Part shown: positions 1 to 52,927 of the stretch, in pieces
How the letters are laid out: each line of letters starts with the position of its first letter
How positions within the stretch are numbered: the first letter of the stretch is position 1
NCBI GenBank assembly: GCA_026397255.1
Contig: JAPLVF010000006.1
Location: 1 to 52,927, forward strand
Length of the DNA stretch: 52,927 bases
Direction of reading: 5' to 3'
Source of the DNA: Candidatus Beckwithbacteria bacterium
Lineage (GTDB): Bacteria > Patescibacteriota > Microgenomatia > UBA1400 > CG1-02-47-37
The notes under the pieces: model-generated
Told to the model about the DNA's origin: nothing
What the model saw: the letters and a program-made list of their open reading frames with translations, nothing else
Databases searched by the model: none
Translations under genes and position numbers: made by a program

Positions 1-113
1 AAGTAGAAAAAGGCTTACGTCATAAAATTATTGACAGCGTTAGGTGGTTGGCCGAATGGTGTATTAGAATGATTAAGATGTTCGGGGTAAAAGTGGCCTA
101 TAGGAGAAAATAA
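1..113 (+). CDS. 3' end of an unknown gene (partial)
   Basis: An open frame enters from the left edge (first full codon at position 3) and ends in TAA at 111-113, giving the last 36 residues of a protein. The tail is basic and partly hydrophobic (contains RWLAEWCIRMIKMF) and ends in YRRK. Its stop overlaps the next ATG by one base (TAATG), so the two genes are probably translationally coupled and in one operon. Too little is present to assign a family. Confidence 0.6.
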   Translation, partial: VEKGLRHKIIDSVRWLAEWCIRMIKMFGVKVAYRRK

Positions 114-2443
114 TGGACCAAATTAATATTTTAATTGAACAAGCAAAATATTTAGTGTTGATTGCCTTTTTATTAGGTTTGGGAATCGTGGGTTTGGTGG
201 GATTTTTGTATGTTTTGGCCCAATACTGGAAACATAAAGACAGGGAAAAAAGATCATTAGAGTTTGTGGTACTTCAGGTGGCGGTGCCCAGAGACAATGA
301 AGTCAAGATTGACGCGGCGGAACAAATGTTTGCCTCGATGGCCAGCTTAAAAAAAGGCGGCGGGCTGTTGGGCTTTTTAAAACCGTGCGATCACTTGAGT
401 TTTGAGATTGTCGCCAAAAAAGAAGACATCAGATTTTACGTGTCAGTTCCCAATAAATTGCGGGATATGGTGGAGAAACAGATTAATGGAACTTATCCGG
501 GCGCGGACGTGAAAGAGGTGGATGAGTACAATATTTTTACTGATTACGGCAAGGTGGCATTCGCGGCTTTAAAGCTGAATAACGCGCCATTTTATCCTGC
601 CCAGATTTACAAAGATTTGCCGGTGGATCCGTTAAGCTCGATCACGGCTGGGTTAGCGAAGATGGGTGATAACGAAGGAGCGGTGATGCAGGTGTTGATT
701 ACCCGGGCGGACAAAAAATGGCAGAAAGCAGGACGAAGTTATATTTCCAAGACTAAAAAAGCCGAGTCGGACCCGGAAAAAGCCAAGTATAACGTGGACC
801 CGAAGACTTACGAGCAGATTGAAAATAAATGTTCTAAACCGGGGTTTGAAACGACCATTAGATTGGTGGTTTCATCGACCACTAAAGAATCGGCAGAGGC
901 GCATTTGTCAAATTTAGTTTCGGCTTTTTCCCAGTTTAATTCCGACCACAACAGTTTTGAGAGGGCGAAAATCCACTTAAAGAAATTATTCATGGTGGAT
1001 TTTATTTACCGCTATCTGCCGTTATTCGGGTCAAACACGATTTTGTCAACGGAAGAGCTAGCGACGATTTTTCACTTTCCCAACAAAACAATTGAGACAC
1101 CGCACATTTTTTGGTTGTCAGCCAAGCGGGCGCCGGCGCCGGCCTTGATTCCAAGAACGGGATTGTATTTGGGGAAAAGCGTGTACCGAGGAGTGGCCCG
1201 GCCGGTGTGTATTACTGATGACGATCGATTAAGACACGTTTATATTATCGGAAAAACCGGGGTGGGTAAGTCTGAGCTATTGACGGATATGATTATGCAG
1301 GATATCCGGGCCGGAAAAGGCGTTTGTTTTATCGATCCGCACGATACCGTGGAAAAGATTTTGGAAATGATTCCGCCGGAGCGGGCAGAAGACGTGATTT
1401 ATTTTAATCCGAGTGATACCCAGCGGCCGATGGCCCTGAATATGCTGGAAGCCAATACCGAAGAGGAAAAACATTTTGTGACCACTTCAATCGTGGGGTT
1501 GATGTACAAACTGTACGATCCGCATAAAACCGGCATTATCGGGCCGCGGTTTGAACACGCAATCAGAAATGCCATGCTGACGGTAATGAGCGATCCGGGC
1601 AGCACGTTTATTGAAGTGGTGCGGTGTTTGACCGATGCTAGGTATGTGCAGGAAATTTTACCGCGAGTAAAAGACCCGATTGTCCGGCGTTACTGGACTG
1701 ACCAAATTGCCCAGACTTCCGATTTTCATAAATCAGAAGTTTTGGATTACATTGTGTCGAAGTTTGGCCGCTTTGTGACTAATAAAATGATGCGAAATAT
1801 TATTGGTCAAAGTCAGAGCGCGTTTAGTTTTAGAAAAGTAATGGATGAGGGAAAGATTTTGTTAATTAACTTGGCTAAGGGTAGAATCGGGGAAGAAAAC
1901 AGCCAATTTTTAGGCTTAATTTTAGTGCCAAAAATTTTAATGGCAGCGATGAGCCGGCAGAACATTCCGGAAGAGCAGAGACGGCCGTTTTACATTTACG
2001 TGGATGAGTTTCAAAACTTTGCCACGCCGGATTTTGCCCAGATTTTGTCGGAAGCGAGAAAGTTCGGTTTGGGGTTGACGGTAGCCAATCAGTTTATCGG
2101 CCAGATGGAAGAAGAGGTAAAGAACGCGATTTTCGGCAACGTAGGCACTTTAATTTCTTTCCGGGTGGGGGTGACGGACGCTAATTATTTGGAACACGAG
2201 TATCAGCCGACGTTTAGCGAAACGGATTTAATTAATGTGGAGCGGTTTAACGCTTATGTCAAAACGATTGTGAATAATGAACCGGTGCCGGCGTTTTCCA
2301 TGGATTTAACGAAAGATATGACTAAAGCTAAAGAAGCCAGAAGTTTGAAAATGGCGGAGATGGTAAAGCAGTTGTCACGGCTAAAATACGCTAAAGATAT
2401 GAATGTGGTGGAGGCGGAGATTACTCAAAGAGCAAAATTATAG
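113..2443 (+). CDS. VirD4/TraD-like type IV secretion coupling ATPase
   Basis: This 776-residue protein has one N-terminal membrane segment (about residues 13-37) and a long cytoplasmic part. A Walker A motif, GKTGVGKS, lies near residue 380, followed by the strand KGVCFIDPHD. A Walker B-like YVDEFQ lies near residue 630, and the AxxFGLGLTVANQ region is typical of TraD/VirD4-type DNA-pumping ATPases with a TraM-recognition domain. Such proteins couple DNA or protein substrates to a type IV secretion or conjugation channel at the inner membrane. A Shine-Dalgarno AGGAG (102-106) supports the start. No relaxase or other channel subunit is visible here, so the role could equally be DNA uptake or pilus-associated export. 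Confidence 0.8.
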   Translation: MDQINILIEQAKYLVLIAFLLGLGIVGLVGFLYVLAQYWKHKDREKRSLEFVVLQVAVPRDNEVKIDAAEQMFASMASLKKGGGLLGFLKPCDHLSFEIVAKKEDIRFYVSVPNKLRDMVEKQINGTYPGADVKEVDEYNIFTDYGKVAFAALKLNNAPFYPAQIYKDLPVDPLSSITAGLAKMGDNEGAVMQVLITRADKKWQKAGRSYISKTKKAESDPEKAKYNVDPKTYEQIENKCSKPGFETTIRLVVSSTTKESAEAHLSNLVSAFSQFNSDHNSFERAKIHLKKLFMVDFIYRYLPLFGSNTILSTEELATIFHFPNKTIETPHIFWLSAKRAPAPALIPRTGLYLGKSVYRGVARPVCITDDDRLRHVYIIGKTGVGKSELLTDMIMQDIRAGKGVCFIDPHDTVEKILEMIPPERAEDVIYFNPSDTQRPMALNMLEANTEEEKHFVTTSIVGLMYKLYDPHKTGIIGPRFEHAIRNAMLTVMSDPGSTFIEVVRCLTDARYVQEILPRVKDPIVRRYWTDQIAQTSDFHKSEVLDYIVSKFGRFVTNKMMRNIIGQSQSAFSFRKVMDEGKILLINLAKGRIGEENSQFLGLILVPKILMAAMSRQNIPEEQRRPFYIYVDEFQNFATPDFAQILSEARKFGLGLTVANQFIGQMEEEVKNAIFGNVGTLISFRVGVTDANYLEHEYQPTFSETDLINVERFNAYVKTIVNNEPVPAFSMDLTKDMTKAKEARSLKMAEMVKQLSRLKYAKDMNVVEAEITQRAKL

Positions 2444-2468
2444 GATTGATTTTCTTCTTTATTGAGCC

Positions 2469-2474
2469 TATAAT
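2469..2474 (+). promoter_or_regulatory. -10 box TATAAT, leaderless start for 2481
   Basis: TATAAT ends 6 nt before the ATG at 2481, so transcription would begin at or next to the A of the start codon. No Shine-Dalgarno sequence is present. Confidence 0.7.
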
Positions 2475-2480
2475 ACTAGA

Positions 2481-3521
2481 ATGATGGTAGAAGCTAAAAA
2501 TTTATCGACAATAATCGCTGAAAGGGATGAGGCCTCGCAGTATTATTATTTATTAGAATCAGTGTCCCCTTTATCAGAAAAAATACAAAAAGAGAGGCAA
2601 AAACGGTTAGTGGTTTGCGGGGTTTTTGACCAGTGTCCATTATTAATGGAATTTATCGATAAATTAGGCTTTACAACTGTTTCTTCAACAGAGATGATAG
2701 GAGTAAATCCAAAAACTCCTCTTTTGATCGCATTTCCACGTAATGCCTTTATTCAACTGGGAACAACAATAGTTGCTAGATCAAACATAAATGCTGATTA
2801 TTTAGAAATTGCTTTAAGAAGAAATATTGAGACTTTGGGAGGAAATCCTGATAAATTGCGATTAGTAAGAGATGATTATTTGGGTAACGGTGGTCGGTTT
2901 ATGGCAGAGGCAGGTTTGGTAGTGGGTCCGGAAGATTATTTTCTTCTTGAGCACGTGCAGAGAATCTTGGATCAGGCTGGCTGTGAGGGTAAGAATAGAA
3001 TTGCCCTGCCTTGGCCTTCAATGAATGATTATTCTTCTTGGTTAAGTAGTAAAAAGTCAGATGAATATTTTGAGAGATTAATAGAATGGTTGCCGGAATG
3101 GAAAATCGGGCAGTTAAAATTCAATTATACTTATAAAATAAGAGCCTCCTATCCTGATTTAGATCTTTTTGTTGGGGTTGGGGTTGATGCTGTAGGCAAG
3201 CCAGGAATTTTATTAGACGATATGTATGCAGAGATTTATCCTGAGGCTATCGAGGCGGCAAGTAGTAGAGTAGCAGTTTACAGAGTTAATCCTTTTGAAG
3301 CGAACCGTTTTCTTAGTTGCAATTTTTTCTCGGTGGGGAAGTCAATTGATGGTCGGGTGGCGTTAACAGTAGAGGGAGCTGAGGTAACTCAAGAAACATT
3401 AATACAAAATTTTGGCTACAGAAATGTTTTTGGTTTTCCGATTGAGTGGGTAGTTGATAAAGTACATGGGGCAGCGTTTCATTGTCGATTCAACGTAGTT
3501 GATTTAAGCGTGTTTAAATAA
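2481..3521 (+). CDS. possible divergent guanidino-modifying (deiminase-fold) protein
   Basis: This 346-residue soluble protein is not clearly recognisable. Its order of motifs weakly resembles the arginine deiminase/amidinotransferase superfamily: FPRNAFIQLG near residue 86 (compare FxRD), NGGRFM near 137 (compare EGGD), DLDLF near 233 (compare HLD), an ANRFLSCNF strand near 278, and a C-terminal FHC motif (His334-Cys335) where the family nucleophile Cys sits in GGxHC. If the alignment is right, the catalytic His of HxD is replaced by Asp and activity is doubtful. The gene stands alone between an ATPase and tRNA-Ile. Confidence 0.35.
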   Translation: MMVEAKNLSTIIAERDEASQYYYLLESVSPLSEKIQKERQKRLVVCGVFDQCPLLMEFIDKLGFTTVSSTEMIGVNPKTPLLIAFPRNAFIQLGTTIVARSNINADYLEIALRRNIETLGGNPDKLRLVRDDYLGNGGRFMAEAGLVVGPEDYFLLEHVQRILDQAGCEGKNRIALPWPSMNDYSSWLSSKKSDEYFERLIEWLPEWKIGQLKFNYTYKIRASYPDLDLFVGVGVDAVGKPGILLDDMYAEIYPEAIEAASSRVAVYRVNPFEANRFLSCNFFSVGKSIDGRVALTVEGAEVTQETLIQNFGYRNVFGFPIEWVVDKVHGAAFHCRFNVVDLSVFK

Positions 3522-3523
3522 AA

Positions 3524-3532
3524 TGGTAAAAT
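3524..3532 (+). promoter_or_regulatory. extended -10 promoter of tRNA-Ile
   Basis: TGGTAAAAT, an extended -10 box, ends 9 nt before the tRNA 5' end. The same TGGTAAAAT element recurs in front of several genes in the window. Confidence 0.6.
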
Positions 3533-3541
3533 AGGGAATTC

Positions 3542-3615
3542 AGGCCGGTAGCTCAGCTGGTTAGAGCGTCAAGCTTATACCTTGAATGTCGAGGGTTCGA
3601 ATCCTTCCCGGCCTA
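3542..3615 (+). tRNA. tRNA-Ile (anticodon UAU)
   Basis: A complete cloverleaf: acceptor AGGCCGG/CCGGCCT, D stem GCTC/GAGC, anticodon stem TCAAG/CTTGA with loop CTTATAC, and T arm with loop TTCGAAT. The anticodon is TAT, reading AUA. Most bacteria read AUA with a CAU tRNA modified to lysidine, so a UAU isoacceptor is uncommon. CCA is not encoded. The kinase gene starts 31 nt downstream with no terminator between, so they may be co-transcribed. Confidence 0.9.
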
Positions 3616-3646
3616 CATTTTATTTATTTTCCTGCCCAAAAAATTT

Positions 3647-4630
3647 ATGGCTCAGGAAATTTTTTTACCAAGTCTGGGGATTAATTGCCGCGGCGAGGCA
3701 TTGACTGAAAATATTGTCCACTCCTTCATTAAGGGAATTGGTTTACCAGAAAAAGAAAATAATTTGGTTTTACTTTCTGATCAAAGATTCAGGCTAAAAA
3801 AAGAAATTGTTCTGAATTCTTTGGTTGATGATCAGGAAAGTTTATTAGGGTCAGGGGCATATTCTTGGATAATTCCTGGTTATGACAATGAAACAAAAAG
3901 AGAAGTGGCCTTAAAAATGATGAAGTGGTCTTTTGCCAATGATGATTCTGTGGTTGAAGGCTTTGCCAGAGAGGCTAGATTGATGTTGGCATTAGACCAT
4001 CCAAACATTTTACCTATTTATGGTTTAACGGTGATTAATGTTTATGTTAAAGCTATTCCGGCAATCATTATGGAAAAAGCCGATGGTAATTTACAAGACG
4101 AGAGGAATTTGAGCCCGCAATTAATTAGCGAAGCAGTTTTAAGCATTGCCGGAGTTTTGGATTATTTAAAGGAGAAAAAAGTAGTCTATGCGGATGTTTG
4201 TCCGTCAAATATTTTAATAAAAGAAAAAAATTTTTTTCTGGGAGATTTTGGTTCATCCATTGATTTATCTGGGGTCGATAGAATTTTAAGTCATTGGGAT
4301 TATGCTTCTCCGGAATTGATGAGATGTTCGACGGGTTGTATGGGGGGAAGACGGGCTTACCCTCATGACCTTGTCCAGGCCGACCAGCATGCTTTGGCCG
4401 CCATGGCCTTTGAACTTTTAACCCAAGAAAGCTCGATGATTATTTGGAGGACTTTGGGTGGTGAGGGGGCAACGGAACATCGCGAGCCAAACATTGTTTT
4501 AAATTCCGCCGGCCGGCTCGATCCAGAAATTTATCGGGTATTATCTAAGGCGACTAGCTATGATCATAAAAACCGTTATGGGAGTTGTGTTGACTTTGCT
4601 TTAGCGCTAAAAGAAGTAATAGGGGATTAA
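3647..4630 (+). CDS. Ser/Thr protein kinase-like protein with altered HRD motif
   Basis: A 327-residue protein with a eukaryotic-type kinase domain. Visible motifs are the glycine loop GSGAYSW (68-74), ATP-anchoring Lys90 (VALK), helix-C Glu109, catalytic loop YADVCPSN (181-188), DFG at 200-202 and SPEL at 221-224 in the APE position. The HRD motif is changed to YAD: the catalytic Asp183 and Asn188 remain but the His and Arg are lost, so activation-loop control is probably unusual. There is no membrane segment or PASTA domain. The gene follows tRNA-Ile and converges on the recombinase gene, overlapping its stop by 4 bases. Confidence 0.8.
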   Translation: MAQEIFLPSLGINCRGEALTENIVHSFIKGIGLPEKENNLVLLSDQRFRLKKEIVLNSLVDDQESLLGSGAYSWIIPGYDNETKREVALKMMKWSFANDDSVVEGFAREARLMLALDHPNILPIYGLTVINVYVKAIPAIIMEKADGNLQDERNLSPQLISEAVLSIAGVLDYLKEKKVVYADVCPSNILIKEKNFFLGDFGSSIDLSGVDRILSHWDYASPELMRCSTGCMGGRRAYPHDLVQADQHALAAMAFELLTQESSMIIWRTLGGEGATEHREPNIVLNSAGRLDPEIYRVLSKATSYDHKNRYGSCVDFALALKEVIGD

Positions 4631-5484
4631 AGTTCTTCCAGTTTGGCGGGGGAGGCGGTGGGTTTGGTAATAAATTCTAAGTATTTTTCAGTGGTGGATA
4701 GCCGTTTATGGCCGGCGAGCTTAGAAATCAAAGTTAACGGTGTGCCGGAGGCCAGCTGGTGGGCAATGAAGGTGTGGCGTAAATCATTAACTTTAGCATT
4801 TTTGACACCGGCGATTTTAAAGTAGCGGTCAATGGCGGTGCGGATATTACGGATTAAAAACGGCCGGCCGGTTTTGGTAATAAAAACCTGTTTAACGCGG
4901 GCATTAGGGCGGATTTTAAGATAGCTAGAAAGGGCGGCTTGGGCGACTTTATTCAAAGGCACTTCCCGACGAGAATGAGATTCAAAAGGTTTAATATCTA
5001 ATTTGTCGGTGTCGATATCTTCCAGCTTTAGGTTGGCTAATTCACTGATGCGGATTCCGGTTTGCAGGAGGATTTCGACAATAGCATAAAGCCGGATATC
5101 TTCGCGGCAAACATCGCGTAAACTCCGGTACTCCATTTTGCTCAAAATCCGGGGCGGCTTAATTTCGTATTTGGGGTGAGTGACGCCGGCGGCGGGGTTG
5201 TCTTTAATTAACCCCAGACTAACCAGAAAACGGCAGAAGGTCTTAATGGAATTTAATTTTCTGGAGACGGACTTGGCGGTGTAAATATCGCCGGTGAGGC
5301 TGGTTTTAAAAGCTTCAATAACCGTGAAGGTAAGTTCTTGTGGTTGGGAAATCTTTTGTTTGGCAGAAAATTGAATCAGCTGATCAACGTCTTTGTTGTA
5401 TGCTAAAATAGTCGAGGTGGAGCGGCCTTTTTTCTTAAGATCAACAATAAAATTTTCCCGGGCAGAAGTAAGGTCCGTAATCAT
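4627..5484 (-). CDS. tyrosine recombinase (XerC/D-like)
   Basis: An N-terminal SAM-like core-binding domain is followed by a phage-integrase catalytic domain. Visible are Arg in QTGIRISEL, the LRHTF region, LAGH and the nucleophile Tyr in TTEKYLEF, close to the C-terminus. I start it at the inner ATG (5484), giving 285 residues, because it begins a typical ARENF N-domain and a TATAAG box (5492-5497) ends 7 nt upstream; the outer ATG adds 13 hydrophobic residues and overlaps the divergent gene. The usual HxxR is NDLR here, so one catalytic His is replaced by Asn, and the beta-hairpin Lys is not obvious. It could resolve chromosome dimers or belong to a mobile element; no attachment site is visible. 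Confidence 0.8.
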   Translation of the reverse strand: MITDLTSARENFIVDLKKKGRSTSTILAYNKDVDQLIQFSAKQKISQPQELTFTVIEAFKTSLTGDIYTAKSVSRKLNSIKTFCRFLVSLGLIKDNPAAGVTHPKYEIKPPRILSKMEYRSLRDVCREDIRLYAIVEILLQTGIRISELANLKLEDIDTDKLDIKPFESHSRREVPLNKVAQAALSSYLKIRPNARVKQVFITKTGRPFLIRNIRTAIDRYFKIAGVKNAKVNDLRHTFIAHQLASGTPLTLISKLAGHKRLSTTEKYLEFITKPTASPAKLEEL

Positions 5485-5506
5485 AGAGTGGCTTATAATA
5501 TCAATA

Positions 5507-5512
5507 AGGAGG
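5507..5512 (+). promoter_or_regulatory. Shine-Dalgarno AGGAGG for 5517
   Basis: AGGAGG lies 4 nt before the ATG at 5517, one of the few strong Shine-Dalgarno sequences in the window. A TATAAT overlapping the divergent recombinase promoter lies just upstream. Confidence 0.7.
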
Positions 5513-5516
5513 ATTA

Positions 5517-5879
5517 ATGTCAACAGGTAAGAAGAGAATTTTTGTTTATTTAATCATGATTTTAAGCGTAACGATTTCGGTGAAACTGATTAAAGATATT
5601 ATTAAATTAAAGGCGGCGGATAAGAGAATAATTGAAGCAGAACAGGGATTGACAAAGGCAAAAAATGAACAAGAACAATTAAAACAGAAATTAGCGGAAT
5701 CAACTCAAGGAGATTGGTGGGAAAAACAAGTCAGAAATGTTCTGAATATGGCCCGGCCAGGAGAAGAGGTGGTGGTGGTACCGGAGGAGGTGGGAAAAGT
5801 AACAGAGGTAACAAAAGTAATAAAAGTAGAAGAAGAATTAACTAATTGGCAAAAGTGGTGGCAGGTTTTTAGTAAATGA
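5517..5879 (+). CDS. FtsB/DivIC-like septum protein
   Basis: A 120-residue protein with a short basic N-terminus, one membrane segment (about 8-27), a coiled coil (about 34-65, rich in K/E/Q) and the segment VRNVLNMARPGEEVVVVP. That segment matches the family pattern in which a LARE-like helix is followed by PGE(V)VV, as in FtsB/DivIC cell-division proteins. Proteins of this kind join the FtsL-FtsQ complex at the septum. Length and topology fit. The C-terminus (TNWQKWWQVF) is Trp-rich. The family call rests on architecture and the PGE motif. Confidence 0.65.
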   Translation: MSTGKKRIFVYLIMILSVTISVKLIKDIIKLKAADKRIIEAEQGLTKAKNEQEQLKQKLAESTQGDWWEKQVRNVLNMARPGEEVVVVPEEVGKVTEVTKVIKVEEELTNWQKWWQVFSK

Positions 5880-5885
5880 TATAAT
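5877..5885 (+). promoter_or_regulatory. extended -10 TGATATAAT, leaderless start for 5891
   Basis: The box overlaps the stop of the FtsB-like gene and ends 5 nt before the ATG at 5891. No Shine-Dalgarno sequence is visible. Confidence 0.65.
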
Positions 5886-5890
5886 AAAAT

Positions 5891-6595
5891 ATGGGGTTAT
5901 TTGATAATTTGATCGGTCAATATGTAAAGAGACGGGAATTTGTGTCGAAGGAAATAGAGGGAGTGGATGAAACGAGCAGGAAAGTTAAAATAAGGCCGTT
6001 TATTACAATTTCGAGGGAATCGGGCAGCGGCGGGAAACCAATCGCCCAGTTAGTCGCCAAAAAATTAAAATACAAATTTTACAACAAAAAATTAATTGAT
6101 TTGACTGCCAAAGAAACCAAAAAGAGACAGGCTTTAATTGCTTCTTTAGACGAAAAGGACAGGGGAATGGTGGAAGATTTGGTTTATTCTTTATTAAGTC
6201 CGGATTATGTTGACGAGGAAACGTATTTTAAGCATTTATGCCATGTAATTTTAACTGTCGCCAGGAAAGGGAATTGCGTAATTTTGGGTAGGGGGGCAAA
6301 CTTTATTACCGGCGGTTACGGCGGTTTGCACGTTCGGATTGAGGCGCCATTTTTGGTGCGGTCCGGCTATACGGCCCAGTACGAAAAACTATCGATTTAT
6401 GAAGCCCGGGAAAGAATGCAGAGACTTGATAAAGAGAGAAAAAAGTTTATCCAAGAACATTTTGGCAAAGATCCGTCGAATCCTAATTATTATGATTTGG
6501 TGATTAACACCACCTATTTAAATATTGCCCAGGCGGCAGAAATTATTTTAACGGCGTTTAAAAATAAGTTTCCGGACTGGAAAAATTACAGATAA
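5891..6595 (+). CDS. cytidylate kinase-like protein (Cytidylate_kin2 family)
   Basis: A 234-residue P-loop kinase-like protein. The phosphate-binding stretch is ISRESGSGGKPIA (about residues 39-51), followed by a helix with NKKLIDLTAKE and, later, VILGRGANFI and the lid-like segment ERMQRLDKERKKFIQEHFG. The order of motifs is that of the Cytidylate_kin2 family, related to CMP kinase. The likely reaction is ATP-dependent nucleotide phosphorylation in the cytoplasm, but this family is poorly characterised and the substrate is not certain. It sits just downstream of the FtsB-like gene and just upstream of the RNA gene cluster. Confidence 0.75.
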   Translation: MGLFDNLIGQYVKRREFVSKEIEGVDETSRKVKIRPFITISRESGSGGKPIAQLVAKKLKYKFYNKKLIDLTAKETKKRQALIASLDEKDRGMVEDLVYSLLSPDYVDEETYFKHLCHVILTVARKGNCVILGRGANFITGGYGGLHVRIEAPFLVRSGYTAQYEKLSIYEARERMQRLDKERKKFIQEHFGKDPSNPNYYDLVINTTYLNIAQAAEIILTAFKNKFPDWKNYR

Positions 6596-6597
6596 AT

Positions 6598-6606
6598 TGG
6601 TAGAAT
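6598..6606 (+). promoter_or_regulatory. extended -10 TGGTAGAAT for the tRNA-like RNA
   Basis: An extended -10 box whose expected start (about 6613) lies 13 nt before the cloverleaf. The short leader contains TTGTTCTTTGAT, which resembles a boxA. Confidence 0.55.
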
Positions 6607-6625
6607 AACCCTTGTTCTTTGATAT

Positions 6626-6701
6626 AGCGGGTGGGAGGTAAGTATCTCGTGAGGCTCATAATCTCACTTAATCTGGGAGCGTTACCCAGAACCCGCTACC
6701 A
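6626..6701 (+). ncRNA. tRNA-like cloverleaf RNA, CAU anticodon, abnormal D and T loops
   Basis: This 76-nt sequence folds as a cloverleaf with an encoded CCA end. The acceptor is AGCGGGT/ACCCGCT (perfect). The D stem is GAGG/TCTC with a 6-nt loop TAAGTA. The anticodon stem is TGAGG/TCTCA with loop CTCATAA (anticodon CAU). The T stem is 6 bp (TCTGGG/CCCAGA) with loop AGCGTTA. It lacks U8, the D-loop GG and the TTC of the T loop, so the normal tRNA elbow cannot form. The R11:Y24 pair in the D stem and the CTCATAA loop recall initiator tRNA. It is the only tRNA-like gene here that encodes CCA. It could be a specialised initiator-like tRNA, a tRNA with a non-translational job, or a decaying copy; the intact stems argue against decay. 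Confidence 0.6.
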
Positions 6702-6712
6702 AGTTACCTAAG

Positions 6713-6734
6713 TCCGCTTTTTGAGCGGATTTTT
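6713..6734 (+). terminator. intrinsic terminator of the tRNA-like RNA
   Basis: TCCGCT pairs with AGCGGA over a 5-nt loop, followed by five T. It lies 12 nt after the encoded CCA, making the tRNA-like RNA a single-gene transcript. Confidence 0.8.
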
Positions 6735-6742
6735 GGTAAAAT
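6734..6742 (+). promoter_or_regulatory. extended -10 TGGTAAAAT for tRNA-Met
   Basis: An extended -10 box directly after the terminator. The leader then forms a 7-bp hairpin (GATCGCC 6748-6754 with GGCGATC 6769-6775) that ends two bases before the tRNA. Confidence 0.6.
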
Positions 6743-6777
6743 AGAAGGATCGCCGCCGCTAAGGCTATGGCGATCGA

Positions 6778-6850
6778 GGCAGGGTAGCTCAGTTGGTAGA
6801 GCACGGGATTCATAAACCCGCGGTCGCGAGTTCAATTCTCGCCCCTGCTA
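6778..6850 (+). tRNA. tRNA-Met (CAU), elongator type
   Basis: A cloverleaf with D stem GCTC/GAGC, anticodon loop TTCATAA (CAU), and T arm GCGAG/CTCGC with loop TTCAATT. The acceptor pairs GGCAGGG with CCCTGCT, leaving a G.U at position 1-72, and position 31-39 is A.A. C11:G24 in the D stem argues against an initiator. Because AUA is covered by tRNA-Ile(UAU) at 3542, this is most simply elongator Met rather than Ile2. CCA is not encoded. Its last three bases overlap the stop of the convergent RNHCP gene. Confidence 0.85.
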
Positions 6851-7156
6851 CTTTATCGGTTTGGTGGAGAGTTCGATCAGTTTTTCTTTATTGTCTTCCG
6901 GATCAGTTTTGTTGCGGGTGATTTTGCGGCACAAATGGCATTGGTGAAAGATAATGTAGCGGCCATTTTTAATTTGGACGCCAATAGGTTTCATTAAGGT
7001 TTGACATTTGGAAGCGCGGTCGCCGGGAAATTGATCATCAACGTGTTTGGAATACAGACAGTTGGGGCAGTGGTTGGTGTAGCCGGTGCCGTGGGTAATT
7101 TGGCCGCAGAATTCGCAGATAAAATCTTCATCGACTTTGGTAAAATGTTTGAGCAT
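6848..7156 (-). CDS. RNHCP-domain zinc protein
   Basis: A 102-residue protein dominated by an RNHCP-type domain: FICEFCG near residue 12, YTNHCPNCLYSKHVD (27-41), PGDRA (44-48), PIGV (57-60), and a last Cys pair in FHQCHLCRK (70-78). The paired cysteines suggest zinc binding. Members are small, mostly uncharacterised bacterial proteins. It is divergent from the structured RNA at 7194, sharing the intergenic region, and converges on tRNA-Met. Confidence 0.85.
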   Translation of the reverse strand: MLKHFTKVDEDFICEFCGQITHGTGYTNHCPNCLYSKHVDDQFPGDRASKCQTLMKPIGVQIKNGRYIIFHQCHLCRKITRNKTDPEDNKEKLIELSTKPIK

Positions 7157-7159
7157 AGT

Positions 7160-7187
7160 TTGACTAATTCTATTTTAGTGCTAAAAT
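7160..7187 (+). promoter_or_regulatory. promoter of the structured RNA (-35 TTGACT, -10 TAAAAT)
   Basis: TTGACT (7160-7165), a 16-nt spacer and TAAAAT (7182-7187) with TG one base upstream (extended -10). The expected start is near 7194. Nothing downstream before 7402 is a credible coding region. Confidence 0.65.
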
Positions 7188-7193
7188 ACCAAT

Positions 7194-7399
7194 ATTGACA
7201 ATTTAATTAAATCCGTTGATCCGAAGGGTTGGAATCGGGGAGGAGCGCAAGAATATGCGCCGGAGGCGAAACCGTATCTGCAGTACCGCGTTGGGTACGC
7301 AGCAAGAAAGACAGCAGCGAGTGTCGTAAATCAACGGAGCTCGTCATGAATGAGGTTGACTCATTTGTTTTGACGAATCCGCCGTGGGCGGATTTTTTT
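7194..7399 (+). ncRNA. structured non-coding RNA, class not recognised
   Basis: About 205 nt between a promoter and a strong terminator. An outer helix pairs CCGTTGAT (7213-7220) with ATCAACGG (7330-7337). Inside are hairpins CCGA/TCGG (7221-7238), GCGCA/TGCGC (7245-7260), CTGC-GTACC/GGTAC-GCAG (7278-7302, one bulge) and GACA/TGTC (7310-7325). A 3' hairpin pairs TCGTCA/TGACGA and ATGAG/CTCAT (7341-7376). I looked for and did not find the SRP GGAA-tetraloop/AGCAG pattern, the RNase P core or tmRNA ends. It directly precedes tRNA-Trp and trpS, so it might instead be a leader that controls them. A minus-strand open frame through it reads antisense to tRNA-Trp and is not credible. Confidence 0.6.
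7378..7399 (+). terminator. intrinsic terminator before tRNA-Trp
   Basis: TCCGCC pairs with GGCGGA over a GTG loop, followed by seven T. It ends 2 nt before tRNA-Trp, for which no good separate promoter is visible, so read-through may supply the tRNA. Confidence 0.85.
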
Positions 7400-7401
7400 G
7401 T

Positions 7402-7474
7402 AGGGGTGTAGCTTAAATGGGAGAGCGTCCGTCTCCAAAACGGAAGGTTGTAGGTTCGAAGCCTACCATCCCTG
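7402..7474 (+). tRNA. tRNA-Trp (CCA anticodon)
   Basis: A complete cloverleaf: acceptor AGGGGTG/CATCCCT with one G.U, D stem GCTT/GAGC, anticodon stem TCCGT/ACGGA with loop CTCCAAA, T arm GTAGG/CCTAC with loop TTCGAAG, and discriminator G. The anticodon CCA reads UGG. It lies 76 nt before trpS, the enzyme that charges it. CCA end not encoded. Confidence 0.95.
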
Positions 7475-7515
7475 CCTATGAAAAATATTATTAAAAAGAT
7501 AATATAAAAGGAGAG

Positions 7516-7542
7516 CCCCACTTTGCTAAAAGCTACGCGGGG
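7516..7542 (+). repeat. family C palindrome in the trpS leader
   Basis: A 27-nt inverted repeat (CCCCACTTTGCT...CGGGG) of the same family found inside several genes. It sits between a Shine-Dalgarno-like AGGAG (7509-7513) and the trpS ATG. Without its 27 nt the spacing would be 10 nt, so the folded hairpin may bring the two together. Confidence 0.7.
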
Positions 7543-7550
7543 TAAAAAAT

Positions 7551-8579
7551 ATGAAAAGTAAATACTCGATTTTAACCGGGATAACTCCGTCAGGAAGCGG
7601 GGAGATTCATATTGGGAATTATTTTGGAGCAGTCGTGCCGTTTTTAGATTTGCAGAAGAATGCTGATAAAGTTTATTTTTTTATTGCCGACTTGCATGCT
7701 TTAACGACAATTCAGGATAAAACCCAGCTGCAAAGAAATGTAGAAAATCAGGTTTTATCTTACTTGGCCTGCGGACTAGACCCGAAAAAGGTGGTGTTTT
7801 ACCGCCAGTCAGATATTGGTTTACATCCGGAATTACAGTGTATTTTAAATAACGTGACGCCTTTAGGCTTAATTAAACGCTGTCATGCCTATAAAGATAA
7901 ATTGCAAAAAGGCTTTGATGAAGAAAAGGTAAATATGGGCCTGTTTAATTATCCGATTTTAATGGCGGCGGATATTTTGATGTACGAGCCGGATTATGTG
8001 CCGGTCGGTGATGATCAAAGGCAGCACATTGAGATTGCTCGAGATATTGCCGGATATTTTAATCAGGTTTTTGGCCAGACGTTTAAATTGCCGGATATTT
8101 ATAATGTCAAAGAAACAGCTCGACTAGTGGGTACGGACGGGACAAGGAAAATGAGCAAAAGTTTAAATAATTATATTTCTGTTTTTGAAAGCGAAGATAA
8201 AATTACCAAGCAAATCATGAGTTGTTTTACTGATCCAAAGAGAATCAGGTCGACTGATCTTGGCCGCGTCGAGGGAAATCCGATTTTTATTTACCATGAT
8301 TTAGTGAATGAAGATAAAGAAGAAGTGGCAGATTTAAAGCAAAGATATAAAGTTGGTAAAGTGGGGGATGTAGAAGTAAAAGAGAAACTATTAAAGGCTT
8401 TATTAAAAAGATTTGATAAAGAGAGAAAGAATTATCAAGATTTAAAAAATAATCCGGAAAAAATTAAAGAGATTTTGCAAATGGGGGCAAAAAAAGCCAG
8501 AGAGCAGGCAGAGAAAAAGATGGCGGAAGTGAGAGAGAAAATAGGAATTACTAATAAATATTCGTTTTTCAAATATTGA
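7551..8579 (+). CDS. trpS: tryptophanyl-tRNA synthetase
   Basis: Class I synthetase of 342 residues, normal length for TrpRS. The HIGH-type motif is GEIHIGNY (about 17-24), the FFIADLHALT strand lies near 40, the GDDQRQHIE segment near 151, and KMSKS near 199-203. It attaches tryptophan to tRNA-Trp, whose gene is just upstream. A Trp-codon leader peptide and trpB follow, so charging and the attenuation that senses charging are side by side. Its stop TGA is one base before the ATG of the leader peptide, which would allow translational coupling. Confidence 0.95.
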   Translation: MKSKYSILTGITPSGSGEIHIGNYFGAVVPFLDLQKNADKVYFFIADLHALTTIQDKTQLQRNVENQVLSYLACGLDPKKVVFYRQSDIGLHPELQCILNNVTPLGLIKRCHAYKDKLQKGFDEEKVNMGLFNYPILMAADILMYEPDYVPVGDDQRQHIEIARDIAGYFNQVFGQTFKLPDIYNVKETARLVGTDGTRKMSKSLNNYISVFESEDKITKQIMSCFTDPKRIRSTDLGRVEGNPIFIYHDLVNEDKEEVADLKQRYKVGKVGDVEVKEKLLKALLKRFDKERKNYQDLKNNPEKIKEILQMGAKKAREQAEKKMAEVREKIGITNKYSFFKY

Positions 8580-8580
8580 T

Positions 8581-8634
8581 ATGAGATTTTTTAGATGGTG
8601 GTTGGGAACATATTTATGGCGGGCTAAAACGTAG
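8581..8634 (+). CDS. Trp-rich leader peptide of the trpB attenuator
   Basis: A 17-codon open frame, MRFFRWWLGTYLWRAKT, with tandem Trp codons at 8596-8601 and a third at 8617-8619, between trpS and trpB. It begins one base after the trpS stop (TGATATG). It resembles E. coli TrpL in size and in having WW near the middle. A ribosome stalled at the tandem codons would leave GGCGGG (8618-8623) free to pair with CCCGCC (8663-8668) and so break the terminator. A ribosome reaching the TAG at 8632 would cover GGCGGG and let the terminator form. This is inferred from sequence; no expression evidence exists. Confidence 0.75.
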   Translation: MRFFRWWLGTYLWRAKT

Positions 8635-8684
8635 CTAAAATTTTTATTATTAAATTTTAATCCCCGCCACAGAGCGGGGTTTTT
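8618..8684 (+). promoter_or_regulatory. trp attenuator: antiterminator and terminator alternatives
   Basis: Two mutually exclusive helices are visible. The antiterminator pairs GGCGGG (8618-8623) with CCCGCC (8663-8668). The terminator pairs CCCCGC (8662-8667) with GCGGGG (8674-8679), followed by five T (8680-8684). They share the CCCCGC arm. The trpB ATG follows at 8690. The antiterminator arm overlaps the third Trp codon of the leader peptide. Confidence 0.75.
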
Positions 8685-8689
8685 ACAAT

Positions 8690-9943
8690 ATGAAACAAGT
8701 ACAGCATTTTTTAAATATCAATTATTACCTCAAGAAATATTTGGGGGAGTTAGCGGAACCGGCGTTAAATCCGGGAACAAAGCAGCCGATTAAACCGGAA
8801 GATTTGGCCGCGATTTTCCCGATGGAGCTGATCAGGCAGGAAGCGACTTTAGACGAGTTTGTCGAGATTCCTGATGAGGTAGCGGCAATTTACCAAAAAT
8901 ATCGAGCAACGCCTTTGGTGCGGGCAAGGGGGTTAGAAAAATATTTAAAAACCCCGGCGCGGATTTATTACAAAAATGAGAGCGTGACTTTGTCCGGCAG
9001 CCATAAAATTAATACGGCGATTCCTCAAGCGTATTACAACCAAAAAGAGGGGATAAAACGGTTAGCGACCGAGACCGGTGCTGGTCAGTGGGGTTCGGCC
9101 CTGGCGATGGCTTGCAGCTTATTTGGTCTGAAATGCCTGATTTTTATGGTTAAGGTCTCTTTTGAACAAAAGCCGCAGCGGCAAACAATCATGAGGTTTT
9201 TCGGGGCGGAAGTTTTTGCCAGCCCGTCAATGAAGACCCAAGCCGGCCGGAAGTTTTTGCTAAAAAACCCAAAGACAACCGGGAGTTTGGGGATGGCGAT
9301 TTCTGAAGCGATTGAGGTGGCGGCACAAGACAAAACCACCAATTATGCGCTGGGCAGTGTACTAAATCACGTTTTATTGCACCAGACGATTATTGGTCAG
9401 GAAGCCAGGCAGCAGTTAAAAGATTACGGGGAAAAGCCGGATGTGGTCATCGGTTGCTGCGGTGGCGGGTCGAATTTTAGCGGTTTGGCGTTTCCGTTTT
9501 TGGCGGACCAATTAGCCGGAAAGGCTAAGGGAATTAGATCAATGACTAAAGGAGAGTACCGTTATGATTTCGGCGACACTGGCCAAATGACGCCGCTTTT
9601 GAAAATGGAAACTTTAGGAGCGGATTTTGTGCCTAGCCCTATTCATGCCGGAGGATTGCGTTATCACGGCATTGCGCCGATTTTGGCCTTTTTACACCAA
9701 AAAGGACTGATGGAGGCGAAAGCTTATAGTCAGTTGAGTGTGTTTAAGGCAGCCCAGATTTTTGCTCAAGCTGAAGGGATTATTCCGGCGCCGGAAACCA
9801 GTCATGCCATAAAGGTCGTAATTGACGAAGCCCTGCGTTGTAAAAGGCAGAAGCAGGAAGAAGTAATAATTTTTAACTTTTCCGGCCATGGTTTGTTGGA
9901 CCTTAAGGGTTATGAAGATTTTTTGTCAGGAAAACTAAAATGA
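8690..9943 (+). CDS. trpB: tryptophan synthase beta-like enzyme, TrpB2 type
   Basis: A 417-residue PLP fold-type II enzyme. The PLP lysine is Lys106 in SGSHKINTA, and the phosphate-binding loop is CCGGGSNFSG (about 257-266). The LSGSHKxNTA form and the N-terminal extension place it in the TrpB2 branch rather than TrpB1. It would condense indole with serine or O-phosphoserine. No trpA or other trp gene is visible, which fits indole salvage. Some archaeal TrpB2 enzymes have been reported to prefer O-phosphoserine. The start follows the attenuator directly, and the stop overlaps the next gene (ATGA). Confidence 0.9.
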   Translation: MKQVQHFLNINYYLKKYLGELAEPALNPGTKQPIKPEDLAAIFPMELIRQEATLDEFVEIPDEVAAIYQKYRATPLVRARGLEKYLKTPARIYYKNESVTLSGSHKINTAIPQAYYNQKEGIKRLATETGAGQWGSALAMACSLFGLKCLIFMVKVSFEQKPQRQTIMRFFGAEVFASPSMKTQAGRKFLLKNPKTTGSLGMAISEAIEVAAQDKTTNYALGSVLNHVLLHQTIIGQEARQQLKDYGEKPDVVIGCCGGGSNFSGLAFPFLADQLAGKAKGIRSMTKGEYRYDFGDTGQMTPLLKMETLGADFVPSPIHAGGLRYHGIAPILAFLHQKGLMEAKAYSQLSVFKAAQIFAQAEGIIPAPETSHAIKVVIDEALRCKRQKQEEVIIFNFSGHGLLDLKGYEDFLSGKLK

Positions 9944-10332
9944 GACAAGGGGTAAGGTTGGTGGCGATTGATAAACTGCGGGCCCACGAGGAAGTGAGCC
10001 CGCAGCGGTTGGCGTTAGTGATGAGTTTGATTAATCAAAAAGGAATAATCGTTAATCCGGTAATAATCGATAAAAAAACCAGAATAATTTTGGATGGTCA
10101 TCATCGGGTAGAGAGTTTGAAAAGATTGGGGTATAGGTTGGTTCCGGCAATGAGCGTGGATTATTTTTCCGATCAAGTCAGGGTATATTCCAGGAGAAGA
10201 AACATGAGAATATTTAAAGAAAAAGTGGTGGCAGCCGCCTTGAAAAAACAGGTTTTTCCTCAAAAAACGACCAGGCATTTAATTAAAAACAGAATTAGAG
10301 GGGTGAAAATAAAATTAAATCAGTTAAAATAG
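9940..10332 (+). CDS. ParB/Srx-fold protein, possible free-serine kinase (SerK-like)
   Basis: A 130-residue protein with a ParB N-terminal/sulfiredoxin-type fold. The pattern is IDKLRAHEEV (about 10-19), then VNPVIIDKKT, then ILDGHHRVESLKRLG (about 50-64) and VPAMSVDYF. This is the arrangement of the short archaeal SerK and of SbnI, which phosphorylate free serine to O-phosphoserine. It is not a chromosome-partition ParB: there is no HTH or dimer domain. The 4-base overlap with trpB2 suggests the two act together, with this enzyme feeding O-phosphoserine to TrpB2. The C-terminal tail is very basic, so nucleic-acid binding remains possible. Confidence 0.55.
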   Translation: MRQGVRLVAIDKLRAHEEVSPQRLALVMSLINQKGIIVNPVIIDKKTRIILDGHHRVESLKRLGYRLVPAMSVDYFSDQVRVYSRRRNMRIFKEKVVAAALKKQVFPQKTTRHLIKNRIRGVKIKLNQLK

Positions 10333-10338
10333 GAAAAT

Positions 10339-10659
10339 ATGGCTACGATTGATGATTTTGGCAAAATTGAGATTAGGGTGGGAAAAGTGGTTAAGGCTGA
10401 AGACGTGGCAGAGAGTAGAAAATTGATTAGATTAACAGTGGAGATTGGGGAAAAGAAACCGCGAACGATATTTACCGGAGTAAAAGGTTATGGTTACACC
10501 GGGGCGGATTTTCAGGATAAAAAATTCTTGTTTGTGACGAATTTAGAGCCGAAGAAAATTATGGAAGAGGAAAGTCAGGGGATGATATTAGCGGTGGGCG
10601 ACGATAAGCCAATATTTATTGAAGTGAATGATTTAGCGGTGGGGGCGAAGGTAAGATAA
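10339..10659 (+). CDS. tRNA-binding OB-fold protein (Trbp111/MetRS C-terminal type)
   Basis: A 106-residue stand-alone tRNA-binding domain: IEIRVGKVVKAE at the start, LTVEIG, the VxG-type loop TGVKGY, FVTNLEPKKIMEEESQGMILA, and a closing strand. It matches the C-terminal domain of methionyl-tRNA synthetase and the dimeric Trbp111/CsaA-type proteins, which bind the outer corner of tRNA. It could act in trans with a MetRS lacking this domain. It follows the SerK-like gene by 6 nt. Confidence 0.85.
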   Translation: MATIDDFGKIEIRVGKVVKAEDVAESRKLIRLTVEIGEKKPRTIFTGVKGYGYTGADFQDKKFLFVTNLEPKKIMEEESQGMILAVGDDKPIFIEVNDLAVGAKVR

Positions 10660-10662
10660 GTG

Positions 10663-10671
10663 TGATAAAAT
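10663..10671 (+). promoter_or_regulatory. extended -10 TGATAAAAT, leaderless start for ftsH
   Basis: The box ends 6 nt before the ftsH ATG at 10678 and no Shine-Dalgarno sequence is present. Confidence 0.65.
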
Positions 10672-10677
10672 CTTTCC

Positions 10678-12549
10678 ATGGCAGAGAAAGAAGATTTAAA
10701 CAAAATCAAGAAAGCAATTGAGAAGCAGACCGGGACCAAGGTAAAGATGGTTAAGTTGGGCTTTAACCCTAAAAGACTGGTAATTTGGCTGATAGTGCTG
10801 TTTTTGGTGTTGCCGTTTCTGGTGTCGCTTTTTTCCGGGCCGCTGCCGACAGAAACGATAGGGTTGAGCCAATTATTAACAGATATTAAGGCCGGAAAAG
10901 TGGAGAAGGTTCAAGTAGAAGAGGAAAAAATATTAATTCAATACAAAGATAAAACAGGATTGGTGGAGTCCAGAAAAGATGCCAATGAAGGCTTTGTGGA
11001 TATTTTAAACAAATCGGGGATTGATCCGACGACGGTAAATTTTGAAAATAAAGATACTTCAGTCACTAAGGCTTGGGCGAATATTTTGGAAATCTTATTA
11101 CCGGTGGTGTTGACAGGTGTGATTTTCCTATATTTATTTAAGCAGGCGAGAGGGGCTCAAGACGGCATATTCAGTTTTGGCCGGTCGAAAGCGAAGTTAT
11201 TTATGAAGGGGAAACAAAATGTCACTTTTAAAGATGTAGCCGGAGTGGATGAAGCCAAAAAAGAATTGGAAGAAATTGTGGACTTTTTGAAACATCCGAA
11301 AAAATATACTTCAATGGGGGCGCGGACACCCAAAGGGGTAATTTTAGTGGGTCCGTCGGGAGTGGGTAAAACTTTATTGGCCCGGGCAGTGGCCGGCGAG
11401 GCAGGGGTCACTTTCTTTTCTATGGCCGGAAGCGAGTTTATGGAAATGTTGGTGGGAGTAGGAGCCAGCCGAGTACGAGACTTGTTCGATAGTGCTAAAA
11501 AGAAAGCCCCAGCAATCATTTTTATTGACGAAATTGACGCAATCGGCAGGCAAAGATCCCGGGCTTTGACCGGCGGACACGATGAAAGAGAGCAGACTTT
11601 AAACCAGATTTTAGTGGAGATGGATGGGTTTTCACCGAATGAACAGGTGATTGTGATGGCGGCGACCAACCGGGGAGATTTGTTGGATCCGGCGTTGGTG
11701 AGACCGGGGCGGTTTGACCGCAGGATTATTTTAGATATGCCGGACATTGACGGGAGAAAACAGATTATTAAAATCCACAGTCAAAGGAAGCCATTTGATA
11801 GTCATGTTGATTGGGATAAATTAGCCAAGCGGACAATCGGGTTTTCCGGCGCGGATTTGGAAAATATGTTGAACGAAGCGGCAATTGCGGCAGCGAGAGT
11901 GAGTAAAAAGGCGATTGATATGAAAGACCTGGAAGAGGCGGCTTTGAAAGTAAAGTTAGGGCCGGAGAAGAAATTAAAACAGACAAAAAATGATTTGGAA
12001 ATGACAGCTTTTCATGAGGCCGGTCATGCGGTGACGTCTTATTATTTGCCGAAAATGGATCCGGTGCATAGAATTTCGATAGTGTCGCGCGGCGGAGCGT
12101 TAGGGCACACTTTAATTCCGCCGAAAGCCGATCGGTATACCGAGACAAAGTCGCATTTATTGGCGCAGATCACTTCGCTTTTAGGCGGGAGAACAGCGGA
12201 AAAATTGATTTTTAACGAATTAACCGGCGGGGCGGCCAGTGATATTACCCGAGCGTCGGATTTGGCGCGGGCAATGGTGGTAAAGATGGGAATGAGCGAT
12301 TTGGGGCCGATTAGCTTAGGGGCGGGAGTGGATATTTCTGAATTGGGAATGGCCTGGTATGAACCAGAACAAATTTCTCAAGACATGATGGCGAAGGTAG
12401 ATGAAGAAGTCAAGAAAATTATTGATAGCTGTGGAAAAAAAGCGCAGGAAATTTTAACTAAACATAAAAATAAACTGGAGGTGGTGGCGAAGGAATTATT
12501 GAAAAAAGAGACCTTAGAAAGCGAAGATTTTGAAAAATTAATGGCATGA
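10678..12549 (+). CDS. ftsH: ATP-dependent zinc metalloprotease FtsH
   Basis: A 623-residue membrane-bound AAA+ protease. Two membrane segments (about 31-51 and 138-158) flank a small extracytoplasmic domain. The AAA domain has Walker A GPSGVGKT (about 224-231), Walker B IIFIDEID and the second region of homology with RPGRFDR. The protease domain has the zinc motif HEAGH (about 445-449) and the third ligand region near TGGAASDIT. It degrades membrane and regulatory proteins. The N-terminus is longer than usual, with a basic cytoplasmic stretch before the first membrane segment. The stop overlaps the channel gene (ATGA). Confidence 0.97.
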
Positions 12550-12950
12550 GCAACGTAATTGAAAAAATTGAACACGATAAAAAGTTAAGGCGTTATTTGA
12601 TGGCTTTAGTTTTGTTGGCCCTCATTTTAGGAGTGTGGGTAGTCAAGTTTGAAAACGGGCATAAAATCAGGACAATTGGTGATGGGTTGTGGTGGGCGTT
12701 AACGGCCGTGACCGGCGGGGCGTACGGCGAGTTAGTGCCGATGACTTTAATGGGCCGGTTGATCGGGGCAGTGTTAATGACAGTAGGATTGGTGCTGTTT
12801 TCTTTAATTGTGGCAATTTTTGCCTCGAAAATAATGCGTTATGAAGAGAAGTATTGGACAAAGCGGATAAGACTAGAAATGGACTCAATTAACAACAAAC
12901 TTTATCGGCTGGAACAAAAACTGGACTATTTGATTAAAGAAAAGAAATAA
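12546..12950 (+). CDS. two-TM ion channel protein with altered filter
   Basis: A 134-residue protein with an Ion_trans_2 layout: TM1 (about 18-34), pore helix WWALTAVT, filter, TM2 (about 76-98) and a C-terminal coiled coil (about 105-132). The position of the K+ filter TVGYG reads GGAYG, followed by ELVP, so selectivity may differ from ordinary potassium channels. The GRLIGAVLMTVG start of TM2 is typical. A four-base overlap places it in the ftsH operon. Confidence 0.7.
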   Translation: MSNVIEKIEHDKKLRRYLMALVLLALILGVWVVKFENGHKIRTIGDGLWWALTAVTGGAYGELVPMTLMGRLIGAVLMTVGLVLFSLIVAIFASKIMRYEEKYWTKRIRLEMDSINNKLYRLEQKLDYLIKEKK

Positions 12951-12960
12951 AAAGTGGTAG

Positions 12961-12966
12961 TATAAT
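12961..12966 (+). promoter_or_regulatory. -10 TATAAT upstream of 13007
   Basis: A consensus TATAAT with an expected start near 12973. The leader of about 34 nt consists mostly of the hairpin and T run that abut the start codon. Confidence 0.7.
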
Positions 12967-12975
12967 AGGAATTGA

Positions 12976-13004
12976 CCTGCCGAAATTTAGCGGCGGGTTT
13001 TTTT
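12976..13004 (+). terminator. terminator-like hairpin abutting the start codon of 13007
   Basis: CCTGCCG (12976-12982) pairs with CGGCGGG (12991-12997), one G.U, followed by seven T. It lies after the promoter and only 2 nt before the ATG, so it acts, if at all, as a leader attenuator rather than the end of an upstream operon. Confidence 0.7.
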
Positions 13005-13006
13005 AT

Positions 13007-14128
13007 ATGGGGAGAAGTTTTGACACAGCGGGTGTTACAGGCAGTGAATATATTTACGGGGTTACGGCCGGAGATGTCTTGCGGCAATGGCAGACTCACA
13101 CCGAAGCCAGCAAGGAGCAGGATCCGATAGTATTGCCCTTGCCCAGACATACTTTTATTGATGGATCGAGCATCGGCGATTTAACCCAATGGAAAGAAAG
13201 CGGGTTGTTTGAAGAGGTAAATGGCAGAGGGGTAGTTTTAATTGCTAGTTTAAAAAATGCTAATGCCGCGTTAGACACAATCGGGGCGGCAAGATGGTTA
13301 AAGGCTTTTGGGGCGGAAGAAATTATGTTGATGGCCACCAGACTGTATGGTTTAAGGCAGGATAATGTGTTTTCCAACTTGGAAACAGGTGAGACAAGGG
13401 TGGAAACGATGACGGCGTTTGACTCAATTAGTCAAATCGCCGATGCGACTGGCTTAGATGGCAGGAGATTAATTAATCGTTTGGTAATCGGTGAAGCCCA
13501 TTCCCACATAGCTTTTCAAATGGCTTCGGTAAAAAATTTACCCACATTAGGATTAACGGCGTTTCAGTTTATTGCCGATAAAATTGGACTAGCTCAAAGG
13601 GTTAAGTCGAACTGGAGAGTTTTGAGCCCTGATTTCAACCGCCATTCTACATCGGTTTTGCTAGCTGAATATTTAGGATTAGACCAGGTTTCATTCCAGA
13701 AAGAAAGAGACAGAGAGACAAGGCAAACAAGATTAATAAATCCGGAAGCAGTGGTAAAACAGTTGTGCAGAGAGGGAGTAGATACAGGGGTGATATTTGA
13801 TGACGAGTTTCAGACGGGACACACAGTTTTCTTGATAACTGATGCGACCAGAGAAGTGTTGAAGAATTTTATTATTTTGGCTTCGCACGCGAATTTTTCC
13901 CAAGAGACCATAGAAAATCTTAATAGCTCGAAAATTACGGAGATGATCGTGACCGATGCAATGCGGCCAGATGTGGCAATCAAGCAATTACAGAATGGGG
14001 TTAAAGTACAGGTGCTGCCTGTGCAGGAAAGTTTAGCCGTGGTGGCTGGTCAGTTGTGGCGAGCTGATTGGAAAGAGCCCTTAGTGGATGGGTGGCGGTT
14101 GGATCCTTGGCTACAATCAGGGATCTGA
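13007..14128 (+). CDS. ribose-phosphate pyrophosphokinase-like protein
   Basis: A 373-residue protein with the two-lobe phosphoribosyltransferase fold of PRPP synthetase. The N-lobe has the strand VVLIASLKNANAAL, then MATRLYGLRQDNVF in the position of the YxxYSRQDR flexible loop. The C-lobe has VIFDDEFQTGHTV, matching the PRPP-binding loop VDDxxxTGGT. It would make PRPP from ribose 5-phosphate and ATP. It is more divergent than usual: the second lobe's DLHS-type motif is not obvious and insertions are present, so it may be a PRPP-synthetase-related protein of altered function. Confidence 0.65.
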   Translation: MGRSFDTAGVTGSEYIYGVTAGDVLRQWQTHTEASKEQDPIVLPLPRHTFIDGSSIGDLTQWKESGLFEEVNGRGVVLIASLKNANAALDTIGAARWLKAFGAEEIMLMATRLYGLRQDNVFSNLETGETRVETMTAFDSISQIADATGLDGRRLINRLVIGEAHSHIAFQMASVKNLPTLGLTAFQFIADKIGLAQRVKSNWRVLSPDFNRHSTSVLLAEYLGLDQVSFQKERDRETRQTRLINPEAVVKQLCREGVDTGVIFDDEFQTGHTVFLITDATREVLKNFIILASHANFSQETIENLNSSKITEMIVTDAMRPDVAIKQLQNGVKVQVLPVQESLAVVAGQLWRADWKEPLVDGWRLDPWLQSGI

Positions 14129-14137
14129 TGTTACAAT
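14129..14137 (+). promoter_or_regulatory. extended -10 TGTTACAAT, leaderless start for 14144
   Basis: The box ends 6 nt before the ATG at 14144; it overlaps the end of the preceding gene. Confidence 0.6.
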
Positions 14138-14143
14138 AGTTTC

Positions 14144-15049
14144 ATGGAAAATAGGTTGGTTTTGATTGACGGACACGCAATGGTATTTAGGGCGTATTAT
14201 GCATTTCCGGCAACTTTAACTGACAAAGAGGGAAAACAGATTAATGCTGTTTATGGGTTTTCCTCGATGCTTCTGACGATTATTAAAGAACTGCATCCGG
14301 AATATATGGCAGTGGCATTTGATATGGATAAGCCGACTTTCCGGCATTTGGAGTTTGTCGGCTATAAAGCCCAGCGGCCGGAAGTGGATGTCGAGTTAAC
14401 TGATCAGCTGGAGGGGGTGAAAGAAGTGGTGAGGGCTTTAAATATTCCGATTTTTGAGGTCGAGGGGTTTGAGGGAGATGATGTGATTGGGACGCTGGCT
14501 GTTCAGGCCAGCAAGACAGAGGGGATTAAGGAAACAGTGATTGTGACCGGAGATAAAGACGCGCTGCAGCTCGTGGATGACGGGAAGGTCCTGGTTTATA
14601 TTCCTGCCAGGGGAAAAATCCCGGCCAAAATTTATGACGAAGCGGCAGTGGAAGCAAAAATGGGAGTAGAGCCGGAGCAGGTAACAGACTTAAAAGCGTT
14701 GATGGGTGATGCCTCGGATAATATTAAGGGGGTAGTAGGAGTCGGGCCGAAAACAGCGGTGGAGCTGGTTAAAAAATACGGGACAGTGGAAAAAATTTAT
14801 GAACACATTGAAGAGTTGCCGGGGAAATTAAAACAGAGGATGACTGATGGTTTTGAAGAAGCGCACAGGAGTAAGCATTTGGTGACGATTGTAACTGACG
14901 TGCCGATCACATTGGATTTAGAGGCTTGCCGGATTTGCGACTATAATCAGAAACAAGCGGCTCAATTATTTGAAAAGTGGAATTTTAAGTCACTGATTAA
15001 AAAATTACCAACAGAAGATCATCCAAAAAACCAATTAGACTTGTTTTAG
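14144..15049 (+). CDS. 5'-3' exonuclease (Pol I N-terminal/FEN-type)
   Basis: A 301-residue stand-alone flap nuclease. LIDGHAMVFRAYYAF opens the PIN-like domain, VAFDMD follows, EGFEGDDVIGTLA (about 103-115) carries the central acidic metal ligands, TGDKDALQL comes next, and the H3TH segment GVVGVGPKTAVEL (about 196-208) binds DNA. It corresponds to the N-terminal exonuclease of DNA polymerase I without the polymerase, and would remove RNA primers or flaps. Confidence 0.9.
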   Translation: MENRLVLIDGHAMVFRAYYAFPATLTDKEGKQINAVYGFSSMLLTIIKELHPEYMAVAFDMDKPTFRHLEFVGYKAQRPEVDVELTDQLEGVKEVVRALNIPIFEVEGFEGDDVIGTLAVQASKTEGIKETVIVTGDKDALQLVDDGKVLVYIPARGKIPAKIYDEAAVEAKMGVEPEQVTDLKALMGDASDNIKGVVGVGPKTAVELVKKYGTVEKIYEHIEELPGKLKQRMTDGFEEAHRSKHLVTIVTDVPITLDLEACRICDYNQKQAAQLFEKWNFKSLIKKLPTEDHPKNQLDLF

Positions 15050-15051
15050 TT

Positions 15052-16158
15052 ATGATAAAAGTTGCCTTAGTGCATGATTATTTAAATGAGTTTGGGGGAG
15101 CGGAAAGAGTTTTGCTGGCTCTATCCGAGATTTGGCCGGAAGCGCCGATTTATACGGCGTTTTGCCGGAAAGATTCGGAAAGCTATAGGCGGTTTAAGGG
15201 CAAAAAAATTATTACTTCCTGGGCGCAAAAAATACCTTGGTTTAAAGAAAAACTTTATTCGCCTTTGCGGTTTTTAGCACCAAAGATATGGGGTAGTTTT
15301 GAAAAACAACTGGCAGACCATGACATAGTTATTAGTTCAAGCAGTTGGTATATCACTAAAGGTTTTAATGATATCTGCTACTGTCACACGCCGCCGCGGT
15401 GGCTGTATGGCTATAAAACCAGCCAGGATTGGCAGAGGTTTTGGTTGGTGAGAGTGTATGCCACAATTGTCGGTTACTTTATGCGGCATTATGATTTCCA
15501 ACAGGCGCAAAAAGTGAAATATTTTATTGCTAATAGCAAGGAGACGAAGCGGAGGATAGAGAAGTTTTACAGGAGAGAAAGTGTGGTGATATACCCGCCA
15601 ATAGATTTGCCCCACTTCGCCAAAGGCTACGCTGGGGCTAAACGGGATTACTATTTAATAGTATCTCGTTTAGTGGGGAGCAAGGGAATTGAACTAGGGG
15701 TTGAGGCGGCAAAAAAGTTGGGGTTTAAATTAAAGATTGTAGGGGAAGGGCCTTTAAAAATCGAACCTGAAAAAAATATTCAAGTATTAGGCCAGGTGAA
15801 TGATCAAGAATTGGGAAGACTTTACAGCGGGGCGAAGGCATTTTTGGCTTTAGCAAAAGACGAAGATTTCGGGATTACGCCGCTGGAGGCGATGGCCTGC
15901 GGTACGCCGGTAATTGCTTTTAACGGCGGAGGTTATAAAGAAACAGTGGTTGACCCCACTTCGCGCAAGGCTTCGCGGGGCGCAGGGGCAACGGGGTTAT
16001 TTTTCGACGATTATTCGGTGAAATCTTTGATGCAGGCGATTAAAAAATTTGAGAAAATGAAGTTCAAGCAGGAAGATTGTTTTGAGCAGGCGAAAAAGTT
16101 TAATAAGGAAAGATTTAAACAAGAAATTAGGGAATTTGTTGAGAGTAAGTTAAAATAG
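15052..16158 (+). CDS. family 4 glycosyltransferase
   Basis: A 368-residue GT-B fold enzyme. It opens with VALVHDYLNEFGGAERV and has the C-terminal lobe motif EDFGITPLEAMACGTPVIA (E-x7-E type), typical of retaining GT4 enzymes that build cell-surface polysaccharide or lipid-linked sugars. Two family C palindromes are embedded in frame: one gives residues about 187-196 (before the YYLIVSRLV strand), the other about 301-310 (after YKETVVD). Both fall in loops. It lies before an ABC-2 exporter pair, which suggests a surface-glycan role. Confidence 0.88.
   Translation: MIKVALVHDYLNEFGGAERVLLALSEIWPEAPIYTAFCRKDSESYRRFKGKKIITSWAQKIPWFKEKLYSPLRFLAPKIWGSFEKQLADHDIVISSSSWYITKGFNDICYCHTPPRWLYGYKTSQDWQRFWLVRVYATIVGYFMRHYDFQQAQKVKYFIANSKETKRRIEKFYRRESVVIYPPIDLPHFAKGYAGAKRDYYLIVSRLVGSKGIELGVEAAKKLGFKLKIVGEGPLKIEPEKNIQVLGQVNDQELGRLYSGAKAFLALAKDEDFGITPLEAMACGTPVIAFNGGGYKETVVDPTSRKASRGAGATGLFFDDYSVKSLMQAIKKFEKMKFKQEDCFEQAKKFNKERFKQEIREFVESKLK
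15610..15637 (+). repeat. family C palindrome, in frame in the glycosyltransferase
   Basis: 28 nt, CCCC...GGGG outer arms with core TTCGCCAAAGGCTACG. Read as PHFAKGYAG. Confidence 0.8.
15954..15980 (+). repeat. second family C palindrome in the glycosyltransferase
   Basis: 27 nt, CCCCACTTCGCG...CGCGGGG. Read in a different frame from the first copy (PTSRKASRG). Confidence 0.8.
16151..16156 (+). promoter_or_regulatory. -10 TAAAAT, leaderless start for 16163
   Basis: TAAAAT ends 6 nt before the ATG; the 14-nt string TAAAATAGCTTCAT recurs at 49922 before mnmA. Confidence 0.6.
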
Positions 16159-16162
16159 CTTC

Positions 16163-17020
16163 ATGGGAAAAGTGGTTTTGGAAGTGAAAAATTTAACCAA
16201 AGTTTTTGGCGGCCGGAAACGGCCGACGGTGGCCGTGGACCACATTTCCTTTAAAATTAATGAAGGTGAGATTGTGGGATTTTTAGGTCCAAACGGAGCG
16301 GGAAAAACTACGACCATTCAGATGTTGTTAGGAACGACCTCTAAAACTTCGGGCCAGATTAAATATTTCGGCAAAGAGTTTGAGAAAAATAGATCAGAAA
16401 TTATGCAGCAAGTTAATTATGCTTCGGCCTATATCCGTCTGCCTTGGAGAATGACGGTTTGGGAAAATTTGATGGTTTATGCCAAGATGTACGGAGTAAA
16501 AAATCCAAGAGAAAGGGTTAAGTTGGTATTGGAGCTTTTTAGGATGAGTAAATATACGAATAAAGGTTTTAATACGCTTAGTTCCGGCCAGATAACGCGG
16601 GTGATGTTGGCAAAAGCGATGATTAATTTCCCTAAACTACTGTTATTGGATGAGCCGACGGCGAGTTTGGACCCGGAAGTGGCTGATAAAGTCCGGAAGT
16701 TTTTATTGAGGCAGCAGGAAAAATATAATGTGTCGATATTATTTACTTCGCATAATATGGCAGAGGTAACAGAGGTATGTGACAGGGTAATTTTTTTGAG
16801 AAAAGGTAAAATTGTGGCAGAAGATACACCCAAAGGTTTAGCCAGAAGAATTAAAATTTGTACTCTGCGCTACCGAGTAGGGGATAAAGAAACAGAGGTA
16901 AAAATTAATGAAGAAGAGATTGCCTCGTTTTTGAATGATTTGGCCAAGCGCGAGATTAAATATGACGAGATCAGCATTGACAAGCCGACATTAGAAGATT
17001 TCTTTTTATCACAACTATGA
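16163..17020 (+). CDS. ABC transporter ATP-binding protein
   Basis: A 285-residue ATPase of an ABC-2 type exporter. Walker A is GPNGAGKTT (about 43-51), signature LSSGQ (about 141-145), Walker B LLLLDEPTASLD (about 161-172), and the switch His is in TSHNMAE. A C-terminal extension of about 70 residues follows. It pairs with the permease encoded next (ATGA overlap) and could export a glycan or lipid made with the upstream glycosyltransferase, or a drug. Confidence 0.93.
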   Translation: MGKVVLEVKNLTKVFGGRKRPTVAVDHISFKINEGEIVGFLGPNGAGKTTTIQMLLGTTSKTSGQIKYFGKEFEKNRSEIMQQVNYASAYIRLPWRMTVWENLMVYAKMYGVKNPRERVKLVLELFRMSKYTNKGFNTLSSGQITRVMLAKAMINFPKLLLLDEPTASLDPEVADKVRKFLLRQQEKYNVSILFTSHNMAEVTEVCDRVIFLRKGKIVAEDTPKGLARRIKICTLRYRVGDKETEVKINEEEIASFLNDLAKREIKYDEISIDKPTLEDFFLSQL

Positions 17021-17805
17021 ACAGAGGTAGAATCAACGCTGTCATCTGGAGGCATTTATATAATTTCCGGCACAGTCTGGACCGGCTGGCGGATAGTTTT
17101 TATTGGCCGGCAGTAGATATTTTGCTTTGGGGATTAACCAGTGTTTATATTCAAAAATCCGGCGCAAATGTATCGCAGATTGTGCTAATGATTTTATCCG
17201 GATTGGTGCTGTGGATGGTTGTTTGGCGCAGCCAATATGAGATTACGATTAATTTGTTGGAAGAGCTGTGGAGTAGTAATTTAGTGAATTTATTCTCGAC
17301 GCCATTAAAGGTGAGCGAATGGATTGTGGCGGTGGTAATTTTGGGCTTAATGAAGATGGTAACAACAATTAGTTTTGCGACGTTATTAATTTGGTTACTG
17401 TATAAAATTAATGTTTTGTCAGGATTGGGATGGTTACTGTTGCCATACATGGCACTTTTGTTAATGTTTGGCTGGGTGGCGGGATTTTTGGTGGCTGGAT
17501 TAATTCTTCGGTTTGGGATGAGAATTCAGGCTTTGGCCTGGATGGCGATTTATGTTTTGTCGCCGTTTTCGGCGGTGTTTTACCCTTTGTCAGTTTTGCC
17601 GGTTTGGGCGCAAAAAATAGCGGCTTGGGTGCCGACCAGTTATATTTTTGAGGGGATGAGGGCAGTTTTATCTGGAGGGCAGATAGAGATGACAGGTTTA
17701 ATCAAAAGCGCAGTTTTAACTACGGTTTATTTACTGCTATCAATTTGGTTTTTCTTTCTTTGTTTTAAGGAGTCGAAAAAAATCGGTTTAGCGAGATTGG
17801 AGTAA
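17017..17805 (+). CDS. ABC-2 type transporter permease
   Basis: A 262-residue membrane protein with six predicted membrane segments, including WPAVDILLWGLTSVY, two long hydrophobic stretches around residues 100-165, and SAVFYPLSVLPVWAQKIA, the family's conserved region before the last segments. It overlaps the ATPase gene by 4 bases and forms the transmembrane half of that exporter. Confidence 0.88.
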   Translation: MNRGRINAVIWRHLYNFRHSLDRLADSFYWPAVDILLWGLTSVYIQKSGANVSQIVLMILSGLVLWMVVWRSQYEITINLLEELWSSNLVNLFSTPLKVSEWIVAVVILGLMKMVTTISFATLLIWLLYKINVLSGLGWLLLPYMALLLMFGWVAGFLVAGLILRFGMRIQALAWMAIYVLSPFSAVFYPLSVLPVWAQKIAAWVPTSYIFEGMRAVLSGGQIEMTGLIKSAVLTTVYLLLSIWFFFLCFKESKKIGLARLE

Positions 17806-17806
17806 G

Positions 17807-18592
17807 ATGCCTGAGCTTCCAGAGGTAGAGACAATCAGACGACAATTAAATGCTGTTTTGGTGGGGCAGAGGATAAAAGGCCTTACCGCCTTCGCCAAGG
17901 CTTCGGCGGTCGAAGCAAGTGTTATCGGCAAGAAAATTTTAGGCGTGAGACGGAAAGCAAAAATGATAATTATTGAGTTAAGCGGAGGAGTAAGTTTGTT
18001 GATCCATTTAAAGATGACTGGCCAGTTAATTTATAATGGCCAGAAAAATAAATATACGCGGGCCATTTTTGAATTAGATAAGGGGAAACTGTTGTTTAAT
18101 GATTTGCGACGGTTTGGGTGGATAAAAGTCATTAAGAATAAAGATTTAAGATTAATGATTAACGATTTACCGCCGGATGTGGTGGACAAAGAGTTCACCC
18201 TGAACTATTTAAGAAAGATACTTAAAAGTTCAGGGCAGGCTGTAAAAATCGTATTAATGGATCAGAAAAAAATGGGAGGAATCGGGAATATTTATGCTAA
18301 TGAAAGTTTGTATTGTGCCAAAATTGATCCGCGAATCCCAGCAAAAAAAGTTAAAAAAATTAAAGAGCTGCACCAATACACAATAAAGGTAATTAATCAG
18401 GGAATAAAGTATGGCGGGTCGACGGCTTCCGATGAAAATTATGTTAACGCTTTAGGCAAAGGCGGGCATTATCAGGAACACTTTTTGGTTTATGAGCGAG
18501 AAGGGAAAAAATGTTCCAGGTGTGGCAGTGAGATAAAAAAGATAAAATTAGGGGGAAGAGGGACGTATTATTGCCCAGGTTGCCAGAAATGA
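17807..18592 (+). CDS. mutM: formamidopyrimidine-DNA glycosylase
   Basis: A 261-residue Fpg/MutM. It begins MPELPEVETIRR, with Pro2 and Glu3 catalytic; has the conserved LIHLKMTGQL, the helix-two-turn-helix region MGGIGNIYANE, and a C-terminal zinc finger with Cys pairs CSRC and CPGC. It excises 8-oxoguanine and related oxidised purines. Two palindromes lie in frame: a family C copy encoding TAFAKASAV (about 27-35) and a CCCTGAAC...GTTCAGGG element (about 131-143). It overlaps recF by 4 bases. Confidence 0.95.
   Translation: MPELPEVETIRRQLNAVLVGQRIKGLTAFAKASAVEASVIGKKILGVRRKAKMIIIELSGGVSLLIHLKMTGQLIYNGQKNKYTRAIFELDKGKLLFNDLRRFGWIKVIKNKDLRLMINDLPPDVVDKEFTLNYLRKILKSSGQAVKIVLMDQKKMGGIGNIYANESLYCAKIDPRIPAKKVKKIKELHQYTIKVINQGIKYGGSTASDENYVNALGKGGHYQEHFLVYEREGKKCSRCGSEIKKIKLGGRGTYYCPGCQK
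17885..17910 (+). repeat. family C palindrome, in frame in mutM
   Basis: 26 nt, ACCGCC...GGCGGT around TTCGCCAAGGCTTC. Confidence 0.75.
18198..18235 (+). repeat. family D palindrome in mutM
   Basis: 38 nt. CCCTGAAC pairs with GTTCAGGG, and TTAAG inside pairs with CTTAA. Shares the CCCTGAAC/GTTCAGGGCA ends with the copy at 30173 in the ligase. Confidence 0.7.
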
Positions 18593-19608
18593 ATTTACAA
18601 AACTTAAGTTTACAAAATTTCCGGAATTATAAAAAGAGAGCGTTTGCGTTTGGAGAAAAGACAACGGTAATCAGCGGGGACAATAGTGTCGGGAAGAGTA
18701 ATATTTTGGAAGCGATTTTTTTATTGGCGGCGGGGAAAAGTTTTCGGGCAGAGAAAGACGAAGAAATGATTTTATACGGTCAGGAGTTTGGAAGAGTGAC
18801 TGGGCAGGCGGGAGAGACAGAATTAGCGGTTTTTTTGTCCAAACCAAAAAGGTTTTTTGTGAATGATGTAGCGAAGCGGAAGATGGATTTTGTGGGAAAC
18901 TTCCGGTGTGTTTTATTTCGGCCGGAAGACATTGATTTAGTGCTGGGGTCGCCAAGCCTAAGACGGGAATATCTAAACTTTGTCTTAGAGCAAGTTGACC
19001 GGGAATACCGACGCTGTCATTTGTCTTATCAAAAAGGCGTCAGGCAGAGGAACAGGCTTTTAGAAAAAATTCGAGAGGGCGAGGGAAACAGACGGCAGTT
19101 AATATTTTGGGACCAGCTGTTAATAAGAAATGGGGACGTAATTAGTCAAAAGAGAGAGGAGTTTATAAATTTTATCAATGCAAAACTGGCGGCAGATAGT
19201 TTAAATTTATCTTTAGTTTATGATAAAAGCGTGATTTCGGAAGGCCGATTAAAACATTATACTGCAAATGAAATAGCGGCCGGAAAAACGTTGGTCGGGC
19301 CGCATAGGGATGATTTTAAGTTTATTATGCAAAGAAAAGGGAAAGCCGCTAAAGATTTAAGTATTTACGGTTCAAGGGGAGAGCAGAGAATGGCGGTCTT
19401 AGGAGTAAAAGTAAACGAACTGGAGTTTATTGAAGCCAAAACTGGAGAAAGACCGGTTTTGTTATTGGACGATATTTTTTCCGAGCTGGACCATGACCAT
19501 CGGGAAGAAGTGTTTAAGCTCTTGGAAAAACAGCAAACAATTATGACAACGGCGGATGAGCATTTGATACCGAAAAGACTGAAAACTTTAGATATAATTA
19601 AATTATGA
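18589..19608 (+). CDS. recF: DNA replication and repair protein RecF
   Basis: An SMC-like ATPase of 339 residues from the ATG at 18589, which forms an ATGA overlap with mutM; a longer in-frame start at 18571 is less likely. MNLQNLSLQNFRNY opens the protein, Walker A is GDNSVGKSN, the signature region is YGSRGEQRM, and Walker B with D-loop is LLLDDIFSELD. It loads RecA at gaps through RecOR. Its stop overlaps eno (ATGA). Confidence 0.93.
   Translation: MNLQNLSLQNFRNYKKRAFAFGEKTTVISGDNSVGKSNILEAIFLLAAGKSFRAEKDEEMILYGQEFGRVTGQAGETELAVFLSKPKRFFVNDVAKRKMDFVGNFRCVLFRPEDIDLVLGSPSLRREYLNFVLEQVDREYRRCHLSYQKGVRQRNRLLEKIREGEGNRRQLIFWDQLLIRNGDVISQKREEFINFINAKLAADSLNLSLVYDKSVISEGRLKHYTANEIAAGKTLVGPHRDDFKFIMQRKGKAAKDLSIYGSRGEQRMAVLGVKVNELEFIEAKTGERPVLLLDDIFSELDHDHREEVFKLLEKQQTIMTTADEHLIPKRLKTLDIIKL
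19593..19598 (+). promoter_or_regulatory. -10 TATAAT, leaderless start for eno
   Basis: TATAAT within the end of recF, ending 6 nt before the eno ATG at 19605. Confidence 0.6.
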
Positions 19609-20840
19609 CGAAAATTAAAAAAGTCGAAGCCAGGGAAATTTTGGATTCTAAAGGCACACCGACCGTAGAAGTAAAAGTGGTATTGGAAAACGGTCTTACG
19701 GCCACGGCGGCGGTAGCGTCAGGTGCTTCGACCGGTAGCGCGGAAGCTTGCGAGCTAAGAGATGGGGATTCCACGCGATATTTTGGCAAAGGCGTCTTAA
19801 AAGCAGTGAAAAATATTAACACGGAAATTAATGATTTATTAGTGGATCAAGAGGTGACAGATCAGGAAAAGATTGACGAAATGATGATTAAGTTAGACCC
19901 CACTCCGCAAAAAGCTACGCTAGGGGCTAACGCGGTAGTTGGTGTTTCCATGGCGGTTTGCCGGGCGGCAGCTTTAAGCTTAAACCTACCTTTGTATAAA
20001 TATTTTGGGCAATTAAGCGGCAATAAAAAGCTGAAGATGCCGCAGCCGCAGATTTTAGTGCTGGAGGGCGGTAAGCACGGCAACTGGTCAACCGATTGCC
20101 AGGAATTTATGGTCCTACCCAAGCTAGAAAAATTCGGCAATTTTAGCGAAATGTTAAGGGTGGGAACAGAAATTTTCAGCGCTTTAGGAAAATTTTTAAA
20201 TGAAAAAGGCTACAGCGTCGGCGTGGGATTTGAGGGGGCGTATATGCCAAGAGAAATAAAGGGAAATGAGGAGGCATTGGAATTAATAGTGGAGGCAATT
20301 AAAGCGGCCGGATTTAAGCCGGGCGAAGAAGTGGTACTCGGAATTGACGGGGCGGCCAGCGAGTGGTTTAAAGACGGCAAATACCGTGATTTAAGTCCGG
20401 AAGAATGGACAGAGAAAATTATCAGGTGGACAAAAAAATACCCGATTTGGTCTTTGGAAGACATGTACGAAGAAGAGAGTTGGCAGGATTGGACGGATTT
20501 GACGGCGAAAGTTGGCAACTGGCTACAAGTTATCGGCGACGATCTATTAACGACGAATGTTGAGAGGATTAAAAAAGCGATTAAGTTAAAGGCCTGTAAT
20601 AGTGTCTTGATTAAGTTAAACCAAATAGGAACAGTAACGGAAACTTTAGAGGCAATTAGATTAGCAATAGACAATAAAATGGCGACGATTGTGTCCCACC
20701 GGGGAGGGGAAACCAACGATGATATGATTGCTGATTTGGTGGTCGGCGCCGGTTGTGAACAGTCTAAATTCGGCGCTCCGTGCCGAGGGGAAAGAATTGC
20801 TAAATACAACCGGTTGTTGGAAATCGAGAGGGAAATATGA
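19605..20840 (+). CDS. eno: enolase
   Basis: A 411-residue enolase, about 20 residues shorter than usual and divergent. The N-domain has EILDSKGTPTVEV and ASGASTGSAEACELRDGD. In the barrel, catalytic or metal residues are kept in QEFM (Glu), GFEGAYMP (Glu), GIDGAASEW (Asp), LEDMYEE (Glu), GDDLLTTN (Asp), SVLIKLNQIGT (Lys) and SHRGGETND. The usual GGxHADNNVDIQEFM reads GGKHGNWSTDCQEFM. It converts 2-phosphoglycerate to phosphoenolpyruvate. A family C palindrome codes for residues about 98-108 (DPTPQKATLG) without changing length relative to typical enolases. Confidence 0.92.
   Translation: MTKIKKVEAREILDSKGTPTVEVKVVLENGLTATAAVASGASTGSAEACELRDGDSTRYFGKGVLKAVKNINTEINDLLVDQEVTDQEKIDEMMIKLDPTPQKATLGANAVVGVSMAVCRAAALSLNLPLYKYFGQLSGNKKLKMPQPQILVLEGGKHGNWSTDCQEFMVLPKLEKFGNFSEMLRVGTEIFSALGKFLNEKGYSVGVGFEGAYMPREIKGNEEALELIVEAIKAAGFKPGEEVVLGIDGAASEWFKDGKYRDLSPEEWTEKIIRWTKKYPIWSLEDMYEEESWQDWTDLTAKVGNWLQVIGDDLLTTNVERIKKAIKLKACNSVLIKLNQIGTVTETLEAIRLAIDNKMATIVSHRGGETNDDMIADLVVGAGCEQSKFGAPCRGERIAKYNRLLEIEREI
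19898..19926 (+). repeat. family C palindrome, in frame in eno
   Basis: 29 nt, CCCCACTCCGC...GCTAGGGG, close to the glycosyltransferase copy at 15610. It replaces rather than adds residues. Confidence 0.65.
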
Positions 20841-21439
20841 TTAAAGCCGTGATTTTTGATGCCGGAGGGGTTTTATGCGATTGGGAAACAATCTGTAGGA
20901 AATTTGCTGAAGAAATAAACGTTGATTATAAAAAATTTATGGAAGTTTATTTAAAGCATTCTTTTGATCCGGAATTTGGTTCAGATATTGGGCAGATGAC
21001 AGCAGATGAATTTTTTAAAAAAATAACTCTGGAGTTAGGCGTGCCGGAAAAAGCCTTAGATTGGCGGAAGAGGTTTGTGCCGGGGTTTAAACGGATCGAG
21101 CCAACTTATAAATTATTAGATGAATTAAAGGGGAAATTTCGGTTAGGGATGCTGACAAATTCCAAGATTGGTTTGTGGGATGAGTGGGAGAGTATCGGAC
21201 ATTTTAAGGACTACTTTGAGGTAATTATGGATTCATCGACAGTACATTTATTAAAGCCGGACCCAGAAATGTTTAACCTGCTTTGCCAAAGATTAAATCT
21301 GAAGACGGAAGAATGTTTATTTATTGACGACGACAGTAAAAATACCGGGGCGGCGGAGAAATTTGGATTTAAAACAGTGCATTTTACTGAGCCGGAAGTA
21401 TCGGTGGCGGCTATCAAAAATGTTTTGGGAATAGAGTAA
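20837..21439 (+). CDS. HAD-superfamily hydrolase
   Basis: A 200-residue haloacid-dehalogenase-like phosphatase. Motif I is FDAGGVLCDW (about 7-16), where the second Asp is replaced by Gly, as in HAD-IA relatives with a GGV motif. Motif II is LTNSK, and motif IV is FIDDDSKN (about 160-167). The cap lies between motifs I and II. The substrate cannot be told. ATGA overlap with eno suggests one operon. Confidence 0.85.
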   Translation: MIKAVIFDAGGVLCDWETICRKFAEEINVDYKKFMEVYLKHSFDPEFGSDIGQMTADEFFKKITLELGVPEKALDWRKRFVPGFKRIEPTYKLLDELKGKFRLGMLTNSKIGLWDEWESIGHFKDYFEVIMDSSTVHLLKPDPEMFNLLCQRLNLKTEECLFIDDDSKNTGAAEKFGFKTVHFTEPEVSVAAIKNVLGIE

Positions 21440-21442
21440 AAT
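21437..21442 (+). promoter_or_regulatory. -10 TAAAAT, leaderless start for 21449
   Basis: Ends 6 nt before the ATG; overlaps the stop of the HAD gene. Confidence 0.55.
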
Positions 21443-21448
21443 ACAGAT

Positions 21449-22234
21449 ATGGAACAGTTTAACCAGAAAGTCTTGAAACAGCTTTATCGGCCGCCAAAGG
21501 ATTCGCATAAGGGGCAGAACGGGAAACTGTTGGTAATCGGCGGCAGCAATCTTTTCCATAGCGCGTCGATGTGGAGCTTAGAAGTGGCGTCCAGAATCGT
21601 GGATATGGTGTTTTACTCATCTGTGCCGGTGAACGAGGCAATTGTCAAAAAACAGAAAGAAAGATTTCAAAATGGGATTATCGTGCCTAGAGGGAAAATT
21701 GACGAATATATTAACGAGTCAGATTGTATTTTAATCGGTCCAGGGATGGAAAGGGGACAAGAGACAAAAGAGAAAACTAATCAGTTGCTGAAGCGTCACC
21801 AAAATAAGAAATGGGTGATTGATGGCGGGGCGTTGCAGGTGATGGACAAAAATTTATTAAACAAAAATATGATAATTACACCGCATCATCAGGAATATAA
21901 ATTATTATTTGGCGAGGAAAAAATTGAAGTAATGGCGAAAAAACATAAGTGCACGATTGTGTTAAAGGGAAGGGAAGATGTGATTTGTAATTCGAAGCAG
22001 TGTTTAATTAATCAAACCGGCAATGAAGGAATGACTAAAGGGGGAACAGGGGATGTCTTGGCGGGTTTAATTGCGGCCTTGTATTGTAAAAATGAGGCGT
22101 TTTTGGCGGCGAGCTGTGGAACTTATTTAAATGGTTTGGCGGGAGATCGGCTGTACGCCAAGATTGGTCCTTATTTTAACACGAGCGATTTAGTCAGAGA
22201 GATTCCGAGGGTGATGGGGGAGGTAATAAGCTAG
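21449..22234 (+). CDS. nnrD: ADP-dependent NAD(P)H-hydrate dehydratase
   Basis: A 261-residue ribokinase-like enzyme equal to the C-terminal half of YjeF. Motifs are RPPKDSHKGQNGKLLVIGGS at the start, ILIGPGMERG, ITPHHQEYKLLFG and the nucleotide-binding GMTKGGTGDVLAG (about 194-206). It repairs damaged NADHX/NADPHX at the expense of ADP. The epimerase half is absent. Its 3' end overlaps the convergent gene by 41 bases. Confidence 0.9.
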   Translation: MEQFNQKVLKQLYRPPKDSHKGQNGKLLVIGGSNLFHSASMWSLEVASRIVDMVFYSSVPVNEAIVKKQKERFQNGIIVPRGKIDEYINESDCILIGPGMERGQETKEKTNQLLKRHQNKKWVIDGGALQVMDKNLLNKNMIITPHHQEYKLLFGEEKIEVMAKKHKCTIVLKGREDVICNSKQCLINQTGNEGMTKGGTGDVLAGLIAALYCKNEAFLAASCGTYLNGLAGDRLYAKIGPYFNTSDLVREIPRVMGEVIS

Positions 22235-22763
22235 CGTATTTTTCTCTAAATTCTTGGGGAAGATGACGTGCGCCAACTACTTGATCTTCAGGTTTCGCCA
22301 CTAAAATTGTTCCGTCAGCTTCAAACGGGGGAACACAGATTTCAATTACTTCCAGGCCGCTTTCACTGGCAATCCAGCTACCAGTCCAACCTTGGCCGTA
22401 GGTGACTAGTTGGGGTTCGTCTTTTTCACCATTAAATTCATAACAAACGGTTTCTCCATCAGGACTAAGACCTAACCAGTAACCCTGGCCTTTAATCACT
22501 GATTCAATGAAAATTCTTGGACCGGTCCAGTGTTGAATAGGGGTAGAATGATTAGGTTCGATGGTAATTAAAGCTGCATCCATTTGTTCATTAGCTTCTG
22601 GATCGGTAAATTTAATCACTTCACAAACGACACCAGTGCTGCCGGGAACATCATCAAGGCCAGCCTTTCGAGTTTCGTAAGATTTGTCGCCAAGTTGAAT
22701 AGTATTTTGACCAGCTATTTTTAAGATTTCTTGACGAAGACCTTGAGTTTCCGTGTTGATCAT
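22194..22763 (-). CDS. hypothetical protein, possible cupin-like
   Basis: A 189-residue soluble protein not clearly recognised. A central stretch, ALITIEPNHSTPIQHW followed by FIESVIKGQGYWLGL, resembles the strands of a small cupin barrel, including a His after TPIQ, but the metal ligands cannot be confirmed. The C-terminus ends PPPSPSESL and overlaps the convergent dehydratase gene by 41 bases. A TATAAT box (22771-22776, minus strand) ends 7 nt before the ATG, so it is probably transcribed leaderless. Confidence 0.6.
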   Translation of the reverse strand: MINTETQGLRQEILKIAGQNTIQLGDKSYETRKAGLDDVPGSTGVVCEVIKFTDPEANEQMDAALITIEPNHSTPIQHWTGPRIFIESVIKGQGYWLGLSPDGETVCYEFNGEKDEPQLVTYGQGWTGSWIASESGLEVIEICVPPFEADGTILVAKPEDQVVGARHLPQEFREKYASLLPPPSPSESL

Positions 22764-22770
22764 AAGAGAA

Positions 22771-22776
22771 ATTATA
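22771..22776 (-). promoter_or_regulatory. -10 TATAAT, leaderless start for the 22763 gene
   Basis: Minus-strand TATAAT ending 7 nt before the ATG at 22763. Confidence 0.6.
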
Positions 22777-22844
22777 CAAGTAAAATTTACTAAAAGTCAA
22801 TATTATAGGTTTGATTATTTTTCCCCATAAACTGACAGCAGTTA

Positions 22845-22850
22845 TATACT
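22845..22850 (+). promoter_or_regulatory. -10 TATACT, leaderless start for 22857
   Basis: Ends 6 nt before the ATG at 22857, divergent from the preceding promoter. Confidence 0.6.
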
Positions 22851-22856
22851 ACAACT

Positions 22857-23555
22857 ATGAAGTATTTGTTTTTACTGGCGCATCCGGATGATGAAGCAGT
22901 GGCGGCCGGGGGGACAATCCGGCTGTTGGCAAATAAGGGAAATGAGATTGCAGTGGTGTTGGCAACTAAGGGTGAGGTGGGGGCCCCACTTCGCTCCGAC
23001 GGAAAAGTCGGAGCTTCGCTAGGGGTAAACAGGATTGATGAATTTAAAAAGTCGTGCGAAATTCTAGGAGTAAGCAAATGCGAAATTCTGAATTTTAAAG
23101 ACGGAGAGGTAAATAATAAGATTGTTTGGGGCGGGTTGGAATTGGCTTTTATTGATGCAATTGAAAAATATCAGCCGGACGTAGTGATGACGTTTGACCA
23201 TTCGGGTTGGTATTTTCACTTAGACCACGTGGGGGTCTCAATAGCAGCTTTACGGGCGGTCCAACACGCAAAACTTAAGGTGCAAGCCTTGGTGTTTATG
23301 TTGTTTCAGCCGCCGGGAATTAAGCTTAAATGGCCGTACGTGTACCAGAAAAAATTGCCGATTACCCACACAGTAGAGGTTAAAAGCGTGCTTAAACAAA
23401 AAGTCGCGGCGATTGAAGCGCACTCCAGCCAAAGCATGAATTTTCTGCCATTAATGAAGCTGGGACTGATGAATAAAGAGTATTTTCAGTTGGTTTTAGC
23501 GACAAAAAAAGGCAAAATGTGGTTTAATAAAAGCGAGATATTTAAGAAAATATGA
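22857..23555 (+). CDS. PIG-L family deacetylase
   Basis: A 232-residue LmbE/PIG-L zinc deacetylase. AHPDDEAVAAGGT (about 8-20) holds the zinc ligands and catalytic Asp, with a further His pair in HLDHVG near residue 122. It removes an acetyl group from an N-acetyl sugar, in surface glycan or cofactor synthesis. A 42-nt palindrome encodes about residues 43-57 (APLRSDGKVGASLG) in the loop after VLATKGEVG. The stop overlaps the next gene by 4 bases. Confidence 0.9.
   Translation: MKYLFLLAHPDDEAVAAGGTIRLLANKGNEIAVVLATKGEVGAPLRSDGKVGASLGVNRIDEFKKSCEILGVSKCEILNFKDGEVNNKIVWGGLELAFIDAIEKYQPDVVMTFDHSGWYFHLDHVGVSIAALRAVQHAKLKVQALVFMLFQPPGIKLKWPYVYQKKLPITHTVEVKSVLKQKVAAIEAHSSQSMNFLPLMKLGLMNKEYFQLVLATKKGKMWFNKSEIFKKI
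22984..23025 (+). repeat. extended family C palindrome in the PIG-L gene
   Basis: 42 nt: outer CCCC...GGGG as in family C, with an inner CTCCGAC/GTCGGAG stem replacing the usual core. Confidence 0.75.
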
Positions 23556-24106
23556 ATGTGTTTATTTTTCATGGCACAATGGGTAGTCCGGAGGCTAATT
23601 GGTTTCCGTGGCTAGAGAGAGAGTTAAAAAGTTTAGGAATTGAAGTGTTTGTGCCGAAATTTCCGACACCGGAGGGGCAGAGCTTGGAAAATTGGTTGAA
23701 AGCGTTTGAGCCGTATCAAGATAAAGTCAACGGTGAAACTGTTTTTGTCGGCCATTCAATGGGACCGGGGTTTTTCTTAAGATTATTAGAGAGAAGGACG
23801 AGCCCGATTAAGACGGCAATTTTAGCGGCGCCGTTTGATGGTTTTATCGGAGAAGAACCATATGACACGCTTAATAAAACTTTTATAGATCATCCGTTTG
23901 ACTTTGTAAAAATTAAACAAAATTGTCATCAGTTTGTCGTGATGGTCGGTGACGACGATCCCTATGTAGCGATTAAATTTCCCCAGAGAATTGCGGACAA
24001 TTTAGGGGTGAAACTGCAGATTATTAAGGGCGGGAAGCATTTAAATAGCGAGGCCGGTTATACGAAATTTCCGGAAGCGTTGGAAGAGATAAAGAAACTT
24101 ATTTAA
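23552..24106 (+). CDS. alpha/beta hydrolase of the RBBP9/YdeN type
   Basis: A 184-residue serine hydrolase. It opens VFIFHGTMGSPEANWFPWL, has the nucleophile elbow GHSMG (about 68-72), Asp in VGDDDPYV and His in GGKHLN near the C-terminus. Size and NWFPWL segment fit the RBBP9/YdeN group. Substrate unknown. Overlap with the deacetylase suggests co-expression. Confidence 0.85.
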   Translation: MNVFIFHGTMGSPEANWFPWLERELKSLGIEVFVPKFPTPEGQSLENWLKAFEPYQDKVNGETVFVGHSMGPGFFLRLLERRTSPIKTAILAAPFDGFIGEEPYDTLNKTFIDHPFDFVKIKQNCHQFVVMVGDDDPYVAIKFPQRIADNLGVKLQIIKGGKHLNSEAGYTKFPEALEEIKKLI

Positions 24107-24113
24107 GTTTTTG

Positions 24114-24122
24114 TGGTAAAAT
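24114..24122 (+). promoter_or_regulatory. extended -10 TGGTAAAAT, leaderless start for purB
   Basis: Ends 7 nt before the purB ATG at 24130. Confidence 0.65.
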
Positions 24123-24129
24123 CAAAGCG

Positions 24130-27761
<3,632 letters not shown>

Positions 27762-27803
27762 TATTTAACGCAATAGATGCGATAATTGTTGCGGAGATTA
27801 CTT

Positions 27804-28874
27804 ATGTTTCATCCGAAATTTTCGATTACCAATCCGATTTTAAAACACATCGGCCAGATTGAAGGGGCGAAAGAAGTGGTGGATTATGCAGTGATGGTGC
27901 CGGCGTGGGAGGCGAAGTTTAAAGAGGAAGCAAAGGTACGGACAGTACATTTCGGCACGAAAATCGAAGGCAATGAACTGAATTATTCTCAGGCGCAGAG
28001 GGTGATGGAGGGAGAGGAAGTGATTGCCCGGGAGCGGGATATCCAGGAAGTGATTAATTACCGGAATGTGTTGGAATATATTGATCGGTTGGGCGAACGA
28101 TACAATATCGAAGGGCCGGGAAGGGCAACGGCCTATTCAGAATCGTGGTTGAAAAAAATGCATGAATTGACGACGGAAAAGGTTTTGGAAAAAGAAAATC
28201 GGGGGGAATATAGGGAAAACAGCGTGGTAATTAAAAACAGTTTTACCGGCGAGGTCAGCTTTCGACCGCCCATGGCTTTAGAAGTACGGGTGCAAATTGA
28301 GGAGTTTTTCAGTTGGATAAACAGCGACTTAGGACAAGATATTCACCCAATTTTGAGGGCAGGAATTACTCATTATGAGTTGGTGAGAATTCACCCGTTT
28401 GTGGATGGTAACGGCCGGGTGGCCCGGGCTTTTGCCCTATTGGTTTTGTACCGCGAGGGGTATGATGTGAAGCGGTTTTTTTCCTTGGAAGAATATTTTG
28501 ATAAAAATGCGGAAGAGTATTATGTAGCGCTGCAGTCTGTCTCAAGAAAGAACGGCGATTTAACTTTATGGCTGGAATTTTTTACCAAAGCTTTAGCGAT
28601 AGAGCTTAATAAAATTAAAGACCGGGTCAGAAGTTTGTCAATTGATTTCCGGTGGCGGGACCGGCTGGGTCGACAGATTGCTTTATCGGAAAGGCAGATT
28701 AAATTAATTGAATATTTGACGGAAAAAGAGCAATTAATTGTAAAAGATGGCCGGGCGGTGCTGCCGAACGTGTCGGACGATACGATTTTAAGAGATATTA
28801 AAGATTTGATGGCAAAGGGAGTGGTAAAGAAACGCGGCAGCACTAAAAATGCTTATTACGTGATGAAGAAATAG
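27804..28874 (+). CDS. Fic-family AMPylase with C-terminal winged helix
   Basis: A 356-residue protein from the ATG at 27804; an upstream TTG would add six residues. The Fic motif HPFVDGNGRVARA lies near residue 198. An N-terminal TKIEGNEL segment fits the (S/T)xxxE(G/N) inhibitory helix, so activity is probably self-restrained. The C-terminal about 75 residues look like a winged helix (SERQIKLIEYLTEKEQ...DTILRDIKDL). Such proteins transfer AMP to a target protein and some sense DNA. No antitoxin gene is adjacent. A family A repeat follows the gene. Confidence 0.88.
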   Translation: MFHPKFSITNPILKHIGQIEGAKEVVDYAVMVPAWEAKFKEEAKVRTVHFGTKIEGNELNYSQAQRVMEGEEVIARERDIQEVINYRNVLEYIDRLGERYNIEGPGRATAYSESWLKKMHELTTEKVLEKENRGEYRENSVVIKNSFTGEVSFRPPMALEVRVQIEEFFSWINSDLGQDIHPILRAGITHYELVRIHPFVDGNGRVARAFALLVLYREGYDVKRFFSLEEYFDKNAEEYYVALQSVSRKNGDLTLWLEFFTKALAIELNKIKDRVRSLSIDFRWRDRLGRQIALSERQIKLIEYLTEKEQLIVKDGRAVLPNVSDDTILRDIKDLMAKGVVKKRGSTKNAYYVMKK

Positions 28875-28881
28875 AAGTTAA

Positions 28882-28994
28882 TTGGCTCGACATGCAAAAT
28901 TTCCAGGTGCTCAATCGTTTGCGACTCTTCTCGGCGTTTCGCCGGGAATCTCGCCAGACATCTTGCGCTCCTGAAATTTGTATATCTGCGCCAA
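28882..28994. repeat. family A structured palindromic repeat, long form
   Basis: 113 nt between the fic and ligase genes. The outer stem is TTGGC/GCCAA, then TCGA on the 5' side and CTGC on the 3' side. A second stem pairs around AAAATTTC/GAAATTT. The GTGCTCA motif and a longer inner hairpin (with CGGCGTTTCGCCG) follow. Most divergent copy, but the motif order is that of the other six. Confidence 0.7.
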
Positions 28995-29008
28995 CATTAT
29001 TTTTTAGC

Positions 29009-29014
29009 TATAAT
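29009..29014 (+). promoter_or_regulatory. -10 TATAAT, leaderless start for the ligase
   Basis: Ends 5 nt before the ATG at 29020, directly after the family A repeat. Confidence 0.65.
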
Positions 29015-29019
29015 CAGGT

Positions 29020-30834
29020 ATGAAGTTTAAAAAATTGGCAGAATATTTGGAGAAGATTGAAAAAACAGCCTCTAGGTTAGAAATGACGCGGCATTTGGCG
29101 GAATTGTATCAGGAAGCGAGCGGGGAGGAAATTGATCAAATTGTGTATTTGTCGCTGGGGAATTTAAGGCCAAAATTTGAAGGAATCGAGTTTAATTTGG
29201 GCGAAAAAATGATCCTGAGGGTGATTGCCGGAGCTTACGGTATGGAGTTAAAAAAAGTAGAGGCAGAATATAAGAAAAGGGGGAATTTGGGGGAGGTAGT
29301 AAAAACATTGGGTGTAACCTCGCCAAAAGCTGACGCATTTAGGCGGGCAGGAAATCTTTCAGTGGCGGAAGTATATAAAAAATTATTTGATATTGCGATG
29401 GATGAAGGCCAGGGAAGCCAGGACAGAAAAGTAAATAATATGGCGAGATTGTTGCAGGATTTGGATAATTTGTCGGCCGGATTTACCGTGCGGATTCCGG
29501 TTAATAATTTACGGCTGGGGTTTTCAGAAATGACGGTTTTGGATGGGTTGTCCTGGATGGCGAAAGGCGATAAAAGTCTCAGGCCGGATTTGGAGCGGGC
29601 ATTTAATGTGAATGCGGACATCGGCAAAATTGCCAGAATTTTTAAACAAGAAGGCTTAAAAGGGATTAGCGGAGTTAAAGCAATACTGGGAGTGCCGATT
29701 AGGCCAGCCAAGTCCGAACGGCTCCCCAGCGCGGAGAAAATTGTGGAAAAGTTAAGCGTGTTTGCGGTGGAAGGGAAGTGGGATGGTTTGAGAGTCCAGA
29801 TTCATTATGATAAGGGGAAATATGTGAAGTTGGCGGGTCAGGAAGATTTATTTGGGGCTAAGAAAAGAAATTTTGTGAGAATTTTTTCAAGAAACCTGGA
29901 TAATATGACTGAAATGTTTCCGGATATTGCCAAAGCCTGTGAAAGTTTACCAGTAAAAAGCGTGATTCTAGACGGAGAAGCGGTGGGTTGTGATCCGAAA
30001 ACAGGCAAATTGTTAGCGTTTCAGGAAACAGTGCAGAGAAAAAGAATCCATGGGGTGGGACAAAAAGCCGAGGAAATGCCGATAAAGGTATTTATTTACG
30101 ACATTTTGCTACTCAATGGGGAGAATTTAATTGAAAAGACTTTTAGGGAAAGAAGAAAGTTATTGGAAAAGACCCTGAACCACTCGCAAAGCTTGGGTTC
30201 AGGGCAAGTATTAAATTTAGCGGATCAAGAAATTATTAGTGATGTTAAAAGACTGCGGGAGTTGATGACGAAATATTTAAAGATGGGACTGGAAGGAGTG
30301 ATGTGTAAGAAGTTAACGACCAGTTATCAGGCAGGGGCGAGAAATTTTAACTGGGTGAAACTGAAAAAAGCGACCGAGGGCGAGTTGGTGGACACAATCG
30401 ACTGTGTAGTGATGGGCCATTATTTAGGTAAGGGAAAACGGACGGGGTTTGGAGTAGGGGCGTTCTTAGTGGGGGTTGTTGACCCGACTTCGCCAAAGGC
30501 TTCGTCGGGCGCAGTCGGCTCGATTGCCAAGATTGGTACAGGTTTAACCGATGAGCAGTGGCGGGAGTTAGCCACGAGATGCAAGAAGCTAGAGGTTAAC
30601 AAAAAGCCGGAAGAATACTTGGTGGATAAGAATTTGGACTGTGATGTTTGGGTAAGGCCGGAGTTAATTACCGAAATTTTGGCGGATGAGATTACCAGAA
30701 GCCCGATTCACGCGTTTGGACTAGCCTTGCGCTTTCCGCGGTTAGTCAATTTCCGGGATGATAAAAACTTAAGCGAAGCGACGAGCAGAAAAGAGCTGGA
30801 AAGATTATTTAAACTACAAAAAATTACTTCTTGA
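29020..30834 (+). CDS. ATP-dependent DNA ligase
   Basis: A 604-residue ligase of the archaeal/eukaryotic type. An N-terminal DNA-binding domain precedes the nucleotidyltransferase core with adenylated Lys253 in EGKWDGLR (motif I), then RNLDNMTEMFPD, LDGEAVG (motif III region), EGVMCKKL (motif IV) and NWVKLKK (motif V), and a C-terminal OB fold. It seals DNA nicks using ATP; replication in bacteria usually relies on an NAD-dependent ligase, so this is probably a repair enzyme. Two palindromes lie in frame, near residues 385-395 and 488-497. Confidence 0.93.
   Translation: MKFKKLAEYLEKIEKTASRLEMTRHLAELYQEASGEEIDQIVYLSLGNLRPKFEGIEFNLGEKMILRVIAGAYGMELKKVEAEYKKRGNLGEVVKTLGVTSPKADAFRRAGNLSVAEVYKKLFDIAMDEGQGSQDRKVNNMARLLQDLDNLSAGFTVRIPVNNLRLGFSEMTVLDGLSWMAKGDKSLRPDLERAFNVNADIGKIARIFKQEGLKGISGVKAILGVPIRPAKSERLPSAEKIVEKLSVFAVEGKWDGLRVQIHYDKGKYVKLAGQEDLFGAKKRNFVRIFSRNLDNMTEMFPDIAKACESLPVKSVILDGEAVGCDPKTGKLLAFQETVQRKRIHGVGQKAEEMPIKVFIYDILLLNGENLIEKTFRERRKLLEKTLNHSQSLGSGQVLNLADQEIISDVKRLRELMTKYLKMGLEGVMCKKLTTSYQAGARNFNWVKLKKATEGELVDTIDCVVMGHYLGKGKRTGFGVGAFLVGVVDPTSPKASSGAVGSIAKIGTGLTDEQWRELATRCKKLEVNKKPEEYLVDKNLDCDVWVRPELITEILADEITRSPIHAFGLALRFPRLVNFRDDKNLSEATSRKELERLFKLQKITS
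30173..30204 (+). repeat. family D palindrome, in frame in the ligase
   Basis: 32 nt: CCCTGAACC pairs with GGTTCAGGG, followed by CAAG. Confidence 0.7.
30483..30509 (+). repeat. family C palindrome, in frame in the ligase
   Basis: 27 nt: CCCGACTTCGCC...TCGTCGGG, read PTSPKASSG. Confidence 0.8.
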
Positions 30835-31531
30835 GATTTTTTAGAAACGGGGTGTAGAGGTCATCGCGAGGAGAGATAAAAAATTCTTGGGTGTGATCTT
30901 TTTGGTCAAACTGAATTTTGGAATAGCCGCGGATTAGACAAAGCGGAGTTTGTTCGTTGCCTTCGCCCATATGGACGACGGCTAAAGCGGATAAAGCGTC
31001 AATTAAATTGGAGCTGGCCCTTACCAGGGGCCGATTGAAAATATCGGTTTTATCAGTGTAGAAATAAACCGGATTCAGTCCGAAAAAACCGATGGCAATA
31101 CCCAGGTGACCCCAGCGGAAGGGAAGACAAAAAGAATCGGCAATAATAATCCCGAGGTGTTTGAGGGAAAATTTTTTAGTTAAGTAGGCCCAAATTTTTT
31201 TGGCTTCCAGATGCGGGTTTTTTGGCCATAAAACGTAATAACCATTGGCATTAGAGCGATCGATGCCGGCAAAAGGAGTGAGGGTGTGGTCTTTGACAGT
31301 CATAGAGGAGGGGTTGTCTGGGAGGTAGGCGTCGGCCTCTTGTTTGATTAAAGCAATCCGGTCGGTAGTGGGGGTTATCCTGACGGTCCGGCCCTGAGAA
31401 ATACTGACGATTTTGGAAGTAATGACCAAAATATCCTTGTCTTTTAAAACAGATAAATATTCATCTAACAGATTGTAAAGATCGTCTTTTGGGGGCAGGA
31501 ATTTCCGGGTTTTGATAGGGAGAAATTTCAT
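30824..31531 (-). CDS. CofE-like gamma-glutamyl ligase (putative folate/F420-type)
   Basis: A 235-residue protein of the F420-0:gamma-glutamyl ligase fold. DILVITSKIVSISQGR (about 34-49), DRSNANGYYVLWPKNP (about 92-107) and IIADSFCLPFRWGHLGIAIG carry the conserved positions. No other F420 gene is present. In candidate-phylum bacteria such proteins are usually thought to add glutamate to folate-like substrates; the true substrate is unknown. It overlaps the ligase gene convergently by 11 bases and shares a 14-base divergent promoter region with the ATPase gene. A TATGAT box (31538-31543, minus strand) ends 6 nt before its ATG. Confidence 0.8.
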   Translation of the reverse strand: MKFLPIKTRKFLPPKDDLYNLLDEYLSVLKDKDILVITSKIVSISQGRTVRITPTTDRIALIKQEADAYLPDNPSSMTVKDHTLTPFAGIDRSNANGYYVLWPKNPHLEAKKIWAYLTKKFSLKHLGIIIADSFCLPFRWGHLGIAIGFFGLNPVYFYTDKTDIFNRPLVRASSNLIDALSALAVVHMGEGNEQTPLCLIRGYSKIQFDQKDHTQEFFISPRDDLYTPFLKNLKK

Positions 31532-31543
31532 GGCATAATCATA
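31531..31543. promoter_or_regulatory. compact divergent promoter pair, both leaderless
   Basis: Between the CofE-like ATG (minus, 31531) and the ATPase ATG (plus, 31546) lie TGGCATAAT (31531-31539, plus) and TATGAT (31538-31543, minus). Each ends 6 nt before its own start codon, and the two overlap, so binding at one should exclude the other. Confidence 0.6.
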
Positions 31544-31545
31544 TC

Positions 31546-33825
31546 ATGGCGGAACAAGCAGGTTTAACTAATAAAGAAGCTGAAGAGAGATTAAAACAAT
31601 TCGGGGAGAATAAGTTAAAAGAGAAAAAAGGTTTCAGTGGTTTAAAGATTTTATTGTCCCAATTTAAGTCGCCGCTAATTTATATTTTAGTGATTGCCAG
31701 CGGGGTGACTTGGGTAATGGGTGATACTGTGGATGCGGGCGTGATTGGTGCGGCAGTCATTTTGAACACAATTTTAGGATTTTTTCAGGAACTAAAGGCA
31801 GAAAAGGGATTAGAGGCATTGTCGAAAATTCTGACACCGAAAGCTAAAGTAATCAGAGACGGACAGAGACAAATAATTGAGGCAAAAGAGGTGGTGCCGG
31901 GGGATGTGTGTATCTTGGAAATGGGAGAAAAAGTAGCGGCAGACGGGGTAATGATTGAGGTAAACAACTTAAGTTTAAACGAAGCAATGCTGACAGGGGA
32001 GAGTCAAGCGGTTAATAAGCGGGTCGACGATGAAGTTTATATGGGGACAATTGTGGTGAGCGGGATTGCTAAGATGTTAGTTAAGACTACGGGGCAGAAA
32101 ACAAAGATGGGGAAGATTGCCGAAAGCTTGGCAGAAACTGAGGAGCCAGCCACTCCTTTACAAAAACAGCTGAATCGGTTTGCCGGAAAATTAACAGTTA
32201 TCATCGGCTTGATTTGCGGGTTAATTTTTATAATTGGTTGGTTAAAAGGCCATCCGTTGGTAGAAATTTTTACTACCAGCGTAGCAATAGCGGTGGCGGC
32301 GATTCCGGAAGGCTTGGTAATTGCGCTGACGGTGATTTTGGCCATAGGTATGCAGAGGATTTTTAAGCGGAAAGCCTTAGTGAGGAAGCTGTTGGCCGCA
32401 GAAACACTTGGGAGTGTGACAGTGATTGCTTGCGATAAAACCGGGACTTTAACGGAAGGGAAAATGACAGTAGTTAAAGCGTTGACGGACGATGAACCAT
32501 TACTAAGGAAAGCAGCGGTGTGGTGCAATGACTTACGAGACCCGTTGGAGATTGCCATGAAAGACTGGGCGGGCGAACAAGAAAAAACTAGCAGATTGGA
32601 TAGCATTCCGTTTGACCCGAAGACTAAACTGATTGTTACTTTGCATTTGGGATTAATGTTGGTTTCCGGGGCGCCGGAAGTGGTGCTGGGAAAATGTAAA
32701 ATAAAAAACGAAGAAAGAAAAATAATTTTAAAACAGTTTGAGACCGAAGCAAAATTAGCTCACCGGCTGGTAGGGTTTGCCTATAAGAATATAGGTAACA
32801 AAAGTAGGATAGGTAGTATAAGTAATGACTTAATCTGGCTGGGGGTGTTGGTTTATGAAGATCCTATCAGAGAAGGAGTTAAAGACGCTTTAATTGAAGC
32901 AAGACAGGCGGGGATAAAAGTAATTTTAATAACCGGTGATTTTCAGGAGACGGCCTGGGCGATTGCCGGGAAATTGGGGATTGCTAAAGAGGATGTTTAT
33001 AGCCGGGCAACGCCGGAGCAAAAACTAAAAATTGTGGAAGAATTGCAGGCGCGGGGGGAAGTGGTAGCAATGACCGGTGACGGAGTTAATGACGCGCCGG
33101 CGTTAAAAAAAGCCGATATCGGAATTGTGGTAGCCGATGCTTCAGCGGTAGCCCAGGAGACGGCGGACATGGTTCTTTTGGACTCTAATTTTGCCACAAT
33201 TTTAGCGGCGGTGGAGGAGGGAAGAAACATTTTCCTGAATTTAATTAAAGTAGTTTATTACTTGATGGCCAATGCCTTTGCGGAAGTGACAGTAGTGGTG
33301 GGAAGTATGATTTTTAACTGGCCGTTGCCGGTGACCGCGGCGCAGATTTTATGGATTAATTTAGTGAATGATAGTTTGCCGACTTTTGCTTTGATTATTG
33401 ATCCGCGAACGAAGAATCTGATGAAAGATAAACCAATCGGGCAGAAACGGGAACTGATGGATAGAGAGATGAAATTGACGGTTGTTTTAGTGTCTTTGGT
33501 GACGGGATTGACGGCTTTAGCCGCTTTTTACTTTAATTTAAGGTGGGGCGGTAATTTAAATTTGTCCCGGTCGGTGGCATTTACGATTGTGGCGGTAGCG
33601 CCGCTTTTATACAGCCTGTACATAGGCAGTTTTATTAATTTTTGGTTGTGGCTGGCGGTCGGAGCAGGCGTGGGATTGCAGGTTTTAGTTTTGTATTTAC
33701 CGGCCTTACAAAGAATATTTAAGACAGAACCATTAGGAATAAATAATTGGTTACTGGTAGGGGGAGCGAGTATTATGATTATAATGATGATTGAAGTGAT
33801 TAAATTAAGGTTTAATAAAAAATGA
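31546..33825 (+). CDS. P-type cation-transporting ATPase (Ca2+/Mg2+ type)
   Basis: A 759-residue P-type ATPase. An N-terminal cation-ATPase segment and LTGESQAV actuator loop are followed by the TM4 motif AAIPEGL, phosphorylation site CDKTGTLTEG with Asp297, nucleotide-binding domain, and the hinge MTGDGVNDAPALKKADIG. AAIPEGLVIALTV in TM4 and the final six membrane segments fit the P2 (calcium or related) class. The nucleotide-binding domain is shorter than in eukaryotic pumps. It overlaps the CaCA exchanger gene, suggesting joint calcium or cation handling. Confidence 0.92.
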   Translation: MAEQAGLTNKEAEERLKQFGENKLKEKKGFSGLKILLSQFKSPLIYILVIASGVTWVMGDTVDAGVIGAAVILNTILGFFQELKAEKGLEALSKILTPKAKVIRDGQRQIIEAKEVVPGDVCILEMGEKVAADGVMIEVNNLSLNEAMLTGESQAVNKRVDDEVYMGTIVVSGIAKMLVKTTGQKTKMGKIAESLAETEEPATPLQKQLNRFAGKLTVIIGLICGLIFIIGWLKGHPLVEIFTTSVAIAVAAIPEGLVIALTVILAIGMQRIFKRKALVRKLLAAETLGSVTVIACDKTGTLTEGKMTVVKALTDDEPLLRKAAVWCNDLRDPLEIAMKDWAGEQEKTSRLDSIPFDPKTKLIVTLHLGLMLVSGAPEVVLGKCKIKNEERKIILKQFETEAKLAHRLVGFAYKNIGNKSRIGSISNDLIWLGVLVYEDPIREGVKDALIEARQAGIKVILITGDFQETAWAIAGKLGIAKEDVYSRATPEQKLKIVEELQARGEVVAMTGDGVNDAPALKKADIGIVVADASAVAQETADMVLLDSNFATILAAVEEGRNIFLNLIKVVYYLMANAFAEVTVVVGSMIFNWPLPVTAAQILWINLVNDSLPTFALIIDPRTKNLMKDKPIGQKRELMDREMKLTVVLVSLVTGLTALAAFYFNLRWGGNLNLSRSVAFTIVAVAPLLYSLYIGSFINFWLWLAVGAGVGLQVLVLYLPALQRIFKTEPLGINNWLLVGGASIMIIMMIEVIKLRFNKK

Positions 33826-34796
33826 TACTAATTTATTTTTTGCTAACGGTAGGATTTTGTCTACTGCTCATTAAAGCAACGGATATTTTGACTGACTGTG
33901 TGCACCATTTTTCGAGTTTTACCGTTTTGAATAAATTTGCAGCGACAGCCTTATTGATTGCTTTAGTGAATGCCTTGCCGGAATTAATGGTGGGAATCAA
34001 TGCGGTTTTAGCCGGGAAATCAGCCTTAGCGTTCGGGACAATTTTAGGGAGTAATATTGCCAATTTAAGCTTGGTAGTGGGCGGGGCGGCTTTGGTCAGC
34101 GGCAGCGTGGCTGTTTCCGGCGAGTGGTTGCGGCAGGACACTATGAACATTTTTTTAACTGCTTTACTGCCGATTAGTTTATTGGTGGATGGACGGATAT
34201 CCAGGCTTGAAGGGTTAATTTTAATTGCGATTTACATTTTTTATGCAATTTCTTTGCTAAGAGGCCGGCAACAAGGAGGATATTATCCTCAGGAAGGCGA
34301 TTATCGCCTGAGGCGATTATTATTAACCAAAAATAAGCAAAAAAAAATAACTTGGTGGTTCGGGTGGTTTATAGTCGGGGGGATAATGTTGATTGTCAGC
34401 GGTGAGATGGTGGTAAAGTATGGTTTAGCCTTAGCCAATATTTTAAGCATACCGGCATTTTTGATTGGTTTACTGATGGCGGTGGGGACAACTTTACCGG
34501 AACTATTTTTTGAGATTGAGGCGATCAGAAAACATGAAGCGGCCATGGTTTGGGGAAATTTATCAGGCCAATTAATGGCCAATTCCGCCTTAACCTTAGG
34601 AATCTTAAGTTTAATCAGTCCGATCGTACTGCCTGACGGTTTAACGGCTTATTTGCTGACAATTAGCAGTTTTGTTTTGGTGTGTATCCTGTTTTGGATT
34701 TTCACTAAAACTAAAAAGAAACTGGAGCGGTGGGAGGGAGCAGCGTTGGTGGGGGTGTATTTGGTGTTTATGGCAGTGGAATGGTTGACAAAATAG
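33822..34796 (+). CDS. CaCA-family sodium/calcium exchanger-like protein
   Basis: A 324-residue membrane protein with two homologous halves of about five segments. Alpha-1 repeat: ALVNALPELMVGINAV...GTILGSNIANLSLV (about 46-86). Alpha-2 repeat: AVGTTLPELFFEIEAI...GNLSGQLMANSALTLG (about 219-257). These match the Ca2+:cation antiporter family; GxxPE has N or T in place of the common S. The loop between the halves holds a short palindrome (residues about 156-164). The start overlaps the P-type ATPase stop (ATGA). Confidence 0.88.
   Translation: MILIYFLLTVGFCLLLIKATDILTDCVHHFSSFTVLNKFAATALLIALVNALPELMVGINAVLAGKSALAFGTILGSNIANLSLVVGGAALVSGSVAVSGEWLRQDTMNIFLTALLPISLLVDGRISRLEGLILIAIYIFYAISLLRGRQQGGYYPQEGDYRLRRLLLTKNKQKKITWWFGWFIVGGIMLIVSGEMVVKYGLALANILSIPAFLIGLLMAVGTTLPELFFEIEAIRKHEAAMVWGNLSGQLMANSALTLGILSLISPIVLPDGLTAYLLTISSFVLVCILFWIFTKTKKKLERWEGAALVGVYLVFMAVEWLTK
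34287..34313 (+). repeat. short palindrome in the exchanger cytoplasmic loop
   Basis: 27 nt: CCTCAGG (34287-34293) and CCTGAGG (34307-34313) around GGCGATTATCGCC. In frame; seen once in the window. Confidence 0.5.
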
Positions 34797-34803
34797 AGAT
34801 GTA

Positions 34804-34892
34804 TTTGACTCGACATACGAAATTTTATCGTGCTCACGCGTGCCCGAAGGGCAACATGATTGCGCGCGAAAAATTTGTATGCCTGCGTCAAA
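34804..34892. repeat. family A structured palindromic repeat
   Basis: 89 nt. Outer stem TTTGAC/GTCAAA; TCGA and CCTGC at the junction; second stem CATACGAAATTTT/AAAAATTTGTATG; conserved GTGCTCACGCG and ACATGATTGCGCGC around a TGCCCGAAGGGCA hairpin. Starts 8 nt after the exchanger stop. Confidence 0.9.
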
Positions 34893-34913
34893 ATTATTTT
34901 ATATCTGCTTAAG

Positions 34914-34942
34914 TTTCTTTTGAAAAAGATTGACTGCATTGC
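34914..34942. repeat. 29-nt sequence shared with 47735-47763
   Basis: TTTCTTTTGAAAAAGATTGA plus CTGnATTGCC occurs about 20 nt (here) and 11 nt (at 47735) after a family A repeat, with one mismatch between copies. It may be part of a longer intergenic form of the element. Confidence 0.7.
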
Positions 34943-34964
34943 CTGTGCCAACTTTCGATTTATG

Positions 34965-34992
34965 TTGACTATTATAACTTGAGTGTTATAGT
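34965..34992 (+). promoter_or_regulatory. promoter of 35025 (-35 TTGACT, -10 TATAGT)
   Basis: TTGACT, 16-nt spacer, TATAGT; expected start near 34999, just before the hairpin that abuts the start codon. Confidence 0.65.
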
Positions 34993-35000
34993 ACGGTTAT

Positions 35001-35024
35001 AACTGCCCGGAAAGGCAGTTTTTT
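35001..35024 (+). terminator. terminator-like hairpin abutting the start codon of 35025
   Basis: AACTGCC (35001-35007) pairs with GGCAGTT (35014-35020), followed by a run of six T (35019-35024) that touches the ATG. Same layout as at 12976-13007. Confidence 0.7.
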
Positions 35025-35447
35025 ATGGGAAAAGATTCAGCTAAAACACCAGAGCAGTCAAGGGCAGAATGGTTAATACAAGAAAATAAATGCCTCAATA
35101 AACAGCCGTGGAGACCGTTGAATGGACATGTAGAAGCGGTGGCTTATGTAATTATGGGACGAAAAATTCCTTCAGATTGTTTACAAGTATTAGAATCAAC
35201 GACAAAAGGATCAGCAGTTTTTGATATGACATCTATGTGGAATTTATTGGTAGAAAAAAAAGAAGGCATAGAACATCTGACTTTACCCTATAAAACAACT
35301 TTATCAGAATTAATTGCTGATAATTTTGATAAAGATCTAGAAAGAGATGTCTGCTGGGCCTATGTTTGCCCTGATGATGATATCGGTGAGGTTAAAAGTC
35401 AGTTGTTGCAAGATGCGGCTGAAATCATGGGGCGGAGCTTAAGTTAA
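35025..35447 (+). CDS. hypothetical protein
   Basis: A 140-residue soluble protein with no recognised family. No membrane segment or signal peptide; mostly helical, with two Trp-containing segments (RAEWLIQENK, DVCWAYVCPDDD). It has a strong promoter and a hairpin-T-run directly before the ATG, so its expression is probably controlled in the leader. It stands alone between a family A repeat and the EndoQ gene. Confidence 0.6.
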   Translation: MGKDSAKTPEQSRAEWLIQENKCLNKQPWRPLNGHVEAVAYVIMGRKIPSDCLQVLESTTKGSAVFDMTSMWNLLVEKKEGIEHLTLPYKTTLSELIADNFDKDLERDVCWAYVCPDDDIGEVKSQLLQDAAEIMGRSLS

Positions 35448-35454
35448 GTTGATT

Positions 35455-35463
35455 TGCTACAAT
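35455..35463 (+). promoter_or_regulatory. extended -10 TGCTACAAT, leaderless start for 35470
   Basis: Ends 6 nt before the ATG at 35470, which decides that start over an in-frame ATG at 35449 lying upstream of the -10. Confidence 0.65.
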
Positions 35464-35469
35464 AGGCGT

Positions 35470-36798
35470 ATGCAGATTGTGGCGGATTTACATCTTCATT
35501 CCAAGTATTCGCGGGCGGTATCACCGGAGATGATGACGTCAGTCATGGCTAAATGGGCGGAGAAAAAAGGGATTGATTTACTGGCAACCAGCGACTGGAC
35601 GCACCCGTTATGGCTGAAAGAATTGGAAACGTTTTTAGAAGAGGATGGGGAAGGAATATTTAAAGTTAAAAACAGTCCGAGCAAAACCAGATTTCTTTTA
35701 TCAACAGAGATTGCCAATATTTATACAGATAAAAACAAAGGGAGAAGAATACACACGCTTTTTTGGTCGCCCAGTTTTCAAACCGTGCATAAAATTAATG
35801 AGGAATTAGCGAAACGGGGTGGGAATTTATTAAGTGACGGCCGGCCGATTTTGGGGTTAACTTTAAAACAAATGTGCGAAGTGGTGTGGGGGATTGACGA
35901 GCGGGTGTTGGTAGTGCCGGCGCACGCCTGGACGCCGTGGTTTGCGATTTTCGGCTCCAAGTCCGGATTTGACTCAATTGAAGAGGCTTTCGGTGAGTTC
36001 TCTGACCGGATTTATGCGGTGGAAACCGGGTTGTCCTCGGATCCGTTAATGAATTGGCGGATAAAAGATTTGGAAAAACGGGCGATTGTCAGCTTTTCCG
36101 ATTCGCACAGTCCGAGAAAAATGGGACGGGAAGCGACGGTCTTTGAATTTAGTGGGGACAAGTTGAAGTTCGATGATATTGCTGGAGCAATTAAACAAGA
36201 TAAAGATAGTCGGTGCCGGATTGCTTATACAATTGAGTTTCATCCGGAAGAGGGGAAGTATCATTATACCGGCCACCGGGCCTGCGGTGTGGTGCAGTCG
36301 CCGGAAGAAACGAGAAAAAACGGGACGACTTGCCATGTTTGCGGCCGGCCATTAACAGTGGGTGTGATGCATCGGGTGGATGAGTTGGATCAGGTTAATA
36401 AAGAGTTAAAAGCAATAGAAAAATCCAGTGAGGCCGGGGTGGTGGGTTATTATCATCCGACGGATAAATCCAGACCGCCGTACGTGATGCTGGTGCCATT
36501 GGGAGAGATTTTGGCAGAAAGTTTGGGGACGAATACAGCCAGTAAAAGAGTGGACGAAATGTATGAAAAAATGATTAGCGTTTTAGGTAACGAATTGGAC
36601 ATTTTATTAAAAAAAGATTTGCAGGAAATTAGCAAAATAGCGGGAGAAAAAGTGGCTGAAGGTGTTGCTAAGGTCCGGTCGGGCAAGATTGTTATTAACC
36701 CTGGTTATGACGGAGTATTTGGGGTAGTAAAAATTTGGGGCTCGCTAAAAGAAATAAATGATGATAAATTAAAATCAGAACAGCCGAGTTTATTTTAA
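35470..36798 (+). CDS. endonuclease Q-type PHP-domain nuclease
   Basis: A 442-residue protein. The PHP domain opens with VADLHLHSKYSRAVS, followed by LATSDWTH, a Glu in STEIANIY, HTLFWSP, PAHAWTPWF and SFSDSHSPRKMG, all likely metal ligands. A Cys-rich segment follows (HRACGVV, TCHVCGRPL). This is the layout of EndoQ, which in Thermococcales cuts DNA 5' of deaminated bases (hypoxanthine, uracil, xanthine). It is known from archaea and some bacteria. Repair of deaminated purines would fit. Confidence 0.85.
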   Translation: MQIVADLHLHSKYSRAVSPEMMTSVMAKWAEKKGIDLLATSDWTHPLWLKELETFLEEDGEGIFKVKNSPSKTRFLLSTEIANIYTDKNKGRRIHTLFWSPSFQTVHKINEELAKRGGNLLSDGRPILGLTLKQMCEVVWGIDERVLVVPAHAWTPWFAIFGSKSGFDSIEEAFGEFSDRIYAVETGLSSDPLMNWRIKDLEKRAIVSFSDSHSPRKMGREATVFEFSGDKLKFDDIAGAIKQDKDSRCRIAYTIEFHPEEGKYHYTGHRACGVVQSPEETRKNGTTCHVCGRPLTVGVMHRVDELDQVNKELKAIEKSSEAGVVGYYHPTDKSRPPYVMLVPLGEILAESLGTNTASKRVDEMYEKMISVLGNELDILLKKDLQEISKIAGEKVAEGVAKVRSGKIVINPGYDGVFGVVKIWGSLKEINDDKLKSEQPSLF

Positions 36799-36803
36799 AA
36801 AAT

Positions 36804-36809
36804 AGGAGG
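36804..36809 (+). promoter_or_regulatory. Shine-Dalgarno AGGAGG for 36814
   Basis: AGGAGG 4 nt before the ATG, in contrast to the many leaderless genes. Confidence 0.7.
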
Positions 36810-36813
36810 TTTT

Positions 36814-37146
36814 ATGGCTACTACTAAAAAGATTGCTTTCGGTCTGGAGGAAAAAACGGCCGGAGCCTTAGCCTATGTTTTAGGCTGGGTGTCGGGTTTG
36901 GTGTTTTTACTGGCGGAAAAAGACAATAAATTTGTCCGCTTTCACGCGATGCAGGCGTTAATGTTTTTCGCGGCCATGACGGTTTTGTCGTTTGTGCCGG
37001 TCATCGGTTGGTTATTGTCTCCATTTGTGTTAATTGTTTCCTTTGTGGTTTGGTTGTTGGCGATTTACAAAGCCTACAATGGACAGGAATTTGAGCTGCC
37101 GGTTGTCGGCAAGCTGGCCAGAAAACAGTTGGCTAAGATGAAGTAG
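36814..37146 (+). CDS. DUF4870/Tic20-like small membrane protein
   Basis: A 110-residue protein with three membrane segments (about 13-32, 43-60, 65-84). AYVLGWVSGLVFLLAEKDNKFVRFHAMQAL is cut here into its key parts: the AYxLGWxSG segment, the charged AEKDN turn and FVRFHAMQ, which are the hallmark of the DUF4870 family. The function is unknown. A strong Shine-Dalgarno sequence suggests high expression. Confidence 0.8.
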   Translation: MATTKKIAFGLEEKTAGALAYVLGWVSGLVFLLAEKDNKFVRFHAMQALMFFAAMTVLSFVPVIGWLLSPFVLIVSFVVWLLAIYKAYNGQEFELPVVGKLARKQLAKMK

Positions 37147-37150
37147 GGCG

Positions 37151-37459
37151 ATGGGATTTTTTGAGAGAGTTTATACATTGGTGCAACAGGTGCCAAGAGG
37201 AAGGGTGGTGACGTATGGCCAGATTGCCAGGAAATTGGGGACAAAAGATAGTCGGAAAGTAGGTTGGGCGTTACATTCAAACCCTGACGGAGAGAAAACA
37301 CCATGCCACCGGGTAGTGAATAAAAACGGCCGGTTGGCGCCGAACTTTGCGTTTTCAGGTGAGGTTGAACAACGATTTAGGCTGGAAAAAGAGGGGGTGG
37401 AGTTTACTAAAGAGGGCTTGGCGGAAATGAAAAAATATGAGTGGCAGTTTAAGAGATAA
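37151..37459 (+). CDS. MGMT-like DNA methyltransferase domain protein
   Basis: A 102-residue protein equal to the C-terminal domain of O6-alkylguanine-DNA alkyltransferase: VYTLVQQVPRGRVVTYGQIA, the winged-helix segment with KVGWALHSNP, and the active-site PCHRVV. The acceptor Cys is present, unlike in alkyltransferase-like proteins where it is often Trp, so alkyl transfer is possible. The usual N-terminal domain is missing. ATG lies 4 nt after the previous stop. Confidence 0.85.
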   Translation: MGFFERVYTLVQQVPRGRVVTYGQIARKLGTKDSRKVGWALHSNPDGEKTPCHRVVNKNGRLAPNFAFSGEVEQRFRLEKEGVEFTKEGLAEMKKYEWQFKR

Positions 37460-37506
37460 AGGTTATAATCATTATAAATTTCATAAAAATTATATTAGAA
37501 TAAGAT

Positions 37507-37989
37507 ATGAAATTAATTGTGGGTTTGGGTAATCCGGGGGAGAAGTATAAAAATAATCGGCACAATGTGGGATTTTTAGTGGCGGATGAACTAGGGAAAT
37601 TAAATTTAACAGATACAGTTTTGGTAAAACCGCAGAAATTTATGAATAAATCCGGCGTAGCGGTGAAGAAATTAACTAAACGCTACTCCCTACAACCTAA
37701 TTCCCTATTTGTGGTCCATGATGATTTGGACATTGAACTGGGGAAATTTAAGATTGGACAAAAAGGGCCGAAAGTACATAACGGCTTAAAGTCGATTTAC
37801 GAGCAGTTAGGTTATAAAAACTTCTGGCATGTGAGAGTGGGGATTGATAACCGAATCAAGACTGCTTTTAAGGGGACAGGGGAAGACTACGTGCTGCAAA
37901 ATTTTAGGCCGGAAGAGAGGGAAATAATTAACAAATTAATTCCAATTATTCTAATTAACCTAATTAACCTAATAAATGGGAAACGTTAA
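37507..37989 (+). CDS. pth: peptidyl-tRNA hydrolase
   Basis: A 160-residue Pth, about 25-30 residues shorter than usual. LIVGLGNPGEKY opens it; RHNVGF holds the catalytic His; KPQKFMNKSG, VHDDLDIELG (Asp) and VHNGLKSI (Asn) follow. It releases tRNA from peptidyl-tRNA that has dropped off the ribosome. The region after the RHNVGF helix is shortened. It overlaps the next gene by 14 bases. Confidence 0.93.
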   Translation: MKLIVGLGNPGEKYKNNRHNVGFLVADELGKLNLTDTVLVKPQKFMNKSGVAVKKLTKRYSLQPNSLFVVHDDLDIELGKFKIGQKGPKVHNGLKSIYEQLGYKNFWHVRVGIDNRIKTAFKGTGEDYVLQNFRPEEREIINKLIPIILINLINLINGKR

Positions 37990-38287
37990 GCGCGGGGGGC
38001 AACCAAAGTCATTGTTTGACTTGATGTCGAACTACGACATTGATCGGAAGAAATATATCAGTCAGGAATTCCAGGACTATGCCTACAGATTGTCGGTGTT
38101 TTTAGATGATTTAGGGCATAAATCGCTGTATATGCGCCTGGCAAAAACGACACCGCGGCAGTGGCTGGAACAGGCGAAAAATTTTGTGACGGACGCCTAT
38201 CAGGTGAAAAATAAAGCCAGACTTTTTATGTGGAAGTTAAAAGAGATAAAACAAACTCACAATAAATTGGCTCGGACATATAAATAG
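37976..38287 (+). CDS. hypothetical protein
   Basis: A 103-residue, basic, mostly helical protein not recognised. No membrane segment or Cys cluster. The 14-base overlap with pth and similar codon use suggest it is real and co-transcribed; the many Lys, Arg and Gln residues could allow RNA binding, but this is only a guess. A structured repeat begins at its stop codon. Confidence 0.55.
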   Translation: MGNVKRGGQPKSLFDLMSNYDIDRKKYISQEFQDYAYRLSVFLDDLGHKSLYMRLAKTTPRQWLEQAKNFVTDAYQVKNKARLFMWKLKEIKQTHNKLARTYK

Positions 38288-38422
38288 TCGATCGCTTTTT
38301 AGTCAAAATCACAAGTTTACTGGCCAGCGCCAGCAACTTGTTGCTTTCTCGTTGCGGTAACCCCGCTTCGCGGGGACCGGCTTACCGCTAACTGCGAAGG
38401 CTTTTTTTAAAAAGCTTTCGAC
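38287..38422. repeat. family B structured repeat (three-way junction)
   Basis: 136 nt between 37976 and acyP. The outer stem pairs GTCGA and GCTTTTT with AAAAAGC and TCGAC. Arm 1 pairs CAAGTT/AACTTG and CTGGC/GCCAG. Arm 2 pairs GCGGTAA/TTACCGC and CCCGC/GCGGG. CTTTCTCG links the arms and CTGCGAAGGCTTTT follows arm 2. The second copy (42080) has the same length and the same linkers but different stem sequences. Confidence 0.85.
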
Positions 38423-38439
38423 TATAATCATAATTTATT

Positions 38440-38679
38440 ATGAGTAAAATTCACATTTTAATTTATGGGCAGGTACAGGGGGTGGGATTTAGGTACTGGG
38501 TGAGACGGAAAATGGAAGAGTTGGGAATAGTGGGAGAGGTTTGGAATAACGATGATGACACAGCGGAACTTCAGGCAGAAGGACCAGAAGAACAGATAAA
38601 GGAGTTGATTAAGTTGTGCCACGCTGGACCGGCGTTGGCAAGGGTAAAAAAAGTGGTTATACTAAAAGAAGAGAAATAA
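38440..38679 (+). CDS. acyP: acylphosphatase
   Basis: A 79-residue protein with the acylphosphatase fold. IYGQVQGVGFRYWVRR (about 6-21) holds the active-site Arg and the GxVQGVGFR signature; VEVWNNDDDTAELQAEGP-like strand follows, where the catalytic Asn is in VWNND. It hydrolyses acyl phosphates. Shorter at the C-terminus than the usual 90 residues. A TATAAT lies at 38423-38428, right after the family B repeat. Confidence 0.88.
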   Translation: MSKIHILIYGQVQGVGFRYWVRRKMEELGIVGEVWNNDDDTAELQAEGPEEQIKELIKLCHAGPALARVKKVVILKEEK

Positions 38680-38687
38680 AAAGCACA

Positions 38688-39158
38688 ATGATTATAAAGA
38701 TTATAAGCATTATATTAGGGGGAATAATTGGTTGGGGGTTGCCGGTTTTGGACAAGGTCGCTTTTATTTATATTATTCATCCGGAAGCGCAGATCAGCCA
38801 ATATTTAAAATATCAGTTGGGGAAGAAAGACTGGAAAGTTTTTTGGCAAACTTGGAAATTGAGGGGCGGGGAGTTTGACAAGTTAACTTCAAGAGGAATT
38901 TTGTTTCAGTTGGCCTGGGTAGTGTTGGCGGTTTTTGCTTTGACTTCGACCACAAACTTATTCGGCAAGGTTTTGGTAATCGGGTTGGGGCTGAGGGTTT
39001 TGTTTGAGGAATGGCGGGAGTATTTAACTAACAGGGATTTATTAAAACAGAAATTATTTTGGCAAGTTAAAAAAGAAATCAGTAATAATGAGTTGAAATG
39101 GTATATGGGGATTAAAACAATAATTTTCGGGTGGCTATGTTTACTCTTGGCCCAGTAA
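38688..39158 (+). CDS. hypothetical membrane protein
   Basis: 156 residues from the ATG at 38688; an upstream in-frame ATG (38616) lies within acyP and adds only a basic tail. About three or four membrane segments (residues 2-18, 75-92, 94-106, 137-153). Contains LGKKDWKVFWQTWKLRGGEFDKL between them. No family recognised. It is followed by lgt with an overlap, so it may act in envelope biogenesis. Confidence 0.6.
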   Translation: MIIKIISIILGGIIGWGLPVLDKVAFIYIIHPEAQISQYLKYQLGKKDWKVFWQTWKLRGGEFDKLTSRGILFQLAWVVLAVFALTSTTNLFGKVLVIGLGLRVLFEEWREYLTNRDLLKQKLFWQVKKEISNNELKWYMGIKTIIFGWLCLLLAQ

Positions 39159-39880
39159 CTTTTCATCTGTACGGTTTGATGATGGTTTTAGGGATATTGG
39201 CAGGGGCGGGGGTGGCCAGTAAAAAAGACAAAAAAATTTGGGACAGTTTGTTGTGGGTGGTGGGTGGAGGGATTATCGGGGCCAGAATTTATCATGTGAT
39301 TGATTTATGGGGTTATTATCAACAGCATTTAAGCGAGATTCCGGCGGTGTGGCATGGTGGGTTGGGGATTTTCGGGGGGATTTTGGGAGGGGTGATTGGT
39401 TTGGGGCTTTACGCGAGAAATAAACAAAATTTTTTAAAATTATTAGACGCAGGGGCAGTAGGGCTGCCTTTGGGACAGGCGATTGGGAGATTAGGGAATT
39501 GGTTTAACCAGGAATTGTATGGTTTGCCCTTCGACTCCGCTCAAGGTAACCCGCCTTTTTGGAGTATTTATATTAAGCCGGAAAACCGACTGTTGGAGGT
39601 GATGGATTTTGAAAAATTTCACCCGCTGTTTGCGTACGAGATGATTTGGGATTTAATAATTTTCATAACGATTATAAAAGTTATAAATAACAATAAAATT
39701 AAGATAGGGAACGGAGAGGTTTTTTTAACTTATTTGGGGCTATACGGCCTAGGGAGGTTTTTCCTGGAGTTTTTAAGGATTGATCCCTGGAAAATTGGAA
39801 ATATAAATGTGGCGCAGGTGATTTCTTTAGTCCTGGTGGGCTTGACTTTAAGTTATTGGTTAGTTAAAAAAAGAAGATGA
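39137..39880 (+). CDS. lgt: prolipoprotein diacylglyceryl transferase
   Basis: A membrane protein of about 247 residues with seven segments. GARIYHV, the HGG segment VWHGGLGIFGGILGG, and the signature GQAIGRLGNWFNQELYG are present, including the conserved His, Arg and Asn. The protein ends with a typical GLYGLGRFFLEFLR segment. It attaches diacylglycerol to lipoprotein Cys at the membrane. ATG at 39137 is preferred over the GTG at 39131. A short family D palindrome encodes LPFDSAQG just after the signature. Confidence 0.93.
   Translation: MFTLGPVTFHLYGLMMVLGILAGAGVASKKDKKIWDSLLWVVGGGIIGARIYHVIDLWGYYQQHLSEIPAVWHGGLGIFGGILGGVIGLGLYARNKQNFLKLLDAGAVGLPLGQAIGRLGNWFNQELYGLPFDSAQGNPPFWSIYIKPENRLLEVMDFEKFHPLFAYEMIWDLIIFITIIKVINNNKIKIGNGEVFLTYLGLYGLGRFFLEFLRIDPWKIGNINVAQVISLVLVGLTLSYWLVKKRR
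39527..39546 (+). repeat. short family D-like palindrome in lgt
   Basis: 20 nt, CCCTTCGACTCCGCTCAAGG, in frame in a loop. Confidence 0.6.
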
Positions 39881-40332
39881 ATTTTATTTACGAGCATTTA
39901 ATCGCCAGAAAACGGGGAAGCACAGGATTTGTAATTTTGTTGTTTTTTCTGATCGGGTTTATCATGGCCCGAGGGTATATTTATCTGTCTTTACTGGGAT
40001 TGTGGAGGGACAATTTTACCCCGCAGTTTATCGGTGCACATATCCACCATTTTGCTCTGGGAATTTTTTTAGTAGTGCCGGCGAGCCTGCTGTTTATGTT
40101 GCTGCCGCCAAAATTTATGCCCTATTGGCGGTTGAAGTTAGCGGCAATTTACGGATGGGGCATGGGACTAATTTTTGACGAGTTCGGGATGTGGCTGAAT
40201 TTACAAGATGAATATTCTTTAAGACACGGATATGATGCGATTATTGTTTTAGCGGGATTACTGATTAACGTGGTTTATTTCGGTAGAATGTGGCGGTTTA
40301 TATTCAAAAAGTTGACAGGGAGGAGAGATTAA
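39877..40332 (+). CDS. hypothetical membrane protein with HIHH motif
   Basis: A 151-residue protein with four membrane segments (about 18-40, 54-73, 84-104, 118-136). A HIHHF motif lies at the start of segment 2 and FDEFGMW follows segment 3; these polar, conserved-looking residues in the membrane suggest metal binding or catalysis, but no family is recognised. It overlaps lgt by 4 bases. Confidence 0.6.
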   Translation: MNFIYEHLIARKRGSTGFVILLFFLIGFIMARGYIYLSLLGLWRDNFTPQFIGAHIHHFALGIFLVVPASLLFMLLPPKFMPYWRLKLAAIYGWGMGLIFDEFGMWLNLQDEYSLRHGYDAIIVLAGLLINVVYFGRMWRFIFKKLTGRRD

Positions 40333-40348
40333 TCCATAATCACTGCTG

Positions 40349-41050
40349 ATGAAGACCTTTGTTTTATCTCTCGGAGGTTCGGTATTTGCCCCTAACGGAA
40401 AGGCAAAAAAAATCGACATTAGATATCTTCACGAATTTGACAAATTTATTAGAAAACAAATCGCCAAAAAAAGGCGATTTTTTATTGTTACGGGGGGCGG
40501 CTACACGGCCCGGGAATACCGGGATGCGGCGGCTTGGGCGGCTGGAAAACACATAACTGATGAAGACTTGGATTGGGTGGGGGTGCATGCGACCAGATTA
40601 AACGCCCATTTATTCCGGACATTGCTGCGGGATGTGGCCTACCCGTCAATTTTAAAGCATTATGATTTTGTGGATAAAAAAGCGTTGGATTATCCGGTGG
40701 CCATGGCGTCTGGCTGGAAACCGGGGTGGTCGACTGATTACTGCGCGGTGATGGTGGCGAATGACTATAAAGTGCCGTTGGTAATTAATTTGTCGAATAT
40801 TGATCAGGTTTACGATAAAGATCCGGCCGAATATCCGGACGCGAAGCCAATTAAGAAAATGAAGTGGAATGAGTTGATTAAATTGGTCGGGAGTAAATGG
40901 ACGCCGGGGTTGAACTCGCCGTTTGACCCGATTGCCTGTCAGCTGGCTAAGAAAATTAAGCTGAAAGTAATAATTACTGACGGTCATGATTTTGGAAACT
41001 TGGAGAAGATTTTGGACGGGAAGCAGTTTAAGGGGACGGAAATAGAGTAA
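40349..41050 (+). CDS. pyrH: uridylate kinase, archaeal-type PyrH
   Basis: A 233-residue amino-acid-kinase-fold enzyme. VLSLGGSVFAP opens it, FIVTGGGYTAREYRDAA follows, TDYCAVMVAN lies in the middle, and LSNIDQVYDKDP (about 149-160) is the nucleotide loop. DIxxVYxxDP and the short length resemble archaeal UMP kinases. It phosphorylates UMP to UDP. A terminator-like hairpin lies inside the gene at 40458-40483. A CATAAT box ends 8 nt before the ATG. Confidence 0.85.
   Translation: MKTFVLSLGGSVFAPNGKAKKIDIRYLHEFDKFIRKQIAKKRRFFIVTGGGYTAREYRDAAAWAAGKHITDEDLDWVGVHATRLNAHLFRTLLRDVAYPSILKHYDFVDKKALDYPVAMASGWKPGWSTDYCAVMVANDYKVPLVINLSNIDQVYDKDPAEYPDAKPIKKMKWNELIKLVGSKWTPGLNSPFDPIACQLAKKIKLKVIITDGHDFGNLEKILDGKQFKGTEIE
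40458..40483 (+). terminator. terminator-like hairpin inside pyrH
   Basis: AAATCGCC (40458-40465) pairs with GGCGATTT (40473-40480), followed by T to 40483. It codes for part of KQIAKKRRFF about 110 nt into the gene. Confidence 0.5.
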
Positions 41051-41064
41051 ATTGATCTAAAATT

Positions 41065-41376
41065 TTATCGATCACGAATTTTTCGATCGCTAAGCCAAGC
41101 TTCAATTGCGTCAGTTACTTTAGTAGTATCGGCAGGGATAGCTTTAATGGGTTTTAAGATTGAACCACAGCCATGACAATTTAAGGTTTTACTCTGGTTT
41201 AAGTTCTCAACGGCAATGCTGGCGAGTTCGGACAAGGAATGTGCTTGGTGGCCTTGTTGATAGGGAACATTAAGAGTCATATTTTTTTTGGGACAAGGAA
41301 AAGGAAGGTGACGAAAGACAACAAAGCCGCTTTCAGGAAAATGAGGCCGGAATAATTCGAGGAATCTGTCAATCAT
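41065..41376 (-). CDS. hypothetical protein with Cys motif
   Basis: 103 residues from the inner ATG at 41376; an outer ATG (41466) would run across the divergent promoter. No membrane segment. FPCPKKN and NCHGCGS hold three cysteines that could bind zinc. No family recognised. On the minus strand TATAAT (41384-41389) ends 7 nt before the ATG, another leaderless layout, divergent from the CsoR-family gene. Confidence 0.6.
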   Translation of the reverse strand: MIDRFLELFRPHFPESGFVVFRHLPFPCPKKNMTLNVPYQQGHQAHSLSELASIAVENLNQSKTLNCHGCGSILKPIKAIPADTTKVTDAIEAWLSDRKIRDR

Positions 41377-41383
41377 AAGTTTA

Positions 41384-41389
41384 ATTATA
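41384..41389 (-). promoter_or_regulatory. -10 TATAAT, leaderless start for 41376
   Basis: Minus-strand box, 7 nt from the ATG; it supports the inner start. Confidence 0.55.
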
Positions 41390-41422
41390 TTATATTTTGA
41401 TGACAAAAGCGTAAAAAAAGAC

Positions 41423-41452
41423 TTGACAATCAGTGATACTGGGGGGTAGTAT
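41423..41452 (+). promoter_or_regulatory. csoR-family gene promoter with embedded operator
   Basis: TTGACA (-35, 41423-41428) and TAGTAT (-10, 41447-41452) with an 18-nt spacer. TACTGGGGGGTAGTA (41437-41451) fills the spacer and part of the -10. It matches TACT-G6-N-AGTA, the motif bound by E. coli RcnR, exactly. Repressor bound here would block polymerase, giving autoregulation. Expected start is at 41459. Confidence 0.75.
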
Positions 41453-41458
41453 ATGGGC

Positions 41459-41692
41459 ATGGACAAAATACAAAAATCATTAGCCAGAATTGAGGGTCAG
41501 GTGAGAGGAATCAGGAAGATGTATGCCGGGAAGAAAAAGTGTTTAGAGACGGTACAACAGGTGGTGGCGGCGAGACAGGCGCTGGGGAGAGTCGGCCGGG
41601 AACTATTGAAACACGAAGCCTGTCAGTGTATGGTAAAAGAATCGCAGAAAAACAAGTTAGATAAAATTTTAAAGCAGTTATTTAAAAATTAA
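41459..41692 (+). CDS. CsoR/RcnR-family transcriptional regulator
   Basis: A 77-residue all-helical repressor (79 if the ATG at 41453 is used; the -10 position favours 41459). LARIEGQVRGIRKMY is the family's DNA-binding helix 1. Compared with CsoR, the first Cys (in KKKC) and the last Cys (in HEACQC) are kept 29 residues apart, but the position of the copper-ligand His is Glu, with His one residue earlier. A Cys pair without that His is seen in CstR, which senses persulfides, so a thiol or persulfide signal is possible. Thioredoxin and thioredoxin reductase follow. Confidence 0.85.
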   Translation: MDKIQKSLARIEGQVRGIRKMYAGKKKCLETVQQVVAARQALGRVGRELLKHEACQCMVKESQKNKLDKILKQLFKN

Positions 41693-41739
41693 AAATGGGG
41701 AATGATAACCTGCATCATTTTCATTATTAGGAGTTAAAT

Positions 41740-42066
41740 ATGGCTGTTTTACAACTGACAGATAAAGATTTTGAAGAGAAAGTGGTAAAGAACCAAGTGC
41801 CGGCGTTGGTGGATTTTTACGCGGATTGGTGCGGACCATGCAAATTGGCGGCGCCGGTAATTGAAGAATTATCGGAAGAATACAAAGACAAATTGACGGT
41901 GGGTAAGATGAATGTAGATGAGAATAAAGTAATTACCGGAAAATACGGGATTATGAGTATTCCGACAATGATCGTTTTTAAAGGCGGTCAGGAGGTAGAA
42001 AGAGTGAGCGGGTTTGCGGGAAAAGAGGGAGTAGTAAAACTGATAAATAAAATATTAGGAGAATAA
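41740..42066 (+). CDS. trxA: thioredoxin
   Basis: A 108-residue thioredoxin with the active site WCGPCK in FYADWCGPCKLAAP (about 27-40), cis-Pro in SIPTM and the final GFAGKEG region. Reduces protein disulfides in the cytoplasm, recycled by the reductase encoded after the structured repeat. An AGGAG (41729-41733) precedes the ATG. Confidence 0.96.
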   Translation: MAVLQLTDKDFEEKVVKNQVPALVDFYADWCGPCKLAAPVIEELSEEYKDKLTVGKMNVDENKVITGKYGIMSIPTMIVFKGGQEVERVSGFAGKEGVVKLINKILGE

Positions 42067-42079
42067 TATAAATTTTTCA

Positions 42080-42215
42080 TCTACACTCTTTAGTGAAAAT
42101 CGGCAGTTCGTCGCTCCAGCGACGACGACTGCCTGCTTTCTCGATACATTTGCCCTCGTTATGCGAGGTACCAAGCCAAATGTATCTGCGAAGGCTTTTC
42201 TTAAAGAGTTTTAGA
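42080..42215. repeat. family B structured repeat, second copy
   Basis: 136 nt between trxA and trxB. Outer stem TCTA and ACTCTTTA with TAAAGAGT and TAGA. Arm 1 GGCAGT/ACTGCC with CGTCGCT/AGCGACG. Arm 2 GATACATTTG/CAAATGTATC with CCTCG/CGAGG. The linkers CTTTCTCG and CTGCGAAGGCTTTT are as in the copy at 38287, while stems differ by paired changes. Confidence 0.85.
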
Positions 42216-42232
42216 CTTAAATTTATTTTTTT

Positions 42233-43147
42233 ATGTCAAATATTTATAAATTGATAATCATTGGTTCGGGGCCAGCGGGATATACCGCCGGGATTTATAG
42301 CGCCAGAGCCGAGTTAAAACCAATAATTTTTTCCGGGCCGAATAGCGGTGGGCAACTAATGAACACTTCGATTATCGAAAATTGGCCGGGGAATAAAGAG
42401 GGGATTTTAGGGCCGCAGTTGATGATGAATATGAGGGAACAGGCAGTAAAGTTCGGGGCGAAAATTATCGATGAAACAGTGGGTAAAGTAGATTTTTCCG
42501 GAGAGCCATTTAAAGTGAATAATCTGGAGACAGAAACAGTCATTATTGCGACCGGGGCGGAGAGTATCCGCCTGCATATTCCCGGAGAAGACCAGTTGTT
42601 TGGCCGGGGGGTGGCGGTGTGTGCGGTTTGCGACGCACCGTTTTACAAAAATAAAACAGTGGCGGTACTAGGAGGGGGAGATTCGGCTTGCGAGGATGCA
42701 TTAACTTTGACCAAATTTGCCAAAAAAGTTTATTTGGTGCACCGGCGGGATCAGCTAAGGGCCTCGAGGATTATGAGCCAGAGGGTTAAAAATAACCCTA
42801 AGATTGAGATTTTATGGAATTCGGCAGTGACGGAAATTTTAGGGGAAAATAGGGTAGAAGCAGTGAAGATTAATAACGAAAAAGAAATTAAGCTGGAGGG
42901 GGTGTTTTTGGCTTTGGGCCATCGGCCGGCGTCGGATTTGTTCAAAGGAAAAATTCAGCTAAATGAGCGAGGATATATAATGACAAATTTTCAATTTTCA
43001 AAATCCAATTTTCAAACAATGACAAGCGTTGAAGGAGTGTTTGCGGCCGGGGACGTGGTGGATTACCGTTACCAGCAAGCAATTACCGCGGCAGGAATGG
43101 GCTGCCAGGCGGCTTTAGATGCAGAGAAATATTTAACAAATGAGTAA
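42233..43147 (+). CDS. trxB: thioredoxin reductase
   Basis: A 304-residue flavoprotein. FAD motif IGSGPAGYTAGIYSARAEL, SGGQLMNT, active-site CAVCDAPF (about 133-140; the common form is CATCDG), NADPH motif VLGGGDSACEDAL and C-terminal GVFAAGDVVDYRYQQAITAAG. It reduces thioredoxin with NADPH. The next family A repeat begins at its stop codon. Confidence 0.95.
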   Translation: MSNIYKLIIIGSGPAGYTAGIYSARAELKPIIFSGPNSGGQLMNTSIIENWPGNKEGILGPQLMMNMREQAVKFGAKIIDETVGKVDFSGEPFKVNNLETETVIIATGAESIRLHIPGEDQLFGRGVAVCAVCDAPFYKNKTVAVLGGGDSACEDALTLTKFAKKVYLVHRRDQLRASRIMSQRVKNNPKIEILWNSAVTEILGENRVEAVKINNEKEIKLEGVFLALGHRPASDLFKGKIQLNERGYIMTNFQFSKSNFQTMTSVEGVFAAGDVVDYRYQQAITAAGMGCQAALDAEKYLTNE

Positions 43148-43240
43148 AAAACTCGGCATACGAAATTTTATCGTGCTCACGCGTCTCGACGCTTGTCGGG
43201 ACATGATTGCGCGCGAAAATTTTGTATTGCCTACGTTTTT
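43147..43240. repeat. family A structured palindromic repeat
   Basis: 94 nt. Outer stem AAAAAC/GTTTTT, second stem CATACGAAATTTT/AAAATTTTGTATTG, conserved GTGCTCACGCG and ACATGATTGCGCGC. The inner hairpin is CTCGACGCTTGTCGGGA rather than the GCCC/GGGC form. Ends 9 nt before gdh. Confidence 0.9.
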
Positions 43241-43249
43241 ATTTTTTAT

Positions 43250-44464
43250 ATGAATAATGTTTATCAAAATGCGGTTAAGCAGCTGGAAACAGTAGCGAAA
43301 TATATTAAGATTGACAAGAAGATTTTTGAACAATTAAAGTCTCCAAAAATAGTCCATAAGTCTGATTTGACAATAAAAATGGACCCTTCGACGGACTCAG
43401 GGCAAGTTCGTTATAAGACGTTTAAGGCATACCGTTCTCAACATAATGATGCAATGGGGCCGTACAAAGGGGGAATAAGATTTCATCCCAATGTGTCAGA
43501 AGATGAGATTAAGGCTTTATCAATGTGGATGACCTGGAAATGTTCGGTGGTCGGGATTCCCTACGGCGGGGCTAAAGGCGGGGTGATTTGCGACCCAAAA
43601 AACATGAGCCCCGGAGAGTTGGAAAGATTAAGCCGGGCGTATATGCGGGCAATGTATAAAAATTTTGGTTCCTGGAAAGATGTGCTGGCGCCGGACATGA
43701 ACACTGACGGCCAAACAATGGCTTGGATGTTGGATGAATACGAGAAAATTATAGGTAAACATGAACCGGCGGTAATTACCGGCAAGCCGGTGGAGATGGG
43801 CGGGTCACAAGGCCGGACGGAAGCGACAGGCTTGGGCGGATTTTATATCTTGGAACAGTTATGTAAGGTACGGTACCTTACAAAGAAGAAAACGACGATT
43901 GCTGTCCAGGGAATAGGCAATGTGGGTTATTGGTTTGCATATTTTGCCAATAAAGCCGGCTACAAAATTGTGGCTTTATCAAATTCTAAAGGCGGAGTTT
44001 ATGATCAAAACGGTTTAGACCCGGACAAATTTTCAGAAGATAAACAAAATATTACCAACGAAGAATTATTTGAACTACCGGTGGATGTGTTGGTGCCGGC
44101 GGCTTTGGAAAACCAAATCACTAAAGACAACGCCGGAAGAATTAAAGCCAAGTATATTATCGAGATGGCCAACGGACCGGTGACGCCGGAAGCGGACGAG
44201 ATTTTATTTAAAAATAAAATTTTGGCTTTGCCGGATGTATTGTGCAATGCCGGCGGAGTGACCGTGTCTTATTTTGAATGGGTGCAGAATAACATGGGTT
44301 ACTATTGGGAAAAAGAGGAAGTTTTTACTAAACTAAAAAAGATTATGGATAAGGCGTTTAAAGAAGTTTGGGAGATTTATACGAATAAATCGGTGACCCC
44401 CAGAATGGCAGCGTATATTCTGGCAGTTGACCGAGTGGTGAAAGTAATGAAAATGCGAGGATAA
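43250..44464 (+). CDS. gdhA: glutamate dehydrogenase family enzyme
   Basis: A 404-residue Glu/Leu/Phe/Val dehydrogenase. GPYKGGIRFHP, the catalytic-Lys motif VGIPYGGAKGGV, LAPDMNTD and the NAD(P) motif VQGIGNVGYWFA are present. It interconverts glutamate and 2-oxoglutarate. I start at 43250 because an earlier in-frame ATG lies inside the family A repeat. A family D palindrome adds about five residues in MDPSTDSGQVRY, in the strand before YRSQHN. Confidence 0.92.
   Translation: MNNVYQNAVKQLETVAKYIKIDKKIFEQLKSPKIVHKSDLTIKMDPSTDSGQVRYKTFKAYRSQHNDAMGPYKGGIRFHPNVSEDEIKALSMWMTWKCSVVGIPYGGAKGGVICDPKNMSPGELERLSRAYMRAMYKNFGSWKDVLAPDMNTDGQTMAWMLDEYEKIIGKHEPAVITGKPVEMGGSQGRTEATGLGGFYILEQLCKVRYLTKKKTTIAVQGIGNVGYWFAYFANKAGYKIVALSNSKGGVYDQNGLDPDKFSEDKQNITNEELFELPVDVLVPAALENQITKDNAGRIKAKYIIEMANGPVTPEADEILFKNKILALPDVLCNAGGVTVSYFEWVQNNMGYYWEKEEVFTKLKKIMDKAFKEVWEIYTNKSVTPRMAAYILAVDRVVKVMKMRG
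43384..43402 (+). repeat. short family D-like palindrome in gdhA
   Basis: CCCTTCGACGGACTCAGGG followed by CAAG, in frame. Confidence 0.65.
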
Positions 44465-44477
44465 AAAATTGCAGTTG

Positions 44478-44524
44478 ATTCAATAGTTAATTCAATTGTA
44501 TATTCAATAGTTAACTTAATTGTA
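44478..44524 (+). repeat. two 23-nt direct repeats upstream of the DsbA-like gene
   Basis: ATTCAATAGTTAAnTnAATTGTA occurs at 44478-44500 and 44502-44524, two mismatches. It sits between gdhA and a Shine-Dalgarno-led gene and might be a paired operator. Confidence 0.6.
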
Positions 44525-44537
44525 AAAAGGAGAAAAT

Positions 44538-45356
44538 ATGCCTGTGAAAAAAACAAGTGTTCAGACAAAGAATTTGTTGCAACCGATATTGGTAGGATTA
44601 TTAGTGATTGCGGCGTTTGCGATCGGATCAATGTGGACGCAGTTAAAAGTGTTAAAGAGTGGTCAGAAAATAGCCAGTCCGGTGCCGCAGGCGCAACAAG
44701 CAGCTGAGCCAGTGGTGCCTGCACCAAAAAGCGATAAGCCAATAGTGGAACTGTTTGTGATGAGTTATTGTCCTTTTGGTTTACAAACTCAAAAAGCAAT
44801 TGTTCCAGTGATGGAATTGTTAAAAGATAAGGCTGATATAGCAGTGCGTTTTGTTTATTATGCGATGCACGGCCAAAAAGAAGTGGAAGAAAATTTGCGC
44901 CAATATTGTATTGAAAAAGAGCAAAATGATAAATATATTGCTTATTTACGCTGTTTTGTGGCGTCTAACGATACCGCTAGTTGCCAGCAAAAAGCGGGAA
45001 TAAATACTCAAAAAATGCAGACTTGTTATACGGCCACAGATCAGCAAGTGGGGATAATGAAGGCGTTTAACGACAAAACGACTTGGCTTAGCGGACAATT
45101 TCCATTGTTTAGCGTAGAGAAAACCTTAAATGATAAATATAAAGTTGGAGGCAGTCCAACTTTAGTAATTAATGGTCAGCAAGTGAATGCGCCTAGAAGT
45201 TCAGATGCCTTAAAAAAAGTTATTTGTGAAGCTTTTAATAATCCTCCGGCGGAATGTCAAAAAACACTAAATACCAATGCAGAACAAGCAGGTCTGGGAG
45301 AAATTGGGGTGGCACCGACCGGGGCTCAGCCGGCAAACGGAACTCAATGTCAATAA
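44538..45356 (+). CDS. membrane-anchored thioredoxin-fold protein (DsbA/GILT-like)
   Basis: A 272-residue protein with one N-terminal membrane segment (about 16-35), a Pro/Ala-rich linker and an extracytoplasmic thioredoxin-fold domain. The active-site segment VELFVMSYCPFGLQTQ has CPFG, a single Cys instead of CxxC; cis-Pro lies in GGSPTLVING. Six or more further cysteines (QYC, LRC, ASC, QTC, VIC, AEC) could form structural disulfides or a shuttle pair. A strong AAGGAG precedes the ATG. It extends the redox theme of the trxA-trxB cluster to the cell surface. Confidence 0.75.
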   Translation: MPVKKTSVQTKNLLQPILVGLLVIAAFAIGSMWTQLKVLKSGQKIASPVPQAQQAAEPVVPAPKSDKPIVELFVMSYCPFGLQTQKAIVPVMELLKDKADIAVRFVYYAMHGQKEVEENLRQYCIEKEQNDKYIAYLRCFVASNDTASCQQKAGINTQKMQTCYTATDQQVGIMKAFNDKTTWLSGQFPLFSVEKTLNDKYKVGGSPTLVINGQQVNAPRSSDALKKVICEAFNNPPAECQKTLNTNAEQAGLGEIGVAPTGAQPANGTQCQ

Positions 45357-45382
45357 GTTGACGCTGGGTTGAAGTAGTAAAG

Positions 45383-45388
45383 TATAAT
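45383..45388 (+). promoter_or_regulatory. -10 TATAAT, leaderless start for 45395
   Basis: Ends 6 nt before the ATG. Confidence 0.65.
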
Positions 45389-45394
45389 ACAGCC

Positions 45395-46288
45395 ATGAGA
45401 AAATTGGCGGTGGTGCTAGGATTATTTCTATTGAGTTGTCAGCCGGTTTTTGGTGCGGCTAAAAAAGCGAGTCCATCCCCAAGTTTAATTGCCACACCTG
45501 CGGCGGAAATCGTGACTACTCCGGCGGCCAATTTAGGGATTGAACAAGTAACGAAACAAGACATAACAGAGAGATCATCGGCGGTAAAGGGGAAACTGGA
45601 AGGGTATTTAGACCAAAGACCAATCGGAAAATTGAGTTGGAATAATTGGCTGCAGTATGCCATCCGTCAGGCGGTGGCAAAAGGCGTTTCGGCCAACACA
45701 ATTGTGCTGGTATTATTGTTTCCGTTGATTGCCGGGTTAATTGCCGCGGCCAGGCACGTGATCGGTTTGACCGGTTTTGGAATTTTTGTGCCGGCGATGC
45801 TGTCGGTGGCGTTTGTGGCAACTGGGTTAAGAACGGGTTTAATTTTACTGGCAATTATTTGGGTGGCAGCCACTTTAGGCAGAAAATTAACGCAAAAATT
45901 AAAGTTGCAATATTTACCAAGGCTGGCTTTATTGATGTGGTTGGTGTCGGTGGCGGTCTTGGGAGTGATGTTGGGAGGAATTAATATTAAATTCGGAGAA
46001 ATTTCCGCGATCTCAATTTTTCCGATCATGATTTTGATGTTATTATCGGAGAATTTTATTGAAGTGCAAACCGGTAAAAGCCGCCACGAGGCGTTAAGAA
46101 TTATGCTGGAAACAATGTTGATGGCGGGAGTGGGGACAGTAGTTTTAAGAACGAATTGGGTGCAGAAGTTTGTGTTGTTAAATCCGGAAATTTATTTGTT
46201 GGCAGTGGCGGCTTTGGATGTTTTTGTCGGAAAATATACGGGGCTGAGAGCGCTGGAGTTACTGAAATTTAAAAAGTTACTTAAATAG
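45395..46288 (+). CDS. 7TM protein of the transglutaminase-associated (7TM_transglut) type
   Basis: A 297-residue protein with a signal peptide (about 1-20), an extracytoplasmic stretch of about 75 residues and seven membrane segments (about 107-285). Segments such as GLTGFGIFVPAMLSVAF and SIFPIMILMLLSENF resemble the 7TM domain usually fused to an inactive transglutaminase, found with ATP-grasp and retropepsin proteins in other bacteria. Here no transglutaminase domain is present. The ATP-grasp/retropepsin fusion follows 29 nt later, which supports the call. Confidence 0.7.
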   Translation: MRKLAVVLGLFLLSCQPVFGAAKKASPSPSLIATPAAEIVTTPAANLGIEQVTKQDITERSSAVKGKLEGYLDQRPIGKLSWNNWLQYAIRQAVAKGVSANTIVLVLLFPLIAGLIAAARHVIGLTGFGIFVPAMLSVAFVATGLRTGLILLAIIWVAATLGRKLTQKLKLQYLPRLALLMWLVSVAVLGVMLGGINIKFGEISAISIFPIMILMLLSENFIEVQTGKSRHEALRIMLETMLMAGVGTVVLRTNWVQKFVLLNPEIYLLAVAALDVFVGKYTGLRALELLKFKKLLK

Positions 46289-46317
46289 ATTGACTCGTTA
46301 CCAATGTTTAATAGTTT

Positions 46318-47625
46318 ATGAAAATATCTGACATTCTCGGCATGAACAGCCGGAACCATCTGTACCAGTCGCGGTATAACCGGGCAAAAGCAAAACAAAT
46401 TGCCGATTCGAAGTTGATGACAAAATCGTTGTTGAGAAAGGCGCATTTAGCGGTGCCAAAGCTGTATAAAATGTTTAAAACAGAACAGGCGGCGGAGCAG
46501 TTTGATTTTACAAAACTAGCGGAAAGTTTTGTGGTGAAGCCGAGCCAGGGGTTGGGGGGAGAAGGGATTTTGGTAGTGGATCAGTGGCAAACGGTGGATG
46601 GTCAGAAATTAACAGAATCGGATATTAAACTGCACATTTCCGATATTCTGTCAGGACGGTATTCGATGCTGGATTTGCCGGACCGGGCATTTATTGAAGA
46701 AAGAGTCCGGGTCCATCCGCGGTTTGAGCCGATTTGCGTTAACGGCACGCCGGACATCGGCGTATTAGTGTTTAACCAGATTCCGGTAATGGCCTTTTTA
46801 AGGTTGCCGACCAAGGAATCGCACGGTAAGGCCAATATGTTTCAGGGAGCGATTGCCTGCGGGGTGGATATGGCAACCGGGGTGACGACTAAGGCAGTGA
46901 AGTACACCAGTGAGATTAAGTTTTTTCCGGATTCCCGACGGCGCTTAGGGGGAATTCAAATTCCCAGATGGGATGAGGTGTTGGAATTGGCAGTGAAAAC
47001 CGCCGAGGTGGTAGGCTTAGGTTTTTGTCGGGTGGATATTGTGTTGCAGCCAAGAAGAACGAAAACCGGCAAGTTAAAATCCCAGCCGATGGTTTTGGAA
47101 GTCAATGCCCAGCCGGGATTGAAAATCCAGCTGGCTAATGAGGCAGGTTTAAAACGAAGACTAGAGCGGGTGGAGGGGTTGAAAGTAAAAACTGAGAAAC
47201 AGGGAATTAATATTGCCAAACAGCTATTTGGTGTGCGGGAAGAAGAGGCGTCTATGCATGGCGGCAGCCTGGCGATCGGGATTTTTGAAGAGGTGGAGGT
47301 GGAAGATTTTTTAGGAGAAAAACACCAGTTAAAAGTGAAAATTGATACCGGTGCTTTCCGGACGTCTTTAGATGAAGATTTAGCCAAAAAATTCGGACTA
47401 CTAGATCCGGAAAATATTTTATGGGAAAAAGCCTACCGAAGTGCGCTGGGCCGGGAGGAGAGAAAAGTAATCGGACTGACATTTTATTTGAAAGGGAAAA
47501 AGATTAAAACCCAGGCATCGGTGTCGGACCGGTCCAAGCTAAAGCGGTCGATGATTATCGGCCGCAGGGACTTGCTGGGATTTAGTGTGCGAGTAAAAGA
47601 GAGCGAGGCGGGGCAAGAAGCCTAG
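46318..47625 (+). CDS. ATP-grasp (RimK-like) and retropepsin-like protease fusion
   Basis: A 435-residue two-domain protein. Residues about 1-300 are an ATP-grasp ligase of the alpha-L-glutamate-ligase-like group: FVVKPSQGLGGEGILV (ATP-binding loop), GFCRVDIVL and MVLEVNAQPGL (Mg ligands). Residues about 318-430 are the retropepsin-like domain once called ATP-dependent zinc protease: VKIDTGAFRTSL carries the catalytic Asp in DTGA, and SMIIGRRDLLGFSV closes it. In many bacteria these are separate genes next to a 7TM protein, as here, so the fusion supports joint action on an amino-acid or peptide conjugate. Confidence 0.8.
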   Translation: MKISDILGMNSRNHLYQSRYNRAKAKQIADSKLMTKSLLRKAHLAVPKLYKMFKTEQAAEQFDFTKLAESFVVKPSQGLGGEGILVVDQWQTVDGQKLTESDIKLHISDILSGRYSMLDLPDRAFIEERVRVHPRFEPICVNGTPDIGVLVFNQIPVMAFLRLPTKESHGKANMFQGAIACGVDMATGVTTKAVKYTSEIKFFPDSRRRLGGIQIPRWDEVLELAVKTAEVVGLGFCRVDIVLQPRRTKTGKLKSQPMVLEVNAQPGLKIQLANEAGLKRRLERVEGLKVKTEKQGINIAKQLFGVREEEASMHGGSLAIGIFEEVEVEDFLGEKHQLKVKIDTGAFRTSLDEDLAKKFGLLDPENILWEKAYRSALGREERKVIGLTFYLKGKKIKTQASVSDRSKLKRSMIIGRRDLLGFSVRVKESEAGQEA

Positions 47626-47635
47626 GGAGTTGTCA

Positions 47636-47724
47636 GCGATTCGGCAACACGAAATTTTGACGTGCTCACGCGCGCCCGAAGGGCAGCATGATTGCGCGCG
47701 CAAAATTTATATTGCCTGTATCGC
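47636..47724. repeat. family A structured palindromic repeat
   Basis: 89 nt. Outer stem GCGAT/ATCGC, second stem CAACACGAAATTTT with AAAATTTATATTG, conserved GTGCTCACGCG and GCATGATTGCGCGC around GCCCGAAGGGC. Begins 11 nt after the stop. Confidence 0.9.
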
Positions 47725-47734
47725 TTTCGGTTAT

Positions 47735-47763
47735 TTTCTTTTGAAAAAGATTGACTGAATTGC
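47735..47763. repeat. 29-nt sequence shared with 34914-34942
   Basis: Second copy of the sequence found downstream of the family A repeat at 34804, one mismatch. Confidence 0.7.
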
Positions 47764-47805
47764 CGGCATTTATCCTGCAAGGAGACTCCTCGTAGACAGG
47801 GCGTG

Positions 47806-47814
47806 TGGTAAAAT
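47806..47814 (+). promoter_or_regulatory. extended -10 TGGTAAAAT, leaderless start for 47821
   Basis: Ends 6 nt before the ATG. Confidence 0.65.
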
Positions 47815-47820
47815 AGCGGC

Positions 47821-49416
47821 ATGAAAATAGCGGCGAGATTTGAGAATTTAAAAGAGATAAAGAAGTTGTTCCCGAAAGATTTTCCAATTATTGGCGTAGG
47901 AGTGACGGCGTGGCCGAGGGTGGCATTGGCTTATTTATTACCTAATTTTTCGATTTTGTCATATTTGGAAACCAGCGATTTAGAGGCAATCAGGAAACTT
48001 TGTCCGGTGGTGAGTATGGAGAAAAATTTAGGGGGAATTAAGATTGAAAAAGAAAATACCAGCACAATGCTGGAGACAGAAGAGGCGCAGAATTTTTTTG
48101 ATTCGTCAGGACGAAATTTTCCGTGCTCACGCGTTGCCCGATGGGCGCACATGATTGCGCGCGAAAAATTAGCATTGTCTGCGCCGAATCTGGGCCTATT
48201 TGTTTACAAGGGGACGGTCAGGATAGATAAAATTGTGGAAGCTTTAAATTTAAAATTAATGTCGACAGCCGGGGTGATCAGAAATCCGTTGGAGAATAAG
48301 CGGATTTTCAGGGAAGAATTGGTAAAAGCCGGGATTGAACCAATTCAAGGAGAGTCCTTGAAGGTAAAAGATTTAAGCGAGAGAAAATGGGAAGAATTTA
48401 AACAGCAGTTAGGGGAGAAATTAGTGTTTCAGCTAGCGGACAGCGTTAATGGCGGCGGGGCAGGGACATTTTTTATCAGAAATAAGCAGGATTTTAGAAA
48501 GTTTAGACAGATAGTAAGAGAGAAAGAAATTAAAAAAGATAAAGATTTGGAATGGGTGAATGTGACGAAGTTTATTGAAGGCGAGGCGGCCAGCATTATT
48601 GGTTGCGTTACCCGCTACGGAGTGGTTTGCGGCCGGGTGCAAAAACAGATTATTGATCAGCCGGAACTGGGGGAAATTGACGGTCGGGCGGGGGTGTGGC
48701 AGGGGCATGACTGGATTGTGGATTTCGAGGAAAAAGCACAAAAAGAGGCCGAGGATTTATGTAAAAAATGGGGAGAGCATATTTATAAAAAAGGGTATAA
48801 AGGGATTTTTGGATTGGATGTTATAGTGAGTCCTCCTTTGCACAAGGCTGCGGGAGGTTCAATTGTTCCAATTGAATGTAATGCCAGATATACCGGGGCG
48901 TTTCCGGTGCTGACGATGATGCAGGTGGAGCAAGGTATAATGCCGTTTGATGTTTGGCATTTGGCGGAATGGCTGGGGTTGGATTATGAGATGGATTTGG
49001 AAGAAGTGAATAAAGAATATTGCCAGCCGATGCAAGGGGCACAATTAGTGATGCATAGTTTGGAGGCAGAAGAGGCGAGAGTGACGAAAAAAATGAAGGC
49101 GGGAGTATATAGATTTGGCTCGACAGAATCGTCTTTGCGTGCTCACGCGTGCCCGAAGGGCAACATGATTGCGCGCGCAAATCCGACTCATGTCTGCGCC
49201 AAAATTCAATACGTTCGTGACGGATTTAGTTTATTAGACTTGAAGAGCAAAGACGAGTTTGTGTTGGCGGATCGGGTGGTGGAAAAGGGAAGTTTGTTAA
49301 AATCCAGATCAAGAATGGGGCGGTTGGTATTTAAGCGCAAGGTGGTGGATAAAAATGGCAGATTATTGCCGGAAATTAGGGAGGTGATTCGGCAGATTAT
49401 TGACAAAATGCTATAG
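47821..49416 (+). CDS. ATP-grasp domain protein carrying three in-frame repeats
   Basis: A 531-residue protein. The ATP-grasp core runs from about 150 to 400: LMSTAGVIRNPLENKRIF, VFQLADSVNGGGAGTFFI (ATP loop), and GLDVIV...IVPIECNARYTG (Mg ligands Glu and Asn). The substrate is unknown; the layout resembles carboxylate-amine ligases. Two family A repeats are translated in frame (residues about 94-124 and 432-461), and a family C palindrome gives about 338-346 (PPLHKAAGG) in the loop between the last two Mg-ligand strands. Without them it would be about 460 residues. Neighbouring another ATP-grasp gene. Confidence 0.75.
   Translation: MKIAARFENLKEIKKLFPKDFPIIGVGVTAWPRVALAYLLPNFSILSYLETSDLEAIRKLCPVVSMEKNLGGIKIEKENTSTMLETEEAQNFFDSSGRNFPCSRVARWAHMIAREKLALSAPNLGLFVYKGTVRIDKIVEALNLKLMSTAGVIRNPLENKRIFREELVKAGIEPIQGESLKVKDLSERKWEEFKQQLGEKLVFQLADSVNGGGAGTFFIRNKQDFRKFRQIVREKEIKKDKDLEWVNVTKFIEGEAASIIGCVTRYGVVCGRVQKQIIDQPELGEIDGRAGVWQGHDWIVDFEEKAQKEAEDLCKKWGEHIYKKGYKGIFGLDVIVSPPLHKAAGGSIVPIECNARYTGAFPVLTMMQVEQGIMPFDVWHLAEWLGLDYEMDLEEVNKEYCQPMQGAQLVMHSLEAEEARVTKKMKAGVYRFGSTESSLRAHACPKGNMIARANPTHVCAKIQYVRDGFSLLDLKSKDEFVLADRVVEKGSLLKSRSRMGRLVFKRKVVDKNGRLLPEIREVIRQIIDKML
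48100..48190 (+). repeat. family A repeat inside the ATP-grasp gene
   Basis: 91 nt. Outer stem GATTCG/CGAATC, conserved GTGCTCACGCG and ACATGATTGCGCGC around TGCCCGATGGGCG. No stop in frame. Confidence 0.9.
48832..48857 (+). repeat. family C palindrome in the ATP-grasp gene
   Basis: 26 nt, CCTCC...GGAGG around TTTGCACAAGGCTGCG. Confidence 0.65.
49114..49203 (+). repeat. second family A repeat inside the ATP-grasp gene
   Basis: 90 nt. Outer stem TTTGGC/GCCAAA. The second stem is changed to TTTGCG/CGCAAA with TCG/CGA, keeping pairing. Conserved GTGCTCACGCG, TGCCCGAAGGGCA and ACATGATTGCGCGC. Confidence 0.9.
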
Positions 49417-49438
49417 GTTGTGATACAGTCGCGGGATT

Positions 49439-49924
49439 ATGAATAAACTATATGAGGCTCGTTCGGAAAACGATTTAGAAGTTCTGTTTGAGGAAGCCAG
49501 AATAAAACCACAGACAGCAATATTCATGTGCCGGGTAAGAGTTGATAATGTCGACCTAGCTGGTTTGTTATGTGCGGATACAGTTGAGGACGGGAGTGTG
49601 AGAGTTAAAATTCCTTTTGGGCAATTTCATTTATCAACAGAAAATAATGGCACTTTTAAGCAGATGATAAGCGGAAATGGTTCAGAGAACGATAATGCAG
49701 ATCAGATAGAAGATGTTATCAGTGCTTATAAACAAGATAGGGGTGAAGATATTGCGGCGGAGATGGAATATGGCGAGGATTGTCCTGTTTTAGTGTTTTT
49801 TCCTAACACTAGATATGGATCAAGTCTGGCCAAGTTGCTGAACGGAGACCCGATCAGTAAGGCTGTGGCGATGACAAAAATGTTGGAAAAATATAATGTT
49901 TTGGTAGAACCGTATATAAGCTAA
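49439..49924 (+). CDS. hypothetical protein
   Basis: A 161-residue acidic soluble protein with no recognised family. Alternating strand-like segments (TAIFMCRVRVDNVDL, CPVLVFFPNTRYG) and acidic loops; no signal, membrane segment or zinc motif. Its stop lies 10 nt before mnmA, and the mnmA -10 box overlaps its last codon. Confidence 0.55.
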   Translation: MNKLYEARSENDLEVLFEEARIKPQTAIFMCRVRVDNVDLAGLLCADTVEDGSVRVKIPFGQFHLSTENNGTFKQMISGNGSENDNADQIEDVISAYKQDRGEDIAAEMEYGEDCPVLVFFPNTRYGSSLAKLLNGDPISKAVAMTKMLEKYNVLVEPYIS

Positions 49925-49927
49925 AAT
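49922..49927 (+). promoter_or_regulatory. -10 TAAAAT, leaderless start for mnmA
   Basis: Ends 6 nt before the ATG at 49934. Confidence 0.6.
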
Positions 49928-49933
49928 AGCTTC

Positions 49934-51061
49934 ATGAAAGTAGCGGTAGGAATTTCCGGAGGAGTAGACAGTGCGGTAGCGGCGGCGTTTCTTAAAGAAC
50001 AAGGCTATAAAGTAACGGGAGTGTTTTTGGAATGTTGGAATGAACCGGGTTGCCGGACGGATGAAGACAGAAAAGACGCGTTAGCAGTGGCGTTAAAATT
50101 AAAAATTCCGTTTAAGGTGTTGGATTTTAAGAGAGAATACAAACAGAAAGTGCTGGATATTTTTTATCGGGAATATAAAAAGGGGAGAACGCCGAACCCG
50201 GATATTTTATGTAACCAGGAAATAAAATTTGGGATGTTTTTAGAATGGAGTTTGAAGAATAAATTTGATTATGTGGCGACGGGGCACTACGCTCAAGTGA
50301 AATTTGGCTCGGCATACGAAATTTTATCGTGCTCCCGCCAGAGGCGGGCAGGCACGCCAGAAGTTAGCGCGCGAAAATTTACATTGACTGCGTCGACTCA
50401 CTTGCTCCGGTCGGTAGATGAGAAAAAAGATCAGACATATTTTCTGGCAATGCTGAAAGAAGAACAGTTAAGCCGGGTGATGTTTCCGATTGGACATCTG
50501 ACGAAAAAACAAGTGAGGCAGGAGGCGAAAAAAAGAGGACTAGGGGTGTGGAATAAGAAAGACTCAACGGGCATTTGTTTTATTGGCCACGATTTAAATT
50601 TTCGGGATTTTCTGAAAAGAAAGATTAAAGAACACGAGGGGGAAGTAGTAAGAAGATTAAAGATTAACGATAAAAGATTAACGAATGATGAGAAAAATAA
50701 ATATTTAGTGATCGGAAAACACCAGGGTTTTGAGTTTTATACCATTGGCCAGAGATTTGCCAGACCATGGTTTGTGATACAGAAAGATATAAAGCGAAAT
50801 AGATTGATAGTGGGGAAAAAGCAAGATTTAGCTAAAAAAGAACTTGAGGTGGAGATATGGAGTTGGATAAATAAAGATGTCCGAGATCTGATTAATGATG
50901 AAAGATTAGAATGTAGGATTCGACATCAGGGAAGATTGATTCCTTGTAAGATTATCGGTAAAAAGGTGAAGTTGGCAAAAAGCGAGTACGGGATTGCCCC
51001 AGGCCAAATGGCGGTAATTTACCACGGCCATGAGTGTCTGGGCGGCGGAATAATAAACTGA
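49934..51061 (+). CDS. mnmA: tRNA 2-thiouridylase MnmA
   Basis: A 375-residue PP-loop enzyme. SGGVDSAVAA (about 8-17), NPDILCNQEIKFG with the first catalytic Cys, ATGHYA, KKDQTYFL and DSTGICFIG with the second Cys are all present, plus the C-terminal beta domain. It puts sulfur on U34 of tRNA-Lys, -Glu and -Gln. A family A repeat is translated in frame (residues about 124-154) between ATGHYAQV and the KKDQTYFL segment, where other MnmA proteins have a short loop. Confidence 0.94.
   Translation: MKVAVGISGGVDSAVAAAFLKEQGYKVTGVFLECWNEPGCRTDEDRKDALAVALKLKIPFKVLDFKREYKQKVLDIFYREYKKGRTPNPDILCNQEIKFGMFLEWSLKNKFDYVATGHYAQVKFGSAYEILSCSRQRRAGTPEVSARKFTLTASTHLLRSVDEKKDQTYFLAMLKEEQLSRVMFPIGHLTKKQVRQEAKKRGLGVWNKKDSTGICFIGHDLNFRDFLKRKIKEHEGEVVRRLKINDKRLTNDEKNKYLVIGKHQGFEFYTIGQRFARPWFVIQKDIKRNRLIVGKKQDLAKKELEVEIWSWINKDVRDLINDERLECRIRHQGRLIPCKIIGKKVKLAKSEYGIAPGQMAVIYHGHECLGGGIIN
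50304..50395 (+). repeat. family A repeat inside mnmA
   Basis: About 92 nt. CATACGAAATTTTATCGTGC is identical to the copy at 34804; the inner hairpin is CCCGCCAGAGGCGGG; the 3' half has TAGCGCGCGAAAATTTACAT. The outer stem is weakened to GGC/GTC. Confidence 0.85.
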
Positions 51062-51069
51062 TGCTTGAA

Positions 51070-51318
51070 TTAAACCAGAAAGACTTCAGTTTTTTCTTTA
51101 ACTGGCTGATTGACTTTAAGGCCGACCTCGTCACCTTTTTTCGCTCCGGCGATTTTTTTATGCTCTAATTCAATTGAGTCAACGGTTTGGGTAAATTCTT
51201 TGTCGCCATGCTTAAGTTTAATCGAGTCGTTGGTTTTTAAAGGAGCGGATAATTTAACAATCGCCACTAAAATTTTATCGTAAAAATGAATGACTGTACC
51301 GATTTTTTTAGCTGCCAT
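51070..51318 (-). CDS. EF-Tu domain 2-like small protein
   Basis: An 82-residue beta-barrel protein: KIGTVIHFYDKILVAIVKL, LKTNDSIKLKHGDKEFTQTVDSIEL, and AKKGDEVGLKV, matching domain 2 of translational GTPases. Often annotated as translation elongation factor-like protein in candidate-phylum bacteria and archaea. No GTPase domain; function unknown. A purine-rich GGTGAGG lies 4 nt before the ATG on the minus strand. It converges on mnmA. Confidence 0.85.
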   Translation of the reverse strand: MAAKKIGTVIHFYDKILVAIVKLSAPLKTNDSIKLKHGDKEFTQTVDSIELEHKKIAGAKKGDEVGLKVNQPVKEKTEVFLV

Positions 51319-51398
51319 TTAACCTCACCCCCTTTAGTTTTATTATAATGCATTTAAGCTAGAATAAGTTAATGAATTATAAATTTTTATATTGCTGA

Positions 51399-51427
51399 TT
51401 GACGGGGAGAATTTTAGTTTATATAAT
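51399..51427 (+). promoter_or_regulatory. rRNA operon promoter
   Basis: TTGACG (51399-51404), 17-nt spacer, TATAAT (51422-51427). Near-consensus; expected start near 51434, about 120 nt before 16S. Confidence 0.8.
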
Positions 51428-51469
51428 TCTAACTATGAAATAAGTTCTGACCAGTTGATGGGGAATGAA

Positions 51470-51495
51470 CCCGCCACACTGGCGGGATTTTTTTT
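51470..51495 (+). terminator. hairpin and T run in the rRNA leader
   Basis: CCCGCC pairs with GGCGGG over ACACT, then A and eight T. It sits between the rRNA promoter and 16S, so transcription must pass it. Confidence 0.8.
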
Positions 51496-51496
51496 C

Positions 51497-51510
51497 GGTT
51501 CTTTGAAAAT
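51497..51510 (+). promoter_or_regulatory. boxA-like antitermination site
   Basis: GGTTCTTTGAAAAT resembles rRNA boxA (TGnTCTTTGAAAA). Its position after the leader hairpin and before 16S fits a NusB/NusG antitermination site. Confidence 0.6.
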
Positions 51511-51555
51511 TTAATAACTCTTTTTTTGTCAATTCAAGGAGTGGTAGAAAGTTTT

Positions 51556-52927
<1,372 letters not shown>

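Follow-up and report, generated by a model that had tools for sequence, protein, structure and literature searches.

The 76-nt cloverleaf RNA encoded at positions 6626–6701 is very probably the single initiator tRNA(fMet) of its organism; as judged from sequence comparison, its elbow has been rewired, with A18–G55 in place of G18–U55 and with G19–C56 kept. The window referred to throughout is the whole stretch of 52,927 nt that was analyzed, and it comes from a Candidatus Beckwithbacteria genome of 895 kb in 19 contigs that is estimated to be 100% complete. The features on which the analysis draws are as follows.

6626..6701, + strand: probable initiator tRNA(fMet), anticodon CAU, CCA encoded, 76 nt; cloverleaf read from the sequence, covariance in 15 relatives, only covariance-model match in the genome.
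6626..6632, + strand: acceptor stem, 5' strand AGCGGGU, with A1:U72 at the end; pairs with 6691–6697.
6691..6697, + strand: acceptor stem, 3' strand, followed by A73 (6698) and CCA (6699–6701).
6635..6648, + strand: D arm GAGG-UAAGUA-UCUC, with A18 at 6641 and G19 at 6642; GGUAAGUAUC is invariant in the clade, and 10–25 and 11–24 covary.
6650..6666, + strand: anticodon stem-loop, with CAU at 6657–6659; the group I intron site of relatives lies between 6656 (U33) and 6657 (C34).
6672..6690, + strand: T arm with a 6-bp stem and loop AGCGUUA, with G55 at 6679 and C56 at 6680; six pairs, four of them changed on both sides, and 18/55 covariation.
About 6708..6733, + strand: terminator-like hairpin and U-run, from the fold of the region; omitted by a simple terminator scan.
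6778..6851, + strand: elongator tRNA-Met(CAU) with canonical G18G19 and a UUC T loop, the other CAU tRNA of the genome; from ARAGORN.

The initial annotation had described a 76-nt cloverleaf with a perfect acceptor, an encoded CCA, a CUCAUAA anticodon loop, a UAAGUA D loop, an AGCGUUA T loop, a 6-bp T stem, and A11:U24, and each of these can be read from the sequence: the acceptor has 7 bp, running from A1 at 6626 and leading to the encoded CCA, the anticodon loop lies at 6655–6661, the D loop at 6639–6644, and the 7-nt T loop at 6678–6684. Folding of the cloverleaf region gives −47.4 kcal/mol (z = −3.3), and none of 200 shuffles was as good. The same annotation assigned the gene its own promoter and terminator; a terminator-like hairpin does appear in the fold and is missing from the output of the simple terminator scan, and the proposed promoter finds no support, as the promoter-like TGGAAA-17-TAGAAT at 6578–6606 does not stand out from chance (1 such pair vs. 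0.7 expected). Standard tools do not see the RNA at all. ARAGORN reports tRNA-Ile(UAU), tRNA-Met(CAU, 6778–6851), and tRNA-Trp in the window and misses 6626–6701, which also does not match the Rfam tRNA model RF00005 even at E ≤ 5; tRNA finders would miss it because the elbow contact is rebuilt with A18–G55. Separately, the region at 7200–7400, between tRNA-Met and tRNA-Trp and upstream of trpS, has the look of a structured RNA with a terminator-like hairpin end, GAATCCGCCGTGGGCGGATTTTTTT; it matches no Rfam family and gives only a weak RsmY hit of 15.7 bits.

Several features of the RNA are those of an initiator. The CUCAUAA loop is invariant in 15 relatives, and R11:Y24 is A11:U24 in 12 of these and G11:C24 in the remaining 3. 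The 1:72 pair is A:U in the window; in the relatives it is U:A in ten, A:U in four, and U×U in one, and as it is never G:C, it fits the need of Fmt, the determinants of which include a weak 1:72 end (PMC9976931). Three consecutive G–C pairs in the anticodon stem are not found, pairs 29–41, 30–40, and 31–39 being A29:U41, G30:C40, and G31·U39; only 30:40 is an invariant G–C in the relatives, and the triplet is relaxed in the initiators of the class too.

The genome offers no other candidate for this role. Its tRNAs were gathered by search and by region, and the 44 others that ARAGORN finds include a single CAU tRNA, the elongator at 6778–6851. A genome-wide pattern for a U55 initiator has no match in the source genome or in the same-type genomes G002 and G013, and a covariance model built on the 6626–6701 RNA (R1) matches the source genome at a single place. 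Across the class, this model retrieves the initiator tRNA in 227 of 374 genomes, nearly always once in each and with canonical initiators included. The genes for Fmt and peptide deformylase (def) are immediate neighbors in the genome. The suggestion in the initial annotation of a divergent initiator tRNA is therefore strongly supported, this RNA being the sole candidate in a genome estimated to be complete, with one orthologue per genome and with fmt and def present. Fmt itself scores under the TIGR00460 cut-off and over both Pfam cut-offs; its gene (L284:1429-2109, − strand) encodes 226 aa from an ATG and matches positions 91–180 of the 181 in the N-terminal formyltransferase profile, so that about half of this profile is absent and the enzyme may be a shortened one.

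Other observations concern the tRNA set as a whole. The tRNA-Ile anticodons of the genome are GAU and UAU, and CAU tRNA-Ile is absent from the set; AUA is apparently decoded by tRNA-Ile(UAU), at 3542–3616 of the window. Among the loci collected, ARAGORN did not find tRNA-Cys or tRNA-Ala(UGC), which may be intron-split or divergent. Look-alikes of the 5' half and the 3' half of tRNA-Gly(GCC) lie on different contigs (L076, G000:C19:38453-38507, and L078, G000:C7:about 71973-72040) and share AACGAGAAG, which suggests that an element entered the tRNA gene or that the assembly is broken there.

The elbow had been described as having no elbow bases, with U8–A14, G18–U55, and G19–C56 contacts all impossible. 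The first of these holds, since the window RNA has G8 and a U in the first D-loop position. The last does not: A18 and G19 (6641–6642) face G55 and C56 (6679–6680), G19–C56 can form, and neither the window RNA nor any of the 124 parsed initiators of the class lacks G19 or C56. As for G18–U55, it is indeed absent, and the contact appears to be replaced by A18–G55 and not lost, so that the elbow is better described as rewired. Positions 18 and 55 in the 124 parsed initiators are A/G in 62, G/U in 57, and G/C in 5, without a single mixed state (Fisher p = 1e-36). Two further initiators of the class, with loops CCCAUAA and UUCAUAA, were read by eye and are both G18/U55; this class of Microgenomatia-type Patescibacteria thus totals 126 initiators, 62 with A18/G55, 64 with G18/U55 or G18/C55, and none mixed. 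The same holds in other classes of the phylum, where about 69 initiators were picked only by their T loop: all 29 with G55 have A18G19 and all 40 with U55 have G18G19. The survey of the 18/55 state, about 195 initiators, is confined to Patescibacteria, and position 18 in type-B D loops is assigned to the purine that precedes the final RG, so that the alignment has some freedom.

Both states occur within families f30, f31, f43, f87, and f94. An rpoB tree that covers 30 genomes shows at least nine switches of state, eight of them on strongly supported branches and always at both positions, and in eight of eight independent pairs on this tree both sites change together (sign test, p = 0.008). Because both sites switch together and mixed states are lacking, these comparisons make it well supported that 18/55 is a coupled replacement that evolved repeatedly in this bacterial group and is not decay; A18 would then contact G55 in the T loop. 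The literature on initiator tRNA in Patescibacteria and on elbow exceptions that was covered, to which subscription journals mostly do not belong, describes no A18–G55 elbow, and we found no published description of the swap.

We also looked at TruB, the Ψ55 synthase. It was not found in the source genome by a search that matches all 14 control genomes, and it is found in 75 of the 374 genomes of the class, being absent in about 80%; most bacteria of the class may therefore make no Ψ55 in any tRNA. TruB is present in 5 of 53 A18/G55 genomes versus 21 of 58 G18 genomes (p = 0.0014, a value that ignores phylogeny). In the absence of Ψ55, the 18–55 pair would be less constrained and could move to A–G. 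Since five A18/G55 genomes have TruB, its loss is at best a bias toward the swap and is not necessary for it.

The A18/G55 state is accompanied by further changes. The U54/A58 combination is kept in all G18 genomes among the parsed class initiators and is loosened in A18/G55 genomes, where 54/58 is U/A in 28, C/A in 17, G/G in 9, A/U in 6, G/U in 1, and C/C in 1. The window has A54/U58, and its clade has A/U, G/G, or G/U, whereas most other families retain U54/A58. The window's clade also carries G8 in place of U8, lacks A14, and has a sixth pair in the T stem (alignment columns 47–66, with one double change), because of which its acceptor/T stack has 13 bp versus 12 in families f32 and f43, the nearest relatives in form.

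What the swap is for can be read in more than one way. It could be an initiator-specific signal by which elbow-reading factors, such as modification enzymes, the elongation factor, or the ribosome, tell the initiator from G18–U55 elongators. None of the 44 other tRNAs found in the genome departs from G18G19 and U(U/C)C, and therefore whatever permits or favors the swap would act on the initiator only; the swap is likewise confined to initiators among the tRNAs read, bar one non-initiator CAU tRNA with G18/G55. However, many sister families keep G18–U55 initiators without visible compensation and no such factor was identified, and we consider a dedicated signal unlikely. The exception, L199 of genome G528, has G1:C72 and hence is a non-initiator; its T loop is UGCGAUC, it has G18G19, and it is the only G18/G55 tRNA seen. 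A less probable explanation still, which we regard as quite improbable, is that the elbow is truly lost, with A18/G55 the product of neutral drift after TruB loss and the D and T loops apart, as in many metazoan mitochondrial tRNAs. The lack of TruB in most of the class and the lack of U54–A58, U8, and A14 in the window's clade would agree with this; neutral loss would nevertheless leave mixed states, of which there are none in about 195 initiators, at least eight independent branches show a change at both sites, and G19 and C56 never change in the 124 parsed initiators.

Conservation of the RNA bears on whether it works at all. The 15 relatives, which belong to six families, retain all four helices, with 24 pairs and 99.7% of cells paired. 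Changes on both sides are seen in 11 pairs, double-change cells number 55 versus a shuffled mean of 17.6, and the covariation score, 0.46, compares with 0.19 for shuffled alignments and no more than 0.12 for slid ones. The D arm shows no variation, and the named relatives that share it are Microgenomates: Collierbacteria, Beckwithbacteria, a Woesebacteria bin, and UBA1400. Comparison with relatives for stem covariation, which the initial annotation had proposed, thus favors function, and these data indicate that the initiator at 6626–6701 is functional and under selection. A kissing helix between UAA of the D loop and UUA of the T loop was considered and rejected, as the T loop varies (GUUA, GUAA, GGAA) and the D loop is invariant.

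In five relatives (L037, L041, L044, L045, and L048), the initiator gene is split, with the break just after U33. Introns could be delimited in four of the five and are 178, 182, 227, and 263 nt long; they start after U33 and end in G, and the exons of the four delimited copies join to give an intact version of the same tRNA. The Rfam group I intron model (RF00028) passes its gathering score in L044 and L045 and matches L041 (E 4e-10) and the fragmentary L048 (E 0.007) more weakly; the 263-nt intron of L037 is not recognized by Rfam. By these matches, no fewer than four of the five relatives have a group I intron as the inserted element. Group I introns are known from bacterial tRNA genes, and in the relatives too one lies in the anticodon loop of this gene; the difference is that it follows U33 in a tRNA that is invisible to tRNA finders, and that the window copy is intron-free.

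These results also bear on two readings in which the RNA would not be an initiator. The initial annotation had raised a tRNA-derived RNA with another job, namely a tRNA-like RNA working outside translation as an amino-acid donor or regulator. Non-translational tRNA-Gly of Staphylococcus has as its hallmark the loss of T54-Ψ55-C56 and G18G19, and the altered bases of the window RNA resemble this; however, the cell would be left without an initiator tRNA, and the same swap occurs in many other families, in initiators that are the only ones of their genomes and are ordinary in other respects, which makes such a role highly improbable. Hardly credible is a decaying initiator-tRNA pseudogene with the true initiator elsewhere or in an assembly gap, the fate that absence or stem mismatches in relatives had been expected to mark: ARAGORN and Rfam do score the RNA as not a tRNA and the genome is in 19 contigs, but every stem is kept in 15 relatives via compensatory changes, the D arm does not vary, each genome has one copy and the same-type genomes sampled contain no canonical one, and a group I intron in relatives' copies would be odd for a dead gene.

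As an initiator with a rewired elbow, the RNA can be set beside known systems. With bacterial initiator tRNA(fMet) of the E. coli type it shares the CUCAUAA loop, a weak 1:72 end, R11:Y24, and A73, as well as its standing as sole initiator in a genome with fmt and def. It differs in A18–G55 for G18–Ψ55, G8 with no A14, A/U at 54/58, a 6-bp T stem, A29:U41 and G31·U39 for G–C pairs, and a weak A1:U72 pair for the C1×A72 mismatch. Eukaryotic and archaeal initiators likewise have A1:U72 and A54 in place of U54 in the T loop, the eukaryotic ones with A54–A58 (PMC7912444); they keep G18–U55, whereas the window RNA has G55 and U58 in a genome with bacterial formylation genes. The metazoan mitochondrial tRNAs without an elbow (PMC4810234) also depart from the consensus elbow, but the window RNA keeps both arms and G19–C56, and its 18/55 positions covary. 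Non-proteinogenic tRNA-Gly of Staphylococcus resembles it in the altered GG of the D loop and UUC of the T loop; there the alteration removes the tRNA from translation, whereas the window RNA is the only initiator.

These features suggest how the RNA would work. The CAU anticodon would direct charging with Met, the weak A1–U72 end would suit formylation by Fmt, and IF2 would deliver the formylated initiator to the P site. The L-shape would be kept, with A18 still entering the T loop opposite G55. The ribosome and RNase P use the flat outer face that G19–C56 forms (PMC4810234), and this outward platform, which is recognized by RNase P, uL5, and the L1 stalk, would be unchanged and would help to keep the L-shape. 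Loss of TruB, and with it of Ψ55, may have freed the 18–55 pair to drift to an alternative, after which the window's clade may have gone further, with changes at 54/58, G8, the D loop, and the 13-bp acceptor/T stack.

Ψ55, the partner of G18, has been called universally conserved (PMC4810234, PMC7912444). It is conceivable, if doubtful, that Patescibacteria hold a second natural elbow design, A18–G55 beside G19–C56, that is restricted to the initiator, evolved many times, and serves as an initiator recognition feature or as an escape from Ψ55-dependent stabilization and not as a neutral alternative. The finding would explain why standard annotation gives this genome no initiator tRNA, as none is annotated because the elbow of the initiator is altered. 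It would also link TruB loss to tRNA evolution and provide a clean test of elbow function, in which the outer G19–C56 platform can be set against the inner 18–55 pair. It would be a natural and repeatedly evolved replacement of G18–Ψ55 in the tRNA that starts every protein, in bacteria with reduced translation machinery.
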